Shown piece by piece: positions 1-64,000 of a stretch of 64,000 bases of DNA. Source of the stretch: Nakamurella multipartita DSM 44233. GTDB taxonomy: Bacteria > Actinomycetota > Actinomycetes > Mycobacteriales > Nakamurellaceae. The stretch covers positions 1,984,001-2,048,000 of the forward strand of contig NC_013235.1 in the NCBI RefSeq assembly GCF_000024365.1. The letters are read 5' to 3'. The notes beneath the pieces were generated by a model. The model worked only from the letters and a program-made list of their open reading frames with translations. It searched no databases and was not told where the DNA came from. A program made the translations under genes and the position numbers. Numbering within the stretch: the stretch's first letter is position 1; each line of letters opens with the position of its first letter.

Positions 1-57
1 GGACTCGGGAGAGCCGTCGACGCCGACCACGATCGTCGATGACACGGTTGCGGACAT
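1..57 (-). CDS. Universal stress protein, N-terminal fragment
   Basis: Only the first 19 codons are in the window; the gene runs off the left edge. The reverse strand from position 57 reads MSATVSSTIVVGVDGSPES. The hydrophobic strand followed by VGVDGSPES is the usual beginning of UspA-family nucleotide-binding domains. An AGGAGGA ribosome binding site lies about 5 bases upstream on the reverse strand, which supports this ATG. The gene is divergent from the CopD-CtaG gene. Identity rests on this short N-terminus alone. Confidence 0.75.
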   Translation of the reverse strand, partial: MSATVSSTIVVGVDGSPES

Positions 58-217
58 CGGTGTCCTCCTGCGGGTTGGCCGGACACGGCGCTTCGCCGCC
101 TCCTGTCCCCAGGCTCGCCGTCGCGCCGAAGGATTCACCAGGGTCCTTGGTCACTCGTCGCGGGCCTGGGGAAGGCGGCGGGTCGGGTCGGCCGCATCGG
201 CGACGTATCGTGATCTC

Positions 218-2383
218 GTGCCGAAGTGGACGTCGCCCGACGCCGGTGACGTGACACCGGAGGAGCTGACCGAGGGTCAGCGCCCGGTGACCGACCCCAC
301 CCCGCCGTCGACCACGGAACCGGTGCCGATCTCGAAGACCCCGATCCCGAACGCGACACCGACCGCGGACCCGACGGTCACGGACCCGGGTCGCGACCGG
401 AGCGACCCGTGGTCGGTGACCGCGGTGGTGCTGGCCGCCGCGGCCATCGCCCTGTGCGTCGCCGCCGGACTGGCCGCCATCGCCCCACCCCGGGTACAGG
501 TGGCCGGGCTGCCGACCGCCGGGGAGTTCACCGATCTGGCGCTGCCGGCGGTGAAGGCGATCGTCGACTTCGCGGCGGCGGTCACCGTGGGCTGGCTGCT
601 CGCGGCGGCCTGGCTGGCGCCGGCTCAGCGCAACGGCTTCCTGGACGTCGGCGGCTACCGGGCGATCAAGGCCGCGTCGCTGTCCGCGACGGTGTGGGCG
701 GTCGGCTCGTTCGCGCTGATCCCGCTGATCCTGTCGGACACCCTCGGGCGGCCGGTCAACCAGTCGTTGTCCGCGGACTGGGTGATCAGTGGCATCTCCG
801 CGCTCAACAGCGTCCGGGCCGCGCTCATCGCGGGGATCGCCGCACTGCTGATCGCCATCCTGGCCCGGGCCGTGCTGCACCCCGGGTGGGCGGCCGTATT
901 GCTGGTGCTGGCCCTGGTCGCGCTGGTGCCGCAGGCCGACTCGGGTCATTCGGCCTCGTCCGGCGATCACGACGTCGCCGTGGACAGCATGATCTACCAC
1001 CTGGTCGGGATCAGCCTGTGGGTCGGCGGGCTGGTCGCCTTCCTGGGCCTGGCCCGGCAACGCGTCGCCCATCTCGACGTCGTGGCCCGGCGGTACTCCA
1101 GCATCGCGCTGGTTGCCTTCATCGCCGTTGCGGCCTCCGGATTCGGCAACGCCTGGCTGCGGATCACCTACCTGTCCGACCTGTGGACGACGCCCTACGG
1201 CCGGCTCGTGCTGCTCAAGGCCGGTCTGCTGACCGTGCTCGGAATCATCGGCTACCTGCACCGGCGGCACACCCTGCCGGCCGTCGCTCGCGGCGAGCGG
1301 CGCCCGCTGATCCGGTTGGCCGTGGTCGAGGTGTTGATCATGGCGGCCACCATCGGGGTCGCGTCCGCGCTGGCCCGCACGGCCACGCCGCCACCGAGCG
1401 GCGCCGCCCCGTCCGACCTGGAACTGGCGCTGGGGTTCTCGCTGGACGGTCCGCCGACGCCACTGAGCCTGGCCCTGGGCTGGCGGTTCGACTGGTTGCT
1501 GGGCACCGCCTCGGTCGTCGCCGCCGTGCTGTACCTGATCGGGGTGCGCCGGCTGCGCCGCAACGGCGTGTACTGGCCGCCGGGACGCACGGCCGCCTGG
1601 CTGGTCGGCTGCGCGATGCTGCTGATCGCCACCTCCTCCGGCCTGGCCCGGTACGGCATCGCCGAGTTCTCGATGCACATGATCGAGCACATGGTGCTGG
1701 GCATGGTCGCGCCGATCCTGCTGGTGCTCGGAGGCCCGGTCACGCTGACGCTGCGGGCGCTGCCGGCGGCCGGCCGGGACCAGGTGCCGGGCTTGCGGGA
1801 GGGCATCGTGTCGGCGATGCACAGCCGCTTCGTCCGGTTCGTGACCCACCCGATCGTGGTGTTCGTGCTGTTCGTGGTGTCGTTCTACCTGCTCTACTTC
1901 ACCCCGCTGTTCGAGATCATGATCACCTCGCACGTGGGCCACGTGCTGATGAGCGTGCATTTCCTGGTCGTCGGGTACCTGTACTACTGGGTGATCATCG
2001 GGGTGGACCCGGCGCCGCGGCAGCTGTCGCCGTTCGTCAAGCTGGCCATGCTGCTGGGGGCGCTGCCGTTCCACGCGTTCTTCGGCCTGGCCCTGATGAA
2101 CTCGCACACCGCGATGGCGGCCGACTACTACACCGGACTGGGCCTGCCCTGGGTGACCGATCTGGTCGCCGAGCAGCGTCTGGGCGGGGCGATCGCCTGG
2201 GGGGCCACCGAGATCCCGATCATCATCGTGATGATCGCGTTGCTCTCGCAGTGGGCCCGCAGCGACGAGAAGGAAGCGCGCCGGTCCGACCGCAAGGGTG
2301 ACCGGGGCGCCGACGAGGAGCTCGACGCCTACAACCGGATGCTGGCCCAGCTCGCCGAGCGGGACACGCCCGGACGCTCATGA
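218..2383 (+). CDS. CopD - CtaG (caa3-type oxidase assembly) fusion membrane protein
   Basis: A 721-residue polytopic membrane protein starting at GTG. After a soluble Pro/Thr-rich N-terminus (about residues 1-65), the first half resembles the CopD copper-resistance/import domain, with many membrane helices and the stretch HLVGISLWVGGLVAFLGL near residue 265. The second half (about 430-690) matches CtaG/caa3-type cytochrome c oxidase assembly factors, with MHMIEHMVLGMVAPILLVLG and conserved His/Met residues suited to copper binding. Fused CopD-CtaG proteins are common in actinobacteria; the likely role is copper delivery for the CuA/CuB sites of cytochrome oxidase at the membrane. The tail is highly charged. 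The stop overlaps the next start as ATGA, so translation is probably coupled to the acetyltransferase. Confidence 0.85.
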   Translation: MPKWTSPDAGDVTPEELTEGQRPVTDPTPPSTTEPVPISKTPIPNATPTADPTVTDPGRDRSDPWSVTAVVLAAAAIALCVAAGLAAIAPPRVQVAGLPTAGEFTDLALPAVKAIVDFAAAVTVGWLLAAAWLAPAQRNGFLDVGGYRAIKAASLSATVWAVGSFALIPLILSDTLGRPVNQSLSADWVISGISALNSVRAALIAGIAALLIAILARAVLHPGWAAVLLVLALVALVPQADSGHSASSGDHDVAVDSMIYHLVGISLWVGGLVAFLGLARQRVAHLDVVARRYSSIALVAFIAVAASGFGNAWLRITYLSDLWTTPYGRLVLLKAGLLTVLGIIGYLHRRHTLPAVARGERRPLIRLAVVEVLIMAATIGVASALARTATPPPSGAAPSDLELALGFSLDGPPTPLSLALGWRFDWLLGTASVVAAVLYLIGVRRLRRNGVYWPPGRTAAWLVGCAMLLIATSSGLARYGIAEFSMHMIEHMVLGMVAPILLVLGGPVTLTLRALPAAGRDQVPGLREGIVSAMHSRFVRFVTHPIVVFVLFVVSFYLLYFTPLFEIMITSHVGHVLMSVHFLVVGYLYYWVIIGVDPAPRQLSPFVKLAMLLGALPFHAFFGLALMNSHTAMAADYYTGLGLPWVTDLVAEQRLGGAIAWGATEIPIIIVMIALLSQWARSDEKEARRSDRKGDRGADEELDAYNRMLAQLAERDTPGRS

Positions 2384-2916
2384 CGGTGCGAGTCCGTCCG
2401 GAAACCCCGGCCGACGCGGCCGCCGTGCAGGCGATCATCGGTGCGGCCTTCCCGGCGGTGGACGGCCGGGTGCTGGAGGTCGGACTTAACGACGAGCTGC
2501 GCACCGATCCCGACCGGATCCCCGACCTGTGCCTGGTCGCCGACCGGGACGGGGTCGTCGTCGGCCAGCTGACCTGCAGCTACGGGACGCTGACCGACCC
2601 GGCGCCGGCCGGCGCCACCCGCCGGTTGGTCGGGGTGGGCCCGGTGGCCGTGCGCCCGGCCGATCAGGGCACCGGCGTCGGCCGGGCCCTGCTGGCCGAC
2701 TTGATCGACCGGGCGGCCCACCGGGCAGAGCTTGCCCTGGTGCTGCTCGGCGACCCGGCCTTCTACGGCCGTTTCGGCTTCCGGCCGGCGGCCGAGGCGG
2801 GCATCACCGCGCCGGACCCCGCCTGGGGCGAGCATTTCCAGGCCCTGGTCCTGGCGCCGGGGCGCCCGCGGCTGACCGGCACCTTCCGCTACGCGGCGCC
2901 CTTCGAGCGGCTCTGA
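2380..2916 (+). CDS. GNAT-family N-acetyltransferase
   Basis: 178 residues. The central part holds the acetyl-CoA binding core: VGVGPVAVRPADQGTGVGRA near residues 86-105 contains the V.P..QG.GVG.A loop of GNAT motif A. The following ALVLLGDPAFYGRFGFRPA is typical of the YhbS/COG3153 subgroup. The substrate is unknown. The ATG overlaps the stop of the upstream CopD-CtaG gene by four bases, so the two are probably one transcript, although no functional link is obvious. Confidence 0.85.
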   Translation: MTVRVRPETPADAAAVQAIIGAAFPAVDGRVLEVGLNDELRTDPDRIPDLCLVADRDGVVVGQLTCSYGTLTDPAPAGATRRLVGVGPVAVRPADQGTGVGRALLADLIDRAAHRAELALVLLGDPAFYGRFGFRPAAEAGITAPDPAWGEHFQALVLAPGRPRLTGTFRYAAPFERL

Positions 2917-3188
2917 CCTCGGCGCTCGGCTGCACCCCGCGCCGCACCCCGCACTGCGGTCCACGCGGCGGTGTCGGGCGTTGGGGTGATGTGCGTCGGG
3001 CTATGCGCCTGGGGCTATGTGCGTGGGGTTGGTGGCGCAGGGGCGGCCGGACCCCGCCGGTCGGGTTGTCCACATGTCCGAATCTCATCCACATTGCCGT
3101 CTCGACACTCGCCGGCGCCCCGGCCGGCTGGCAGCGTCGGGACCGACACCGGGCGACCGGCCCGGCTCGAGAGTCGAGGGGCGAACAC

Positions 3189-3755
3189 ATGAGTCATGCA
3201 GCGTCGATCACGCTGGTCGGACGGGCCGGCACGGACCCGCAACTGTCCTCCGGTCCCACCGGTGACCGGGTCAGCCTGCGGGTGGTGGCCACCGAGCGCC
3301 GGTTCGACCGGGGGATCCAGGAATGGGTCGATGGTGACGAGTTCGGGGTCAGCGTGGTCTGTTGGAAGGCCCTGGCCACGGCGGTGCTGGGTACCGTCCG
3401 CCGGGGTGACCCGGTGATCGTGTGCGGGCGCATCGCCACCCGCCGGTTCGACAAGGACGGCGTCACCCAGTACTTCACCGAGATCAAGGCGGACGCGATC
3501 GGCCTGGACGTGGCCAAGGTCGGCGGTCGCATCGCCCGCCGGAGCACCGACAGCTGGACGACCGGCGGCGCGGCCGCGGAATCCCGCGAGGAGGCGGCCA
3601 CCGACCAGGAGGCGGCCAACCGCGGCGCCCCGGAGGCGGCCCCGGCCGATTCCGATGAGACGCTGCCGCCCGAGCGGTATGCCGACGAGGATCCGTGGGG
3701 CCTGCGCGACACCGCGTCGGTCGAGCGGGGCGGCGAACTGGTGGGCAGCGGCTGA
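3189..3755 (+). CDS. Single-stranded DNA-binding protein paralog
   Basis: 188 residues from the ATG at 3189. The longer open frame upstream has no supported start. The first 115 residues form an SSB-type OB fold, beginning SHAASITLVGRAGTDPQL, with later segments VSVVCWKALA and GDPVIVCGRIATRRF. The tail is Ala/Glu/Asp-rich and disordered. It ends GGELVGSG and lacks the acidic DDD-x-PF tip by which main SSB proteins recruit repair and replication partners. This therefore looks like the second, non-housekeeping SSB often found in actinobacteria, rather than the ssb of the rpsF-ssb-rpsR operon. Confidence 0.85.
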   Translation: MSHAASITLVGRAGTDPQLSSGPTGDRVSLRVVATERRFDRGIQEWVDGDEFGVSVVCWKALATAVLGTVRRGDPVIVCGRIATRRFDKDGVTQYFTEIKADAIGLDVAKVGGRIARRSTDSWTTGGAAAESREEAATDQEAANRGAPEAAPADSDETLPPERYADEDPWGLRDTASVERGGELVGSG

Positions 3756-3813
3756 GCGGCGGCCCGGGTCCGGCCCGAATCAGCATCAGTTCGTGCCCGG
3801 TCCGAATCGGCGC

Positions 3814-3851
3814 CGGTCCGTGCCCGGTCCGTGCCCGGTCCGCGTCCGGTC
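3814..3851. repeat. 11-nt tandem repeat, about 3.5 copies
   Basis: The unit CGGTCCGTGCC occurs at 3814-3824 and 3825-3835, then as CGGTCCGCGTC at 3836-3846, followed by a partial copy. It lies in the 94-base convergent gap after the SSB paralog and touches the stop codon of the GntR gene. Related CGGTCCG words also occur just upstream. Confidence 0.7.
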
Positions 3852-4596
3852 AGCCGGCGGGTGAGTCGAACAGGTCGGTGGCGGACAGGTCGGAGACGGT
3901 CGTCTCGAGTTCGTCCAGGTGCTGGCGGGTGATGCGCAGCAGTCGCGCCCGGTCCCGGGCGACGAACGCGTCGAGCATGTCGCGGTGCTCGCCGTGCAGC
4001 TCGTCCCGGTCCCGCTGGCGGATGTGGGCCATCGGCTGGATCGGCTCGGTGATGTTCCAGACCAGCTCGATCATGTGCATCAGCCGGGGCATCCGGCACG
4101 GCGTGGCCAGCGCGAAGTGGAATCGGCGGCTGTCGCGCTGGTAGGCGCGGTAGTCCCGGTTCTGCATCGCTCGGTCCAGGGCGTGCAGGGCCTCGGCCGC
4201 CTCCCGGTCGTCATCGGGTCCGGCCGAGTCGATCGCGGCCGACAACGCGGCGATCCCCAGCACCCCACGGACGATGTAGAGCTCGCGGAACTCCTGGGGG
4301 GTGAGCCGGGCGACGGTGTACCCGGCTCGTGGCTGGTGGTCGACCAGGCCCTCGCCGATCAGAGTCTTGAGCGATTCGCGGATCGGGATCCGGCTCACCC
4401 CGAACAGCTCGGCGACCTCGTCCATCGGGACCTGAGTGCCGGGGGCGACATCACCGGACAGGATCGCCCGTCGCAGCTCGGTGAGGATGGCCTGCTGGGA
4501 CAGTCCGGCCCGCTCGGCTCGCAGGATGCCCATCAGCGGGGAGTGGGTGGATGCGCGCGCATTCACATCGGGGCCGTTCGGCGGGGCAGCAACCAT
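3850..4596 (-). CDS. GntR/FadR-family transcriptional regulator
   Basis: 248 residues. An N-terminal winged helix-turn-helix spans about residues 33-95 (LRRAILSGDVAPGTQVPMDEV, then FGVSRIPIRESLKTLIGEGL, the signature of GntR recognition helices). An all-alpha FCD ligand-binding domain follows (about 105-240), with His/Asp residues including the DSRRFHFAL segment that usually binds a metal and a carboxylate effector. It lies downstream of a racemase and an NCS1 permease on the same strand, so it is probably the local repressor of that catabolic cluster. The effector is unknown. Confidence 0.88.
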   Translation of the reverse strand: MVAAPPNGPDVNARASTHSPLMGILRAERAGLSQQAILTELRRAILSGDVAPGTQVPMDEVAELFGVSRIPIRESLKTLIGEGLVDHQPRAGYTVARLTPQEFRELYIVRGVLGIAALSAAIDSAGPDDDREAAEALHALDRAMQNRDYRAYQRDSRRFHFALATPCRMPRLMHMIELVWNITEPIQPMAHIRQRDRDELHGEHRDMLDAFVARDRARLLRITRQHLDELETTVSDLSATDLFDSPAG

Positions 4597-4752
4597 CCGG
4601 TCATTGTCCGCCCGAACCGGACCGGCGGCGCCCCAACCCCGCCCCGGCGGGTCCGGCGGTGTGGTTCGGGCCGTGTGGTTCGGGCGGTGGCGTTCGGGCG
4701 GTGGGGTCTGGTTCGGTTGCGCGGTGCGAAGGGTCTCGGCGACCGGGGCCGG

Positions 4753-5490
4753 TCAGCGCTCGACGGTGAAACCGTCGAGCAGGCCGACGTACTGCTTGAC
4801 CGGCGGGGCCGCGTACTCCGAGCGGGTACTGGTGGCCAGGCCCATGGCCACCAGCGACTCGACGGTGCGGGTGGCGGCGGCGACGCCGTCGACGACCGGG
4901 ACCCCGACCTGGTCGGTGATGTACCGGCACAGGTCGGCCATGCCGGCGCAGCCGAGCACGATGACGTCGGCCTGGTCGTCCTCGACGGCTCGCTTGCACT
5001 CCTGGGTGATGGTCTCCCGGGCGGAGGATCCGGGGATCTCCAGGTCCAGCACCGGGATCTCGCAGGCGCGGACGTTCTTGCAGAAGCCGGCCATGCCGTA
5101 GCGGTGGGCCAGTTCCCAGGCTCGCCCGGCGGTCCGGCCCAACGTGGTGACCACGCTGAACCCGCGGCCCAGGAAGCTCGCGGTGTGCATCGCCGCCTCG
5201 GCGATGCCGATCACCGGACCCCGGGCCAGCTCGCGGGCCGCGTCCAGGCCGGGATCGCCGAAACAGGCGATGACGTACCCGTCGACACCCTCGGCCTCAC
5301 CGAGGGCGATCTGCTCCAGCAGCCCGGGCACGGCCAGCGCCTCGTCGTAGTGGCTCTCGATGGAGGCCGGGCCCATCGTCGGGTTGACCGCCTGGATGAC
5401 GGTGCCGGGCGCGGCCACCGCGGTGGCGCAGGCGCCGATCTTCTCGGTCATCGAGGCCGTGGTATTCGGGTTGATCACCTTGATGAGCAC
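4753..5490 (-). CDS. Asp/Glu/hydantoin (or allantoin) racemase
   Basis: 245 residues. I place the start at the GTG at 5490 because the protein then begins VLIKVINPNTT, the usual N-terminus of HyuE/HpxA-type racemases, and AAGGA lies 7 bases before it. The longer frame upstream crosses a low-complexity region. Two conserved cysteines act as the acid/base pair in this family; they are visible in VIACFGDPGLDAAR (near residue 75) and VIVLGCAGMADL (near 177). The partner NCS1 permease suggests racemisation of an imported 5-substituted hydantoin or allantoin. No hydantoinase or carbamoylase lies in the window, so the exact substrate is open. Confidence 0.85.
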   Translation of the reverse strand: MLIKVINPNTTASMTEKIGACATAVAAPGTVIQAVNPTMGPASIESHYDEALAVPGLLEQIALGEAEGVDGYVIACFGDPGLDAARELARGPVIGIAEAAMHTASFLGRGFSVVTTLGRTAGRAWELAHRYGMAGFCKNVRACEIPVLDLEIPGSSARETITQECKRAVEDDQADVIVLGCAGMADLCRYITDQVGVPVVDGVAAATRTVESLVAMGLATSTRSEYAAPPVKQYVGLLDGFTVER

Positions 5491-5588
5491 AGCGGGGTCC
5501 TTGTTCGTCGAGGGGCGGGGCGTCGCACGGGAGGAAGAGCGGCGGAACGGAAGGAAGAAAGGCAGCGGAGAAGGAAGGGGAGCGAACC

Positions 5589-5627
5589 GGCTCGCCGCCG
5601 GCCGGATGGTCCGGCCAGCGGCGAGCC
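5589..5627 (-). terminator. Large stem-loop between permease and racemase genes
   Basis: A perfect 10-base stem (GGCTCGCCGC at 5589-5598 with GCGGCGAGCC at 5618-5627) encloses a second, nearly perfect 8-base stem around a TGG loop. On the reverse strand it is followed by a long pyrimidine-rich, G-poor tract rather than a T run. It may act as a transcript processing or attenuation element, or as part of a Rho-dependent terminator, reducing racemase and gntR expression relative to the permease. Confidence 0.6.
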
Positions 5628-5656
5628 ACCCCCGAGCGGGCGGGTCGGCCCAGCGG

Positions 5657-7225
5657 TCAGGCGGCGGTGCCCATCTGCTCGGCCGTCGGGTAGTTGGCCT
5701 GCACCGAGAACAGCTTGCTGCCGACCATGTAGAGGACGAAGCCCAGCCCGGCGCCGATGAACCAGGTGTAGGTCGCGGCCTCGGTGGAGGCGAAGAAGAC
5801 GACCAGCACACCGGCCAGGGCGGCGACCGCGGTGGCCACGACGGCGACCGGGTTGTAGCCCTTGCGGTAGTGGTAGGTGCCGTTCGGGCTCAGGGTGTAC
5901 AGCGCGTCCACGTTCACCCGACGCCGCTTGACCAGGTAGTAGTCGGCGATCAGGACGCCGTACAGCGGGCCGATGAAGGCGCCCAGGATGTCCAGCGTGT
6001 AGTGGATGGTCTGCGGCGAGTTGTACAGGTTCCACGGGGTGATCAGCACGGAGCCGATCGCGGCGATCATGCCGCCCATCCGCCAGGAGATCTTCTGCGG
6101 GTTGACGTTGGAGAAGTCGAAGGCGGGGGAGACGAAGTTGGCCACGATGTTGATGCCGACGGTGGCGATCATGAAGGTCAGCGCGCCCAGGATGACGGCG
6201 TAGACGTTGTCCAGCCGGGCCACGGTGTGCACCGGATCGATGATCAGCTCGCCGAACACCGGCCGGGTGGCCGCCGCGGTCACCACGACCAGCAGCGAGA
6301 AGACCAGGAAGTTGACCGGCAGACCCAGGAAGTTGCCCTTCTTGACCGCGCCGAACGACTTGCCGTAGCGGGCGAAGTCGCCGTAGTTCAGCATCGGGCC
6401 CGAGAAGTAGGAGACGACGAGGGCGATCGCGGACAGCAGCACGGGGATGACGGCCCAGCCGGTCAGGGTCAAGCCGCCCTCGGCCAGGTTGAAGTCGATG
6501 TTCTCCCAGCCGGCCGCGGCGACCAGGTAGATGGCCAGCGCGAACATGACCACGTACACGGCGGGTCCGCAGAAGTCGATGAACTTGCGGATGGCCTCCA
6601 TGCCCCGCCAGAAGACGACGGCCTGGGCGACCCACATGATCATGAAGCCGATCCAGCCCAGCAGCGACAACCCGGCAAAACCGTGCTGCGCGGTCTCGGC
6701 GTAGGGCGCGAGCCCGGGCCAGAGCTTGATCGCCAGCAGGACCAGCGCCACCGAGGCCAGGTAGGTCTGGATGCCGTACCAGGCCACCGCGATGAGGCCG
6801 CGGATAATCGCGGGGATGTTCGCCCCGAGCACGCCGAAGGAGATCCGGGAGGCGACCGGGTAGGGAGTGCCGGTGGCCTGCGAGGGCCGGGCCACCAGGT
6901 TGCACAGGAAATACACGATGGTGATGCCGACCAGCAGGGCGACCAGCACCTGCCAGGCGGCCAGGCCCAGGGCGAACAGGCTGCCCGCGGTGACGTACCC
7001 GCCGACGCTGTGCACGTCGGACATCCAGAAAGCGAAGAAGTTGTAGGAACCCCAGGTCTGCTTGCGCAGCGGGGCCAGGTCCTCGTTGGTGAGCCGGTCG
7101 TCGTAACCGGGCTTGATCACCCCCGCGCCGGCGGGATGGTCCGGGGTGATGTCGTGCATGGACAGATGATGGTGCTCGGCGACTGCTCCCGCGACGGGGG
7201 TGTCGGTCACCTGCTTGTCGGTCAT
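5657..7225 (-). CDS. NCS1-family nucleobase/hydantoin/allantoin permease
   Basis: 522 residues with about 12 membrane helices. Family hallmarks near the N-terminus are LRKQTWGSYNFFAFWMSD and HSVGGYVTAG, as in Mhp1 hydantoin and PucI allantoin carriers. These are followed by YPVASRISFGVLGANIPAI and, mid-protein, SGPMLNYGDFARYGKS. The family imports cyclic ureides or nucleobases with sodium or protons. It is the first gene of the permease-racemase-gntR set. Transport of hydantoin or allantoin is inferred from the neighbour; the sequence alone does not fix the ligand. Confidence 0.88.
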   Translation of the reverse strand: MTDKQVTDTPVAGAVAEHHHLSMHDITPDHPAGAGVIKPGYDDRLTNEDLAPLRKQTWGSYNFFAFWMSDVHSVGGYVTAGSLFALGLAAWQVLVALLVGITIVYFLCNLVARPSQATGTPYPVASRISFGVLGANIPAIIRGLIAVAWYGIQTYLASVALVLLAIKLWPGLAPYAETAQHGFAGLSLLGWIGFMIMWVAQAVVFWRGMEAIRKFIDFCGPAVYVVMFALAIYLVAAAGWENIDFNLAEGGLTLTGWAVIPVLLSAIALVVSYFSGPMLNYGDFARYGKSFGAVKKGNFLGLPVNFLVFSLLVVVTAAATRPVFGELIIDPVHTVARLDNVYAVILGALTFMIATVGINIVANFVSPAFDFSNVNPQKISWRMGGMIAAIGSVLITPWNLYNSPQTIHYTLDILGAFIGPLYGVLIADYYLVKRRRVNVDALYTLSPNGTYHYRKGYNPVAVVATAVAALAGVLVVFFASTEAATYTWFIGAGLGFVLYMVGSKLFSVQANYPTAEQMGTAA

Positions 7226-7401
7226 GCTCTGCTCCTACGGATCGACAACGGGCCGGGCGCGACTACGGGCACCGGATGACGGGAATGGTGTGCGACATCG
7301 ACGAAATGTTCTCGAATTGCCTGGTTCATTTTCGCCAGGCGGCTTTCGAGGCGTCCGGGATTTCGTTGGGATCAGCATCCAACGGCCCGGCCATTCAGGC
7401 A

Positions 7402-7434
7402 AGATATATCCGCCGGGGCGGTCCAGATATATCC
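7402..7434. promoter_or_regulatory. Direct repeat AGATATATCC x2, candidate regulator site
   Basis: AGATATATCC occurs at 7402-7411 and 7425-7434, a 23-base period, close to two helical turns. This AT-rich word stands out in GC-rich DNA, about 180-200 bases upstream of the NCS1 permease start. It could be the binding site of the cluster's GntR regulator, but nothing in the sequence proves this. Confidence 0.4.
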
Positions 7435-7601
7435 CCCGAGTGCCGGTCGGCGGCGCCGGCGCGGCCGACCGGTCCCTGCGGACCGGCCGGCGGCGGCGCC
7501 AGAGATCCGGTGTTTCCCCAGTTCAATGGGTTCGATCGCGGGGACGGGGTGGTGGTGGCCGCGCCGCGGCGGGGCCGGGCGATCGGGTCGGTGGCCACGT
7601 G

Positions 7602-7641
7602 ACGCGAACGTTTCCAATCCGTTTCCAATTCTCGTTCGCGT
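7602..7641. promoter_or_regulatory. Inverted repeat enclosing a GTTTCCAAT direct repeat
   Basis: ACGCGAACG (7602-7610) and CGTTCGCGT (7633-7641) are perfect reverse complements. Between them GTTTCCAAT occurs twice with an 11-base period (7610-7618, 7621-7629). This layered architecture resembles an operator or structured RNA element, in the gap between the NCS1 permease and the hydrolase gene. Confidence 0.4.
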
Positions 7642-7727
7642 CCGAACAAATCCGATTTCGCCCCGGCGTCATATGCTCCGAATGATTCGGTAACAATTCG
7701 GAAACACCCGGGCCCGCTCGCGCCCGA

Positions 7728-9017
7728 TCAGCTGCCGCGGACGGTTCGCAACGATTCGAGAACGTCCAGATAGGCCGAGGTGTTGCTCTCCGCGCTGGCG
7801 TGGTGCCCGCCGGGGATCAGGGCGATCTGCACCATCAGGCCATGCTCGTCGGCCAGCCGGCGCAGGGTCTGCTCGGCCGCGGACACCCGGACGACCCGGT
7901 CGTCGGTGGCCTTTTCCGGGCGCAGGTAGACGATGCGGGTGCCGGCCCCCAGATCGGCGGCGATGGCGTCGATGTCGGTGCGGCGGATGACTCCGTACTG
8001 ATCCTTGATCAGCTGGGTGGAGACGCCGGGGCCGTCGATCTTGTCCCGCCACACCTGGACGACCTTGTCGGTCAGCTCGGCCCAGCGCACGTCCACGAAG
8101 GGGAACCGGCCGGCGGACCACTGCCGTTGCTGCGCCAGCACTTCGGCGGTCAACCGCAGTCCGACCCCGCCGTCGGTCTGCAGTGCCTCGGACAGGCCGG
8201 TCAGTGCGTCCGCCTGGGTCCGGCCGGAATCCCGCACGTCGGCGACGGACAAGGGCGTGCAGTCCAGGTAGATGGTGCCCAGCTGGGGCGGAGCGGGCGG
8301 TTGCCCCGACGTCGAGCCGTCGGTGTCGGTGTCGGTGCGGGTGGCGGCGTCGGGTCCGGCGGCCCGGCCGGCGAAGGTGGTGACGGGGATCGGACCGGTG
8401 GACCCGGACCTGACCTGGGCCGGGATCGGTCGGGCGTCCGGGGTGGGCTCCGCCGCCCGGGACGAGCGCCAGTCGTGTTGGCTCTGACGCAGGTGCCGGG
8501 CCAGGGCGAGCACGACGTCGCCGCCCATGCTGCTGCCGAAGAAGTCGACCCGGTCCGGCTGGGTCCGGCTGATCAGCGCGTCGAACTTGTCCTGGATGTC
8601 CCGGTCGTTGATGCCGCTGCCGTACACCAGGCTGAACACCCGGGTCGGGCTCTGGCCGTCCCGGTCGGAGCCGGCGGTCAGGGCCGGCCGCAGGGCCAGG
8701 GCCGGTCCGGTGCCGCTCTTGCGGTTCAGGCCGCCGGCCACCACCACGATCGGGCCGCCGGTCTCGTCGGCCCGGTCCGGGTCCGGTCCGACCGGCACGA
8801 ACTGGGCACCGGCCGACGGCCAGAAGAGTTGGTCGGCCAGGTACTGGTCGGTCTTGAGCAGGCCCCAGAGGCCGGCCAGCAGGCAGCCGATGATCATCGG
8901 CGAGTACCACCAGGCGGCTCGCCGGCGCGCCCGCCGGCGGGCGCGATCCAACCGGCGTTGGGCGCGCACCGCGGGCGAGTCGTACTCGCTGGGCGGCACC
9001 GGGGACAGCGGCGCCAT
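7728..9017 (-). CDS. Membrane-anchored alpha/beta-hydrolase-like protein
   Basis: 429 residues from the ATG at 9017, preceded by AAGGAGG three bases upstream. A basic N-terminus (RRLDRARRRARRRA) precedes one transmembrane helix (about residues 36-54), so the protein is probably anchored with its bulk outside. The segment VDFFGSSMGGDVVLALA (near residue 150) holds a G-S-S-M-G nucleophile elbow, and a late LIPGGHHAS supplies a candidate catalytic His. A Pro/Ala/Thr-rich insert with short TDTDTD-type repeats follows the elbow. The substrate is unknown, and I cannot assign a named family. Confidence 0.75.
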   Translation of the reverse strand: MAPLSPVPPSEYDSPAVRAQRRLDRARRRARRRAAWWYSPMIIGCLLAGLWGLLKTDQYLADQLFWPSAGAQFVPVGPDPDRADETGGPIVVVAGGLNRKSGTGPALALRPALTAGSDRDGQSPTRVFSLVYGSGINDRDIQDKFDALISRTQPDRVDFFGSSMGGDVVLALARHLRQSQHDWRSSRAAEPTPDARPIPAQVRSGSTGPIPVTTFAGRAAGPDAATRTDTDTDGSTSGQPPAPPQLGTIYLDCTPLSVADVRDSGRTQADALTGLSEALQTDGGVGLRLTAEVLAQQRQWSAGRFPFVDVRWAELTDKVVQVWRDKIDGPGVSTQLIKDQYGVIRRTDIDAIAADLGAGTRIVYLRPEKATDDRVVRVSAAEQTLRRLADEHGLMVQIALIPGGHHASAESNTSAYLDVLESLRTVRGS

Positions 9018-9049
9018 GACCCTCCTTGACCATCTCTTTACCTTTGAGA

Positions 9050-9143
9050 CAGTGTGCCCGCTGTCGGGGTCCTCGACACAGGGGTCCGGCGGTGACGCCG
9101 CTCTCCCGCGCGGCGCGACCACCCCATCGGGTCCGGCACACTG
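9050..9143. promoter_or_regulatory. Widely spaced 9-base inverted repeat in divergent promoter region
   Basis: CAGTGTGCC at 9050-9058 is the exact reverse complement of GGCACACTG at 9135-9143. The two half-sites lie 76 bases apart in the divergent gap between the hydrolase and ettA. They could be paired regulator sites, but chance is possible. Confidence 0.3.
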
Positions 9144-9245
9144 TAGGGCGGCGCCGCACCGCCGACCGCGAATCCTGCGGCCGGGGGATTGCGCTGCGGG
9201 CCGACGCTGGATCGCCGGCGGACATGTGTGTGAGAGGAATCCGAA

Positions 9246-10925
<1,680 letters not shown>

Positions 10926-10937
10926 CCCCGGCATGAC

Positions 10938-10972
10938 GAAGGCGCCGCCGGAGCAGATCCGGCGGCGCCTTC
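10938..10972 (+). terminator. Stem-loop terminator after ettA
   Basis: A perfect 15-base stem (GAAGGCGCCGCCGGA at 10938-10952, complement at 10958-10972) closes a 5-base loop. It lacks a long T run, as is usual in actinobacteria. It sits between the convergent ettA and zinc-ribbon genes and may serve both. Confidence 0.85.
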
Positions 10973-10989
10973 GCGGTGGTCGGGCGGGT

Positions 10990-11220
10990 TCAGCTGGCGA
11001 ACACGCACCGGGCGTTGGTGCAGCGCCAGCCGGCCCGCTCGGTGGGCTCGGTGAACGAGCCGCAGGTCGGGCAGGCGATCGGCGCCCCGATCTTGAGCAG
11101 GGCGGTCGCGTAGGCGGAATCGTTGGAGGCCACCCGCCGGGGGTGGCGCTCGTCATGGTCGGTCATCGGTTCGTACTCCGATCGGTCGGTCATCGCGGGG
11201 GCATAGGTCAGACGTGTCAT
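10990..11220 (-). CDS. Small zinc-ribbon protein
   Basis: Up to 76 residues. The C-terminal half carries CPTCGSF and CTNARC, two cysteine pairs spaced like a zinc ribbon, and ends CVFAS. Three in-frame ATGs are possible (11220, 11193 and 11166). The conserved-looking part starts after the last, so the true protein may be as short as 58 residues. It is convergent with ettA and divergent from the FhuF-like gene. The function is unknown; a role in nucleic acid or ribosome binding would fit but is speculative. Confidence 0.65.
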   Translation of the reverse strand: MTRLTYAPAMTDRSEYEPMTDHDERHPRRVASNDSAYATALLKIGAPIACPTCGSFTEPTERAGWRCTNARCVFAS

Positions 11221-11252
11221 CGGCCGCGGCGTTGGTTGCGGTGAGTGAGGTC

Positions 11253-11990
11253 ATGAACGATTCACAGGCCGACCTGGCCGCCCTCGGGCCGTTCTTCGCG
11301 CTCGCCGTGCACCCCGCGGGCGCGGCCCCGGCCCGCCCCTGGCGTCCCCTGGACGAGCTCGTGGGTCCCGGCCCGGCCCTGCCGGATCGAATCCGCGCCG
11401 TCCGGGTGGCGCTGGCCGCCGCCGGCGGTCGCGAGCCGGGGCAGATCGAGGAGCGGGTCGCCGTCTCCGTCGCCCACCTGGGACTGGTCGCCCGGCTGAT
11501 CGCGCCGGCGGTGGGGGCGGCCGCCCTGGGCCGCCCGCTCGGTGTGCTGGCCGCCGGCCGGATCTGGTGGCAGGACCAGCTCGGCCGCCCGTACGCCGTG
11601 TCGCTCGCCCCGGACGCCCTCCGGGAGGCGGGAACGCCCCCGGCCGGCCCGCCGGAACTGGCCGGAACGGCCGTCGAGCAGCTCACCCTGGCCTGCCATC
11701 GGCGGTTCTCGGTGAGCCCGAGGGTGCTGTGGGGCAACGTCGCGTCCGCGGCCAACACCGCCGCCGGCCTGATCGGACGCGGCCGGCCCGATCTCGCCGC
11801 GGCCGCCCGGGCGGCGGCTGCGGGGATCCTGCGCGACGCCCGGGTCGACGGCGGCGACCGGATCGCCGGGCCCGGGTTCCGCCGCCGCAGCTGCTGCCTG
11901 ATCTACCGGCTGGCCGGTTCCACCGCCACGGTCTGCGGCGATTGCGTCCGGCAACCGGCCGCCGCGGTCCGGGTCGCGCGGGACGTCTGA
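11253..11990 (+). CDS. FhuF-like (2Fe-2S) ferric iron reductase
   Basis: 245 residues from the ATG at 11253; an upstream in-frame start at 11214 also exists. The C-terminus contains RRSCCLIYRL and then VCGDCVRQ. This CC-x10-C-x2-C arrangement binds a 2Fe-2S cluster in FhuF-type siderophore-iron reductases. The middle includes the segment LWGNVASAANTAAG, typical of the actinobacterial family. It probably reduces ferric siderophores in the cytoplasm. No siderophore genes are adjacent. Confidence 0.75.
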   Translation: MNDSQADLAALGPFFALAVHPAGAAPARPWRPLDELVGPGPALPDRIRAVRVALAAAGGREPGQIEERVAVSVAHLGLVARLIAPAVGAAALGRPLGVLAAGRIWWQDQLGRPYAVSLAPDALREAGTPPAGPPELAGTAVEQLTLACHRRFSVSPRVLWGNVASAANTAAGLIGRGRPDLAAAARAAAAGILRDARVDGGDRIAGPGFRRRSCCLIYRLAGSTATVCGDCVRQPAAAVRVARDV

Positions 11991-12152
11991 GCCCGAGCGG
12001 GGTTGCCCGGCGAGGAGAAGTCTCACCTTGACCTGCGCGAACCTGTCTCGTCCCGGCGATCAAGGCATAGGCTCGGCCCCCACAGAACAGGTCGCACAGG
12101 CGCGCCCGGCCGGGCAGCGCGTGCGTCCGGAACTGGGGAGAAGAAGTCAACG

Positions 12153-12173
12153 ATGATTCGGGTTCACCGATGA
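12153..12173 (+). CDS. Six-codon leader ORF overlapping the gdh start
   Basis: ATG ATT CGG GTT CAC CGA TGA encodes MIRVHR. Its last bases overlap the glutamate dehydrogenase ATG as ATGA (12170-12173). The only good purine-rich ribosome site in the region (GGGGAGAAGAAG, 12135-12146) is spaced for this ORF, not for gdh, whose own start has no Shine-Dalgarno. The sequence therefore suggests that gdh is translated by coupling to this minigene. It could be an attenuating leader peptide or a fortuitous frame. Confidence 0.5.
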   Translation: MIRVHR

Positions 12174-15100
12174 CACAGACACAGTCGCGTCCGCTTGCCC
12201 ACCACCTGAGCGCACCGACCGCCCACGGCATCGACTCGTCGAGTGCCGCCGCCCGCGCGATCACCGAACGGCCCGACCGGGCCTCGATGATCGAGGCCTA
12301 CTTCCGGCACGTGCCGGTGGAAGACCAACCCAAGACCGCCGAGGACGTCATCGGCATCGTCGACGGGCACTGGCGGGTCGGCCAGCGGCGCCGCCAGGGC
12401 GAGGTGCGGATCCGGGTGTTCAACCCGGCGCCGAGCGCCGCATCGGCGGACGCCGCCGGGCCGGGCTGGACCGACACCAAGACCGTCATCGACATCGTCA
12501 CCGACGACATGCCGTCCCTGGTCGACGCCGTCATCGGCGCGCTGACCAGCCGCGGCGTCGTGGTGCACCGGGTGCTGCACCCGATCCTGATCGCCTGCCG
12601 GGACGCCGACGGCGCCCTGGTCACGGTGGTCGACGAGGCGGCGCCGGCCGAGCAGGCCGCGTTCAGCCTGCGCGAGTCGTGGATGCACATCCTGATCGAC
12701 CGCCTGTCCGACGCGCAGCGCGCCGAGGCCATCGAGGACGCGCTGCGGGTCGCGCTGGACTCGGTGCGGGCCGTGGTCGGGGACAGCGGGGCGCTGACCG
12801 CGGCGGTGGCCACCGCCGCCGGCGAGCTGCGTGGCACCTTCTCCCCGCGGTCGGCCCAGGAGGTCGCCGAGGCGGCGGACTTCCTGTACTGGCTGATCAG
12901 CGGGCACATGACGTTCCTGGGCTACCGGCGCTACGACCGCACCCCGGCGGCGCCCCGGCTGGAGCCGGTCACCGGCACCGGGCTGGGCATCCTGCGCGAG
13001 TCGGTCGCCGGGGCGGACGCCGACGACCTGACGGGGCTGAGCCCGGCCGGCGAGACCCGGCACCTGCTGCTCACCCAGGCGTCCGTGCGCTCGGCCCTGA
13101 CCCGGGACGTGCCGCCCTTCGAGGTCCGCGTCCGCATCCTGGGCGCCGACGGCGAGGTCACCCGCGAACATCAGTTCCTGGGCGTGCTCAACGCCCGCGC
13201 GCTCAACGCCGAGATCACCACCACGCCGGTGCTGCGGCTGACCGTGCAGGCGGTGCTGTCCACCCTGGGCGCCGCGCCCGACACCTACACCGGGCAGCGG
13301 GCGCTGGACCTGCTGGCCACCTACCCGCGGGCCGAACTGTTCTGGGCCGACCCGGACCTGATCGTCGAGGTGGTCAGCAGCGTGCTGCAGCTGGCCAGCC
13401 GCCGCCGGCTGCGGGCCTTCCTGCAGCCCGACCCGTTCGGCCGGTTCGTCTCGGTCATGGTCTACCTGCCCCGCGACCGCTACACCACGGCGTGCCGGCT
13501 GGCCATGCAGCAGATCCTGGTCGACGCGTTCCACGGCTCCGGCATCCGTTACACCGCCCGGGTCGGCGATAGCTTGCTCGCCGCCGTGCATTTCACCGTC
13601 AGCACCGATCCGGCCGACCGGGTCGAGCCGGACCTGACGCTGCTGACCAAGGCGCTGCGCGGCACCATCCGCACCTGGGAGGACCGGCTGGTCGCGGCCG
13701 TCGTCGGCGGCGGTGACGAGGACCTGGACACCGCCGGGGCCCTGTCCCGGTACGCCGAGGCCTTCGACGAGGGCTACAAGGAGACCTACGAGGTCGACGA
13801 GGCCGTGGCCGACCTGCGCCGGCTGGACCAGCTCACCGGCCCGGACGACCTCGCGCTGAAGATGACGCCCAGCGGCCCGGACCAGGTCGGCGACTGGCGG
13901 CTCAAGCTCTACGTGACCCAAGGGGCGGTGACCCTGTCCCGGGCGTTGCCGGTGCTGCAGACCCTGGGCGCCGAGGTGCTGGACGAGCGGCCGTTCGAGG
14001 TCCGCCGGGGCGACGGCGAGCCGTCGCGCATCTACGACTTCGGGTTGGCCTTCCCGGCCGAGGCGGCCGCCCGCGGCGCCGACGACGACGAGCTGCGCAC
14101 CCGCATGTCCGAGGCGTTCATCGCGTCCTGGTCCGGCCAGGCCGAGGTCGACGGGTTCAACCAGTTGGTGCTGGCCGCGGGCCTGACCTGGCGCGAGGTG
14201 GCGATCCTGCGGGCCTACGCGCACTACCTGCGCCAGATCGGAACCCCTTACACCGAGCGGTATGTCGAGCAGGTGCTGAGCAGCCATCCGGCGATCACCG
14301 CGGACCTGGCGGCCCTGTTCGGGGTGCAGTTCGATCCCGATCGGTTCCCGGACGACGCGGACGGCCGCGACGCGCGGCAGGCGCAGGGACGTCGGATCCA
14401 GGAGTCGGTGACCGCCGCGCTGGACGCGGTGACCAGCCTGGACGCCGACCGGATCCTGCGCACCCTGCTGTCGGTGATCACCGCGACCACCCGGACCAAC
14501 GAGTACGTCACCGATTCCACCGACGGCTCGCCGGGCCGGCGGCGGGACTTCCTGAGCTTCAAGCTGGCCCCGAACAAGATCCCCGGCATGCCCAAACCGG
14601 TTCCCGCGCATGAGATCTGGGTGTACTCGCCGCGCCTGGAGGGAGTGCACCTGCGGTTCGGTGACGTCGCCCGTGGCGGGCTGCGTTGGTCGGACCGGCC
14701 GGAGGACTTCCGCACCGAGATCCTGGGCCTGGTCAAGGCCCAGGAGGTCAAGAACGCGGTCATCGTGCCGGTGGGCGCCAAGGGCGGCTTCGTGGTCAAG
14801 CGGCCGCCGACGCCGACCGGCGACCCGCAGGTCGACCGGGAGCAGCACCAGGCCGAGGGCGTGGCCTGCTACCGGATGTTCATCGCCGGGCTGCTGGACC
14901 TGACCGACAACCGGCACGTCGGGTCGATCATCCCGCCCCGCCGGGTGGTCCGCCGCGACGGCGACGACTCCTACCTGGTGGTCGCCGCGGACAAGGGCAC
15001 GGCCACCTTCTCCGACATCGCCAACGGGGTCGCGCACGACTACGGCTTCTGGCTGGACGACGCGTTCGCCTCCGGCGGCAGCGTCGGCTACGACCACAAG

Positions 15101-17095
15101 GCGATGGGCATCACCGCCCGCGGGGCCTGGGAGTCGGTCAAGCACCACTTCCGCGAGCTGGGGGTGGACACCCAGACGCAGGACTTCAGCTGCGTGGGCG
15201 TGGGGGACATGTCCGGCGACGTGTTCGGCAACGGCATGCTGCTGTCCCAGCACATCAAGCTGGTCGCCGCCTTCGATCACCGGCACATCTTCATCGACCC
15301 GACGCCGGACGTGGCCGAGTCGTTCGTGGAGCGGCTGCGGCTGTTCGAGTTGCCCCGGTCCTCCTGGGCCGACTACAACACCGACCTGATCTCCGCCGGC
15401 GGCGGGGTGTTCCCGCGCACCGCCAAGTCGATCACGATCACCGAGCCGATGCGCGCGGTGCTCGGCCTGGCCGACGAGGTCACCGCGCTGACCCCGACCG
15501 ACCTGATCAAGGCGATCCTGCTGGCCCCGGCCGACCTGCTGTGGAACGGCGGCATCGGCACCTACATCAAGGCCTCCACCGAGCAGAACCTGGCGGTGGG
15601 GGACAAGGCCAACGACGCGGTCCGGGTGGACGGCGCCGACCTGCGGGTCAAGGTGGTAGGCGAGGGCGGCAACCTCGGGGTCACCCAGCTGGGCCGGATC
15701 GAGTTCGCCCGCGCCGGTGGCCGGATCAACACCGACGCCATCGACAATTCCGCCGGGGTGGACACCTCCGACCACGAGGTCAACATCAAGATCGCCCTGC
15801 AGTACCGGATGGAGCGCGGCGACCTGGACGAGGCCGGCCGCCTGGATCTGCTCTCGTCCATGACCGACGAGGTCGCCGACCTGGTGCTGGCCGACAACCG
15901 CGGGCAGAACCGGGTGCTGGGTGCGTCCCGGCTGCACGCCCCGGTGATGCTCTCGGTGCACGCCCGGTTGATCGACGCGCTGGTCGAGTCCGGCCGGCTG
16001 GACCGGGCCCTGGAGTTCCTGCCGACCCACGCCCAGATCAACGCCCGGTTGGCCGCCGGCGAGGGGCTGGCCAGCCCCGAGCTGTGCGTGCTGCTGGCCT
16101 ACGTCAAGGCCGGGCTGTCCACGGCCATGCTGGGCGGCCGGCTGCCCGACGACCCGGCCTTCGCGCACCGGCTGCCCGACTACTTCCCGCGGGCCATGCG
16201 GGAGGGGTCGGCGGTGGCCCGGGCGGCGATCACCGAGCACCCGCTGGCCCGGGAGATCATCACCACCGAGACCGTCAACGAGCTGGTGAACCGGGCCGGG
16301 CTGACCTTCGCCTTCCGCCTCGAGGAGGAGATGGCGGCCACCCCGAACGACGCCATCCGTGCCTACACGATCGCCAGCACGGTCTTCCACCTGCCATCGG
16401 TGTGGCGGCAGGTGGCCGAGCTGAACAACAAGGCCTCCGCGATCACCCAGGACACGATCATCCTGCGGGTGCGCCGGCTACTGGACCGGGCCGCCCGCTG
16501 GCTGCTCACCCAACGGCCGCAGCCGCTGGACGTGCGAGCCGAGATCGACCGCTACGCCGGGCCGATCGAGCAGATGCGGCCGGCCCTGGACACCCTGGTC
16601 CAGGGCGCCGACATGCGCTCGGTGCAGGCCGAGATCGCCGAACTCACCGAGGCCGGCGCCCCGCCGGCCCTGGCCGAGACGGTGGCCTACGGGCTGCACG
16701 CGTTCAGCCTGCTGGACGCGGTCGACGTGGCCGCCGACAGCGGCCGCGACCTGCACGAGAGCGCGCAGCTGCTGTACGCGTTGTCCGCGCACCTGGACTT
16801 CGATCACCTGTTGACCGCGGTCAGTGCCCTGGAACGCGGCGACCGGTGGCACGCGCTGGCCCGGCAGGCCCTGCGCGACGACCTGTACCGGTCGTTGCGG
16901 CTGCTCACCTCGGACGTGCTCTCGACCACCTCGGCCGAGCAGGACGCGCAGGCCAAGATCGAGCAGTGGGAGAAGGAGAACAAGTCGCGGCTGGCCCGGG
17001 CCCGGCGCACCCTCGGCGAGATCAGCCGGGTCTCGGTGACCGACCTGGCCGAGCTGTCCGTCGCGGCCCGGGAGATCCGATCGATGATCCGCTGA
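12170..17095 (+). CDS. gdh: NAD-specific glutamate dehydrogenase, large (180 kDa) type
   Basis: 1641 residues, the usual size of the L-GDH180/Bac_GDH class. The enzyme oxidatively deaminates glutamate to 2-oxoglutarate and ammonium with NAD+. The N-terminal ~700 residues carry the ACT-like regulatory region. The catalytic core near residues 835-875 shows RGGLRWSDRPEDFRTE and VPVGAKGGFVVKR, with the substrate-binding Lys/Arg residues. A later VGEGGNLGVTQ belongs to the dinucleotide-binding part. A helical C-terminal domain completes it. This class is typically catabolic and allosterically controlled; in mycobacteria GarA inhibits it. Translation may be coupled to the overlapping six-codon leader. 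Confidence 0.96.
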   Translation: MTQTQSRPLAHHLSAPTAHGIDSSSAAARAITERPDRASMIEAYFRHVPVEDQPKTAEDVIGIVDGHWRVGQRRRQGEVRIRVFNPAPSAASADAAGPGWTDTKTVIDIVTDDMPSLVDAVIGALTSRGVVVHRVLHPILIACRDADGALVTVVDEAAPAEQAAFSLRESWMHILIDRLSDAQRAEAIEDALRVALDSVRAVVGDSGALTAAVATAAGELRGTFSPRSAQEVAEAADFLYWLISGHMTFLGYRRYDRTPAAPRLEPVTGTGLGILRESVAGADADDLTGLSPAGETRHLLLTQASVRSALTRDVPPFEVRVRILGADGEVTREHQFLGVLNARALNAEITTTPVLRLTVQAVLSTLGAAPDTYTGQRALDLLATYPRAELFWADPDLIVEVVSSVLQLASRRRLRAFLQPDPFGRFVSVMVYLPRDRYTTACRLAMQQILVDAFHGSGIRYTARVGDSLLAAVHFTVSTDPADRVEPDLTLLTKALRGTIRTWEDRLVAAVVGGGDEDLDTAGALSRYAEAFDEGYKETYEVDEAVADLRRLDQLTGPDDLALKMTPSGPDQVGDWRLKLYVTQGAVTLSRALPVLQTLGAEVLDERPFEVRRGDGEPSRIYDFGLAFPAEAAARGADDDELRTRMSEAFIASWSGQAEVDGFNQLVLAAGLTWREVAILRAYAHYLRQIGTPYTERYVEQVLSSHPAITADLAALFGVQFDPDRFPDDADGRDARQAQGRRIQESVTAALDAVTSLDADRILRTLLSVITATTRTNEYVTDSTDGSPGRRRDFLSFKLAPNKIPGMPKPVPAHEIWVYSPRLEGVHLRFGDVARGGLRWSDRPEDFRTEILGLVKAQEVKNAVIVPVGAKGGFVVKRPPTPTGDPQVDREQHQAEGVACYRMFIAGLLDLTDNRHVGSIIPPRRVVRRDGDDSYLVVAADKGTATFSDIANGVAHDYGFWLDDAFASGGSVGYDHKAMGITARGAWESVKHHFRELGVDTQTQDFSCVGVGDMSGDVFGNGMLLSQHIKLVAAFDHRHIFIDPTPDVAESFVERLRLFELPRSSWADYNTDLISAGGGVFPRTAKSITITEPMRAVLGLADEVTALTPTDLIKAILLAPADLLWNGGIGTYIKASTEQNLAVGDKANDAVRVDGADLRVKVVGEGGNLGVTQLGRIEFARAGGRINTDAIDNSAGVDTSDHEVNIKIALQYRMERGDLDEAGRLDLLSSMTDEVADLVLADNRGQNRVLGASRLHAPVMLSVHARLIDALVESGRLDRALEFLPTHAQINARLAAGEGLASPELCVLLAYVKAGLSTAMLGGRLPDDPAFAHRLPDYFPRAMREGSAVARAAITEHPLAREIITTETVNELVNRAGLTFAFRLEEEMAATPNDAIRAYTIASTVFHLPSVWRQVAELNNKASAITQDTIILRVRRLLDRAARWLLTQRPQPLDVRAEIDRYAGPIEQMRPALDTLVQGADMRSVQAEIAELTEAGAPPALAETVAYGLHAFSLLDAVDVAADSGRDLHESAQLLYALSAHLDFDHLLTAVSALERGDRWHALARQALRDDLYRSLRLLTSDVLSTTSAEQDAQAKIEQWEKENKSRLARARRTLGEISRVSVTDLAELSVAAREIRSMIR

Positions 17096-17106
17096 CCGGA
17101 GCCCAC

Positions 17107-17134
17107 CCGCCCGTGCGGCAGACTGCACGGGCGG
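17107..17134 (+). terminator. Stem-loop after gdh
   Basis: CCGCCCGTGC (17107-17116) pairs perfectly with GCACGGGCGG (17125-17134) around an 8-base loop, 12 bases past the gdh stop. It has no T run. Confidence 0.75.
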
Positions 17135-17174
17135 TTGGAGGCCCCGAGCAACGATGAAGCGGACGTGAGCAGGC

Positions 17175-17627
17175 ATGAGTAGGTACGTCACCCAGGTGCG
17201 GGTCCGGTGGTCGGATCTGGACGCGTTCCGGCACGTGAACAACGCCAAGACGGTGACGCTGCTGGAAGAGGCCCGGGTGGACTGGCTGTTCTCCGAGGCG
17301 GCCCGGCACGGCGTGAACCGGTTGACCGAGGGGATCGTGGTCGCCAAGCTGGAGATCGACTACCGGCGCCCCATCGGGATGGAGCTGCCGGTCACCGTCT
17401 CGATGGGCGTGACCAAGCTCGGCAACGCCTCGTTCACCATCGACTACGTGCTCAGTCAGGCCGGCGCCACTGCCGCCTGCGCCTCGACCGTGCTCGTCCC
17501 GGTCGACCCGGTGACCTTCCGGCCGCGGCGGATGGACGATCACGAACGCGGCTTCCTGAGCCGCTACCTCAACCCGGTGCCGGCCGCCGCGGGCCAGCCG
17601 GACGGCGGAGCCGCATGGCCCGGCTGA
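17175..17627 (+). CDS. Hotdog-fold acyl-CoA thioesterase (4HBT/YbgC type)
   Basis: 150 residues. The N-terminal VRVRWSDLDAFRHVNNAKTV (residues 9-28) is the hallmark of 4-hydroxybenzoyl-CoA-thioesterase-like hotdog enzymes, with the catalytic Asp in SDLD and the conserved HVNN. The later EIDYRRPIGMELPVTV strand is also family-typical. It cleaves acyl-CoA thioesters; chain specificity cannot be read here. Its end overlaps the start of the next gene by 13 bases, so the two are probably co-translated. Confidence 0.9.
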   Translation: MSRYVTQVRVRWSDLDAFRHVNNAKTVTLLEEARVDWLFSEAARHGVNRLTEGIVVAKLEIDYRRPIGMELPVTVSMGVTKLGNASFTIDYVLSQAGATAACASTVLVPVDPVTFRPRRMDDHERGFLSRYLNPVPAAAGQPDGGAAWPG

Positions 17628-18244
17628 TCCCCGCCGGCCGGGAGGACCGGGAGGACGCCACCGCCTTCACCGGCCGGGTCGCCCGCTGGGACTCCGCCGG
17701 CCCGATCCGGCTGCGCGCGGACGGCGAGCTGGTGCGGATGTGGGCGACCACCCCGTTCGACACATTGGTCACCCGGGCCGTCCGCGGAACTGTTCAGCCC
17801 TCCGACGTGACCGTGCACGCCGGCAACCTGCTGGCCGCGCTGGCCGTGGCCCGCGACGACGAGGTGGACCCGGGTCCGGCGATCGACGCCGCCTGGCGTT
17901 CCCAGCTGCCGCCGCCGCAGGGCTGGGTGACCGTGGACGCGGTGCCGGCGACCGTGCTGGCCGGACTGGCCGAGGAGGGCGCCACCGGGGCCCGGGACCG
18001 GCCCGGACCGTCCGGCGCGGCCTCCACCGCCCTGCTGGACACCGAGGTGCTCACCGTCAGCGGGGCCGGCATGCGGGTGGTGATCAACCTGCGGATGGTG
18101 TTCGCGCTGTCCGGCATGGGGTTCGCGCCGGCGCTGCCCGGCGAGGAGGTCCGGGTCAGCGCCACCGACGCATGGGTCCGGATCGACGCCCGGTACGGCG
18201 CCGTCGTCCGTCGGCGGCACGCCCTGCTGCCGCTGCTCGTCTGA
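17615..18244 (+). CDS. Conserved hypothetical protein
   Basis: 209 residues from an ATG inside the 3' end of the thioesterase gene, in another frame. It is a soluble Ala/Arg-rich alpha/beta protein without signal or membrane segments. I recognise no catalytic motif. A run such as VLTVSGAGMRVVINLRMVFALSGMGF hints at a beta-rich core. The tight overlap with the thioesterase implies a shared transcript. I believe homologs occur beside thioesterases in other actinobacteria, but I cannot name a family. Confidence 0.7.
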   Translation: MARLIPAGREDREDATAFTGRVARWDSAGPIRLRADGELVRMWATTPFDTLVTRAVRGTVQPSDVTVHAGNLLAALAVARDDEVDPGPAIDAAWRSQLPPPQGWVTVDAVPATVLAGLAEEGATGARDRPGPSGAASTALLDTEVLTVSGAGMRVVINLRMVFALSGMGFAPALPGEEVRVSATDAWVRIDARYGAVVRRRHALLPLLV

Positions 18245-18272
18245 CCGGGCCCGGCGGACCGGTCCGGCTCGG

Positions 18273-19334
18273 TCAGCCGGCCGGGTCCGGCGGCAACGGC
18301 AGCAAGGTGTAGCCGGCGGCCTGCAGGCCGTCGATCACCCCGGGCAACGCCGCGATGGTCTGCTGCCGGTCGGTACCGCCGGCGTCGTGCATCAGGATGA
18401 TGGCGCCCGGGCTGACCGCGCCGACGACGGTGCTGACGATGGTGCCGGGGCCCGGCTTGGTCCAGTCCTTGGAGTCGACCGCCCAGCCCAGCAGCAGGGT
18501 GCGGGCCTGCTGCGCGGCCTGGTGGACCGAGCCGCCCGGGTCGCCAAAGCTGCCCTCCGGGGCGCGCAGGTACCGCGGACCGACCCCGGTGGCCGCGACG
18601 ATCGCGTCCTGGGTCCGGCCGATCTGCCCGGCCAGCACGTCGGGGGCGAGCGCGGCGAAACCCGTCGGATGGTCCCAGCTGTGATTGCACAGGGTGTGCC
18701 CCTCGGCGACGATCCGGCGCACCAGGTCAGGGTTCTCGGCCACCCGCTGGCCGACGACGCAGAAGGTGGCCTTGACGCCCTTGGCGGCCAGGATGTCCAG
18801 GATCTGCCCGGTGGCCGGGCCGGGCCCGTCGTCGAAGGTCAGATAGGCGACCGTGCCCTCGCCCGTCCAGCCCAGCACGGTGGTGTACGGGGGCCCGACG
18901 ACGACCGGTGCGGGCGCCGGGGCCGGGGCGGGCGCCGGCTCAGCGGTGGTCGGCGGTGCGGCCGGCTCCGGGCCGGCGGTCGCCGTGGCTGTCGGGGTGG
19001 CCGTTGGGGTGGCCGTCGGGTCGGTCGTGGGGTCGGCGCCGGCGGTAGTGGGGGGTGGCCCGGTCGGCGGGACGGTGACCACCGGTGCGGCCAGGTTGGC
19101 GATCGTGCCGGCCACGGTCAGCTCGGGCACGGTCACCTGGATCGCGGTCGGGGCCGGCGCGGGCGAGCTGGCCAGCACCCCGGCGGGGCTCGGGGAGCCG
19201 GACCCGACGATCGCGGCCAGCCCACCGGGCCGGCCGGGGTTCGCCGCGGGATCGGCCGCCGCGCACGCGACGACCGCCGCGGCCAGTGCGGCAAGGACGC
19301 CGACCAGCGCGACCCGGCCGGCCCGGCGCTGCAT
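18273..19334 (-). CDS. Secreted lipoprotein polysaccharide deacetylase (NodB domain)
   Basis: 353 residues. The N-terminus is a lipoprotein signal: a basic start, a hydrophobic helix, then a VVAC lipobox with Cys24. A disordered Pro/Ala/Thr linker (to about residue 150) holds PTATPTAT and APAPAP repeats. The NodB homology domain follows, with catalytic Asp pair TFDDGPGPAT near residue 165, metal-binding HSWDH near 218 (H-x3-H), and the late LILMHDAGG motif. These metal-dependent enzymes deacetylate peptidoglycan or chitin-like sugars outside the cell. The linker suits a cell-wall-spanning anchor. Confidence 0.92.
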   Translation of the reverse strand: MQRRAGRVALVGVLAALAAAVVACAAADPAANPGRPGGLAAIVGSGSPSPAGVLASSPAPAPTAIQVTVPELTVAGTIANLAAPVVTVPPTGPPPTTAGADPTTDPTATPTATPTATATAGPEPAAPPTTAEPAPAPAPAPAPVVVGPPYTTVLGWTGEGTVAYLTFDDGPGPATGQILDILAAKGVKATFCVVGQRVAENPDLVRRIVAEGHTLCNHSWDHPTGFAALAPDVLAGQIGRTQDAIVAATGVGPRYLRAPEGSFGDPGGSVHQAAQQARTLLLGWAVDSKDWTKPGPGTIVSTVVGAVSPGAIILMHDAGGTDRQQTIAALPGVIDGLQAAGYTLLPLPPDPAG

Positions 19335-19385
19335 GGACCAATGGGATCATTCGCGCTGCGACGATTCGCGGCGCGCCACGCCGGG

Positions 19386-19823
19386 TCAGTGCAGGGAGTT
19401 CACCAGGCTGTCGGCGGCCATCTCCAGATACGCCCACAGCCGCTCGCGATGCTCGTCGTCCAGCCCGGCGCCGTCCACCCCGACCTTCATCGCGGCCAGC
19501 CAGTGGTCCCGCTCGCGCAGGCCGATCACGAACGGCGCGTGTCGCATCCGCAGCCGGGGATGGCCGCGCTGCTCGGAGTAGGTTCGCGGGCCGCCCCAGT
19601 ACTGCTCCAGGAACATCCGCAGCCGCACCTCGGCCGGCCCCAGATCCTCCTCCGGGTACAGCGGGCGCAGCACCGGGTCGGCCGCCACCTGCTGGTAGAA
19701 CCGGTGCACGATGCCGACGAAGACCTCGTGTCCGCCGATCTCGTCGTAGAACGTGGTCGCGCTCGATCCAGGGGCCGTCACCGGCTCATTCTTGCCTACC
19801 GGACTGACACCGAGCCCGCTCAC
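19386..19823 (-). CDS. glbO: Group II truncated hemoglobin (trHbO)
   Basis: 145 residues. The globin core starts at [11 protein letters not shown]; trHbO features follow: [32 protein letters not shown] and the proximal-His segment [10 protein letters not shown]. Such globins bind oxygen or NO and associate with respiratory membranes. The start overlaps the mscS stop as ATGA. The neighbourhood (HNH, small membrane protein, DUF5130, pepN) resembles the glbO region of mycobacteria. Confidence 0.92.
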
Positions 19824-20812
19824 GGTCGGGGGCTCCCCGGCGCCGGCTCGCCGGCCAGCAACGGCGGCCGGAAGTCGGCCGTCGGGTCGTCCTTGCGGGC
19901 CTGCTCGAACGAGCGGCGGATCGCCGAGCGCACGGCGCGGATGTAGGCGTCCTTGTCGCCGGTGACCACGGTGGCCTGCAGGCCCAGGGTGACGGTCCCG
20001 GGGGCGACGTCGGTGATGCCCAGCAGCGTGGGTTCGACCAGCACCGAGGACTCGAACTGCGGGGTCTGGGCCACCGCCGTGGCCTGCTCCAGGGCGATCG
20101 TCGCGGCCCGGTCGGTGTCGCTGTCGTAGGGCACGGTGATCGGGATGGTGACCACGGCCTGACCTTGGCTGGAGTTGCCGACCCGCAGCACCTCACCGTT
20201 GCGCACGTGCCAGATCGTGCCGTCGCCGGCCCGCAGGGTGGTCGTGCGCAGGCTGACCGCGACCACGGTGCCGCTGGCCGAGCCCAGGTCGACGGTGTCG
20301 CCGACGCCGTACTGGTCCTCCAGGGTCATGAAGATCCCGGCCAGGAAGTCCCGGACCAGGTTCTGCGCGCCGAAGGCGAGCGCGACGCCGGCGATGCCGG
20401 CCGAGGTCAGGATCGGCGCCACGTCGAAGCCCAGTTCGGCCAGGATCAGCACCACGGCGATGCAGATCACCGCGAACGAGGTCACCGACTTGAGCAGCGA
20501 GCCGACGGCCTGCGTGCGCTGGGCCCGCCGATCCGCGGCCAACCCGCCGGCCAGGGCGAACCGGGCGCCGGCCCGCAACGGCCGCAGGGCCGCCGAGGTG
20601 CCGTCCTCGGTGGACAGCCGGGTGAGCCGGTTGATCGCCCGGTAGGCCAGGAACCGCACGACGACGGCAATCAACACGATCGCGGCGATGTGCAGGGTGG
20701 ACGAGGCCACCTGGTCGCTGTTGCGGGCGAGAAAATCGGCCCCGGTGTTGTCCCAGACCCACTGGCACAGCGATCCGGGATCGGACGCGCACTCCGGCGC
20801 GGTGATCTCCAT
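19820..20812 (-). CDS. MscS-family mechanosensitive ion channel
   Basis: 330 residues. Membrane helices lie at about residues 40-60, 110-130 and 135-160. The pore helix and following beta domain show the family signature [20 protein letters not shown] and then [13 protein letters not shown]. The C-terminal cytosolic domain is of normal length. It opens on hypo-osmotic shock to release solutes. It is placed upstream of, and translationally coupled to, glbO. Confidence 0.92.
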
Positions 20813-21064
20813 GGTTGGTCAGGTCCTATCGGTCATGGATGGGTATCGGTATCGGCGTCCTGGGCACGCGCTGCGGCGGCCCGACGGGCGCCGGGCCGCT
20901 CCTGAGGCAGACGCATCGCCGGCCGACCAGGATGCCCGGGCCCCGCCGGTTATTCTCGTGGTGCTTGTTGTCGTGGTGTTTATTCTCGGGTGTCGGGCCC
21001 GCAGCAGTGCGGACCCCGGTCGTTCCTTGCTGTTCCTCCGGTCACCACACCGCGGGAGGTACGG

Positions 21065-21667
21065 ATGAAACCAGCCGGTCACGCCGGCCGTGGTCCCGCG
21101 CCCGTGCGCCCGCTGCCCGGACCGAGCCTGCACCGTGAACCCGAGCCGGGTCGGCCGGTCGCGGTGCTGCGGGTGCTGCTGCTCAACGCCAGCCACGAAC
21201 CGCTGGCCGTGGTGACCGGCCGGCGCGCCCTGGTGCTGGTGGTGGCCGGCAAGGCCGAGTGCGTGGTGGAACGGCCCAGCGGTCTGGTCCGCTCGCCCTC
21301 GGTGGCGTTGGCCGTGCCGGCGGTGGTCCGCCTTCGACGATACGTGCGGGTGCCCTACCCGGCGCCGCCGGCGGTGACCCGGGCCGGGGTGCTCAAGCGT
21401 GACGGCCGACGCTGCGCCTACTGCCAGGCCCGCGCGGACACGGTCGATCATGTGCTGCCGCGTAGCCGGGGCGGCGGCCACACCTGGGAGAACTGCGTGG
21501 CCTGCTGTGCCCGCTGCAACGCGCGCAAGGCCGACCGGCTGCTGGAGGAACTGGGCTGGGCGTTGTCGATCACCCCCGGTCCGCCGCGCCGGGGTGTCCT
21601 GGGCCGGATGTGGGGCAACGAGGAGTCGGACCCGGCCTGGGAGCCCTGGCTGCCGTCGGCCGCCTGA
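21065..21667 (+). CDS. HNH endonuclease family protein
   Basis: 200 residues from the ATG at 21065, which follows GGGAGGT with proper spacing. The N-terminal half (VLLLNASHEPLAVVTGRRALVLVV) is typical of the actinobacterial HNH family exemplified by Rv2469c. The C-terminal zinc-bound HNH core shows CAYCQ, VDHVLPRSRGGGHTWENCV and CCARCNARK. No homing-element context is visible. It is a housekeeping-type neighbour of the two small genes that follow. Confidence 0.9.
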   Translation: MKPAGHAGRGPAPVRPLPGPSLHREPEPGRPVAVLRVLLLNASHEPLAVVTGRRALVLVVAGKAECVVERPSGLVRSPSVALAVPAVVRLRRYVRVPYPAPPAVTRAGVLKRDGRRCAYCQARADTVDHVLPRSRGGGHTWENCVACCARCNARKADRLLEELGWALSITPGPPRRGVLGRMWGNEESDPAWEPWLPSAA

Positions 21668-21758
21668 CCTGCAGTTCCCGTGTTCCGGCGGGGCCGAACG
21701 GGCGTGGTCGCGGCCACGGCCGGGTCGCAGGGCCGGGCACCGGGGCGTCGGCTACCGT

Positions 21759-21992
21759 ATGCGGGTGAGCATCATCCAGACCATCGCGGTGTTCGTCGGG
21801 ATCCCCGTGTTGATCTACGGAATCATCGCGTTGTTGACGATGGTTCCGGGACGGCACAAGCGGCAGCGGTACCGCCCGGGCCAGGCCTGGGACTACCCGC
21901 CGCAGTGGTGGGCCGGCGATCAGCCGACCGTGGCCTCCGCGACCTCGGACAACCGGCTGGCCCAGGGGGGTGGCGCACATGGTTCATGGTGA
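21759..21992 (+). CDS. Small membrane protein, candidate CtaJ-like oxidase subunit
   Basis: 77 residues. One N-terminal transmembrane helix (about residues 5-27, VSIIQTIAVFVGIPVLIYGI) is followed by a basic stop-transfer sequence and RYRPGQAWDYPPQWW. This motif and its position between the HNH gene and the DUF5130 gene match the small protein Rv2468A. I recall that its M. smegmatis counterpart was seen as subunit CtaJ in respiratory supercomplex structures; this is from memory and should be confirmed. The end overlaps the following gene by 23 bases. Confidence 0.75.
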   Translation: MRVSIIQTIAVFVGIPVLIYGIIALLTMVPGRHKRQRYRPGQAWDYPPQWWAGDQPTVASATSDNRLAQGGGAHGSW

Positions 21993-22437
21993 CCTCGTCG
22001 GGCCCGACAGCCCCGGAGTGACGAGCCTGGATCGTCCCGTCGGCCCCACCGGCGGCGACGATCAGCCGCTGACCACCACCCAGCTCGAACTGCTCGACGA
22101 CGTGATCCGCGAGGCCGAACGGGTCACCGGGCTGCGCTTTTCCGCCTACCTGGGTGATCTGGGCGCGAACACCGCGGCCTCCGCGGAGAGCCTGCTGGAC
22201 GGGTTGGGCGCGGATGCTCCCTACGCCGTGCTGCTGGCGGTCTCGCCCGGCCAGCGGGTCGTCGAGGTCGTCACCGGGCCGGAAGCCGCCCGCCGGGTCA
22301 GCGACCGGGCCGCCCGGTTGGCCGTGCTGGGCGTCGTGTCCTCCTGCACCGACGGTGACATCGGCGGTGCGCTGATCACCGGCATCCGCATCCTGGCCGA
22401 TCAGGCCGGCACCCTGCCCGAGCGTTCGACCTGGTGA
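21970..22437 (+). CDS. DUF5130 / TPM-like domain protein
   Basis: 155 residues from a GTG; an ATG nine bases later is also possible. It is a soluble alpha/beta protein with LDDVIREAERVTGLRFSAYLGDLG, VLLAVSPGQRVVEVVTG and a late DGDIGGALITGIRILADQAG. These features fit DUF5130, related to TPM-phosphatase-like domains (Rv2468c type). It overlaps the upstream small membrane protein, so the two probably act together, perhaps at the cytochrome oxidase. It ends at a strong bidirectional terminator. Confidence 0.8.
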   Translation: MAHMVHGDLVGPDSPGVTSLDRPVGPTGGDDQPLTTTQLELLDDVIREAERVTGLRFSAYLGDLGANTAASAESLLDGLGADAPYAVLLAVSPGQRVVEVVTGPEAARRVSDRAARLAVLGVVSSCTDGDIGGALITGIRILADQAGTLPERSTW

Positions 22438-22465
22438 GCTGAGCCACCGCGTTCGGATCGTCTGA

Positions 22466-22503
22466 CGGAACCGCCCCCGAGCCTCGGCTCGGGGGCGGTT
22501 CCG
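22466..22503. terminator. Bidirectional terminator between DUF5130 gene and pepN
   Basis: A perfect 17-base stem (22466-22482 with 22487-22503) closes a CTCG tetraloop. GTTTCTTCC follows on the + strand. It separates convergent genes and should terminate both. Confidence 0.92.
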
Positions 22504-22512
22504 TTTCTTCCT

Positions 22513-25074
<2,562 letters not shown>

Positions 25075-25235
25075 GCGGTTCCCTTCCACGCAATGTGATC
25101 GGCCGATCACCAGTGCCGGAGTGTAGTGGCGGCCTCCGACAGCGATCGGGGGAATAGCCCCCGCACGCCCGTGGTTACCTTGGCGAACGGCCGATTCGGG
25201 TCGTCTTACGTATGCGCATCAAGGAGATAGCACGG

Positions 25236-25901
25236 ATGAGCCAGGCCACGGTGAACGCGCCCGTCAGCGATTCCTCGACCGATCCCACCGCCGAGGCGAG
25301 CACCGACCGGGTCGACTTCTGGTTCGACCCGGCCTGCCCGTTCGCCTGGGTGACCTCGCGCTGGATCCTGGAGGCCGAGCAGGTGCGGCCCATCGACGTG
25401 CACTTCCACGTGATGAGCCTGGCCGTGCTCAACGAGAACCGGGCGATCAGCGAGAACTACCGCGCGATGCTGGCGAAGGCCTGGGGTCCGGTCCGGGTGG
25501 CCATCGCCGCCCAGCAGCAGCACGGCGACGAGGTTCTGGCGCCGCTCTACACGGCAATGGGCCGGCGCATCCACAACGAGAAAATCGACGACCGCGGTGA
25601 GGTCATCGCGCAGGCTCTGGCCGAGCTGGGTCTGCCCGCCGAGCTGGCCGACGCGGCCACCTCCACCGAGTACGACGACGCGCTGCGGGTCAGCCACCAC
25701 GCCGGCATGGACGCCGTCGGCGAGGACGTGGGCACCCCGACCATCCACGTCAACGGGGTCGCGTTCTTCGGCCCGGTCATCACCCGCATCCCGCGGGGTG
25801 AGGAGGCCGGCAAGCTCTGGGACGCCACCGTGGCTCTGGCGTCGTTCCCGTACTTCTTCGAGCTCAAGCGCAGCCGCACCGAGAACCCGCAGTTCGACTG
25901 A
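25236..25901 (+). CDS. DsbA-like mycothiol-linked oxidoreductase (Rv2466c family)
   Basis: 221 residues from the ATG at 25236 (AAGGAG nine bases upstream). DsbA-type thioredoxin fold: [16 protein letters not shown] near residue 28, and the long conserved [20 protein letters not shown] with cis-Pro region near 165. Rv2466c has a CPWC active site. Here the second cysteine is Ala (CPFA), so the enzyme would be monothiol. It probably reduces electrophiles or nitro compounds using mycothiol. Position next to pepN is the same as in mycobacteria. Confidence 0.9.
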
Positions 25902-26020
25902 GGCTGATCGAGCCGGCCCGGTCCGGGTCAGAGTGCCGGGCCCGGGTGGGACGCGCGATACTGGTGGGACCAGCCGCCGGGTCCGGTATGCCCGGGTGAC
26001 GGTTTCTGCGGGAGGACGCC

Positions 26021-26584
26021 ATGACCGCCACCGATCCATCGATCGACCCCGCTCCGGCGACCCGCTCGGGGCCTGCGACACCACCGGCGCCGGCCGACCG
26101 GGCGATGTCTCCGCACGGCATTCCGCTGCCCCCGGACCTGCGCGGCGGGCCGATTGTGGCCGGCGTGGACGACGCCACCGCCTGCGGCCGGCCGCTGCGG
26201 GCGGCCGCCTTCCTGGCCCTGGCCACCGGCCGCCCCCTGCTGCTCGTGCACGTCCGGCGCCGGGCCATGCCCATGGTCGAGGGCTACGTGCCCATCCCCG
26301 AAGAGGTCGGCATCAGCGACGAGGCCGAGGACGCCGTCGAGGCCGAGCTGGTCCGCGCGCTGACCGAGTCCGGTGATCTGACCGGGGTGAGCTGGGAGCT
26401 GCTGTCCACCACGGGCGAGGCCGGGTCCGAGCTGGTCCGGATCGCCGAGGACCGGGACGCCGCCTGCGTGGTCGTCGGGAAGCGGCACAGCGGGTTCGGC
26501 GAGTTCCTGCACCGGATCGCCTCCGGGTCGGTGTCTCGCGCGGTCGTGGCCCGGCAGAAGTTCCCCGTACTCGTGGTGCCCTGA
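26021..26584 (+). CDS. Universal stress protein (UspA domain)
   Basis: 187 residues with a 45-residue Pro/Ala-rich N-terminal extension. The Usp domain starts IVAGVDDATACGRPLRAAA and includes PLLLVHVRRRA. It ends in CVVVGKRHSGFGEFLHRIAS, SVSRAVVARQKFPVLVVP, the G-x2-G-x9-G(S/T) ATP-binding signature in slightly varied form. GGAGGACGCC precedes the ATG. The single-domain form suggests stress or hypoxia signalling; nothing nearby shows its regulator. Confidence 0.88.
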   Translation: MTATDPSIDPAPATRSGPATPPAPADRAMSPHGIPLPPDLRGGPIVAGVDDATACGRPLRAAAFLALATGRPLLLVHVRRRAMPMVEGYVPIPEEVGISDEAEDAVEAELVRALTESGDLTGVSWELLSTTGEAGSELVRIAEDRDAACVVVGKRHSGFGEFLHRIASGSVSRAVVARQKFPVLVVP

Positions 26585-26652
26585 CCCGTCGTGGCCGGTG
26601 TTCCGGCCCGCCCGGCGGGTGAAAGTCACGCTCAGCCGGCCGGGGACTCCGG

Positions 26653-27156
26653 TCACCCCGGCGGGTTCCGGCGGTCCGGCCGCCGGTTGGCCGTCAGCGA
26701 CGTGGGCGGGACGTAGTGCCGGCGCACGATGACCAGCTCCGCCTCGGCCGCGGCCAGCTCGGCCGCATCCGGCAGGGCGACCTCCCGCGCGCGCATCGCG
26801 GCGGTGGAGGAGACCTGGGTGGACCGGGTGGTGACCAGAGAGCGCAGTGACCGCTCGGCGCTGTCGGAACCGGCTGCGCGGCGGCGTCCGGTCTCGCCGG
26901 CCGGGCGGCGCTCGGCCGGGGGCCGGGGCGGATGGCCGCCCGGCGATCCGGGCGGCGCCGGGGACGGTCCGACCGCGCCCGCCGGACTCGGCGCGGGCCG
27001 GGTGTCGGTGCCGCTGCCGGTGCCGCTGCCGCTGCCGGTCGCCGGGTCGGGCTCGCCGGCGGCGGGTGCGTTCTCGGGGGCCGGCCCGTCGGTCGGCGGC
27101 CCGGACGCGCGACGGGCCGCCCGGCGACGGCGGCGAGGCGGCGGGGTCGGCTCCAT
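26653..27156 (-). CDS. Low-complexity protein with short conserved C-terminus
   Basis: 167 residues. The first 100 are disordered: a basic patch ([13 protein letters not shown]), then Gly/Ser/Thr and Pro-rich runs including GSGSGTGSGT. The C-terminal 65 residues (SAERSLRSLVTTRSTQVSST, MRAREVALPDAAELAAAEAE, LVIVRRHYVPP) look structured, and similar small proteins occur in other actinobacteria. No function can be assigned. It is convergent with the universal stress gene. Confidence 0.6.
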   Translation of the reverse strand: MEPTPPPRRRRRAARRASGPPTDGPAPENAPAAGEPDPATGSGSGTGSGTDTRPAPSPAGAVGPSPAPPGSPGGHPPRPPAERRPAGETGRRRAAGSDSAERSLRSLVTTRSTQVSSTAAMRAREVALPDAAELAAAEAELVIVRRHYVPPTSLTANRRPDRRNPPG

Positions 27157-27226
27157 CCCGCCAGCATGGCAGGTCGGCCGGGCCGGCGGCGGGGGAGCCC
27201 GCCACCGCAGGACCGCCGGCCCGGTT

Positions 27227-27359
27227 CCCGACCAGCCGCCGAAGCGTGCCCGGCTCAGTGCCCGACCAGCCGCCGAAGCGTGCCCGGCTCAGTGCCCGAC
27301 CAGCCGCCGAAGCGTGCCCGGCTCAGTGCCCGACCAGCCGCCGAAGCGTGCCCGGCTCA
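27227..27359. repeat. 34-nt tandem repeat, about 3.9 copies
   Basis: The unit starts GTGCCCGACCAGCCGCCGAA and ends GCGTGCCCGGCTCA. Full copies lie at 27258-27291, 27292-27325 and 27326-27359, with a truncated copy at 27227-27257; the copies are essentially identical. The array is noncoding. It sits between the 3' end of the phosphofructokinase gene (9 bases away) and the start of the low-complexity gene. A 34-base period is not a multiple of three, so a coding repeat is unlikely. Confidence 0.92.
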
Positions 27360-27367
27360 GGGCCTGG

Positions 27368-28588
27368 TCAGTGCTGGGACCCGCTGGCCGGGGTCCGTGG
27401 CTGGCCGATCTTGGCCAGGAGCTGCACGAACTGCGGGTCGTCGATGTCGTAGGGCTTGCCGCCCTTGATCCGGTCGAACTCGACCGCCCGGAGCTGGTCG
27501 CCCTGCTCCTCGTCATGCCCGACGACGCCGGAGATGCCGCGCAGCGCGCAGCCGACCGCGTAGTCGGTCATCGACTTGATCAGCAGCAGGTCGGTCTCGT
27601 CGGCCCGGGCGGACCGGGCGAAGTAGCCGGACTTCTGGACCAGGACCTTCTCCGCGCCCAACCGGCCGGCGAACTGCTTGGCGAACCACTGGCCGGGGTT
27701 GATCTGGTCGAGCTTGACGTGGCCGAACGGGTCGCGGGGGATCGGCTCGCCGGCCGCTTCCATCTCGGCCACAATGCTGTCCACGCCCGCGCCCTCGGAC
27801 AGGAAGATGGTCACGTTGCCCACGGTGTCCATCACCTGGCGCAGCCGGGTGGCCTCGGCCTCCAGGTCGAAGGTGGCCTCGGGCACGTACACGGCGTGCA
27901 TGTTCCAGGCGTCCCGGGACAGGCCGAACTCGGGCAGCCAGCGCTGGGTGTCCAGCCAGCGGTCGTAGGCCTGGGCAGTGGCGGCGGTCAGCCAGCCGCA
28001 GTGCCGGCCCATGATCTCGTGCACGATCAGCATGCGGGAGTTCGCGTTGTGCTCGGCGACCACGTTGCGGGCGAACAGCGCGCCCTGCTCGGCCGCCGTC
28101 CACGCGCCCAGCGAGTGCTTGATCGGCACGATGTCGTTGTCGATGGTCTTGGGCAGGCCGACCACGGTCAGGTCGTAGCCGTTGTCCTTGAGGTAACGGG
28201 CCAGGTCGGCCGCGGTGGTCGCGGTGTCGTCGCCGCCGATGGTGTGCAGGACGTCCACGCCGTCCTCGACCAGCCGGTTCGCGGCGACCTCGAGCGGGTT
28301 CTGACCCTCGGTGATCAGCCCTCGCTTGAGCAGATCCTTGGTGTTGGTCAGCTTGACCCGGGAGTTGCCCAGCGGGGAGCCGCCGAACTCGTGCAGCAGG
28401 GCTGCCCGGGCCCGTACCGCGGGGGTGACGTCCAGGAAGTCCTTGGCCAGCAGCCCCTGGTACCCGTGCCGGTACCCGATGATGTCCACCTCGGGGACCA
28501 GCTGGGTGTAGCGGTTGATCAGTCCACCGACCGCCGCGGACAGGCACGGGGCGAAACCGCCGGCGGTGAGCAGCGCGACCTTGCGCAT
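27368..28588 (-). CDS. pfp: PPi-type 6-phosphofructokinase
   Basis: 406 residues from the ATG at 28588, where the protein begins MRKVALLTAGGFAPCLSAAV. IGGDDTAT (near residue 105) has Asp at the position that excludes ATP, and VGLPKTIDNDI carries the Lys of PPi-dependent enzymes. MGRHCGWLTA is the substrate-binding MGR motif. It interconverts fructose 6-phosphate and fructose 1,6-bisphosphate, probably using pyrophosphate. Phosphoryl-donor assignment is from these motifs only. A tandem repeat follows its stop. Confidence 0.88.
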   Translation of the reverse strand: MRKVALLTAGGFAPCLSAAVGGLINRYTQLVPEVDIIGYRHGYQGLLAKDFLDVTPAVRARAALLHEFGGSPLGNSRVKLTNTKDLLKRGLITEGQNPLEVAANRLVEDGVDVLHTIGGDDTATTAADLARYLKDNGYDLTVVGLPKTIDNDIVPIKHSLGAWTAAEQGALFARNVVAEHNANSRMLIVHEIMGRHCGWLTAATAQAYDRWLDTQRWLPEFGLSRDAWNMHAVYVPEATFDLEAEATRLRQVMDTVGNVTIFLSEGAGVDSIVAEMEAAGEPIPRDPFGHVKLDQINPGQWFAKQFAGRLGAEKVLVQKSGYFARSARADETDLLLIKSMTDYAVGCALRGISGVVGHDEEQGDQLRAVEFDRIKGGKPYDIDDPQFVQLLAKIGQPRTPASGSQH

Positions 28589-29190
28589 GGTGACGAGGCC
28601 TTTCTGTCGGTACTGGTTGGCCACTGGTGTCGCTCAGCCTAGGACCTGCCCGGGACCGGGTCGCGCACCGTCCATCCGGTCGTCGCGGGGGCCGAATGGG
28701 CCGGTCGGGCGGCCGGGAGCGCAAGGACGCCGCCCGCCGGGCCCGGTTGCGATCGTGCCGCAGTGGCGAGGGTCACACGGTCGGTTCTGGGGGTCCGAAC
28801 GTCCGGGGACTGGACACGGGAGAGGTGCTGTTTGCCCTGTTGAGGGCGCTACGGTGACGGAAAGCTTGCTTGGGAAACCACGCACCTGGCGTCGAAGCGT
28901 GAACTCAAGCACGTTGACCTGGACTTGATCGATACAGCACACTCGTTTCAGACAGCAGGACATGCATTGACGGTCATGTCCCGCAGTCACACACAGTGAT
29001 CATCACGAGCGTTCGTCGAAGAACGCCGGATCGGGAGCGCGGCATTCGCCGAGGCAACGCAGCCACATTGGGGCGCACCGATCATCCAGACCCTCCGCGG
29101 GCTGACCAAGGCCCACCGCCGGAGCGCACGCAAATCCCCGCTCACCCTGTCGAGCCGTCCCGATCTCTTCCGTTGGAGGAGTGCCGAACC
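28589..29190 (+). other. 602-base divergent region with three hairpins upstream of the GT2 gene
   Basis: No gene is seen between pfp and the GT2 gene. From about 28840 the DNA is less GC-rich and carries consecutive small inverted repeats: GGACATG/CATGTCC (28958-28964, 28975-28981), GTGATCATCAC (28996-29006) and GCGTTC/GAACGC (29009-29014, 29021-29026). These could fold in the 5' leader of the polysaccharide gene. I could not match them to a known riboswitch. Confidence 0.5.
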
Positions 29191-30966
29191 ATGTCCCTGA
29201 ACCAAGAGAACGCTGATCTGATCCCGATGGAACCCGACACCGGCGTGCGCGAGTCCGATGACCGCCGCCGCGGTGCCCGGGATTCACCCTCCCTGATGAT
29301 GCTGGTGCTCGTCGCCACCATCGGTGTGCTGCTGTACACCACGTTCCTGTTCGACTTCTCGAACCGGGGCAACTGGCTTCCGTACCTGATGGTGCTGTCC
29401 GCCGAGTCGGTCATCATCTTCCAGGCCCTGATCGCGCTGTGGACCATCCTGTCCAGCGGTCACAACCCGCGGGGCTACCGCTTCCACAACGCGCAGAACC
29501 GGATCTACGGACCGAATCACAAGACTCTGGATCCGGATCTGGACCTGACCACGCTGCCGATGCACCTGCACGATTCGCCGGTCGAGCTGGACGTCTACAT
29601 CACCACCTACGGTGAGGACCTCGCGACCATCCGCCGGACGATTACCGCTGCGCTGGCCATGCACGGCAAGCACACCACCTACGTGCTCGATGACGGCAAG
29701 TCCGACGACGTCCGGGCGCTGGCCGCCGAGCTGGGCGCCGAGTACATCGTCCGTGAGGGCAACGCCGGCGCGAAGGCCGGCAACATCAACAACGCGCTGA
29801 GCGTCACCACCGGCGAGTTCTACGTCGTGCTGGACGCCGATTTCGTGCCCAAGGAAGACTTCCTGTACCAGACCGTGCCCTTCTTCGCGGAGACCAATGT
29901 GGCCTTCGTGCAGACCCCGCAGGCCTACGGCAACCTGGACAACCTGATCTCCCGTGGCGCCGGCTACATGCAGTCCGTGTTCTACCGGTTCATCCAGCCG
30001 GGCAAGAACCGCTTCAACGCCGCGTTCTGCGTGGGCACCAACGTGATCTTCCGCCGCAAGGCGATCGAGTCCATCGGTGGCATGTACACCGAGTCCAAGT
30101 CCGAGGACGTGTGGACCTCGCTCAAGCTGCACGAGAACGGCTGGAAGTCGGTCTACATCTCCACCGTGCTGGCCGTCGGCGACACCCCCGAGACCATCGA
30201 GGCCTACACCAAGCAGCAGCAGCGCTGGGCGACCGGCGGGTTCGAGATCCTGCTCAAGGCCAACCCGTTCTCCCGCAAGCGCAAGCTGACCCTGGACCAG
30301 CGCCTGCAGTACTTCGGCACCGCCACGTTCTACCTGATCGGCATCGCCCCCGGCGTCCTGTTGCTGGTGCCGCCGCTGCAGATCTACTTCGGTCTGGCCC
30401 CGATCAACACCGGCGTCAGCTTCGGCCAGTGGCTGCTGTACTACGCGGGCTTCTACTTCATGCAGATCATCGTCGCGCTGTACACCATCGGGTCCTTCCG
30501 CTGGGAAACCCTGATGCTGGCCACCGCCTCGTTCCCGATCTACGGCAAGGCCCTGGTCAACGCGGTGTTCAAGAAGGACACCAAGTGGCACGTGACCGGT
30601 GCCCAGCGGCGCAAGGCCTCCCCGTTCAACTTCATCACCCAGCAGCTGATGGCCTTCGTCTTCCTGGCCATCACCTCCGTGGTCGGCATCTGGCAGGCCA
30701 TGACGGTCAGCGCCTTCACCCTGGCGCTGTTCTGGAACCTGCTGAACACCTTCATCCTCGGCGCGTTCGTGATCACCGCGTTCCGCGAGAGCCGGCACAA
30801 CCGCCGCGAGGAGAAGGGCCTGCCGCCCAAGGGCAGCGCGAAGGTGGCCGCCGAGGCCGCTGCGGCCCGGGCCCTGGCCCAGGACAAGATCGGTTCCGGC
30901 CTGTCTGAGCGGACCTACGAGGGACTGCCCCCGGTGCGGATCGACACCGCCGCCGGCGCCCGCTGA
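29191..30966 (+). CDS. Family 2 polysaccharide synthase (cellulose/curdlan synthase-like)
   Basis: 591 residues, chosen at the ATG 10 bases after GGAGGA. Two N-terminal membrane helices (about 34-55, 65-90) precede a cytoplasmic GT2 domain. Catalytic features are YVLDDGKSDD (first Asp), VVLDADF (DxD, near 213), SKSEDVWTSLKL (base Asp, near 304) and QQQRW (near 341), the order of processive beta-glycan synthases. At least four C-terminal helices form the export channel. No PilZ domain is present. The GH81 beta-1,3-glucanase two genes on suggests a beta-1,3-glucan (curdlan-like) product; cellulose or another glycan remains possible. Confidence 0.88.
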   Translation: MSLNQENADLIPMEPDTGVRESDDRRRGARDSPSLMMLVLVATIGVLLYTTFLFDFSNRGNWLPYLMVLSAESVIIFQALIALWTILSSGHNPRGYRFHNAQNRIYGPNHKTLDPDLDLTTLPMHLHDSPVELDVYITTYGEDLATIRRTITAALAMHGKHTTYVLDDGKSDDVRALAAELGAEYIVREGNAGAKAGNINNALSVTTGEFYVVLDADFVPKEDFLYQTVPFFAETNVAFVQTPQAYGNLDNLISRGAGYMQSVFYRFIQPGKNRFNAAFCVGTNVIFRRKAIESIGGMYTESKSEDVWTSLKLHENGWKSVYISTVLAVGDTPETIEAYTKQQQRWATGGFEILLKANPFSRKRKLTLDQRLQYFGTATFYLIGIAPGVLLLVPPLQIYFGLAPINTGVSFGQWLLYYAGFYFMQIIVALYTIGSFRWETLMLATASFPIYGKALVNAVFKKDTKWHVTGAQRRKASPFNFITQQLMAFVFLAITSVVGIWQAMTVSAFTLALFWNLLNTFILGAFVITAFRESRHNRREEKGLPPKGSAKVAAEAAAARALAQDKIGSGLSERTYEGLPPVRIDTAAGAR

Positions 30967-31146
30967 CCCACGTCGAGCACCACCCGCACGACCGTCAGGC
31001 CGAGGACGTCCTGAGCCGCCGGTGACGGCCGGCAGCCAGCACCGCACCACCCACCGCAATGTCCCTGGCGGACCCGGAAACGGGCCGCTCGGGTTCGCCC
31101 CCGGAGCGATCCGGACCGGACCCACCCATATACAGGAGTCATCCAC

Positions 31147-31869
31147 ATGTCTTGGCGCAAGCGAATCGGCCTGGCCCTCGGACTGTTGTCCGTGATCGTT
31201 CTGGCCGCCGGCCTGACCATGGTCGTCAACTACAACAGCGGGAAGGTGGAGAGCAAGTCCGCCTCCCTGGCCGCTGAGGATTACCCGGTCGGTACCGACT
31301 ACTCCGGCACCGTCACCGCGCAGTACGTGCACGTCGGCGATCAGGTCGAGGCCGGACAGCCGCTGTTCGAGATCGAGTCCGCCAACCTGCAGCGCGACCT
31401 GGCCCAGGGCCTGGTCAACAAGGACAACCTGACCCACGACGTCAAGGACGACAAGACCCTGGTCATCACGGCCACCAACGCCGGCCAGGTCAACGAGATC
31501 AACTACGCCCAGGGCGCCTTCGTCCCGGCCAACTCCACGATCGCCACCGTCCAGGAGTCCGGCACCATGTACGTCGAGGCGGACTTCCTGCTCTCGGCCA
31601 AGGACTACTCGCGGATCCCGTCCGGTGCGACCGTGGACGTGGTGCTGCCGAACAACCAGCAGATCTCGGCCACCGTGCAGCGCCTGCAGGTGCACACCGA
31701 GGACGGCCAGGCCCGCACCACCGTCCGCGCCTACAGCGATGACCTGGCCAGCGGCACCGGCCTGTTCGCGGTCGGCACCCCGGTGCAGGTGACCCTGCAC
31801 CTGACCAACGACGGCGTCATCACCGACGTCACCAAGACCGTCACCGGCTGGTTCGGCCAGAGCGTCTGA
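31147..31869 (+). CDS. Membrane-fusion (HlyD/biotinyl-lipoyl-like) protein
   Basis: 240 residues. An N-terminal membrane anchor (residues 8-28) precedes an extracytoplasmic domain. VHVGDQVEAGQPLFEIES (near 60) is a lipoyl-type hairpin, and NAGQVNEINYAQGAFVPANS (near 115) is the second half, as in HlyD adaptors. AGGAG is eight bases upstream. It lies 180 bases after the GT2 gene, in the place that Alg44-like adaptors take in other exopolysaccharide operons. A role in moving the glycan through the envelope is inferred. A terminator follows directly. Confidence 0.75.
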   Translation: MSWRKRIGLALGLLSVIVLAAGLTMVVNYNSGKVESKSASLAAEDYPVGTDYSGTVTAQYVHVGDQVEAGQPLFEIESANLQRDLAQGLVNKDNLTHDVKDDKTLVITATNAGQVNEINYAQGAFVPANSTIATVQESGTMYVEADFLLSAKDYSRIPSGATVDVVLPNNQQISATVQRLQVHTEDGQARTTVRAYSDDLASGTGLFAVGTPVQVTLHLTNDGVITDVTKTVTGWFGQSV

Positions 31870-31880
31870 GCCATCCGCGC

Positions 31881-31911
31881 CCCGATGGCGGGCCACCGGC
31901 CCGCCATCGGG
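31881..31911 (+). terminator. Stem-loop after the membrane-fusion gene
   Basis: CCCGATGGCGGGCC (31881-31894) pairs perfectly over 14 bases with 31898-31911 around a 3-base loop. It lies 70 bases before the GH81 gene, so GH81 is either expressed from its own promoter or attenuated. Confidence 0.85.
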
Positions 31912-31981
31912 TAGCGCTGACCCGGACTGATGTCCGAAGACCGATGACCGCTGCACAGCGATACGACACGTATTGGATGAG

Positions 31982-34081
31982 ATGACTATCAACGACACCG
32001 ACCGAACCTCGATCTCAGCTCGCACTTCCCCCTTCACCAAGTACCGCGTCCTGACCAAGCCCCTGCTGCTGGTCGCCGGCGCCGCCCTGATCGCCGGGTG
32101 CACCGCCACCGGCGGCAGCGGCTCCGCGACGAGCACCACGGCCACCGGCTCGGGCTCGGGCGCCGCCGCGACGGCCGCCCCGGCCCCGGACATCACCGCC
32201 GACCTGGCCAGCATCACCACCAAGGACGTGGCCAAGATCAGCCCGACCCGGCTGGCCGACGGCCTCGTGGCCCCGACCAACCGCTGGTTCTCCGGCCTGG
32301 TCTTCGGCGACAAGCCGCAGCCGGTCTTCCCGCTGCCGCTGTCCGCGGCGCTGACCGATCAGGGCTTCGCGCTCGGCCTGCCGACCATCACCGACTCGGC
32401 CAAGACGATCATGGGCGGGACCAACCCGCAGATCCAGGTGCCGCTGGGCGCCTCGTCGATGAAGGTCACCGGCTACGACACGCTGACCGTCACCTCGACC
32501 TACTACGACGGTTCCGGTTCCGAGCTGGGCTCGGTGCTGCTGGCCCAGGGCTCGCCCTTCGTCACCTACACCGCGGCCAGCGACCAGACCCTGGCCATCG
32601 AGCCGATCTTCAAGGCCGGCAGCACCGCCGGTCTGTACACCACCAACGTGGCCGGGCACGACTACGGCCTGGTCGTCGGTGGCGGGGCGAGCGTCGATGA
32701 CGCCGGCAAGGTCACCCTGACTTCCGGTTCGACCATCACCCTGTACGGCGTGCCGGACGGTGCGGATGCCGCGTCGCTGGCCACCGCCGCGGCCGACCCG
32801 GTGACCGGCGGCAGCGTCGACTACTCGGTGGACGGTGACCAGGTCACCACCACCCTGAAGTACACGACCAAGAACGGCGGCGACACCGCGATCATGCCGA
32901 TGGCCGGTCAGACCGTGGCCACCGGCACCAAGGGTGCCGGCAGCTACCAGACCATCTACGGCACCGCCGACGTCTACACCGGTACCTCGCTGACCACGTC
33001 GGCGCCGTTGACCGAGCCGTCCTACCAGCTCGACGTGTCCAACCTGTCCGACGAGGACAAGGCGGCGCTGGTCGAGCAGGTCAAGACCGACGCCGCGGCG
33101 ATCGACTTCACCGCGACCGACACCTACTTCGGCGGCAAGTACCTCTACCGCGGCGCCAACCTGATGACGTTGGCGGAGCAGCTGGGCGTCGACGACGTGG
33201 CCAAGGACCTGCGGACCAAGCTGACCGCGGAACTGACGATGTGGTTCGACCCGAAGCGCTGCGCCACCGAGGCGACCAAGTGCTTCGTCTACGACGACCA
33301 GATCAAGTCCCTGATCGGCCAGGAGGCCTCCTTCGGCTCCGACGAGCTCAACGATCACCACTTCCACTACGGCTACCTGATCTACGCGGCCGCCGTGGTC
33401 TCGGCGAACGACTCGGCCCTGGCCGACAAGATCGCGCCGGTGGTCGACCTGGCGGTGGCCGACATCGCGTCCGCCCGGGCCAGCTCGGCGTTCCCGCAGT
33501 ACCGCAACTTTGATCCGTACTCGGGTCACGCCTGGGCGTCGGGTTCCAGCCCGTTCGCCGACGGCAACAACCAGGAGTCCTCCAGCGAGGCGGTCAACGC
33601 GTGGAACGCGGTGGCCCTGTGGGCCAAGGTCCGCGGCAACACCGAGCTGCAGAACCAGGCCACCTGGATGATGAGCACCGAGGCGAACGCGGCCAAGCTG
33701 TACTGGACCAACACGGACACCAGCGAGTTCCCGGCGTTCACCGGTTCGATCGCGGCCCTGAACTGGGGCGGCAAGCGCGACTACGCCACCTGGTTCAGTG
33801 CCGAGCCGGGCGCCATGCTGGGCATCCAGCTGCTCCCGATGGGCTCGTACTCGACCTACCTGGCCGGCGATGCCGACCGGATCAAGGCCAACCTCGAGCA
33901 GGGTGCCGCCGGCGGTTACGGCGTGCAGTTCGGCGAGTACATGGCGCAGTACCTGGCCCTGGCCGACCCGGCCGCGGCCCGATCCGAGCTGGCCAACCTG
34001 CCGGCCGAGATCGACAACGCGACGACGAAGTCCTACGTGATGGCCTACGTCTTCTCGCGGAGCGACTCCTCGGGCTCGTAA
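31982..34081 (+). CDS. Secreted lipoprotein GH81 endo-beta-1,3-glucanase
   Basis: 699 residues from the ATG at 31982; a TTG at 31973 is also possible, and no good ribosome site is visible for either. The lipobox LIAGC is near residue 37, followed by a Ser/Thr/Gly linker. The body matches GH81: LVAPTNRWFSGLVF near 95, then NDHHFHYGYLIYAA near 460 with the catalytic Asp/His cluster, and NQESSSEAVNAWNAV near 533 with the catalytic Glu pair. GH81 enzymes hydrolyse beta-1,3-glucans. Next to a GT2 synthase it may trim or release the polymer made by the same cell, or use external fungal glucan. Confidence 0.9.
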   Translation: MTINDTDRTSISARTSPFTKYRVLTKPLLLVAGAALIAGCTATGGSGSATSTTATGSGSGAAATAAPAPDITADLASITTKDVAKISPTRLADGLVAPTNRWFSGLVFGDKPQPVFPLPLSAALTDQGFALGLPTITDSAKTIMGGTNPQIQVPLGASSMKVTGYDTLTVTSTYYDGSGSELGSVLLAQGSPFVTYTAASDQTLAIEPIFKAGSTAGLYTTNVAGHDYGLVVGGGASVDDAGKVTLTSGSTITLYGVPDGADAASLATAAADPVTGGSVDYSVDGDQVTTTLKYTTKNGGDTAIMPMAGQTVATGTKGAGSYQTIYGTADVYTGTSLTTSAPLTEPSYQLDVSNLSDEDKAALVEQVKTDAAAIDFTATDTYFGGKYLYRGANLMTLAEQLGVDDVAKDLRTKLTAELTMWFDPKRCATEATKCFVYDDQIKSLIGQEASFGSDELNDHHFHYGYLIYAAAVVSANDSALADKIAPVVDLAVADIASARASSAFPQYRNFDPYSGHAWASGSSPFADGNNQESSSEAVNAWNAVALWAKVRGNTELQNQATWMMSTEANAAKLYWTNTDTSEFPAFTGSIAALNWGGKRDYATWFSAEPGAMLGIQLLPMGSYSTYLAGDADRIKANLEQGAAGGYGVQFGEYMAQYLALADPAAARSELANLPAEIDNATTKSYVMAYVFSRSDSSGS

Positions 34082-34268
34082 CTGCGCCCCACAAGGCCTC
34101 ACCCCCCGGCGACTGGACCGTCAACCCGCCGGCCGGGAGGTGAGTGAGGGAGCCTCGGTCGCCCCGGTCTCTAGGGACAGGGCCGGGGCGGCCGACGGTG
34201 AAGCTCCCGATCGAGGATGCTACCCACCGGCGCTCTTCGGAGCGCGAACAGACTTCCTCACCGACAGC

Positions 34269-34304
34269 AACGGCCCGGACCTGGTTCGCCAGGTCCGGGC
34301 CGTT
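34269..34304 (+). terminator. Terminator after the GH81 gene
   Basis: AACGGCCCGGACCTGG (34269-34284) pairs perfectly over 16 bases with 34289-34304 around a TTCG tetraloop. It separates the convergent GH81 and SDR genes. The 190 bases before it hold no gene that I can see. Confidence 0.92.
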
Positions 34305-34354
34305 CGGCGTGCCCGGCCGGCGATCTGGGGGACCGCCGGCCGGTGCCCGCGTGA

Positions 34355-35131
34355 CTACAGGCCGGGGCTGGAGTGCATGAGGCCGCCGTCGACGATCACC
34401 GTGGTCGCGTTGAGGTAGGCCCCGCCGTCGGAGGCCAGGAAGGCCACCACGGAGGCGATCTCCTCGGGCTGGGCCATCCGGCCGAGCGGGATCGCCGCGT
34501 CCAGCACCTTCATCTTCGCCGGGTCGGCCATGGTCGAGGTGTTGATCGGCGTGGCCACCGCGCCCGGGCCGACGTTGACCAGCCGGATCCCGTGTGGTCC
34601 CAGCTCCTGGCCGGCGGTGCGGGTGAGCATCTTGGACCCGCCCTTGGACAGGCAGTAGGCGGTGTTGCCGGGCATCGGCCAGTCTTCGTGCACCGAGCTG
34701 ATGGTGATGATGGCGCCACCGTCACCCTGCTTGATCATCTGCTTGGCCGCGAGCTGGGTGCCGAAGAACGCGCTCTTGAGGTTCACGTTCATCACGAACT
34801 CGTACTGCTCCTCGGCCGTGGACAGCACGTCGGTGCGGGTCTCCACGCCGGCGTTGTTGACCATGACGTCCAGCCGGCCGAACGCGGAGACGGCCTTGTC
34901 CACGAGCAGCTGCAGGTCGGCGACCTTGCTGACGTCGGCGTCCACGCCGACCACCTGGTCCTCGCCGAGGGCGGCGAGCTGCTGCTCGAGGGCCTCGGTG
35001 GCCTCGGGGTGCGAGACGTAGTCGATGACGACGCTGGCGCCCTGGGCGGCCAGCGCGATGACGATGGCCTTGCCGATGCCGCTGTTGCCGCCGGTGACGA
35101 CGGCGACCTTGCCGGCCAGGGGTGCACTCAT
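34355..35131 (-). CDS. Short-chain dehydrogenase (glucose 1-dehydrogenase-like)
   Basis: 258 residues with a classical SDR fold: cofactor loop VVTGGNSGIGKAI (near 10), MVNNAGVETRT (NNAG, near 90), catalytic Ser in TISSVHEDW (near 143) and YCLSKGG (Y-x3-K, near 158). The sequence most resembles glucose 1-dehydrogenases and related sugar/polyol oxidoreductases. It is the last gene of the GMC-MFS-GH63-SDR run, which favours a sugar substrate. The substrate is not proven. Confidence 0.88.
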   Translation of the reverse strand: MSAPLAGKVAVVTGGNSGIGKAIVIALAAQGASVVIDYVSHPEATEALEQQLAALGEDQVVGVDADVSKVADLQLLVDKAVSAFGRLDVMVNNAGVETRTDVLSTAEEQYEFVMNVNLKSAFFGTQLAAKQMIKQGDGGAIITISSVHEDWPMPGNTAYCLSKGGSKMLTRTAGQELGPHGIRLVNVGPGAVATPINTSTMADPAKMKVLDAAIPLGRMAQPEEIASVVAFLASDGGAYLNATTVIVDGGLMHSSPGL

Positions 35132-35147
35132 CTGGGTTCTCCTTGAC

Positions 35148-35187
35148 GGTGGTGGGGTTCGGTGGTGGGGATCGATGGTGGGGATCG
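35148..35187. repeat. Short G-rich tandem repeat between GH63 and SDR genes
   Basis: Three imperfect copies of a 12-15 base unit built on GGTGGTGGGG(A/T)TC fill most of the 69-base gap between the GH63 stop and the SDR start. On the transcript strand it is a C-rich, G-poor repeat (CCCCACCA). Confidence 0.65.
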
Positions 35188-35200
35188 GGGGGAGGGTGGT

Positions 35201-37882
35201 CTACTGCGCGGGCGGGGTGGTCAGGATCAGGTGGGCGACCAGGGCGGTCCACCCGGTCTGGTGCTCGGCGCCCAGGCCCATCCCGGTGTCGCCGTGGAAG
35301 TACTCGTGGAACGGCAGGTTGTCCTTCCACCGCGGGTCGGTGGCCAGCAGGTCGTACCAGCCGTGCACCGGGCGCCGGCCGTCCGGGCCGGGCAGGAAGA
35401 TCGATACCAGCCGGCGGGCGATGTCGTCGGCGGCCTGGCCCACGGTGGCCGTGCTCCCCGAGCCGGTCGGGTACTCCACCGTCAGCGCGCCCGGGGTGAG
35501 CCGCTCGTAATCGCGCAGCGCCTCGACCAGCAGCACGTTCAGCGGCATCCAGATCGGGCCGCGCCAGTTGGAGTTGCCGCCGAACAGGTTGGTGGTCGAT
35601 TCGGCCGGCTCGTAGTCCACCGACGCCTCCTGATCGCCGATCCGGATCGAGAACGGATGCTCGCGATGCCAGGCCGAGACCGACCTGATGCCGTAGTCAC
35701 CGAGCAGCCCGCTGGGCTCGAACACGTTGCCCAGCAACCGGATCAGCCGGTCCGGTGGCACCAGGGCGAGCATCCGGTGCCGCACGCCGTCGGCGTCGTG
35801 GGTGTGGAACAGGCTCAGCGCCTCCGGGTGGTTGGCCAGGTACCAGACGGCCCGGGCGGTGAAGTCGGGCAGGTTGGCATCGCCCACCGAGCCGTCGTAG
35901 GTCAGGGCGGCCCGCAGCGGGACCAGGCCGACCAGCGACTTGACCTTGATCGGCACGTCCACGCCGCCGACCAGGTGCAGCACGTCGTAGAAGTAGGCGT
36001 CCTGGTCGTCCCACATCACCCCGCCGTTGGCCGCGCCGGCGATGGTCAGGAAGTGCTCGAAGAACTTGGTGGCCACGTCCTCGTAGGACCGGTTGTGCCG
36101 GGCCAGCCGCAACGCGATGTCCAGCAGGTCCAGGGCGTACATGGCCATCCAGGCGGTCGAGTCCGCCTGTTCCAGGAACCCGACGTCGGGGGGCAGCGAG
36201 GACCGGTCGAGCGGGGAGATGTTGTCCAGCCCCATGAATCCGCCCTCGAACAGGTTGTCCTGCTCGCGGTCCTTGCTGTTGACCCACCAGGTGAAGTTGA
36301 TCAGCAGCTTGTGGAAGATGCGGGCCAGGAACTCGAAGTCGGTGCGCGCGTCGATCTCGAACACCCGGATCGCGGCCCACCCGTGCACCGGCGGGTTGAC
36401 GTCGGAGAAGTTCCACTCGTAGGCCGGCAACTGCCCGTTGGGGTGCATGTACCACTCGCGCAGCAGCAGGATCAGCTGGTCCTTGGCGAACTGCGGGTCG
36501 ATGTGGGCCAGCGTGACGCAGTGGAAGGCCAGGTCCCAGGCGGCGAACCAGGGATATTCCCACGGGTCCGGCATGAGGATCACTTCGTGGTTGTTCAGGT
36601 GTCGCCAACTGCCGTTGCGGATCAACCCGCGGCCCGGCGGGGGCACCGGCTGACCGGGATCGCCGTCCAGCCAACGGTTCACGTCGTAGTGGTAGAACTG
36701 CTTGCCCCACAGCAGCCCGGCGAACGCCTGCCGGGCCACCCGGTACTCCTCCTGTTCCCGGGCCACCGGGATGGCGGCGTCGTAGAACGCGTCGGCCTCG
36801 GCCCGCCGGTCGGCCAGCGTCGCGTCGAACCCGTCGGCGACGTCGATCGGGTGCGTGGTCAGCGCGGCCGAGTCCGCGTCCAGCGCCGGGTGCGGCACGC
36901 CGACGAGCCGGACCCGGACCCGGGCCTGCCCGCCGGCCGGCACGGTCAGCGTGTAGTGCAGGGCCGCCTTGGTGCCGTGGTGGTCGGGGTTGACCGTGTC
37001 CGCCCCGTGCAGGACGTGGTCGTTGATGCCGTCCTTGGGGTAGTGGGTGGTGTTCTGCCCGCCGAACAGGCGGGCGGCGTTGGTCTCGTTCTCGCAGAAC
37101 AGGTACTCCGGATCGCCCTCGCCGACCAGCACCAGCGGCCCGGAGCGGGAGTGGTCGCCGACGACGCGTCCGGCGGCCAGCCGCATGCTCGGCTTGGGAT
37201 GGTCGGAGTACCCCCACGACCAGGTGTTGCGGAACCACAACGTCGGCAGCACATGGATCGTCGCCTCGTCCGGGCCGGCGTTGTCCACCGTGATGTTCAT
37301 CAGCAGGTCGCGCGGGCCGGCCTTGGCGTAGTCGACGGTGACCACCCAGTACCGGCTCTGGTCGAAGATGCCGGTGTCGACCAGCTCGTACTCGGGCTCG
37401 AGCTTGCCCCGCCGGGCGTTCTCGGCAATCAGGTCGCCGTAGGGAAACTCGCGCTGCGGGTAGTGGTAGCGCCAGGTGTTCCAGGAGTGGGTCGGGGTGG
37501 CATCCAGGTACCACCAGTACTCCTTGACGTCCTCACCGTGGTTGCCCTGCGGGCCGGTCAGGCCGAACATCCGCTCCTTGAGGATCGGGTCCACGCCGTT
37601 CCACAGCCCCAGCGACAGGCACCAGTTCTGCGTGGCGTCGCAGAACCCGGCCATGCCGTCCTCGTTCCACCGGTAGACCCGGGATCGGGCGTGATCGTGC
37701 GGGAAGAAGTCCCAGGCGTTGCCGTCGGCGCTGTAGTCCTCGCGCACCGAACCCCAGGCCCGCTCGGACAGGTACGGTCCCCAGTCCCGCCAGGGCGTGG
37801 TGCCGGCGTCGGCCTCGGCGAGCCGTTCGCCTTCGGCCATGCGGGGCGCGGCGCCGGTGCCGCGCGAGCGAGAGGTTGCCAT
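35201..37882 (-). CDS. GH63/MGH1-like alpha-glucosidase
   Basis: 893 residues. Segments such as [20 protein letters not shown] near the N-terminus, [11 protein letters not shown], and the C-terminal (alpha/alpha)6 portion with [19 protein letters not shown] and [12 protein letters not shown] match bacterial GH63-related glucosidases of this size. The family hydrolyses alpha-glucosidic bonds by inversion. It has no signal peptide, so it should act in the cytoplasm. It starts 2 bases after the MFS stop. The likely job is splitting an imported glucoside whose products the flanking oxidoreductases use. The natural substrate is unknown. Confidence 0.85.
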
Positions 37883-37884
37883 GG

Positions 37885-39132
37885 TCAGGGCCTTTCCGGA
37901 ACGTCAGAACGGGTGGCGGTGGTGACAGGGGGAGTAGCGGGCACCGAAGGGTCGGGTCGCCGCCCGCTCCGGGTGATGACGGCGGCGACGGCGGCCAGGA
38001 CGGCGGCGACCGCGGCCCCGACCAGGTAGACCCCGGACAGGGCCAGCCCGGTGGCCGCCATCAGCGGCGCGACCCCGAAAGCGGCGACGCCGTAGCCGAT
38101 CTGGTAGCCGGCGATCAGCTCGCCGGCCGACGTGGCGCCCAGCCTCGGGAACTCGCGGCCGGCGAAACTGATCGACAGCGGCAGCATCGCCGAACAGGCC
38201 AGCCCGGCCGCCGCGTAGGCCAGCACGGCGGTGGCCGCGGTGCTGGCCCCGGAGACGGCCACGTTGGCGCCGACGATCAGCACGGGCAGCAGCAGGTAGA
38301 CCGCGGTCGCCGGGATCCGGGCCGGCAGCACGGCCACGATCACCCGGCCGACCGTGACGCAGGCCCAGAACGCGGCCAGGGCGGCCGACGCCGTGGCCAC
38401 ACCCAGCCCGCGCTGACCCGACAGGTACAGGCTGGACCAGTTGCCGAACAGGGTCTCGGTGATGCCGTAGAGCACGACCGCCGCCGCGTACCACCAGAAC
38501 CGGCCCGGCAGAACGGCTTTCGGGGTTCCGGCGGTGGGTCCGGCCGCCGGCCCGGGGTCGAGCCGGACCCGCCAGGCCACCGCGATGGCCAGCACCAGGC
38601 CGACGCAGACCCCGACCGGCAACAGCCACCAGCGGGGCAGCAGCACCGCGATGAGCATCGGGGCCAGCGCGGTGCCCAGCCCGAGCAGCACGTTCAGGGT
38701 CAGCACGCTGCGGTCCTCGCGCCCGGGCACCAACGCGGCGGCGAACGTGTTCAGCGCCGAGACACAGCTGCCGAAGCCGAAACCGAGGGCGCCGGTGGCG
38801 GCCAGCAGCAGCAGGTAGGCGCCGCCGGACGGGGCCGGGGCCTGGCTGAGCACCAGCAGCACCATGGCCAGCAGGTTGGCCACCAGCCCGGCCACCAGCA
38901 CCCGCTGCAGGGTCCACCGGCGGGCCAGCACCGGGGTCAGGGCGGCGGCGGTGATGGCCAGGACCACCTGCGGGGCGAACATCAACCCGTACCGGGACGG
39001 CGACAGGTCGTACCCGGTCGGCGCGGTCAGGATCGACGACGCGGCCGGGAAGCAGACCAGGGCCAGTCCCTGGGCCAGGCCCGTCCCGTAGACCAGGGCC
39101 GCGCCGGCCCCGGTCCCACCCCCCGTGCGCAC
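37885..39132 (-). CDS. MFS transporter
   Basis: 415 residues with about 12 hydrophobic helices and the short basic intracellular loop ARRWTLQRV between helices 2 and 3. It starts at GTG 5 bases after the GMC stop, and its stop is 2 bases before the GH63 start, so it is inside the operon. The substrate may be a glucoside or sugar, by context only. The C-terminus is basic. Confidence 0.82.
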   Translation of the reverse strand: MRTGGGTGAGAALVYGTGLAQGLALVCFPAASSILTAPTGYDLSPSRYGLMFAPQVVLAITAAALTPVLARRWTLQRVLVAGLVANLLAMVLLVLSQAPAPSGGAYLLLLAATGALGFGFGSCVSALNTFAAALVPGREDRSVLTLNVLLGLGTALAPMLIAVLLPRWWLLPVGVCVGLVLAIAVAWRVRLDPGPAAGPTAGTPKAVLPGRFWWYAAAVVLYGITETLFGNWSSLYLSGQRGLGVATASAALAAFWACVTVGRVIVAVLPARIPATAVYLLLPVLIVGANVAVSGASTAATAVLAYAAAGLACSAMLPLSISFAGREFPRLGATSAGELIAGYQIGYGVAAFGVAPLMAATGLALSGVYLVGAAVAAVLAAVAAVITRSGRRPDPSVPATPPVTTATRSDVPERP

Positions 39133-39137
39133 CGAGT

Positions 39138-40742
39138 TCAGCCCAGCCGGTCCAGCAGGTGGTCGCCCACCCGCAACGCGTTGGCCGCCGCGGTCAGCGC
39201 CGGGTTCACCGCACCGATCGAGGGAAAGAAGCTGGTGTCCACCACGTACAGGTTGTCCAGCTCGTGGGCCTTGCAGTCGGTGTCCAGCACCGAGTCGGCC
39301 GGATCGCTGCCGAAACGGCAGGTACCGGCCTGGTGGGCCACCCCGGCGATCGGGATGTCGTTCTTCATGTAGGCCGAACGCGGGATCAGGTGATGCGGGT
39401 TCAGCCCGAGATGGCTCAGCCGGCGCTTGATCCGGTGGTAGAGCTCGTCCAGCGGCTTGGTGTTGTTCGGCGTGTAGGACAGGGTGATGTTCCCGTCGGC
39501 GGCCAGCGTGACCCGGTTCTCCGGCCGAGGCAGATCCTCGGTGGACAGCCAGAAATCCACCGCGTGCACGGCCACGTCGGACAGGGCGAAGGAGGGGGCC
39601 AGGGCGGTCTCCAGTGGCTTCTCGCCCCGGTACATCGGCGCCGAGCTCTTGCCGACCATCTGGATGTTGCCCATCGGGTAGTCGAACTCGTCGTCGCCGA
39701 AGTAGAAGTCGTTGACCCCCAGGGTCTTCTGGAAGCGGGTGTCGTTGCGCTCGGTCGACACGGCCAGGAACGCCCGGCTGTTGTGGAAGACGTAGTTGCG
39801 CCCGACCTGGTCCGAACCGTTGGCCAGCCCGTTCGGATGCCGGTCGGAGGCGCTGCGCAGCAACAGCTTGGCCGAGTTGGCCGCGCCGGCGCTGACCACC
39901 ACGATCGAACCGTGGAAGCGGTGCCGCTCGCCGCCGATCATGGCCACCACGTCGGTGACCGAGCGTCCGGTCAGGTCGGTGTCCAGCCGGATCACCTCGG
40001 CGCCGCGGATCAGCGTGACGTTAGGGTGCGTCAGGGCCGGGCGGACCGCGACCACCTCGGCGTCGGACTTGGCGTGCACCAGGCACGGGAAACCGTCGCA
40101 GGTGGCGCAGCGGATGCACCGGCTGTAGGCCATGTCCGCCTCGTTGAGCATGATGCCGGCCGGGGCGTGGAACGGATGCAGCCCGCTGGCCCGCAGATCG
40201 TCGTACAGCTGCTGGATCCGCGCCTCGTGCGAGACCGCCGGAAAAAGATACGGTCCCGAACTCGGTGGTTCGGTGGGATCCTCGCCCCGCTGCCCGTGCA
40301 CCTGGTAGAGCTGCTCGGCCTGCGCGTAGTACGGCTCGAAGTCGGCGTAGCTCACCGGCCACGCGGGGGAGATCCCGTCGAAGTGGATGAGTTCGCCGAA
40401 GTCCTTCTCCCGCAACCGGTACAGCGCCGCGCCGTAAAGCTTGGTGGCGCCGCCGACGTTGTAGTGGATCTGCGGCTGGAAGGACTTACCGTCGGCGTCG
40501 TACCAGGTGTCGGCCGAGACGTACCGGTTGTCGACGAAGACCGCGGTGGCATCCCAGTTCTGCACCTCCCGGGGCAGCCAGTCACCCCGCTCCAGGATCA
40601 GGATCCGCTTGCCGGAGGGCGCCAGCCGGTGGGCGAGCGTGCCGCCCCCGGCGCCGGAACCGATGATGACAACGTCGTAATCGGTGGAGTCGTAATCGGT
40701 GGAGTCGTAGTCGGTGGAGCCGTGGTCGGTGGATTCGGGCAC
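39138..40742 (-). CDS. GMC-family FAD oxidoreductase
   Basis: 534 residues from a GTG after GGAGG. The N-terminus has in-frame STDYD repeats, then the FAD loop DVVIIGSGAGGGTLAHRLA (near 23). NVGGATKLYGAALYRLRE is the second FAD motif, and the C-terminus AVNPALTAAANALRVGDHLL closes the GMC fold with the HQAGTCRFG active-site segment. An unusual CIRCATCDGFPC cluster lies near residue 210. Substrates in the family are sugars and alcohols. As the first gene of the GMC-MFS-GH63-SDR operon it probably oxidises a sugar, with an unknown electron acceptor. Confidence 0.88.
   Translation of the reverse strand: MPESTDHGSTDYDSTDYDSTDYDVVIIGSGAGGGTLAHRLAPSGKRILILERGDWLPREVQNWDATAVFVDNRYVSADTWYDADGKSFQPQIHYNVGGATKLYGAALYRLREKDFGELIHFDGISPAWPVSYADFEPYYAQAEQLYQVHGQRGEDPTEPPSSGPYLFPAVSHEARIQQLYDDLRASGLHPFHAPAGIMLNEADMAYSRCIRCATCDGFPCLVHAKSDAEVVAVRPALTHPNVTLIRGAEVIRLDTDLTGRSVTDVVAMIGGERHRFHGSIVVVSAGAANSAKLLLRSASDRHPNGLANGSDQVGRNYVFHNSRAFLAVSTERNDTRFQKTLGVNDFYFGDDEFDYPMGNIQMVGKSSAPMYRGEKPLETALAPSFALSDVAVHAVDFWLSTEDLPRPENRVTLAADGNITLSYTPNNTKPLDELYHRIKRRLSHLGLNPHHLIPRSAYMKNDIPIAGVAHQAGTCRFGSDPADSVLDTDCKAHELDNLYVVDTSFFPSIGAVNPALTAAANALRVGDHLLDRLG
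40681..40740. repeat. 15-nt in-frame tandem repeat at the GMC N-terminus
   Basis: Four 15-base units based on TCGGTGGAGTCGTAA run from 40681 to 40740, directly after the start codon of the GMC gene on the reverse strand. They encode repeated STDYD-type pentapeptides ahead of the FAD-binding fold. Copies nearest the FAD fold are almost identical; those nearest the start diverge. Confidence 0.9.
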
Positions 40743-40848
40743 GCTGCCTCCAGGGTCGGTGGGTCCGGGCGGCGGCGGTCGCGCCGGACGGGGTGCAGGG
40801 TGGCGGTGCTCGGCGCAGCGTCGGGCCGAGCACCCCGGGGTGGTGCGA

Positions 40849-42144
40849 CTAGAGCGTGGGCTCGTCGGCCTTGCTGTCGGCCCAGGCGATCCGGCCGACC
40901 GAGTCCGCCAGTTCCAGGTCGGGCGCCCGGTCGTGGTGGAAGTAGTCGTCGGCCCAGTTCAGGAAGGCGTCGACCTGGCTGTGGATGCCGGACAGCAGCA
41001 CGGCGTGCAGGCCCAACCAGGCCACGTAGGCCATCGGGCCCTCGAGATGGTGCCGGTGCTTGCCGATCTCGGACACGGCCGCATTGCGACCGATCATCGC
41101 CATGATGCCCTTGTCGTGGTAGTGGAACGGGGTCACCGGCGCGCCCTTGCGGTGCGCGACGATGTTCTTGCCGGCCCACTTGCCCGACTGCTGGGCGACC
41201 GAACCCAGCTGGGGCAGCGCGTGTCCCGAGCCGTCCGGGATGTTCGCGACGTCGCCGACGGCGAACACGCCGGGATTCCCGGGCACGGTCAGGTCGGCGG
41301 CGACGTCGATCCGGCCGCCGTGGCCCAGGGACAGGCCGGTGGTGGACACGATCGGCGGACCGGAGATGCCGCCGGCCCAGATCACCGTGTCGGTGGCCAC
41401 GGTGGAACCGTCGGACAGGGTGGCGGTGTCGGCCTGCACGGCCGCCACGGCGACCCCGAAGGTGATCTGCACGCCCTTCTCGATCAGCTTGGCCCGGGCG
41501 TACTCGTGCGTCTTGTCGGTGAACGGCTTGAGCAGCGCGTGCCCGTGGTCGACCAGCCGGACGGTGGCCTCGGCGTGCAGCGTGCCCTGGTCCTTGAGGG
41601 CGCCGAACAGCTCGGCCAGCGCCCCGGCGGTCTCCACGCCGGTCGGCCCGCCGCCGCAGACGATCACGGTGTACGGCTCGGCGGTGGCCGGATCGCTCAG
41701 CCGGCGCAGCCGGTCCCGCAGGTGTTGGCGCAACCGCCGGGCGTCCTCGACGGTGTACAGCGGGTAGGAGTGCTCGGCCGCCCCCGGGACGCCGAAGAAG
41801 TTGGCCTGCGAGCCGGCCGCGATCACCAGGTAGTCGGCCGTGTAATCGACGGTGCTCTCGCCCGCGTTCTCGCCGTCCTTGGTCACCACCGTCCGGGTGG
41901 CCGGGTCGATGCCGGTGACCTCGGCGGTCACCGTGACCACCCGCCGCTGGTCGGCGAACGCGGTGCTCAGCGGGCGGGCGATGTCCTCGGCCGGCAGCTG
42001 GGAGCTGGCGACCTGGTAGAGCAGCGGCTGGAATTGCGTGTAGTCGTGTCGGTCGAACAACGTCACGTCCACGTCGTGGTCGGCCAGCTCGGAGGCGCAG
42101 GCCACGCCGGCCATCCCGCCGCCGATGATGATCGCCGTGGTCAT
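40849..42144 (-). CDS. ndh: Type II NADH dehydrogenase (NDH-2)
   Basis: 431 residues. The FAD loop IIIGGGMAGVACASELA starts at residue 5. FQPLLYQVASSQL is the quinone-site segment of NDH-2, VIVCGGGPTGVETAGALAE is the NADH loop (near 165), and VFAVGDVANIPDGSGHALPQ the second FAD contact. The C-terminal amphipathic part would hold it to the membrane. It transfers electrons from NADH to menaquinone without pumping protons. It follows cydB on the same strand, so its quinol can feed cytochrome bd directly. Confidence 0.9.
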   Translation of the reverse strand: MTTAIIIGGGMAGVACASELADHDVDVTLFDRHDYTQFQPLLYQVASSQLPAEDIARPLSTAFADQRRVVTVTAEVTGIDPATRTVVTKDGENAGESTVDYTADYLVIAAGSQANFFGVPGAAEHSYPLYTVEDARRLRQHLRDRLRRLSDPATAEPYTVIVCGGGPTGVETAGALAELFGALKDQGTLHAEATVRLVDHGHALLKPFTDKTHEYARAKLIEKGVQITFGVAVAAVQADTATLSDGSTVATDTVIWAGGISGPPIVSTTGLSLGHGGRIDVAADLTVPGNPGVFAVGDVANIPDGSGHALPQLGSVAQQSGKWAGKNIVAHRKGAPVTPFHYHDKGIMAMIGRNAAVSEIGKHRHHLEGPMAYVAWLGLHAVLLSGIHSQVDAFLNWADDYFHHDRAPDLELADSVGRIAWADSKADEPTL

Positions 42145-42253
42145 CTCGCCGCCCCGGCCGATCGCGTCGCCGGACGGTGGTCCGGACGGTGGTGAGGCGC
42201 TCGCTGGCGCTGGCTCATTCGGGTCCTCCTGTGGTCTCGATCCATGGGCACGA

Positions 42254-43270
42254 TCATGCGGCGGCGCTCGCCGGGGCCGCGGGTTCGGTGCGCAGCCGTC
42301 GGCGGAACACCCAGTACGTCCAGCCCTGGTACAGCAGCACGAGCGGGGTCAGCACCGCTGCGGCCACCGTCATCACCTGCAGCGAGTAGGGGCTGGATGC
42401 CGAGTTGGTGACGGTCAACGAGTACGCCGGGTCGGTCGTCGACACCAGCAGGGTGGGGTACAGGCAGACGAACAGCGCGGCCACCAGGGCGCCGATGCTG
42501 ATCGCGGTGGCCACGAAGGTGGCCGGCCCGGCCCGCCCCGGCAACGCGGTGACCGCCGCGGCGATGACGGCGACGGCCGGCACGGCCACGGCCAGGTAGC
42601 CCCACCCGCCGGGCGCGGCCAGCACCACCATCCACACCGCGGCCACCAGCACCAACGCGACCGCGGGCAGGGCCAGCCGGCGGACCAGCGCGCGGGAGCG
42701 CTCCAGGACCGGGCCGGTGGTGCGCAGGGTCAGGAAGGCGGCGCCGTGCAGCAGGCTCAGAGTCAGCAGGGTCAGCCCGAGCAGCAGCCCGAACGGGGTC
42801 AGCAGGTCCAGGAAGCTGCCGGTGAAATCGCCGGCCGCGTCGATCGGCAGGCCGGCGAGCAGGTCGCCCAGGCCGATCCCGATCAGCAGCGGGGCCAGCA
42901 CCGAGCCCACGGTCAGCGTCCAGCCCCAGGTGTGCCGCCAGGCCGGCGCGGCGAACTTGCCGCGGAACTCGAAGGACACCCCGCGCACGATCAGCGCGGC
43001 CAGCAGCAGCCACAGGGCCAGGTACAGCGCAGAGAACCAGCTGGCGTACCAGTTGGGGAAGGCGGCGAACATCGACGCCCCGGCCACGATCAGCCAGACC
43101 TCGTTGCCGTCCCAGAACGGGCCGATCGAGTTGATGGCGACCCGGCGTTCGGTGTCGGTGCGGCCGACCACCTTGTGCAGGGCGCCGACTCCGAAGTCGA
43201 ATCCTTCCAGGACGAAGAAACCGGTCCAGAAGAACGCCACGATCACGAACCAGACGGTGGGCAGGGTCAT
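42254..43270 (-). CDS. cydB: Cytochrome bd oxidase subunit II
   Basis: 338 residues from the ATG at 43270. The N-terminus TLPTVWFVIVAFFWTGFFVLEGFDFG and following RRVAINSIGPFWDGNEVWLI are diagnostic of CydB, with about 8-9 helices. It starts 12 bases after the cydA stop. It supports assembly of the haem-bearing CydA. Confidence 0.95.
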   Translation of the reverse strand: MTLPTVWFVIVAFFWTGFFVLEGFDFGVGALHKVVGRTDTERRVAINSIGPFWDGNEVWLIVAGASMFAAFPNWYASWFSALYLALWLLLAALIVRGVSFEFRGKFAAPAWRHTWGWTLTVGSVLAPLLIGIGLGDLLAGLPIDAAGDFTGSFLDLLTPFGLLLGLTLLTLSLLHGAAFLTLRTTGPVLERSRALVRRLALPAVALVLVAAVWMVVLAAPGGWGYLAVAVPAVAVIAAAVTALPGRAGPATFVATAISIGALVAALFVCLYPTLLVSTTDPAYSLTVTNSASSPYSLQVMTVAAAVLTPLVLLYQGWTYWVFRRRLRTEPAAPASAAA

Positions 43271-43281
43271 CGGTCCCGTCC

Positions 43282-44697
43282 TCAGTACGTCAGCGAGGGG
43301 GTCGGTTCGGCAGCGTCCGCGGGCCGGTCCGGGGTGAGCGGTTCGGCCGGCAGCGGCTGCCGGGCGTGCCGGAGCATCAGGATCGCGGCGATCACCCCGA
43401 TCGTGGTGTACAGCACGACCACGATGCTCAGGCTGACCACGATCTGGCCGGCGCTGCCGGAGCCGGACAGCCCGTCCTTGGTCAGCATCAGTCCCTGCAC
43501 GACCCAGGGTTGGCGCCCGCTCTCGGTCAGGAACCAGCCCGCGGTGGACATCAGGAACGGGGTGATCATGATCCAGCTGGCGATCCACAGAAAGACCCGG
43601 GCGGTGGCCAGCTTCTTGCGCCACCACAACCAGATGCCCCACACGCCGAACAGGGCGACCAGGGTGGCCAGGTAGGCCATCACGCGCATCGACCAGTACT
43701 GGATGAACACGTTCGGCACGTACTCGCCCGGTCCGTACTGCTGCTGGTACTGCTCGTTGAGCGGAGTCAGTCCCTGGACCTCGCCGTTCCAGGTGCCGGT
43801 GGCCAGCAGGGACAGCAGGTGCGGGATCTCGATGATCTTGGTCGGCGGGTCGTCGGCGGTCCAGCCGCCGATCTGCAGCATGGAGAACGAGCAGGGCTGG
43901 CAGGTCTGCCAGTTGGCCTCGGCCGCGGCGATCTTCATCGGCTGGTAGGAGGTCTCGTTGATGCCCAGCTGGCCGCCGACGTGGAACTGCAGCACGGTGC
44001 CGATCAGCAGCGCGGTCAGCCCGAGTTTGGCCGTGCCGGTGAACTCGGCCACCGTGCCGTCGGTGGTGGCCCGCCGCCGCAGCTGCCAGGCCGAGACGGC
44101 CAGCAGCATCCCGCCGCCGAAGATCAGGGCTACCAGCAGCACGTGCAGGTAGCCCCAGATGAAGACCGGGTTGGTGAACACGTCGCCGATCGAGGTCAGC
44201 TGGGCCCGGCCGGTGTCCGGGTTGATGGTGTAGCCGCGCGGGTTCTGCATCCACGAGTTCGCGGCGATGATGAACAGGGCCGACAGGCACGCGCCCAGCG
44301 CCACCATCCAGGCCGTGAGCAGGTGCACCCGGCGCGGCAGCACGTTGAAGCCGAACAACCACAGGCCCAGGAACGTGGACTCGAGGAAGAAGGCGGCCAG
44401 TCCCTCCATGGCCAGGGGGGCGCCGAAGACGTCGCCGACGAAGCGTGAGTAGGCCGACCAGTTGAGCCCGAACTGGAACTCCTGGACCAGGCCGGTGACG
44501 ACGCCGACGCTGATCGAGATCAGCATCAGCCCGCCGAAGAAGCGCAGCACTCGCTTGAGCTCGGGGGTGCCCCGGCGGAACCACCGGGTGTGCAGCACGG
44601 CGACCAGGATGGCCATGCCCATCGTGATCGGGACGAAGAAGAAGTGGTACACGCTGGTGGTGGCGAACTGCAGGCGGGCCAGGTCCAACTGATCCAT
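43282..44697 (-). CDS. cydA: Cytochrome bd oxidase subunit I
   Basis: 471 residues from the ATG at 44697 (GGAG eight bases upstream); the longer frame upstream is noncoding. Haem ligands can be placed: His in SVYHFFFVP, His in WGYLHVLLV and Met in MRVMAYL. EGLAAFFLESTFLGLW carries the conserved Glu pair and ESGRQPWVVQG the quinol-linked GRQPW motif. The Q-loop is short and contains CQPC near residue 262. It reduces oxygen with high affinity, using menaquinol. First gene of cydA-cydB-ndh; no cydDC in the window. Confidence 0.95.
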   Translation of the reverse strand: MDQLDLARLQFATTSVYHFFFVPITMGMAILVAVLHTRWFRRGTPELKRVLRFFGGLMLISISVGVVTGLVQEFQFGLNWSAYSRFVGDVFGAPLAMEGLAAFFLESTFLGLWLFGFNVLPRRVHLLTAWMVALGACLSALFIIAANSWMQNPRGYTINPDTGRAQLTSIGDVFTNPVFIWGYLHVLLVALIFGGGMLLAVSAWQLRRRATTDGTVAEFTGTAKLGLTALLIGTVLQFHVGGQLGINETSYQPMKIAAAEANWQTCQPCSFSMLQIGGWTADDPPTKIIEIPHLLSLLATGTWNGEVQGLTPLNEQYQQQYGPGEYVPNVFIQYWSMRVMAYLATLVALFGVWGIWLWWRKKLATARVFLWIASWIMITPFLMSTAGWFLTESGRQPWVVQGLMLTKDGLSGSGSAGQIVVSLSIVVVLYTTIGVIAAILMLRHARQPLPAEPLTPDRPADAAEPTPSLTY

Positions 44698-44826
44698 ATG
44701 ACGTGCTCCGGCTGACGCGGCGACAGGATGGGGACGATGACGAACGGGACGGCGGGGTCTACTGCACGTGACATCGGGGGCCCGGCGACGCCGGCGGGCG
44801 CGACCTGAATTCGCCAGGCCCCCCAA

Positions 44827-44880
44827 CCCTGACGCAGACCAACCTTGACGCAGACGATCTTCGCTGGGCATCACCCTGAC
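44827..44880. promoter_or_regulatory. Repeated CC(C/T)TGACGCAGAC motif upstream of cydA
   Basis: CCCTGACGCAGAC (44827-44839) and CCTTGACGCAGAC (44843-44855) recur with a 16-base period, and a third partial CCCTGAC lies at 44874-44880. They sit in the divergent gap between cydA and the glgX-like gene, a natural place for redox control of the oxidase. The regulator is unknown. Confidence 0.4.
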
Positions 44881-44951
44881 GGGGTGGATGCCCGGTTTTA
44901 CCCTAGATTACGCAGCGACAACACGCCTCACGGACTGTAACTTTTGGCGCC

Positions 44952-46238
44952 GTGGGTGCACAGGTCCGTCCCGGCCGTCCGTTTCCGCTCGGCGTGCATC
45001 TGCGCGACGGCGGCGCCAACGTCGCGGTCTACTCCTCGGTCGCCGAATCCGTCGAGCTGTGCCTGTTCGACGGCCCGGACGAGACGCGGCTGAGCCTGCC
45101 CGGCCGGGACGACGGCATCTGGCATGCCTTCGTCCCCGGGATGGCGGCCGGGCAGCAGTACGGGTTCCGGGTGCACGGGCCGTGGAACCCGGCCACCGGG
45201 CACCGGGTCAACCCGGCCAAGTTGCTGCTCGATCCTTACGCCCGCGCGATCACCGGGTCGGTGACGTTCGACCCGGCCGCCTACGGGCACGACCTGGCCG
45301 ACCCGAGCCGGCCCAGCACCTTGGACTCGGCCCCGGTGATGCCCCGCAGCGTGCTGGTGCCGCCGTTCGATCCGGTCGACCCGAGCTCCCGGCCGCGGCA
45401 TCACCTCAGCGACTCGGTGATCTACGAGATCCACGTCAAGGGCTTCACCGCGCGGCACCCGGACATCCCCCCGGAGGTGCGCGGCACCTACGCCGGGCTG
45501 GCCCACCCGGCCGCGATCGCGCACCTGCGCGGTCTGGGGGTGACCGCGGTCGAGTTGCTGCCGGTGCACCAGCACGTGCCCGAGGCGTTCCTGGTGCAGC
45601 GCGGGCTGACCAACTACTGGGGCTACAACTCCATCGGCTACTTCGCCCCGCATCCGGACTACTCGGCCGCGGTCCGGGCCGGGCGGCCCGGCGGCGAGGT
45701 GGCCGAGTTCCGGGACATGGTCCGCGAGCTGCACGCGGCCGGCATCGAGGTGATCCTGGACGTCGTCTACAACCACACCGCCGAGGGCGACGCGGGTGGG
45801 CCGACCGTCTGCTTCCGCGGGCTGGACAACGCCGCCTACTACCGGCTGGACCGGGCCGACCCGTCCCGCTACGTGGACACCTCGGGCTGCGGGAACGCCC
45901 TGAACGTGGGCAGCCCGACCGGCCTGCGGCTGATCATGGACTCGCTGCGGTACTGGGTCAGCGAGATGGGGGTGGACGGCTTCCGGTTCGACCTGGCGCC
46001 CAGCCTGGCCCGGCAGGACGGTGCGTTCAGCTCGATGGCCGCCTTCTTCGACCTGGTCTGGCTGGTCAACGCCTGGTGGGAGCCGGAGAAGTTCGTCCTC
46101 GGCGGGCCCGACGTGGTCGGCGGGCGCACCCTGGCCGTGGCCTGCGACAGCTTCGACCCGGCCCGGGCCGGGGCCACCGTCGACCCGGGCTCGGTGACGG
46201 TGGGACCGCGGTCGGTCGTGCTGCTGCGCCGGAGCTGA
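44952..46238 (+). pseudogene. GlgX-like glycogen debranching enzyme with internal deletion
   Basis: 428 residues from a GTG. The N-terminal CBM48-type domain (residues 1-150; RPFPLGVHLRDGGANVAVYS) and the first half of the GH13 barrel are normal: ILDVVYNHTAEGD, then DGFRFDLAPSLAR with the nucleophile Asp near 345. Directly after FFDLV the chain joins WLVNAWWEPEKFVLG, which belongs to the C-terminal beta domain of GlgX. About 250-300 residues with the acid/base Glu and last catalytic Asp are missing, though the frame is kept. Normal GlgX has about 650-720 residues. It should be catalytically dead unless it was repurposed; no stop or frameshift is seen. Confidence 0.8.
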
Positions 46239-46346
46239 ACCCGGCCGCGGGCCGGGGCTCGGTGTCACGTCCGGGCTCAGTGTCGTGTCCGGCGCGTCAC
46301 CGATCGAGCAGCGTAGACCGGCGGGGTAGGGGATCCCGGTCCCGGG

Positions 46347-46820
46347 TCAGTGCGGGGCGGGGCCGGCGACGCGCCGCACGACCTTGCCCAGACCGTCGCG
46401 CACCGCGGTCAGCTCGGCGGGCGTCATCGCCTGCCCGAACTGCCGCTCGATGCCGGCCAGGTAGGTGGGCGCCGCCTGCCGGAGCGCCGTGCGGCCCTTG
46501 ACCGTCAGCACCGCGTAGGCCGACCGCCGGTCGTCGGGGTTGGCCTCCCGCCGGACCAGCCCGGCCTGCGTCATCTCGTCGATCAGCCGGCTCACCCGGG
46601 TCCGGCTCAGGGTGACTCGCTCGCCGAGTTCGCTCATCCGCAGTCGTCGGTCCGGACCGGAGTTGAGTTCGAGCAGCACGTCGTACCAGACGAGTGGCAG
46701 GTGGTGCCGGGCCTGCAGTTCCCGGTCCAACAGCGGGACCAGCATCGCGTGGACGCGCAGCAACGCCCCCCAGGCGTCCGCCGCGGCGGGGTGGGTCGTC
46801 GGTCCGTCCGGCTCCGGCAT
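46347..46820 (-). CDS. MarR-family transcriptional regulator
   Basis: 157 residues. The winged helix is at about 60-110: LRMSELGERVTLSRTRVSRL, then IDEMTQAGLVRREANPDDRR, the typical MarR wing with DDRR. Divergent from the azoreductase gene. Two near-identical palindromes lie between them, so it probably represses both genes and responds to quinones or similar electrophiles. Confidence 0.9.
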   Translation of the reverse strand: MPEPDGPTTHPAAADAWGALLRVHAMLVPLLDRELQARHHLPLVWYDVLLELNSGPDRRLRMSELGERVTLSRTRVSRLIDEMTQAGLVRREANPDDRRSAYAVLTVKGRTALRQAAPTYLAGIERQFGQAMTPAELTAVRDGLGKVVRRVAGPAPH

Positions 46821-46840
46821 GTCGCCATCCTACCCATTGT

Positions 46841-46878
46841 GTGCGTGCGCACGCACCTGTTAGTGTGTGCGCACGCAC
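46841..46878. promoter_or_regulatory. Two palindromic MarR operators, 22 bp apart
   Basis: GTGCGTGCGCACGCAC (46841-46856) is a perfect 16-base palindrome. GTGTGTGCGCACGCAC (46863-46878) matches it at 15 of 16 positions. The 22-base offset, two helical turns, puts both on the same DNA face in the 84-base divergent promoter between marR and azoR. Confidence 0.75.
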
Positions 46879-46904
46879 GTACACCCGAGTCTGGGAGGCC
46901 GACC

Positions 46905-47531
46905 ATGACCACACTGCTGCACATCAGCGCATCGCCACGGGGCGAGCAGTCCGAATCGCTGGCGATCGCCGCCACCTTCCTGGCGGCCTACCGGCAGACC
47001 CATCCGGACAACGACATTCAGACCTGGGATCTGTGGGACGGCTCGCTGCCGGCATTCGGACCGGCGGCGGCCGCGGCCAAAATGGCGGTGTTCGCGGGGG
47101 TGGAGCCGGCGGGGGAGCCGGCGGCCGCCTGGCGCGCGGCCGGCGCCGCGTTCGAGCGCTTCGCCGCCGCCGACGAGTACCTGTTCAGCGTGCCGATGTG
47201 GAACGCCGGCATTCCGTACATCCTCAAGCAGTTCATCGACGTGGTCAGCCAACCGGGTCTGGTCTTCGGATTCGATCCCGAGCTCGGGTACACCGGCCTG
47301 CTGGCCGGCCGCAAGGCCGCGGTCATCTACACCAGCGCCGTCTACGGCCGGGGCCGGCCGCCGTCCTTCGGGTCGGACTTCCAGTCCCCGTACGTCCGGG
47401 ACTGGTTGAACTGGGCCGGCGTGGCGGACGTCTGCGAGATCGAGTTCCGACCTGACCTGGCCGTCGCCGACGCCGCCTCCGGGCGGCAGGCCGCGCACGC
47501 CGCGGCCCGGGACGCCGGCAAGGCGTTCTGA
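46905..47531 (+). CDS. azoR: FMN-dependent NADH-azoreductase / quinone reductase
   Basis: 208 residues, flavodoxin-like fold. The FMN phosphate loop is LLHISASPRGEQSESLAIA (near 4), then FSVPMWNAGIPYILKQFID (near 100), the PMWN isoalloxazine motif of AzoR, and TSAVYGRG. It reduces quinones and azo compounds with two electrons from NADH. GGGAGG precedes the ATG. It is controlled by the divergent MarR gene, like other quinone-sensing pairs. Confidence 0.9.
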   Translation: MTTLLHISASPRGEQSESLAIAATFLAAYRQTHPDNDIQTWDLWDGSLPAFGPAAAAAKMAVFAGVEPAGEPAAAWRAAGAAFERFAAADEYLFSVPMWNAGIPYILKQFIDVVSQPGLVFGFDPELGYTGLLAGRKAAVIYTSAVYGRGRPPSFGSDFQSPYVRDWLNWAGVADVCEIEFRPDLAVADAASGRQAAHAAARDAGKAF

Positions 47532-47548
47532 GCAGCGGCCGAACCGCC

Positions 47549-48565
47549 TCAGTCGCGGGGTGGACCGGTGGTCCCGCGGACCTTCAGGGTCGGCCGCACC
47601 AGCTGATCCAGCCGGCCGCCGGCCCCGTGGTCGAGCCGGTCGATCACCCGGTCGACGGCCATCCGGGCCAGCTGGGCCGGGTGCTGGCCGACCGTGGTCA
47701 GGTTGCGGTAGGAGATCCGGGAGAGCCGGCTGTCGTCGTACCCGACGATCGAGAAGTCCTGCGGCACGGATACTCCCGCCTGCAGGAAGGTGTCGAGCAG
47801 ACCGGTGGCGCAGCGGTCGTTGAAGGCGATCGCGGCGGTGAGCTCGCCGAGCCGGGGCCGCAGCAGTTCCGCGGCCGCCGCCCCGTCCTCCTCGGTGGGG
47901 CCGCCGGGCAGCACCACCCCGCCACCGGGCAGCGCGTGGCGGGCCGCGGCGGCCCGGAAGGCCCGCAGCCGCTCCCGCGCGCCCGGCGTGGTGCCGCCGT
48001 CCAGGTAGGCGACCCGGCGATGCCCCAGACCGGCCAGGTGCGCCACGGCCAGGTCCATCCCGATCCCGTCGTCGACCCGGACGCAGTCGACGGCCGGCGA
48101 CCGTACGGCCCGGGCCAGCACGACGATCGGCTGCCGGCGGGCGAGCTCGGTCAACCGGGCGGTGGGGGTGCGCGGGCCGAGCAGGATCAGCGCCTCGCAA
48201 CGGTCGTCCTGCAGGGCGGCGATGGCCCGGGCCTCGGGGCGGCCGGGGGAGATGCCGGACAGAGTGACCGCGTAGCCGGCCGGTTCGGCGGCCGCATAGA
48301 TGCCCTCGATCAGGTCGCCGTGAAAGGCCTGCGGCACTTCGAAGCTCACCCCGATCAAGCGTGAACGATTTTGCCGCAACAGCTTTGCCCGCTGATCGGG
48401 GCGATATCCCAGATCGTCGGCGATGGCCTTGACCCGGCTGCGGGTGGCCTGGCTCGCGCCCGGCGCCTCGCGCATCACGATCGAGGCCAGGGCGACCGAG
48501 ATCCCCGCGGCGGCCGCCAGATCGGTCAGCGTGGGGCGCCGCGGCGGGTCCGCCGATCCGGCCAC
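47549..48565 (-). CDS. LacI-family transcriptional regulator
   Basis: 338 residues from the GTG at 48565, which follows AAGGAGG; the longer frame upstream lacks this support. The HTH (LTDLAAAAGISVALASIVMR) is near residue 15 with a hinge helix near 60 (LLRQNRSRLIGV). The periplasmic-binding-protein-like sensor domain fills the rest, including CVRVDDGIGMDLAVAHLAGL and AIAFNDRCATGLL. Divergent from MocA/Hyi, with palindromic operators between. It probably represses its neighbour and itself until a sugar or polyol binds. Confidence 0.9.
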   Translation of the reverse strand: MAGSADPPRRPTLTDLAAAAGISVALASIVMREAPGASQATRSRVKAIADDLGYRPDQRAKLLRQNRSRLIGVSFEVPQAFHGDLIEGIYAAAEPAGYAVTLSGISPGRPEARAIAALQDDRCEALILLGPRTPTARLTELARRQPIVVLARAVRSPAVDCVRVDDGIGMDLAVAHLAGLGHRRVAYLDGGTTPGARERLRAFRAAAARHALPGGGVVLPGGPTEEDGAAAAELLRPRLGELTAAIAFNDRCATGLLDTFLQAGVSVPQDFSIVGYDDSRLSRISYRNLTTVGQHPAQLARMAVDRVIDRLDHGAGGRLDQLVRPTLKVRGTTGPPRD

Positions 48566-48603
48566 CGTCGCCTCCTTCCGGCCTCCGCGGGGGGTCACGG
48601 CAC

Positions 48604-48617
48604 CTAGAACGTTCCAG
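48604..48617. promoter_or_regulatory. LacI operator O1, CTAGAACGTTCCAG
   Basis: A near-perfect 14-base palindrome (one mismatch) 39 bases upstream of the lacI start. It matches the second site at 13 of 14 positions. The central CG and inverted GAAC halves are typical of LacI-family operators. Confidence 0.8.
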
Positions 48618-48636
48618 AGTAGAGCACGAGTTTGTC

Positions 48637-48665
48637 TTGACAAGTGCGGGGATCGGACCTATCGT
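48637..48665 (+). promoter_or_regulatory. Sigma70-type promoter for the MocA/Hyi genes
   Basis: TTGACA at 48637-48642, a 17-base spacer, then TATCGT at 48660-48665. The expected transcript start near 48672 falls just ahead of the second operator, so a bound repressor would block it. Confidence 0.7.
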
Positions 48666-48676
48666 TCCCGGCATTC

Positions 48677-48690
48677 CTAGAACGTTCTAG
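48677..48690. promoter_or_regulatory. LacI operator O2, CTAGAACGTTCTAG
   Basis: A perfect 14-base palindrome 12 bases before the MocA start and just after the predicted promoter. It lies 73 bases from O1, allowing either independent binding or a short DNA loop. Confidence 0.85.
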
Positions 48691-48702
48691 AAGGGTGGGG
48701 CG

Positions 48703-49725
48703 ATGACGCGGAGCGGACCGGTGCGGGTCGGCCTGATCGGCGCGGGCTGGATGGGCCGGTTCCACGGGCAGACCCTGGCCCGGCGGATCCCCGAGGCCGA
48801 GTTGGTCGCGGTGGCCGACCCGGCGCCGGGGGCGGCCCGGCAGGCGGCCGACGAGCTCGGCGCCCGGCAGGCCTACCAGGATCCGGCCGACCTGATCGGC
48901 GACCCGGCCGTGGCGGCGGTCGTCATCGCCTCGCCGGCCCACTTCCACACCGACCTGGTGGTGGCCGCCGCGGCCGCCGGCCAGGCGATCTTCGTGGAAA
49001 AGCCGATGGCGTTGACCGTCGCCGACGCCGACCGGGCGATCGCCGCCGCGGCCGCCGCCGGCGTGCCCCTGCAGGTCGGGTTCAACCGGCGGTTCGCCGC
49101 CGGCTTCGCCGCCGCCCGGCGCGTCATCGACGACGGGGGAATCGGCACCCCGCAGCTGCTGCGCTCGCTGACCCGCGACCCGGGCGGGTTCGACCCGGCC
49201 GCGGTCAAGCCGGGCGCGATCTTCCTGGAGACCCTGATCCACGACTTCGACACGCTGCGCTGGTTCAACCCCGGGGCGCGGGTGCTGGACGTCTACGCCG
49301 TCGCCGATGCCCTGGTCCATCCCGAGTTCGCCGACCGCGGGCTGCTGGACACCGCCGTGGTCACCCTGCGGTTCGACAACGGGGCGATCGCGGTGGCCGA
49401 GGCCAACTTCTCCGCCGCGTACGGGTACGACGTGCGCGGCGAGGTGTTCGGCTCGGCCGGCCTGGTGACCGCCGGTGACGTGCACGCCACCGAGATGCGG
49501 CACCTGCACGCCGGGGGATCCAGCGGATCGACCGTCCGGCGCAACATCGACCTGTTCCGCGACGCCTACACCCAGGAACTGGCGGACTTCGTCGCCAACC
49601 TCCGGGGCGCGAACCGGCCGGTACCGACCGGGCCGGACGCCCGGGCCGCGCTGGCGATCGCGCTGGCCGCCATCGACTCCGTCGCCGCCGGCGCCCGGGT
49701 CGCGCTGCCCCCGGACGCGGCGTGA
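48703..49725 (+). CDS. Gfo/Idh/MocA-family dehydrogenase (myo-inositol dehydrogenase-like)
   Basis: 340 residues. NAD loop VRVGLIGAGWMGRFHGQTLA (near 7), the catalytic FVEKPMALT (EKP Lys, near 97) and the C-terminal IHDFDTLRWFNPG (Asp-His pair, near 183) are as in inositol 2-dehydrogenases. The long central beta sheet is normal. It oxidises a cyclitol or sugar with NAD(P). The stop overlaps the start of the isomerase-like gene as GTGA. Confidence 0.9.
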   Translation: MTRSGPVRVGLIGAGWMGRFHGQTLARRIPEAELVAVADPAPGAARQAADELGARQAYQDPADLIGDPAVAAVVIASPAHFHTDLVVAAAAAGQAIFVEKPMALTVADADRAIAAAAAAGVPLQVGFNRRFAAGFAAARRVIDDGGIGTPQLLRSLTRDPGGFDPAAVKPGAIFLETLIHDFDTLRWFNPGARVLDVYAVADALVHPEFADRGLLDTAVVTLRFDNGAIAVAEANFSAAYGYDVRGEVFGSAGLVTAGDVHATEMRHLHAGGSSGSTVRRNIDLFRDAYTQELADFVANLRGANRPVPTGPDARAALAIALAAIDSVAAGARVALPPDAA

Positions 49726-50530
49726 CCGGGGCGGTGCCCGGCGCCGGCTACCGGCTGGCCGCCTGCGCCGAGATGCTGTTCGTGGACCGGCCGTTCCTGG
49801 AGCGGGTCCGGCGGATCGCCGACGCCGGGTTCCTGGTCGAGATCTGGGACTGGACGAGCAAGGACATCGAGGCGCTGGCCGCCAGCGGGGCCACGATCGT
49901 CTCGATGACCGGGTACGTCACCGGCAACCTGACCCAGCCGGACGGCGCCGCGCAGCTGCTGGCCGGTGCCGCCCGGTCGGTGGCGGTCGCCGAGCGGCTG
50001 AACTGCCCGGCGCTGAACCTGCACGGCACCGGCCTGGGCGAGGGGGGCAAGCCGGTGCGCCCGGTCGAGGTCGTCACCGGGACGGACTGGGTCGCCGCGG
50101 TGCGCACCCTGGAGCGGGTCGCGGCGCTGGGCGAGCGGGCCGGCCGGGTGTTCCACCTGGAGAACCTGAACACCGCGGTCGACCATCCGGGCACCCCGTT
50201 CGCCCGGGCGGCGGACACGCTGGCCCTGGTCGAGGCGGTCGGCAGCCCGTTCCTGCGGATGAATCTGGACCTGTACCACGCGCAGATCGGCGAGGGGAAC
50301 CTGATCGAGCTGGTGCAGCGGGCCGGCGACGCGATCGGCGAGATTCAGGTGGCCGACGTGCCCGGACGGTGTGAACGGGCACGGGAGAGATCCACTACCC
50401 GGCGATCGCGGCCGCGCTGCGGGCGATGGGCTACGGCGGGGTGATCGGCCTGGAGGGCTGGGCCGCGGGCGATCCGAATCAGGCGCTGGCGGCGTTCCGG
50501 GCGGCGTTCACGCCACCGACGATGCGGTGA
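49722..50530 (+). pseudogene. Hydroxypyruvate isomerase-like TIM-barrel gene, frameshifted
   Basis: The frame from GTG 49722 encodes an AP-endonuclease-2/Hyi-type TIM barrel: YRLAACAEMLFVDRPFLERV, FHLENLNTAVDHPG (metal Glu near 148), RMNLDLYHAQIGEGNLIEL and IGEIQVADVPGR. At about 50376 it departs from homology and stops early at 50444. In the +1-shifted frame from 50378, GTGEIHYPAIAAALRAMGYGG and GVIGLEGWAAGDPNQAL continue the family to 50530. Adding one C at about 50376 would restore a 270-residue protein. This is a one-base deletion in the strain, or a sequencing error. Confidence 0.8.
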
Positions 50531-50537
50531 GAACGGC

Positions 50538-50611
50538 TGGAGCGGGCGACGAGAATCGAACTCGCATCATCAGTTTGGAAGACTGAGGCTTTACCACTAA
50601 GCTACGCCCGC
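50538..50611 (-). tRNA. tRNA-Gly (TCC)
   Basis: The reverse strand folds as a cloverleaf: acceptor GCGGGCG (50611-50605) with CGCCCGC (50548-50542), the anticodon arm CAGTCTTCCAAACTG with anticodon TCC, and the T-arm loop GTTCGATTC. Discriminator T and an encoded CCA end at 50538. Confidence 0.95.
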
Positions 50612-50674
50612 CGTGCACCGGCCGTCGGCTGGTGCACGAGAATGCTAGCGCACTGGCGACCCGGCGTTGGGCGT

Positions 50675-50705
50675 AGTCTCGGTCGGTCAAAGTCTCGGTC
50701 GGTCA
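50675..50705. repeat. 16-nt direct duplication upstream of tRNA-Pro
   Basis: AGTCTCGGTCGGTCA occurs at 50675-50689 and again at 50691-50705, a 16-base tandem duplication, 27 bases upstream of tRNA-Pro and probably inside its promoter. Confidence 0.8.
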
Positions 50706-50731
50706 CCCCGGCCGATCGAGACGGTGCGTGG

Positions 50732-50809
<78 letters not shown>

Positions 50810-51072
50810 TTGGCCGCCCCGGCCCGGGTCGACCGGCCATCGGGCGGTCAATGGGACCCCGGTGGGCCCGGACCGGTGCCGACCTGGCCTAGAATCGGCT
50901 GCGGCTCTGCCTGCAGCACGGCCGTGATGCGGCCGGCGTGCCGCCGCGGCTCCGGCAGCCCGTCTTTCGGACATACTTCGACGTCGGCGCCGGGCCTGTG
51001 CCGCCGGCACCGCCACGGCGTCCGCCCACCCCGGACGGCGCCGGTCACCCGTCCGCCCGAGGAGTACCGCAC

Positions 51073-52614
51073 GTGAAGAGCACTGTCGAAAACCTGAACC
51101 CGACCCGGGTGAAGCTCACCGTCGAGGTTCCGTTCGACGAGCTCAAGCCTCACTTCGATCGCGCCTACCGCGCGCTGGCCGGCCAGGTGAACATCCCGGG
51201 CTTCCGCCGCGGCAAGGTCCCGGCCAAGATCCTGGACGCCCGGCTCGGCCGCGGCACCATCCTGACCGAGGTGGTCAACGAGGCCGTCCCGGCCAAGTAC
51301 ACCGAGGCGATCGGCGAGGCCAACCTGCTGGTCCTGGGCCAGCCGGACATCGAGGTCACCCGGATCGACGACGGCGACGCCCTGGCCTTCACCGCCGAGG
51401 TCGACATCCGGCCGGAGATCACCCTGCCCGACGTCGAGGCCATCGCGGTCACCGTCGATGACGTCGAGGTGACCGAGGCCGACATCGACGAGCAGGTGGA
51501 GGCGCTGCGGGACCGCTTCGCCACCACCACCCCGGCCGAGCGGGCCGCCGCCGACGGCGACCTGGTCAGCATCGACCTGACCGCCGAGGTCGGCGGCGAG
51601 ACCCTGGACGAGGCCGCCACCGAGGGCCTGTCCTACCGGGTCGGCGCCGGCGACCTGGTCGACGGCATCGACGAGGCGATCATCGGGCTGTCCGCCGGGG
51701 AGAGCAAGACCTTCTCCACCACGCTGGTCGCCGGCCCCTACGCCGGCCAGGAGGCGGCCGTCACCGTCACCGTGCAGTCCGTGCAGGACCGCACCCTGCC
51801 CGAGGTCGACGACGACTTCGCCCAGCTGGCCAGCGAGTTCGACACGGTCGAGGAGCTGCGCGCCGATCTGGCCGAGAAGATCCGCCGGGTCAAGAACCGT
51901 GAGCAGGGCGTCGCCGCCCGCGACAAGGTGCTCGAGGCGCTGCTCGAGGCCACCGAGGTGCCGGCCCCCGAGGGCATCGTCAACGCCGAGTTCGAGTCCC
52001 GCGCGCACGACGCGGTGCACGCCTTCGACCACAACGAGGACGCGCTGAACGCGCACCTGGAGCGCGAGGGACAGACCCGCGAGGAGTTCGACGCCGAGCT
52101 GCGTGAGAGCGCGGTCCAGGCCGTGCGCACCCAGCTGCTGCTCGACGCGCTGGCCGAGGCCAACCAGGTCGGCGTGGACCAGAACGAGTTCACCGAGCGG
52201 GTGCTGTTCAACGCCCAGCGGCTGGGCATCTCGCCCGACGAGTACTTCCAGCGGCTGCAGGAGGGCAACCAGCTCGCCGCCATCTTCGCCGAGGTGCGCC
52301 GGGGCAAGGCGCTGGCCGGCGTCGTGGAGAAGGCCACCGTCACCAATGCCTCCGGCGAGGTGCTCGACGTGGCCGAGCTGTTCGGCCTGGAGAAGGTCGC
52401 CGAAGAGGACGAGGCGATCGAACTGGCCGACGAGGCCGCCGACCTGGCGCAGGACGAGGTGGAGTCCCAGCTGATCACCGAGGCGGTCGAGGAAGAGCTG
52501 ATCGAAGAGATCGCCGAGGAGATCGCCGAGGAACTGGTGGTCGAGGAGATCGCCGAGGAGATCGCCGAGGTCGAGGCCGAGCTGGCCGACGAGCAGGACA
52601 CCCCCAAGGCCTGA
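51073..52614 (+). CDS. tig: Trigger factor (ribosome-associated chaperone, PPIase)
   Basis: 513 residues from the GTG at 51073 (GAGGAG eight bases upstream), giving the standard [20 protein letters not shown] start. The ribosome-binding signature [11 protein letters not shown] is near residue 46. The PPIase (FKBP-like) domain covers about 160-245 and the helical chaperone arms about 250-435. The remaining C-terminal stretch is an acidic tail with repeated EEIAEEIAE units, longer than in E. coli (432 residues). It holds nascent chains at the ribosome exit. It stands before clpP1-clpP2-clpX, as in many bacteria. Confidence 0.96.
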
Positions 52615-52690
52615 GGCGCCGCGGGGTGCGCCGGTTCGCCGGCCCACCCCGATCGCTGGCGGCCAGCAGGCGCGGGTCACGCCGTCAGCG

Positions 52691-52733
52691 AACAACCCCC
52701 GCACCGGGCCCCGGTCGGTCGGCGGGGGTCGTT
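52691..52733 (+). terminator. Stem-loop between tig and clpP1
   Basis: AACAACCCCCGC (52691-52702) pairs, with one mismatch, with GCGGGGGTCGTT (52722-52733). The enclosed ACCGGGCCCCGGT-like sequence can extend the hairpin. It probably ends the tig transcript before the clp promoter. Confidence 0.7.
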
Positions 52734-52844
52734 ACTGTCGGTGTCGTCGTCCATGTCGGCGGATCGCCTCCGGGATGGGATCGACGACCACAGTTTCGTG
52801 ACCACCCACCGCAGCCGGCCGGGCAGTCGACAAAGGAGCATTCC

Positions 52845-53534
52845 GTGACCGATCGTCATCCTCCCGCCTCTCGGGCCCTGCAGGCCGTGCAGCGCCTGGA
52901 AGCCATCGCTCCCGGGTTGGTCGACCCGATGATGCGGGCCGGCACCCCGATGTCGCTGTCGGACTCGGTGTCCGAGCGCCTGCTGCGCGAGCGGATCATC
53001 CTGCTCGGCTCCGAGGTCCGCGACACCAACGCCAACGAGCTCACCGCCCAGCTGCTGCTGCTGGCCGCGGAGGACCCCGAGCGGGACATCACCCTGTACA
53101 TCAACTCGCCGGGCGGCAGCGTCACCGCCGGCATGGCGATCTACGACACCATGATGTGGATCGAGCCGGACGTCGCGACGACCGCGATGGGCCTGGCCGC
53201 CTCCATGGGCCAGTTCCTGCTGACGGCCGGGGCCAAGGGCAAGCGCGCCGCGCTGCCGCACACCCGCATCCTGATGCATCAGCCCAGCGCCGGCGTCGGC
53301 GGCACCGCGGCCGACATCGCCATCCAGGCCGACATGCTGACCAAGTCCAAGCGCGAACTGACCGAGCTTCAGTCGCTGCACACCGGCCAGCCCATCGAGC
53401 GCATCGAGGTCGACCAGGACCGCGACCGCTGGTTCACCGCGCAGGAAGCGTTGGAGTACGGGTTCATCGACAAGGTGGTCAGCCGGGCCAACCCGCAGGC
53501 CCAGGCCGCCGCCGAGCAGTCCGCCAAGAAGTGA
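52845..53534 (+). CDS. clpP1: ATP-dependent Clp protease proteolytic subunit, first copy
   Basis: 229 residues from a GTG six bases after AAAGGAG. The catalytic triad is visible: Ser in [12 protein letters not shown], His in [10 protein letters not shown] and Asp in the D-R-D-R region. [18 protein letters not shown] is the oxyanion-strand signature. It forms a mixed tetradecamer with the second ClpP. The N-terminus (about 30 residues) before [18 protein letters not shown] is longer than usual and probably processed. Confidence 0.95.
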
Positions 53535-53580
53535 CCGGGTCCGGCAGCACGAGCAGGACATCGAGAAGGAGATCACGATC

Positions 53581-54243
53581 GTGAACAAGCCCGGCCACCA
53601 GATGCCCCTGGGCGTCGCCCACGGCGAGGCGTTGTCCCTGCCGCAGGCCCGCTACATCCTGCCGTCGTTCGTCGAGCGCACCAGCTACGGCGTCAAGGAG
53701 TCCAACCCCTACAACAAGCTCTTCGAGGAACGCATCATCTTCCTCGGCGTGCAGATCGACGACGCGTCCGCCAACGACGTGATGGCCCAGCTGCTCACGC
53801 TGGAGTCCACCGACCCGGACCGCGAGATCATCATGTACATCAACTCGCCCGGTGGCTCGTTCACCTCGATGACGGCGATCTACGACACGATGCAGTTCGT
53901 GCGGCCGCACATCCAGACCGTCTGCCTGGGCCAGGCCGCGTCCGCCGCGGCCGTACTGCTGGCCGCGGGCAGCCCCGGCCGCCGGCTGGCCCTGCCGAAC
54001 TCGCGGATCCTGATCCACCAGCCGGCCACCGAGGGCGTCTACGGCCAGGTGTCCGACCTGGAGATCCAGGCCAAGGAGATCGGCCGGATGCGGGCGGCGC
54101 TGGAGGAGATCCTGTCCCGCCACTCCACCAAGACCCCGGAGGAGGTCCGCAAGGACATCGACCGGGACAAGATCCTGACGGCGGCCGAGGCCAAGGACTA
54201 CGGGCTCATCGACGAGGTCCTGCAGTACCGCAAGCTCTCCTGA
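53581..54243 (+). CDS. clpP2: ATP-dependent Clp protease proteolytic subunit, second copy
   Basis: 220 residues from a GTG nine bases after AAGGAG, 46 bases past clpP1. [17 protein letters not shown] starts the core. [38 protein letters not shown] (catalytic Ser) and [11 protein letters not shown] (His) follow. In actinobacteria ClpP1 and ClpP2 are both needed for one active peptidase; ClpX or ClpC feeds it. Confidence 0.95.
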
Positions 54244-54496
54244 CCGCGGCCGGTCGAGCACCCGGCGCCCGGGGACGAATGTCCCACCTGGTGATATTCA
54301 CCCTGGGCGCCGCCGGTGCCGACGGATACTCTGATGGTGGTGCCTGGCCGAACCGGCCGAGGCCGTGTCGTGACCGGTAAACCGGGGAGCGGCACGTGTC
54401 CGGCAGGTAACGTCAACGCGGTCGCGGCAGCGGTGCTGAACCGGGGGTCCTTCCGGATCATTCAAGGGCTTGGCACATTACGGATCGAGAGGGCTC

Positions 54497-55765
<1,269 letters not shown>

Positions 55766-55801
55766 TCGCCGACCGGCCGCGGCCGGTCGCGACCCGTTGG
55801 T

Positions 55802-55842
55802 GCGAAAAGCCCCGGACCCTGAACAGGGTGCCGGGGCTTTCG
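55802..55842. terminator. Bidirectional terminator after clpX
   Basis: GCGAAAAGCCCCGG...ACCCTG pairs with CAGGGT...CCGGGGCTTTCGC around an AA loop with small bulges (55802-55842). A T run is present on the + strand and an A run before the stem serves the reverse gene. It separates convergent clpX and the lipoprotein gene. Confidence 0.88.
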
Positions 55843-55867
55843 CTTGGTCGCTACCGGGCGGGCCGGG

Positions 55868-56476
55868 TCAGCCGCCGCTGCAGTTGGTGTCCAGCCAGGC
55901 CGAAATGTGGTCGCTGGCGGTGACGAAGTCCGGGCTCTGGAACAGCTGCGCGGCGTCCGACAGGCTCCCGGAGCCGGACTGGTCGGCCAGCTGGGCCAGC
56001 GTGTCGATGTCGGGCGCGATCTCCGGCGGGATCTCGCCGGAGTTGCGCAGATCTTCCAGCGCCTTCTTCAGCTCGGACGCGTCGTACTGGGACGACCCAC
56101 CGGCCAGGGTGGACAACGGGGCCAGGGTGACCGACAGGTAGGCCAGCGAGACCGAGATGCAGGCGTTGCTGTAGCCGGGGATGTTCAGGTCGCTGAAGTC
56201 GGTCGGGAAGGTCAGGTCGGTCGGGAAGTCGGTGGGCACCGACACCGTGGACAGGTCGTTGAGCATCGAACTCAGGTCGGACAGCTCGGTGTCCTCCACC
56301 GTGGGCCGGGTGGTCCGGGCGGACGAGGTGGTGCTGGACTCGGCGCTGGTCATGGTCTCGGCGGCGGCGGAATTCACCTGGGCCGCACCCTGGACCGACG
56401 ACCCGCAGGCCGCGACGGTCAAGATGGTGACCACGCTGAGAGCCAGCGCGGCGGTGAGGGCGTGACGAGACCTCAT
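55868..56476 (-). CDS. Putative lipoprotein, Ser/Asp-rich
   Basis: 202 residues. Signal peptide with lipobox LTVAAC (Cys near 24). The next 50 residues are Ser/Thr-rich (SSTTSSARTT), then comes VPTDFPTDLTFPTDFSDL, a short repeat. The C-terminal half is helical and contains two Cys (NACISVSLAYL and DTNCSGG) that could form a disulfide. No known enzymatic motif. Probably exposed on the outer face of the membrane; function unknown. Confidence 0.8.
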   Translation of the reverse strand: MRSRHALTAALALSVVTILTVAACGSSVQGAAQVNSAAAETMTSAESSTTSSARTTRPTVEDTELSDLSSMLNDLSTVSVPTDFPTDLTFPTDFSDLNIPGYSNACISVSLAYLSVTLAPLSTLAGGSSQYDASELKKALEDLRNSGEIPPEIAPDIDTLAQLADQSGSGSLSDAAQLFQSPDFVTASDHISAWLDTNCSGG

Positions 56477-56615
56477 GTGTTCACTCCTACGGGCGCGAGC
56501 CGGGTCGGCAAATGGATCCTAGCCGCAGGAGTGGGCGCCGCGACGCCTGATACACGGCCGATCAGGTCGTCGCCGCCCGTTCGCCCGAAGGGGTCGCGCG
56601 GCCCGGCGCTGACGG

Positions 56616-57443
56616 TTACCGCTGGGTGGCGCCGTGGACCCGCCAGCCACCCGTATAGATGTTGAACCCGGCGGGGGAGACGAACCCGATCAGGGTCAGC
56701 CCGGCCTGCCCGGCCAGTTGCACCGCCAGCGAGGACGGGGCGGAGACGGCGACCAGGATCCCGACGCCGGCCAGCACCGCCTTCTGCACCAGCTCGAACG
56801 AGGCCCGGGACGAGGTGACCAGGGCCCGGTCGGCCAGCGGCAGGCGGTCGGCGAGCAGCGCGGCCCCGATCACCTTGTCCATCGCGTTGTGCCGGCCGAC
56901 GTCCTCACGGACGTCCTCGATCAGGCCGTCGGCGGTGGCCAGGGCGCAGGCGTGGATGCCGCCGGTGCTGCGGAACGTGCGCTGCTGCGCCCGCAGCCGC
57001 TCGGGCAGGGCGCGGATCGTGTCCGGGGCCATCGTGAGCTGGCCGGGCACGTAGCGGCTGCTGCGGGTGATCGCCTCGATCGACTCCGATCCGCAGACCC
57101 CGCACGCCGAGCTGGTCACCAGGGACCGTGGCCACAGCTGCGCGGTCGCCGCGGAGTCGGCCAGGCTGACCTCGAGCACGTTGTAGGTCTTCAGGCCGTC
57201 CGGACCGACGCCGGAGCAGTAGCGAGCGGCCCGGACGTCCGCCGGGCCGGTGATGACGCCCTCGGCATGCAGCAGGCCATGGGCCAGCTCGATGTCGGCC
57301 CCCGGGGTCCGCATGGTCGTGGAGAAGGGCTGGCCGTCGACCCGGATCTCCAGCGGCTCCTCGCCGGCCACGGTGTCCGGCCGGCTGGAGAAGGCGCCGT
57401 CGCGGTACCGCACGATCGGCGTGCGCACGGTGACCCGAGACAT
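56616..57443 (-). CDS. fdhD: Formate dehydrogenase sulfurtransferase FdhD
   Basis: 275 residues. SSACGVCGSESIEAI (near 112) contains the two catalytic cysteines of the CxxC persulfide loop. GGIHACALATADG and REDVGRHNAMDKVIG (near 170-195) are family hallmarks, and FSTTMRTPGADIELAHG is the N-terminal FdhD signature. It transfers sulfur to the molybdenum cofactor of formate dehydrogenase. No formate dehydrogenase lies in the window. The upstream acetyltransferase gene ends 32 bases before its start. Confidence 0.94.
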   Translation of the reverse strand: MSRVTVRTPIVRYRDGAFSSRPDTVAGEEPLEIRVDGQPFSTTMRTPGADIELAHGLLHAEGVITGPADVRAARYCSGVGPDGLKTYNVLEVSLADSAATAQLWPRSLVTSSACGVCGSESIEAITRSSRYVPGQLTMAPDTIRALPERLRAQQRTFRSTGGIHACALATADGLIEDVREDVGRHNAMDKVIGAALLADRLPLADRALVTSSRASFELVQKAVLAGVGILVAVSAPSSLAVQLAGQAGLTLIGFVSPAGFNIYTGGWRVHGATQR

Positions 57444-57475
57444 GCCCGTCCCCTTCCTTCAGGCGGACCGGACGG

Positions 57476-57958
57476 TCAGCGGCGGACCATCCGGATTTCC
57501 AGGATGCCTTCCGAGTCGGTGCGCTCGGCGCCGTTGGGGATGAAGTCGTGGTGGACGTAGAAGGCGCTGGCCCGGGCGTTGTCCCGGTAGGTCCACAGCG
57601 ACGCCGGGCCGGTGCCGATGGCCGCGCGCATCAGGTCGTCGGCCATGCCGGTGCCCTGGTGCGCCTCGCGGACGTAGATCGCGTAGAGCTCGCGCTCGGC
57701 CTGGGGGTCCTCGTCACGGGTGGGGCCGGCGATGGCGATGCCGGCGACCTCGCCGTCGGCCTCGACCAGGTAGTGGTCGGCGACGCCGGCTTCGATCTCC
57801 TTGCGGCGACGGGCGGCCAACCGGGTCACGTCCATGCCGTCGAACCGTTCGGCCCCCCAGAGGCTGCCGTAGGCCTCCCGCCAGCAGGCGAGGTGGCAGG
57901 CGGCAAAAGCCTCGGCGTCCTCCGGCGTCGCGGGCCGGACGGGGGAGGTTGGGGCCAT
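57476..57958 (-). CDS. GNAT-family N-acetyltransferase
   Basis: 160 residues. VRPATPEDAEAFAACHLACW opens the fold. ELYAIYVREAHQGTGMADDLMRAAI (motif A, Q-x-G-x-G/A loop near 100) binds acetyl-CoA, then LWTYRDNARASAFYVHHDF is the usual late strand. Substrate unknown. It may share a transcript with fdhD. The 278 bases between this gene and recO, transcribed divergently, hold no further gene that I can see. Confidence 0.88.
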   Translation of the reverse strand: MAPTSPVRPATPEDAEAFAACHLACWREAYGSLWGAERFDGMDVTRLAARRRKEIEAGVADHYLVEADGEVAGIAIAGPTRDEDPQAERELYAIYVREAHQGTGMADDLMRAAIGTGPASLWTYRDNARASAFYVHHDFIPNGAERTDSEGILEIRMVRR

Positions 57959-58236
57959 GCCTGCACCTTTCGAGCTGTGAGAACGACGGTCGACCAGGCG
58001 GCCGGGTCTGCCGTGTCGGCCGGCACATCAGCGCCCTTGCCCGACAGCATCCAGGCTAGTCCACGCGGGATTCGCTCCGGCGCCACCCGGCGACGATCGG
58101 CCGCTGCGCGACCAGGCTCACACCCCGGCCGGGGTGGCCCGGGCCGCGTGAAGGCGCCGTGAGTCACCCGTTCGCCGGCGGTGTGGGCCGCGCGCGGTTG
58201 CCCCATCGGGGGCGCCGCGGGTGGCACCATGACCAG

Positions 58237-58983
58237 GTGCCCGTCTACCGTGACTCCGCCGTCGTGCTGCGGGTCACCAAACTCGGCGAGGCGGATCGGA
58301 TCGTGTCCCTGCTGACCCGGCGCACCGGCAAGGTGCGGGCGGTGGCCAAGGGCGTGCGGCGCACCAAGAGCAAGTTCGGCGGCCGGTTGGAGCCGTTCAG
58401 CCACGTGGACCTGCAGCTGTACGCCGGACGCAACCTGGACATCGTGACCCAGGCCGAGACCCTCGACCCGTTCGGCGCGACCCTGGCCGCCGACTACTCC
58501 CGCTACACCTGCGCGACGGCGATCGCCGAGACGGCCGAGCGGCTCACCGCCGAGGAGCGCGAACCCTCCCTGCGGCTGTACCTGCTGGTGGTCTCGGCGC
58601 TGCGCGCGCTCACCGAGTCCGGGCGGGGCCCCAGCCTGATCCTGGATGCCTTCCTGCTGCGGGCCATGGTGCTGGCCGGCTGGGCGCCCGCGCTGCGCGA
58701 GTGCGCCCGGTGCGGCAGCCCGGGCCCGCATTCGGCCTTCCACGTGCCCTCCGGCGGGGCGCTGTGCCCGGACTGCCGGTCGGGCTCGTCGGGGTCGGTG
58801 CGCCCGGCGCCGGCCACCATCGACCTGATGGCGGCGCTGACCGACGGTGTCTGGGCCGTGGCCGACGCGTCCGCGGTCAGCCATCAGCGGGAGGCCTCGG
58901 GTCTGGTCGCCGCGCTGCTGCAGTGGCACCTGGAGCGCGGGCTGCGATCCCTGCCGATGGTCGATCGGGAGGTCGGCGCGTGA
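58237..58983 (+). CDS. recO: DNA repair protein RecO
   Basis: 248 residues from the GTG at 58237, giving the standard [20 protein letters not shown] start. The N-terminal OB fold (residues 1-80) includes [21 protein letters not shown] helical domain and zinc cluster ([10 protein letters not shown] and CPDC, near 155-185) follow. It loads RecA on SSB-coated DNA with RecR. The stop overlaps the uppS start as GTGA. Confidence 0.94.
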
Positions 58984-59801
58984 GCCGCAGCTCGATCACG
59001 CCCCGCCCGCCCGCCCCGCACCCGAGCGGCGCCCGGCCGCCGGCCCTGCCCGCCGGCGCGGTCCCCAGGCACGTCGCGCTGGTGATGGACGGCAACGGCC
59101 GGTGGGCCAAGCAACGCGGGCTGCCCCGCACCGAGGGTCACAAGCGCGGCGAGGCGGCGCTGTTCGACGTGGTCGAGGGGGCCATCGAGATCGGCGTCAC
59201 CCACCTGTCGGCCTATGCGTTCTCCACCGAGAACTGGAAGCGCTCGCCGGACGAGGTGCGCTTCCTGATGGGCTTCAACCGAGACGTCATCCGCCGCCGC
59301 CGCGACGACATGCATGCGCTCGGGGTGCGGGTTCGCTGGGCCGGCCGCCGGCCCCGGCTGTGGCGCAGTGTGATCAAGGAGCTCGAGGTCGCCGAGCAAC
59401 TCACCGCCGGCAACCGCGTCCTGACCCTGACCATGTGTGTGAACTACGGCGGCCGGGCCGAGATCGCCGACGCCGCCAAGGCGATCGCGATCGAGGCGGC
59501 GGCCGGACGGCTGGACCCGAACAAGGTGGACGAGCGGCTGTTCGCCCGTTACCTGGACGAGCCGGACATGCCCGACGTGGACATGTTCCTGCGCCCGTCG
59601 GGGGAGTTGCGGACCAGCAACTTCCTGCTCTGGCAGTCGGCCTACGCGGAGTTGGTGTTCCAGGACACCCTGTACCCCGACTTCGACCGCCGGGATCTGT
59701 GGCGGGCCTGCCAGGAGTACGCGTCCCGGCAACGCCGCTTCGGCGGGGTGATCGACACCGCGGTCCCGGAACCGAACGACCAGCAGGGGAGAACCGGATG
59801 A
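58980..59801 (+). CDS. uppS: Isoprenyl (undecaprenyl-type) diphosphate synthase
   Basis: 273 residues from a GTG overlapping the recO stop. [20 protein letters not shown] (near 30-48) carries the catalytic Asp, and [16 protein letters not shown] and [20 protein letters not shown] are the other cis-prenyltransferase signatures. It extends farnesyl or geranyl diphosphate with cis units to the lipid carrier for cell wall synthesis. Position after recO is the common actinobacterial arrangement. Confidence 0.95.
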
Positions 59802-60826
59802 CCGCGAGCCGGACACCGACCACCGAACCGGCTTCCCCGGCGCCACCCAAGCCGGATCGGGTGCGGTATCGCCCCGGCTCGCTGGAGATCTTCGGCGTCG
59901 TCCTGCTGCTGGCCATCCTGCTGCGCGGGCCGCTGGCCTCGCTGCTGGGCCAGCCCGCCCTGCAGAGCTGGGCCACCGTCTTCATCGCCATCTGCGTGCA
60001 GGCCACCCCGTTCCTGGTGCTGGGCGTGGTCGTCTCCGGCGCGATCGCCGCGTTCGTCCCGGCGTCCTGGTTCAGCAAGGTTCTGCCCGACCGCCCGGTG
60101 CTGGCCGTGCCGGTCGCCACCGCCTGCGGGGCCGCGTTGCCCGGGTGCGAATGCGGGTCGGTGCCGATCTCCAACCGGCTGATGGACCGTGGGGTGCGGC
60201 CGTCGGCGTCGCTGGCGTTCATGCTCTCGGCCCCGGCGATCAATCCGATCGTGCTGGTGGCCACCGCGGTGGCGTTCACCGGCTACCCCTCGATGGTGTG
60301 GGCGCGGCTGATCTCCGGTCTGCTGACCGCGCTGATCGTCGGCTGGATCTGGGAGCGGATCGGCCGGCCCGAGTGGATGCGGCCCAAGAACCCGGCGAAG
60401 TCGGAGCCGGGGCAGCCGAATTGGCGGGTGTTCCTGTCCACCATCCTGGGCGACTTCACCCAGGCCGCGGGGTTCCTGGTGATCGGCGCGGCCGCGGCCG
60501 CCACCTTCAAGACGATCGTGCCGGCCCACGTGATGGAAGGCATCGGCGCGTCGCTGCTGCTCTCGGTCCTGCTGATGGCCGGCCTGGCCTTCATCCTGGC
60601 CTTGTGCTCGGAGGCCGACGCGTTCGTCGCCGCCTCCTTCTCCACCATCCCGATGGTCGGCAAGCTGGTGTTCCTCACCGTCGGGCCGGCCGTGGACGTC
60701 AAGCTGTTCGCGATGCAGGCCGGCATCTTCGGCCGCAAGTTCGCGGTCCGGTTCGCCCCGCTGACCTTCGGCGTCGCCATCGTGGTCGCCACCACGGTCG
60801 GCCTGATCTTCTGGGGCTGGCAGTGA
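59798..60826 (+). CDS. DUF318/UPF0718 permease
   Basis: 342 residues, about 8-9 helices. [20 protein letters not shown] (near 105-125) contains the conserved C-x-C motif of the family, followed by [23 protein letters not shown]. The second half repeats the fold ([15 protein letters not shown]). These permeases almost always pair with a TIGR03943 protein, as here. The transported species is unknown; the paired Cys suggests a metal. The ATG overlaps the uppS stop as ATGA. Confidence 0.9.
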
Positions 60827-61839
60827 CGGCCCGGCCCGGCCGCCGCCGGCTGGGCGGCATGAGCGTGGAGACCCAGTCGATCGTGGTCACCCTGCTCGGT
60901 GGCCTGCTCATCTCGATCACCGTCTCCGGCCGGTTCACCTCCTACGTGCGGCCCGGCTTCAAATGGCTGCTGCTCACCTCCGGGGCGATCCTGGTGATCG
61001 TCGGCATCATCTCGCTGGTGCTGGCCGTCCGGGCGGAGATGAAGGCCGGCCGGCGCAAGGCCGAGGCACCGGCCGCGGTCGGCGCCGGGGGTACCGAGGA
61101 CGGCGCCGGGCCGGCACCCGATCACGACCGGCCCGACGAGCACGATGCGCACGACGACGAAGGGCCCGACGCCCACGGTCACGACCACTCGGCCGCCAAG
61201 GCCCCCTGGCTGATCCTGGCGCCGGTGCTGGTGTTGCTGCTGGTCGCCCCGCCGGCGCTGGGGGCCGACGCGGTGGCCCGCAACGCCGGGTCCCAGGGCC
61301 TGGCCGGCTACGACGTCGCCACGGTGTCGGGACCGACGGTCAGCGACGGGTCGGCGGCCGGGGGCGGCGGTACCGAGAGCAAGGACGGGACGGGCGCGCC
61401 GATCGGCGGATATGCCTACAACGACGGCAGCGGATCGGTCACCGACAGCAGCGGCAGCCGCCGGACCATGCATTTCCCGGCCTTGGACGGCACCGACCCG
61501 CAGATGGGCATCAAGGAGTTCGTGCTGCGCTCGCTCTACGACGCGGACAACTCCGTCGACGGGGTTCCGGTGACGGTGGTCGGCTTCCTGGCCCCCGCCG
61601 GGGAGGGGTACAGCGGCGGCTACACGATCGCCCGGATGGTGATCAGCTGCTGCGCGGCCGACGCCAACCCGATGCAGTTGCACGTCGATGGCGACGCCCC
61701 CTACCCGTCCAACACCTGGGTGCAGGCGGTGGTCACCGTGGTGCCCAACACCGCGGTGATGGACAACAACTACGTGCCGACGGTGACCGTCAGCTCGGTG
61801 CAGACCATCGACCAACCCGACGACCCGTACGAGCACTGA
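60823..61839 (+). CDS. TIGR03943-family permease partner with His-rich loop
   Basis: 338 residues from a GTG overlapping the permease stop (GTGA); an ATG at 60859 is the alternative. Two N-terminal helices, then a cytosolic-looking acidic/His loop (DHDRPDEHDAHDDEGPDAHG and HDH, near 105-125), a third helix, and an exported C-terminal domain with VISCCAADANPMQLHV (near 280). Family partner of DUF318. The His/Asp loop and CC pair point to a metal, perhaps zinc, but this is inference. Confidence 0.88.
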   Translation: MTARPGRRRLGGMSVETQSIVVTLLGGLLISITVSGRFTSYVRPGFKWLLLTSGAILVIVGIISLVLAVRAEMKAGRRKAEAPAAVGAGGTEDGAGPAPDHDRPDEHDAHDDEGPDAHGHDHSAAKAPWLILAPVLVLLLVAPPALGADAVARNAGSQGLAGYDVATVSGPTVSDGSAAGGGGTESKDGTGAPIGGYAYNDGSGSVTDSSGSRRTMHFPALDGTDPQMGIKEFVLRSLYDADNSVDGVPVTVVGFLAPAGEGYSGGYTIARMVISCCAADANPMQLHVDGDAPYPSNTWVQAVVTVVPNTAVMDNNYVPTVTVSSVQTIDQPDDPYEH

Positions 61840-61848
61840 CCGTCGGTC

Positions 61849-62241
61849 TCAGCTTGGTCGGTTGACCATCGCGGCGAGGCGATCGGCGATGTCGTTGACG
61901 TCTCGTAACTCGCCGGCGGCAAGAGCGAGAACCAGGTCGGTGATCTGGCCGTCGTAGGCGTCCGGTGCGACGACGGTCGCGCCGTTGTCGCGGAGAAACA
62001 CCACTGTGGCCAGCCATGCCGTTCTCTTGTTGCCGTCGACGAACGGATGGTTGGCTGTCAACGAGTGCAGGAGCGCTGCCGCCTTGAGCGTGAGCGTGGG
62101 GTAAGCATCCTCGCCGAAGACGGTGCTTGACGGTCGATGGCAGGCGGAATCGAGCAGACCCAGATCGCGAACAGCCGGATCGCCGCCGATGGCGACTCGT
62201 GCGATCGCGAGAACATCTTCGGCGGACAGAAAACGAGTCAC
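61849..62241 (-). CDS. doc: Doc-type Fic toxin
   Basis: 130 residues. HPFVDGNKRTAWLA (near 64-77) is the Fic/Doc active-site motif H-x-F-x2-G/A-N-K-R. The N-terminal RFLSAEDVLAIARVAIGGDP and short length fit the Doc death-on-curing branch, which phosphorylates EF-Tu. The start overlaps the antitoxin stop as ATGA, the usual antitoxin-first order. Confidence 0.92.
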   Translation of the reverse strand: MTRFLSAEDVLAIARVAIGGDPAVRDLGLLDSACHRPSSTVFGEDAYPTLTLKAAALLHSLTANHPFVDGNKRTAWLATVVFLRDNGATVVAPDAYDGQITDLVLALAAGELRDVNDIADRLAAMVNRPS

Positions 62242-62441
62242 TCGCCGAGACGCCGGAGAACCTCGGGATAGTCCGCCGCGGCCTGTTCGGCCAACACGGC
62301 GATGCGTTGGCTGCGGCGGTGCCGCGCGAGATACTCATCGATGGCCACGAGCACGGTCTGGTGGACCGACCGTCCGTCCGCCTGTGCTTGCTCGCGCAGG
62401 GCTTCACTGGTCGACTCGTCGAGTCGGAGAGTCATGGCCAT
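62238..62441 (-). CDS. Ribbon-helix-helix antitoxin of the Doc toxin
   Basis: 67 residues, MAMTLRLDESTSEALREQAQ in the first part, an RHH/CopG-type DNA-binding motif (strand then two helices), then a helical tail (RIAVLAEQAAADYPEVLRRL) that would block the toxin. The second ATG at 62435 is also possible. Coupled to doc by ATGA. Direct repeats stand just upstream. Confidence 0.88.
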   Translation of the reverse strand: MAMTLRLDESTSEALREQAQADGRSVHQTVLVAIDEYLARHRRSQRIAVLAEQAAADYPEVLRRLGE

Positions 62442-62448
62442 TCGCCAA

Positions 62449-62467
62449 TGATACCAATGTGATACCA
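62449..62467. promoter_or_regulatory. TGATACCA direct repeats, antitoxin operator
   Basis: TGATACCA occurs at 62449-62456 and 62460-62467, an 11-base period as expected for side-by-side RHH dimers. It begins 8 bases upstream of the antitoxin start, so autorepression is likely. Confidence 0.65.
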
Positions 62468-62482
62468 CACGTGGCGAGCGGT

Positions 62483-63364
62483 TCACCGCAGTTCGGCGGC
62501 CAGCGCCTCGGGCAGGGTGCGGTGGGCGAACTGGAAACCGGCGTCGTGCAGGGCGGCCGGGACCGCCCGCCGGCCGTCGACGAGCTCGTCGGCGAACTCG
62601 CCGACCAGGGCGCGGATGGCGAATTCCGGCACGACCCACGGGGTGGGCCGGTGCAGCGCCCGCCCGAGCTCCTTGGTGAACTCCGCATTGGTCACCGGGT
62701 AGGGCGCGGTCAGGTTGGCCGGCCCGTGCACGGGGTGGGTGAGCAGGAACAGCATGGCGGCCAAGTGATCGGTCGCCGAGATCCACGGGTAGTACTGCTC
62801 GCCCGATCCCAGCCGGGCGCCGGCCCACAGGCGGGTCAGCAGCGACATGATCTTGAGCAGGTCGCCGTCCATGCCCAGCACCAGCCCGGTGCGCAGGTGC
62901 ACCACCCGCACGTCGGCCGCCTCCGCCGCGGCGGTGGCCGCCTCCCACTGCACGCACAGGTCGGCCAGGAAGGAATCGCCTGGGCCGGTGTGCTCGGTGA
63001 CGATCTCGGTACCTCGGGCGCCGTAGTAGCCCACCGCGGACGCGTTGAGCAGGACCGGGACGCCCAGCCGCGCGCACTCGGCGGCCAGCACGCGGGTCGG
63101 GTTGACCCGGGAGGTCAGCAGCAGGTGCTTGTAGTCCTGGGTCCAGCGATGGAAGGCGGTCGGAGCTCCACAGAGGTTGACCACCGCGTCGGCTCCGTCG
63201 AACACGGAGCTGTCCAGATCACCCGAGTGCGGGTTCCACAGACTCTCGTGCGGACCGGTGGGCTCGGAGCGCACCAGACGGACCACGGTGTGGCCGGCCT
63301 CGGTCAACGCGTTGGTCAGCCGGGTCCCCAGGAACCCACTCACCCCGGCGGCGACAACCTTCAC
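62483..63364 (-). CDS. TIGR01777-family NAD-dependent epimerase-like protein
   Basis: 293 residues from the GTG at 63364 (GGAGG seven bases upstream). The start VKVVAAGVSGFLGTRLTNAL is the extended-SDR nucleotide loop. NLCGAP, YYGARGTE (catalytic Tyr) and VHLRTGLVLGMDGDLLKIM follow, and the C-terminal DUF1731-like tail RALHRPTPWVVPEFAIRALV is present. It is linked to cell division (SulA-like) in some annotations, but the biochemical role is unknown. Lies right after the E2 gene, as in mycobacteria (Rv2216-Rv2215 order, from memory). Confidence 0.9.
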   Translation of the reverse strand: MKVVAAGVSGFLGTRLTNALTEAGHTVVRLVRSEPTGPHESLWNPHSGDLDSSVFDGADAVVNLCGAPTAFHRWTQDYKHLLLTSRVNPTRVLAAECARLGVPVLLNASAVGYYGARGTEIVTEHTGPGDSFLADLCVQWEAATAAAEAADVRVVHLRTGLVLGMDGDLLKIMSLLTRLWAGARLGSGEQYYPWISATDHLAAMLFLLTHPVHGPANLTAPYPVTNAEFTKELGRALHRPTPWVVPEFAIRALVGEFADELVDGRRAVPAALHDAGFQFAHRTLPEALAAELR

Positions 63365-63427
63365 TGTGGCCCCTCCATGCGAACCTCCTGGTTGGGCGTG
63401 ACCTGCGGGGCCCACCCTCTGTACGGC

Positions 63428-63460
63428 CGCGGGCGGCCCGCTGGATGCAGGCCGCCCGCG
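63428..63460 (-). terminator. Stem-loop after the E2 gene
   Basis: CGCGGGCGGCC (63428-63438) pairs perfectly with GGCCGCCCGCG (63450-63460) around an 11-base loop, 7 bases past the E2 stop on the reverse strand. Confidence 0.75.
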
Positions 63461-63466
63461 CGCACG

Positions 63467-64000
63467 TTACAGGCCCAGGTCGCCCTCGAACTCGCCGGCC
63501 TCGATCCGCTTCTTGACCGCGGACAGGAACCGGGAGGCGTCGGCCCCGTCGATGTTGCGGTGGTCGTAGGACAGCGCCAGGTAGCACATCGAGCGAATGG
63601 CGATGACCTCGTTGCCGTCGGCGTCCTTTGCCACCACCGGGCGCTTGACGATCGCCCCGGTGCCCAGGATCGCCGACTGCGGCGGCACGAAGATCGGCGT
63701 GTCGAACAGCGCGCCCACCGACCCGGTGTTGGTGATGGTGAAGGTGCCGCCGGACAGCTCGTCCGGACCGACCTTGTTGTCCCGGGTCTTGGCGGCCAGC
63801 TCGCCGATCTTGCGGGCCAGCCCGGCGATGTTCAGATCGTCCGCGCCCTTGATCACCGGCACGATCAGGCCCCGCGGAGTGTCCACCGCGATGCCCAGGT
63901 TGACCGAGCCGTGGTAGGTGATCTCCTTCAGATCGTCCGCCAGCGTCGAGTTGATCACCGGGTAGGCCTTGAGGGCCTCCAGCGCCGCCTTGACGAAGAA
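63467..64000 (-). CDS. Dihydrolipoamide acyltransferase (E2), C-terminal catalytic part
   Basis: The last 177 codons; the 5' part with lipoyl domains is beyond the right edge. The frame is open through position 64000 ([20 protein letters not shown]). The catalytic motif [16 protein letters not shown] (H-x3-D-G) and [19 protein letters not shown] are classic for 2-oxoacid dehydrogenase E2. It is probably the 2-oxoglutarate/pyruvate E2 (sucB/dlaT) given the TIGR01777 neighbour. Which acid cannot be read here. Confidence 0.92.

Follow-up and report, generated by a model that had tools for sequence, protein, structure and literature searches.

The genome of Nakamurella multipartita DSM 44233 consists of a single contig of 6,060,298 bp, of which a stretch of 64,000 nucleotides (hereafter, the window) was analyzed. 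Within it, three (+)-strand genes pointing in the same direction encode a GT2 synthase, a HlyD-family adaptor, and a GH81 lipoprotein (Table 1). The initial annotation had described them as a cluster, which was confirmed by domain matches, motifs, and the conserved neighborhood of the three genes (from here on, the trio). The span assigned to this cluster (28589-34304) holds the trio, but it also includes the 5′ part of a divergent phosphofructokinase gene, which lies outside the unit. The host is a known storer of polysaccharide, at times to more than half of its cell mass (PMC3035273).

Table 1. Features of the trio locus in N. multipartita DSM 44233 (positions within the window).
Feature	Position	Strand	Remarks
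Phosphofructokinase-family gene, divergent from GT2	27368-28624	-	Beside the trio
Intergenic region and leader, from the divergent phosphofructokinase gene to the GT2 start	28625..29190	+	Presumed promoter region
GT2 processive beta-glucan synthase (putative)	29191..30966	+	591 aa; about 7 predicted membrane helices; LDDG/DAD/SED/QQQRW; no PilZ
HlyD-family adaptor	31147..31869	+	240 aa; predicted N-terminal membrane helix, barrel-sandwich, and beta-barrel; no alpha-hairpin
Perfect 14-bp hairpin in the adaptor/GH81 gap	31881..31911	+	No U tract
Lipoprotein GH81 endo-beta-1,3-glucanase (putative)	31982..34081	+	702-aa ORF; lipobox LIAGC; D461, E535, E539

No sigma-70 consensus was found upstream of the GT2 gene (28625-29190). 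The phosphofructokinase gene is also divergent beside the trio of a second Nakamurella (78% identity), and its position is not conserved in other genera. Downstream, positions 35201-42144 of the (-) strand carry in a row genes for an MGH1/GH63-like hydrolase, an MFS transporter, a GMC oxidoreductase, and a pyridine nucleotide-disulphide oxidoreductase. The GC content is 66% at positions 28001-32000 (65% in the GT2 gene) versus 71% across the window, and the trio is patchy within the genus, being present in 2 of 17 Nakamurella genomes. Together, both observations hint at a horizontal gain, although gene composition may explain the low GC instead.

The GT2 Synthase

The reading frame of the GT2 gene is open from a GTG at 28996, but the ATG at 29191 is its likely start, as it is preceded by GGAGGAG and the relatives align from about there. 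The protein matches the Pfam GT2 and Cellulose_synt families, and its motifs LDDG (D167-D168), DAD (D215/D217), SED (D306), and QQQRW (Q342-W346) show no or almost no variation among 36 relatives. In the AlphaFold model (pLDDT 83), a GT-A domain is predicted together with the membrane helices, so that the complete set of processive-synthase residues and the multiple helices first read from this gene were both borne out. The closest structural match of the model is BcsA, which is also the best among the solved relatives, and the top NCBIfam model is CelA, at 262.6 bits far below its cut-off of 699.1. PilZ, a domain of which the initial annotation had seen no sign, was absent from all 36 members of the GT2 family examined and gave no match anywhere in the N. 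multipartita genome, whereas control genomes did give matches. A PilZ-controlled cellulose synthase was rejected on these grounds.

In the catalytic core, the GT2 shares 37-38% identity with CrdS-like proteins and BgsA, 36-40% with BcsA, and 20-23% with poly-GlcNAc and chitooligosaccharide synthases (PgaC/IcaA/NodC). The active-site residues F218, Q244, and C280 agree with CrdS/BgsA against BcsA, while the diagnostic columns overall favor BcsA over CrdS/BgsA by 9 to 5. The enzyme is thus equally near to BcsA and to CrdS/BgsA, and its linkage cannot be read from the sequence.

Phylogenetic analysis was carried out with BcsA, a CrdS-like protein, BgsA, actinobacterial GT2s, and, on the side of the poly-GlcNAc and chitooligosaccharide synthases, PgaC, IcaA, and NodC as references, the CrdS reference being that of a crdASC-like plasmid operon. 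The GT2s of the trio formed one clade with 100/100 support, which grouped with the glucan synthases well apart from PgaC/IcaA/NodC, a position that did not change on adding one row. Clustering with poly-GlcNAc synthases, set beforehand as an outcome that would speak against a glucan synthase, was therefore not seen in this tree, and the identity of the GT2 as a poly-GlcNAc synthase was rejected. Within the glucan synthases, the clade fell outside the BcsA clade and outside the CrdS/BgsA clade, each of them supported. The enzyme belongs with the glucan synthases as a group, but membership of CrdS proper was not supported. Sister actinobacterial GT2s (L062, L204-L208) had neither the adaptor nor the GH81.

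The Adaptor and the Downstream Hairpin

The HlyD-like character proposed for the protein encoded after the GT2 proved correct, with scores above the Pfam cut-off for HlyD_3 and HlyD_D23. Its predicted model (pLDDT 93) combines a single N-terminal membrane helix with a barrel-sandwich and a beta-barrel and matches ZneB and MacA (Z 13). The α-helical hairpin used for docking to TolC is missing from the model, with just one 8-residue helix at that place. Such a hairpin occurs in many HlyD-family membrane fusion proteins, but not in all. Without it, docking to an outer-membrane channel is not to be expected, which fits a Gram-positive cell.

Between the adaptor and GH81 genes, folding revealed a hairpin with a perfect 14-bp stem and a 3-nt loop (fold z -7.1). 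A terminator had been annotated in this gap; the strong hairpin is indeed present, but it lacks a T run, and a scan for terminators had no hits between the genes of the trio. The second Nakamurella has at this place a hairpin of equal strength but unrelated sequence (z -5.1), and it may be that the structure attenuates GH81 expression in this genus. As the adaptor and GH81 genes abut or overlap in several other genera, the hairpin is not general to the trio.

The GH81 Glucanase

The third protein scored 185.5 bits against the GH81 C-terminal catalytic domain (cut-off 25.6) and 16.4 bits against the N-terminal domain (cut-off 25.6), the latter part being spanned by the alignment (residues 91-672) to its best solved relative, 6fop (4e-64). 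A search of the whole genome with Pfam PF03639 gave no match because of this divergent N-terminal domain, whereas the C-terminal model does find the gene. Residues D461, E535, and E539, whose roles as catalytic acid/base residues come from characterized GH81s, are intact, and the NDH..F and NNQExxxE motifs are retained in nearly all of 88 GH81s. At the N-terminus, a hydrophobic signal is followed by the lipobox, and the protein is accordingly read as a putative lipoprotein; together with the domain score and the catalytic acids, this upholds the lipoprotein GH81 of the initial annotation. In the Cellulomonas trios, the sequence predicts an N-terminal helix rather than a lipid as the membrane anchor.

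One characterized GH81 enzyme cut curdlan, pachyman, laminarin, and yeast glucan, leaving barley mixed-linkage glucan and cellulose uncut, and for other GH81s just minor activity on these last two substrates was reported (PMC9609564). Since published GH81s barely or never cut mixed-linkage glucan or cellulose, a dedicated GH81 suggests runs of β-1,3 links in the product. The presence of a membrane-anchored GH81 with retained catalytic acids thus points to an emerging polymer with consecutive β-1,3 links, for which such an enzyme would make most sense. The main rival reading, that the product is a mixed-linkage β-(1,3;1,4)-glucan of the type made by Sinorhizobium BgsA/BgsB or Romboutsia RiGT2, and that GH81 trims its β-1,3 parts only, seems unlikely to us. 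It draws on the combination of a GT2 and a HlyD-type adaptor without PilZ, which is the layout of BgsBA, and on the existence of a Gram-positive mixed-linkage synthase (PMC10374906), but the GT2 of the trio lies outside the BgsA clade, and alternating links would leave a dedicated GH81 with little to do.

Conservation and Distribution of the Trio

When GTDB genomes were scanned with the alignment of the GT2s, at least 80 named loci were obtained. The genera among the matches listed included Cellulomonas, Cellulosimicrobium, Isoptericola, Sanguibacter, Nocardioides, Pseudonocardia, Curtobacterium, Cryobacterium, Microbacterium, Demequina, Microlunatus, and Micropruina, among others. An adaptor and a GH81 were found downstream of the GT2 in 78 of 80 loci among the matches listed, directly so in nearly all 78, and the remaining two loci end at contig ends. 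This was the outcome expected if GH81 is a conserved neighbor of the synthase, the absence of which had been named beforehand as a refutation. In most of 91 loci, the GT2 and adaptor genes overlap by 4 bp, compared to a gap of 180 bp in N. multipartita. No further gene was conserved beside the trio across genera; in particular, BcsB, GH8, and GH6 were not among its conserved neighbors, which are the adaptor and GH81 only.

Across 395 evenly sampled genomes of the class, a close GT2 (E ≤ 1e-180, the next match at 1e-89) and a close GH81 (E ≤ 1e-129, the next at 1e-70) were present in the same eight genomes. A simple probability for this linkage is inflated by shared ancestry; the link nevertheless spans many families. 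The trio is a real unit, and a chance neighborhood of GT2 and GH81 was ruled out by the near-invariable linkage across genera. In addition, a single clade unites the GH81s of the trio, separate from the stand-alone GH81s, among which falls the second GH81 copy of the other trio-bearing Nakamurella. It follows that the hydrolase was passed on together with the synthase and not repeatedly recruited.

These data also bear on the reading of the GH81 as a glucanase in its own right, serving to feed on glucan from fungi or algae and placed by chance beside an exopolysaccharide synthase. Stand-alone GH81s are certainly common in the class, with 43 of the 395 genomes carrying a distant one only, but the near-perfect linkage across genera, the separate clade, and the predicted membrane anchoring instead of free secretion largely refute this reading, to which we give hardly any credence. 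Similarly, production of cellulose or a mainly β-1,4-linked glucan, with a GH81 of altered specificity or with another target, would agree with BcsA and CelA as the best solved relative and the best NCBIfam model, respectively. It appears improbable, given a synthase without PilZ and outside the BcsA clade, the lack of BcsB or GH8/GH6 as a conserved partner, and GH81 catalytic motifs that are retained across the set.

Several loci depart from the common arrangement. In one Demequina (L136), about 2.8 kb separate the adaptor gene from the GH81 gene downstream, with something inserted between them, and one genome (L195, G650) carries two GT2-adaptor pairs in tandem followed by a single GH81. One genome of the Cellulomonas group (G576) has two full copies of the trio far apart (L183 and L184). 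In another case (L196, G633), an apparent frameshift, possibly a sequencing error, interrupts the reading frame of the GT2, whereas the adaptor and GH81 are intact. A contig labelled as an Acidobacteria MAG (L141) contains a complete trio nested among the actinobacterial ones, which could correspond to a misbinned contig or to transfer between phyla. Finally, the trio is also carried by Micropruina glycogenica (L140), by name a polysaccharide accumulator.

The Trio in Cellulomonas

Cellulomonas was recognized decades ago as a source of curdlan. The trio was found in the genomes of C. flavigena, C. fimi, and C. gilvus, the first of which is a curdlan producer (PMC3035266). It is also present in C. 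gelida (L097), a species reported to be without curdlan exopolysaccharide (PMC3035266), so the presence of the trio does not equal abundant production. In the sections available to us, a 2013 genome paper lists two GT2 curdlan-synthase candidates per Cellulomonas species by similarity alone, describes the way in which curdlan is reused by C. flavigena as unclear, and draws no link from the candidates to an adaptor or a GH81 (PMC3544764).

A CrdS-like query retrieved two GT2 loci in each of the three genomes, and the GT2 of the trio was the best match in each. By position only, that is, by interpolation and not by annotation, the trio copies fit the published candidates Cfla_3154, Celf_3456, and Celgi_1506, which would make these the better CrdS match of each pair, and the other loci fit Cfla_2615, Celf_3585, and Celgi_0939. 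The other C. flavigena candidate (L252) has no GH81 and adjoins a MASE1-SpoIIE regulator (phosphatase). This second Cellulomonas GT2 is possibly a differently regulated glucan synthase. Its DxD and SED motifs are separated by an insertion in C. flavigena and in two further loci (L253, L254), and in C. gilvus it adjoins genes resembling STAS and anti-sigma partners.

Proposed Function

Taken together, we consider it probable that the three genes act together as a unit for making, exporting, and editing or recycling a linear, curdlan-like β-1,3-glucan. The GT2 would use UDP-glucose on the cytoplasmic side and add glucose processively, passing the chain across the membrane by way of its own helices in the fashion of BcsA. 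The adaptor, anchored by its single predicted helix and probably sitting over the exit, would guide the chain through the cell wall. GH81, held by a lipid in N. multipartita or by a helix in Cellulomonas, would then cut the β-1,3-glucan as it emerges, which could serve either to trim chains during export or to release sugar from the polymer later. The curdlan-like product put forward initially is favored, as a β-1,3-rich polymer, by the presence of the trio in C. flavigena and by the published specificity of GH81, but the linkage itself is inferred.

No description of the trio was found in the open-access literature. We give roughly even chances to a broader reading, in which these GT2s represent a third, undescribed lineage of bacterial β-1,3-glucan synthases, mainly actinobacterial and nearly always accompanied by a tethered GH81, and constitute the curdlan machinery of Gram-positive bacteria, thereby explaining both the laying down and the reuse of the polymer. 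In the literature found, the curdlan synthase of Cellulomonas had been narrowed just to lists of GT2s. The trio is the best gene candidate for the synthesis and recycling of curdlan-like glucan in Gram-positive actinobacteria, in the form of one testable gene set for both processes, and it offers a set of candidate Gram-positive curdlan-type synthases for biotechnology.

Comparison with Known Systems

The cellulose synthase system Bcs shares with the trio a GT-A domain with the D, DxD, D, and QxxRW residues, a membrane channel, and a hydrolase in the operon; the trio differs from it in having no PilZ and no BcsB, and a GH81 instead of a GH8 or GH6. The BgsBA system of Sinorhizobium meliloti, which makes a mixed-linkage glucan, resembles the trio in that a GT2 without PilZ adjoins a HlyD-family adaptor. 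However, its GT2 belongs to a different clade, it has no GH81, and its adaptor is of 410 aa versus 240 aa in the trio, with a weak profile match between them.

The crdASC system of Agrobacterium has in common with the trio a PilZ-free GT2 from the group of glucan synthases, a neighbor with a HlyD domain, and a β-1,3-glucan product, which for the trio is an expectation only. The function of CrdA was termed unknown (PMC10819609); in a plasmid-borne crdASC-like operon (L147, 1051-2505), the CrdA-like protein has a HlyD domain above the Pfam cut-off. No profile alignment between this protein and the adaptor of the trio was obtained, though each has HlyD domains. In contrast to crdASC, the GT2s of the trio form a separate clade (31-37% identity), a GH81 is part of the operon, and the hosts are Gram-positive. 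No significant CrdC-like match was detected among the trio proteins, nor was a crdC-type gene conserved beside them.

In conclusion, the trio is its own kind of putative actinobacterial glucan synthase operon, with a GT2 that belongs to neither CrdS, BgsA, nor BcsA proper. The fact that HlyD-type partners flank BgsA, a CrdS-like enzyme, and the GT2 of the trio suggests a common design, and that a HlyD-type adaptor (CrdA, BgsB, and that of the trio) is a shared part of β-1,3-linked glucan synthases.
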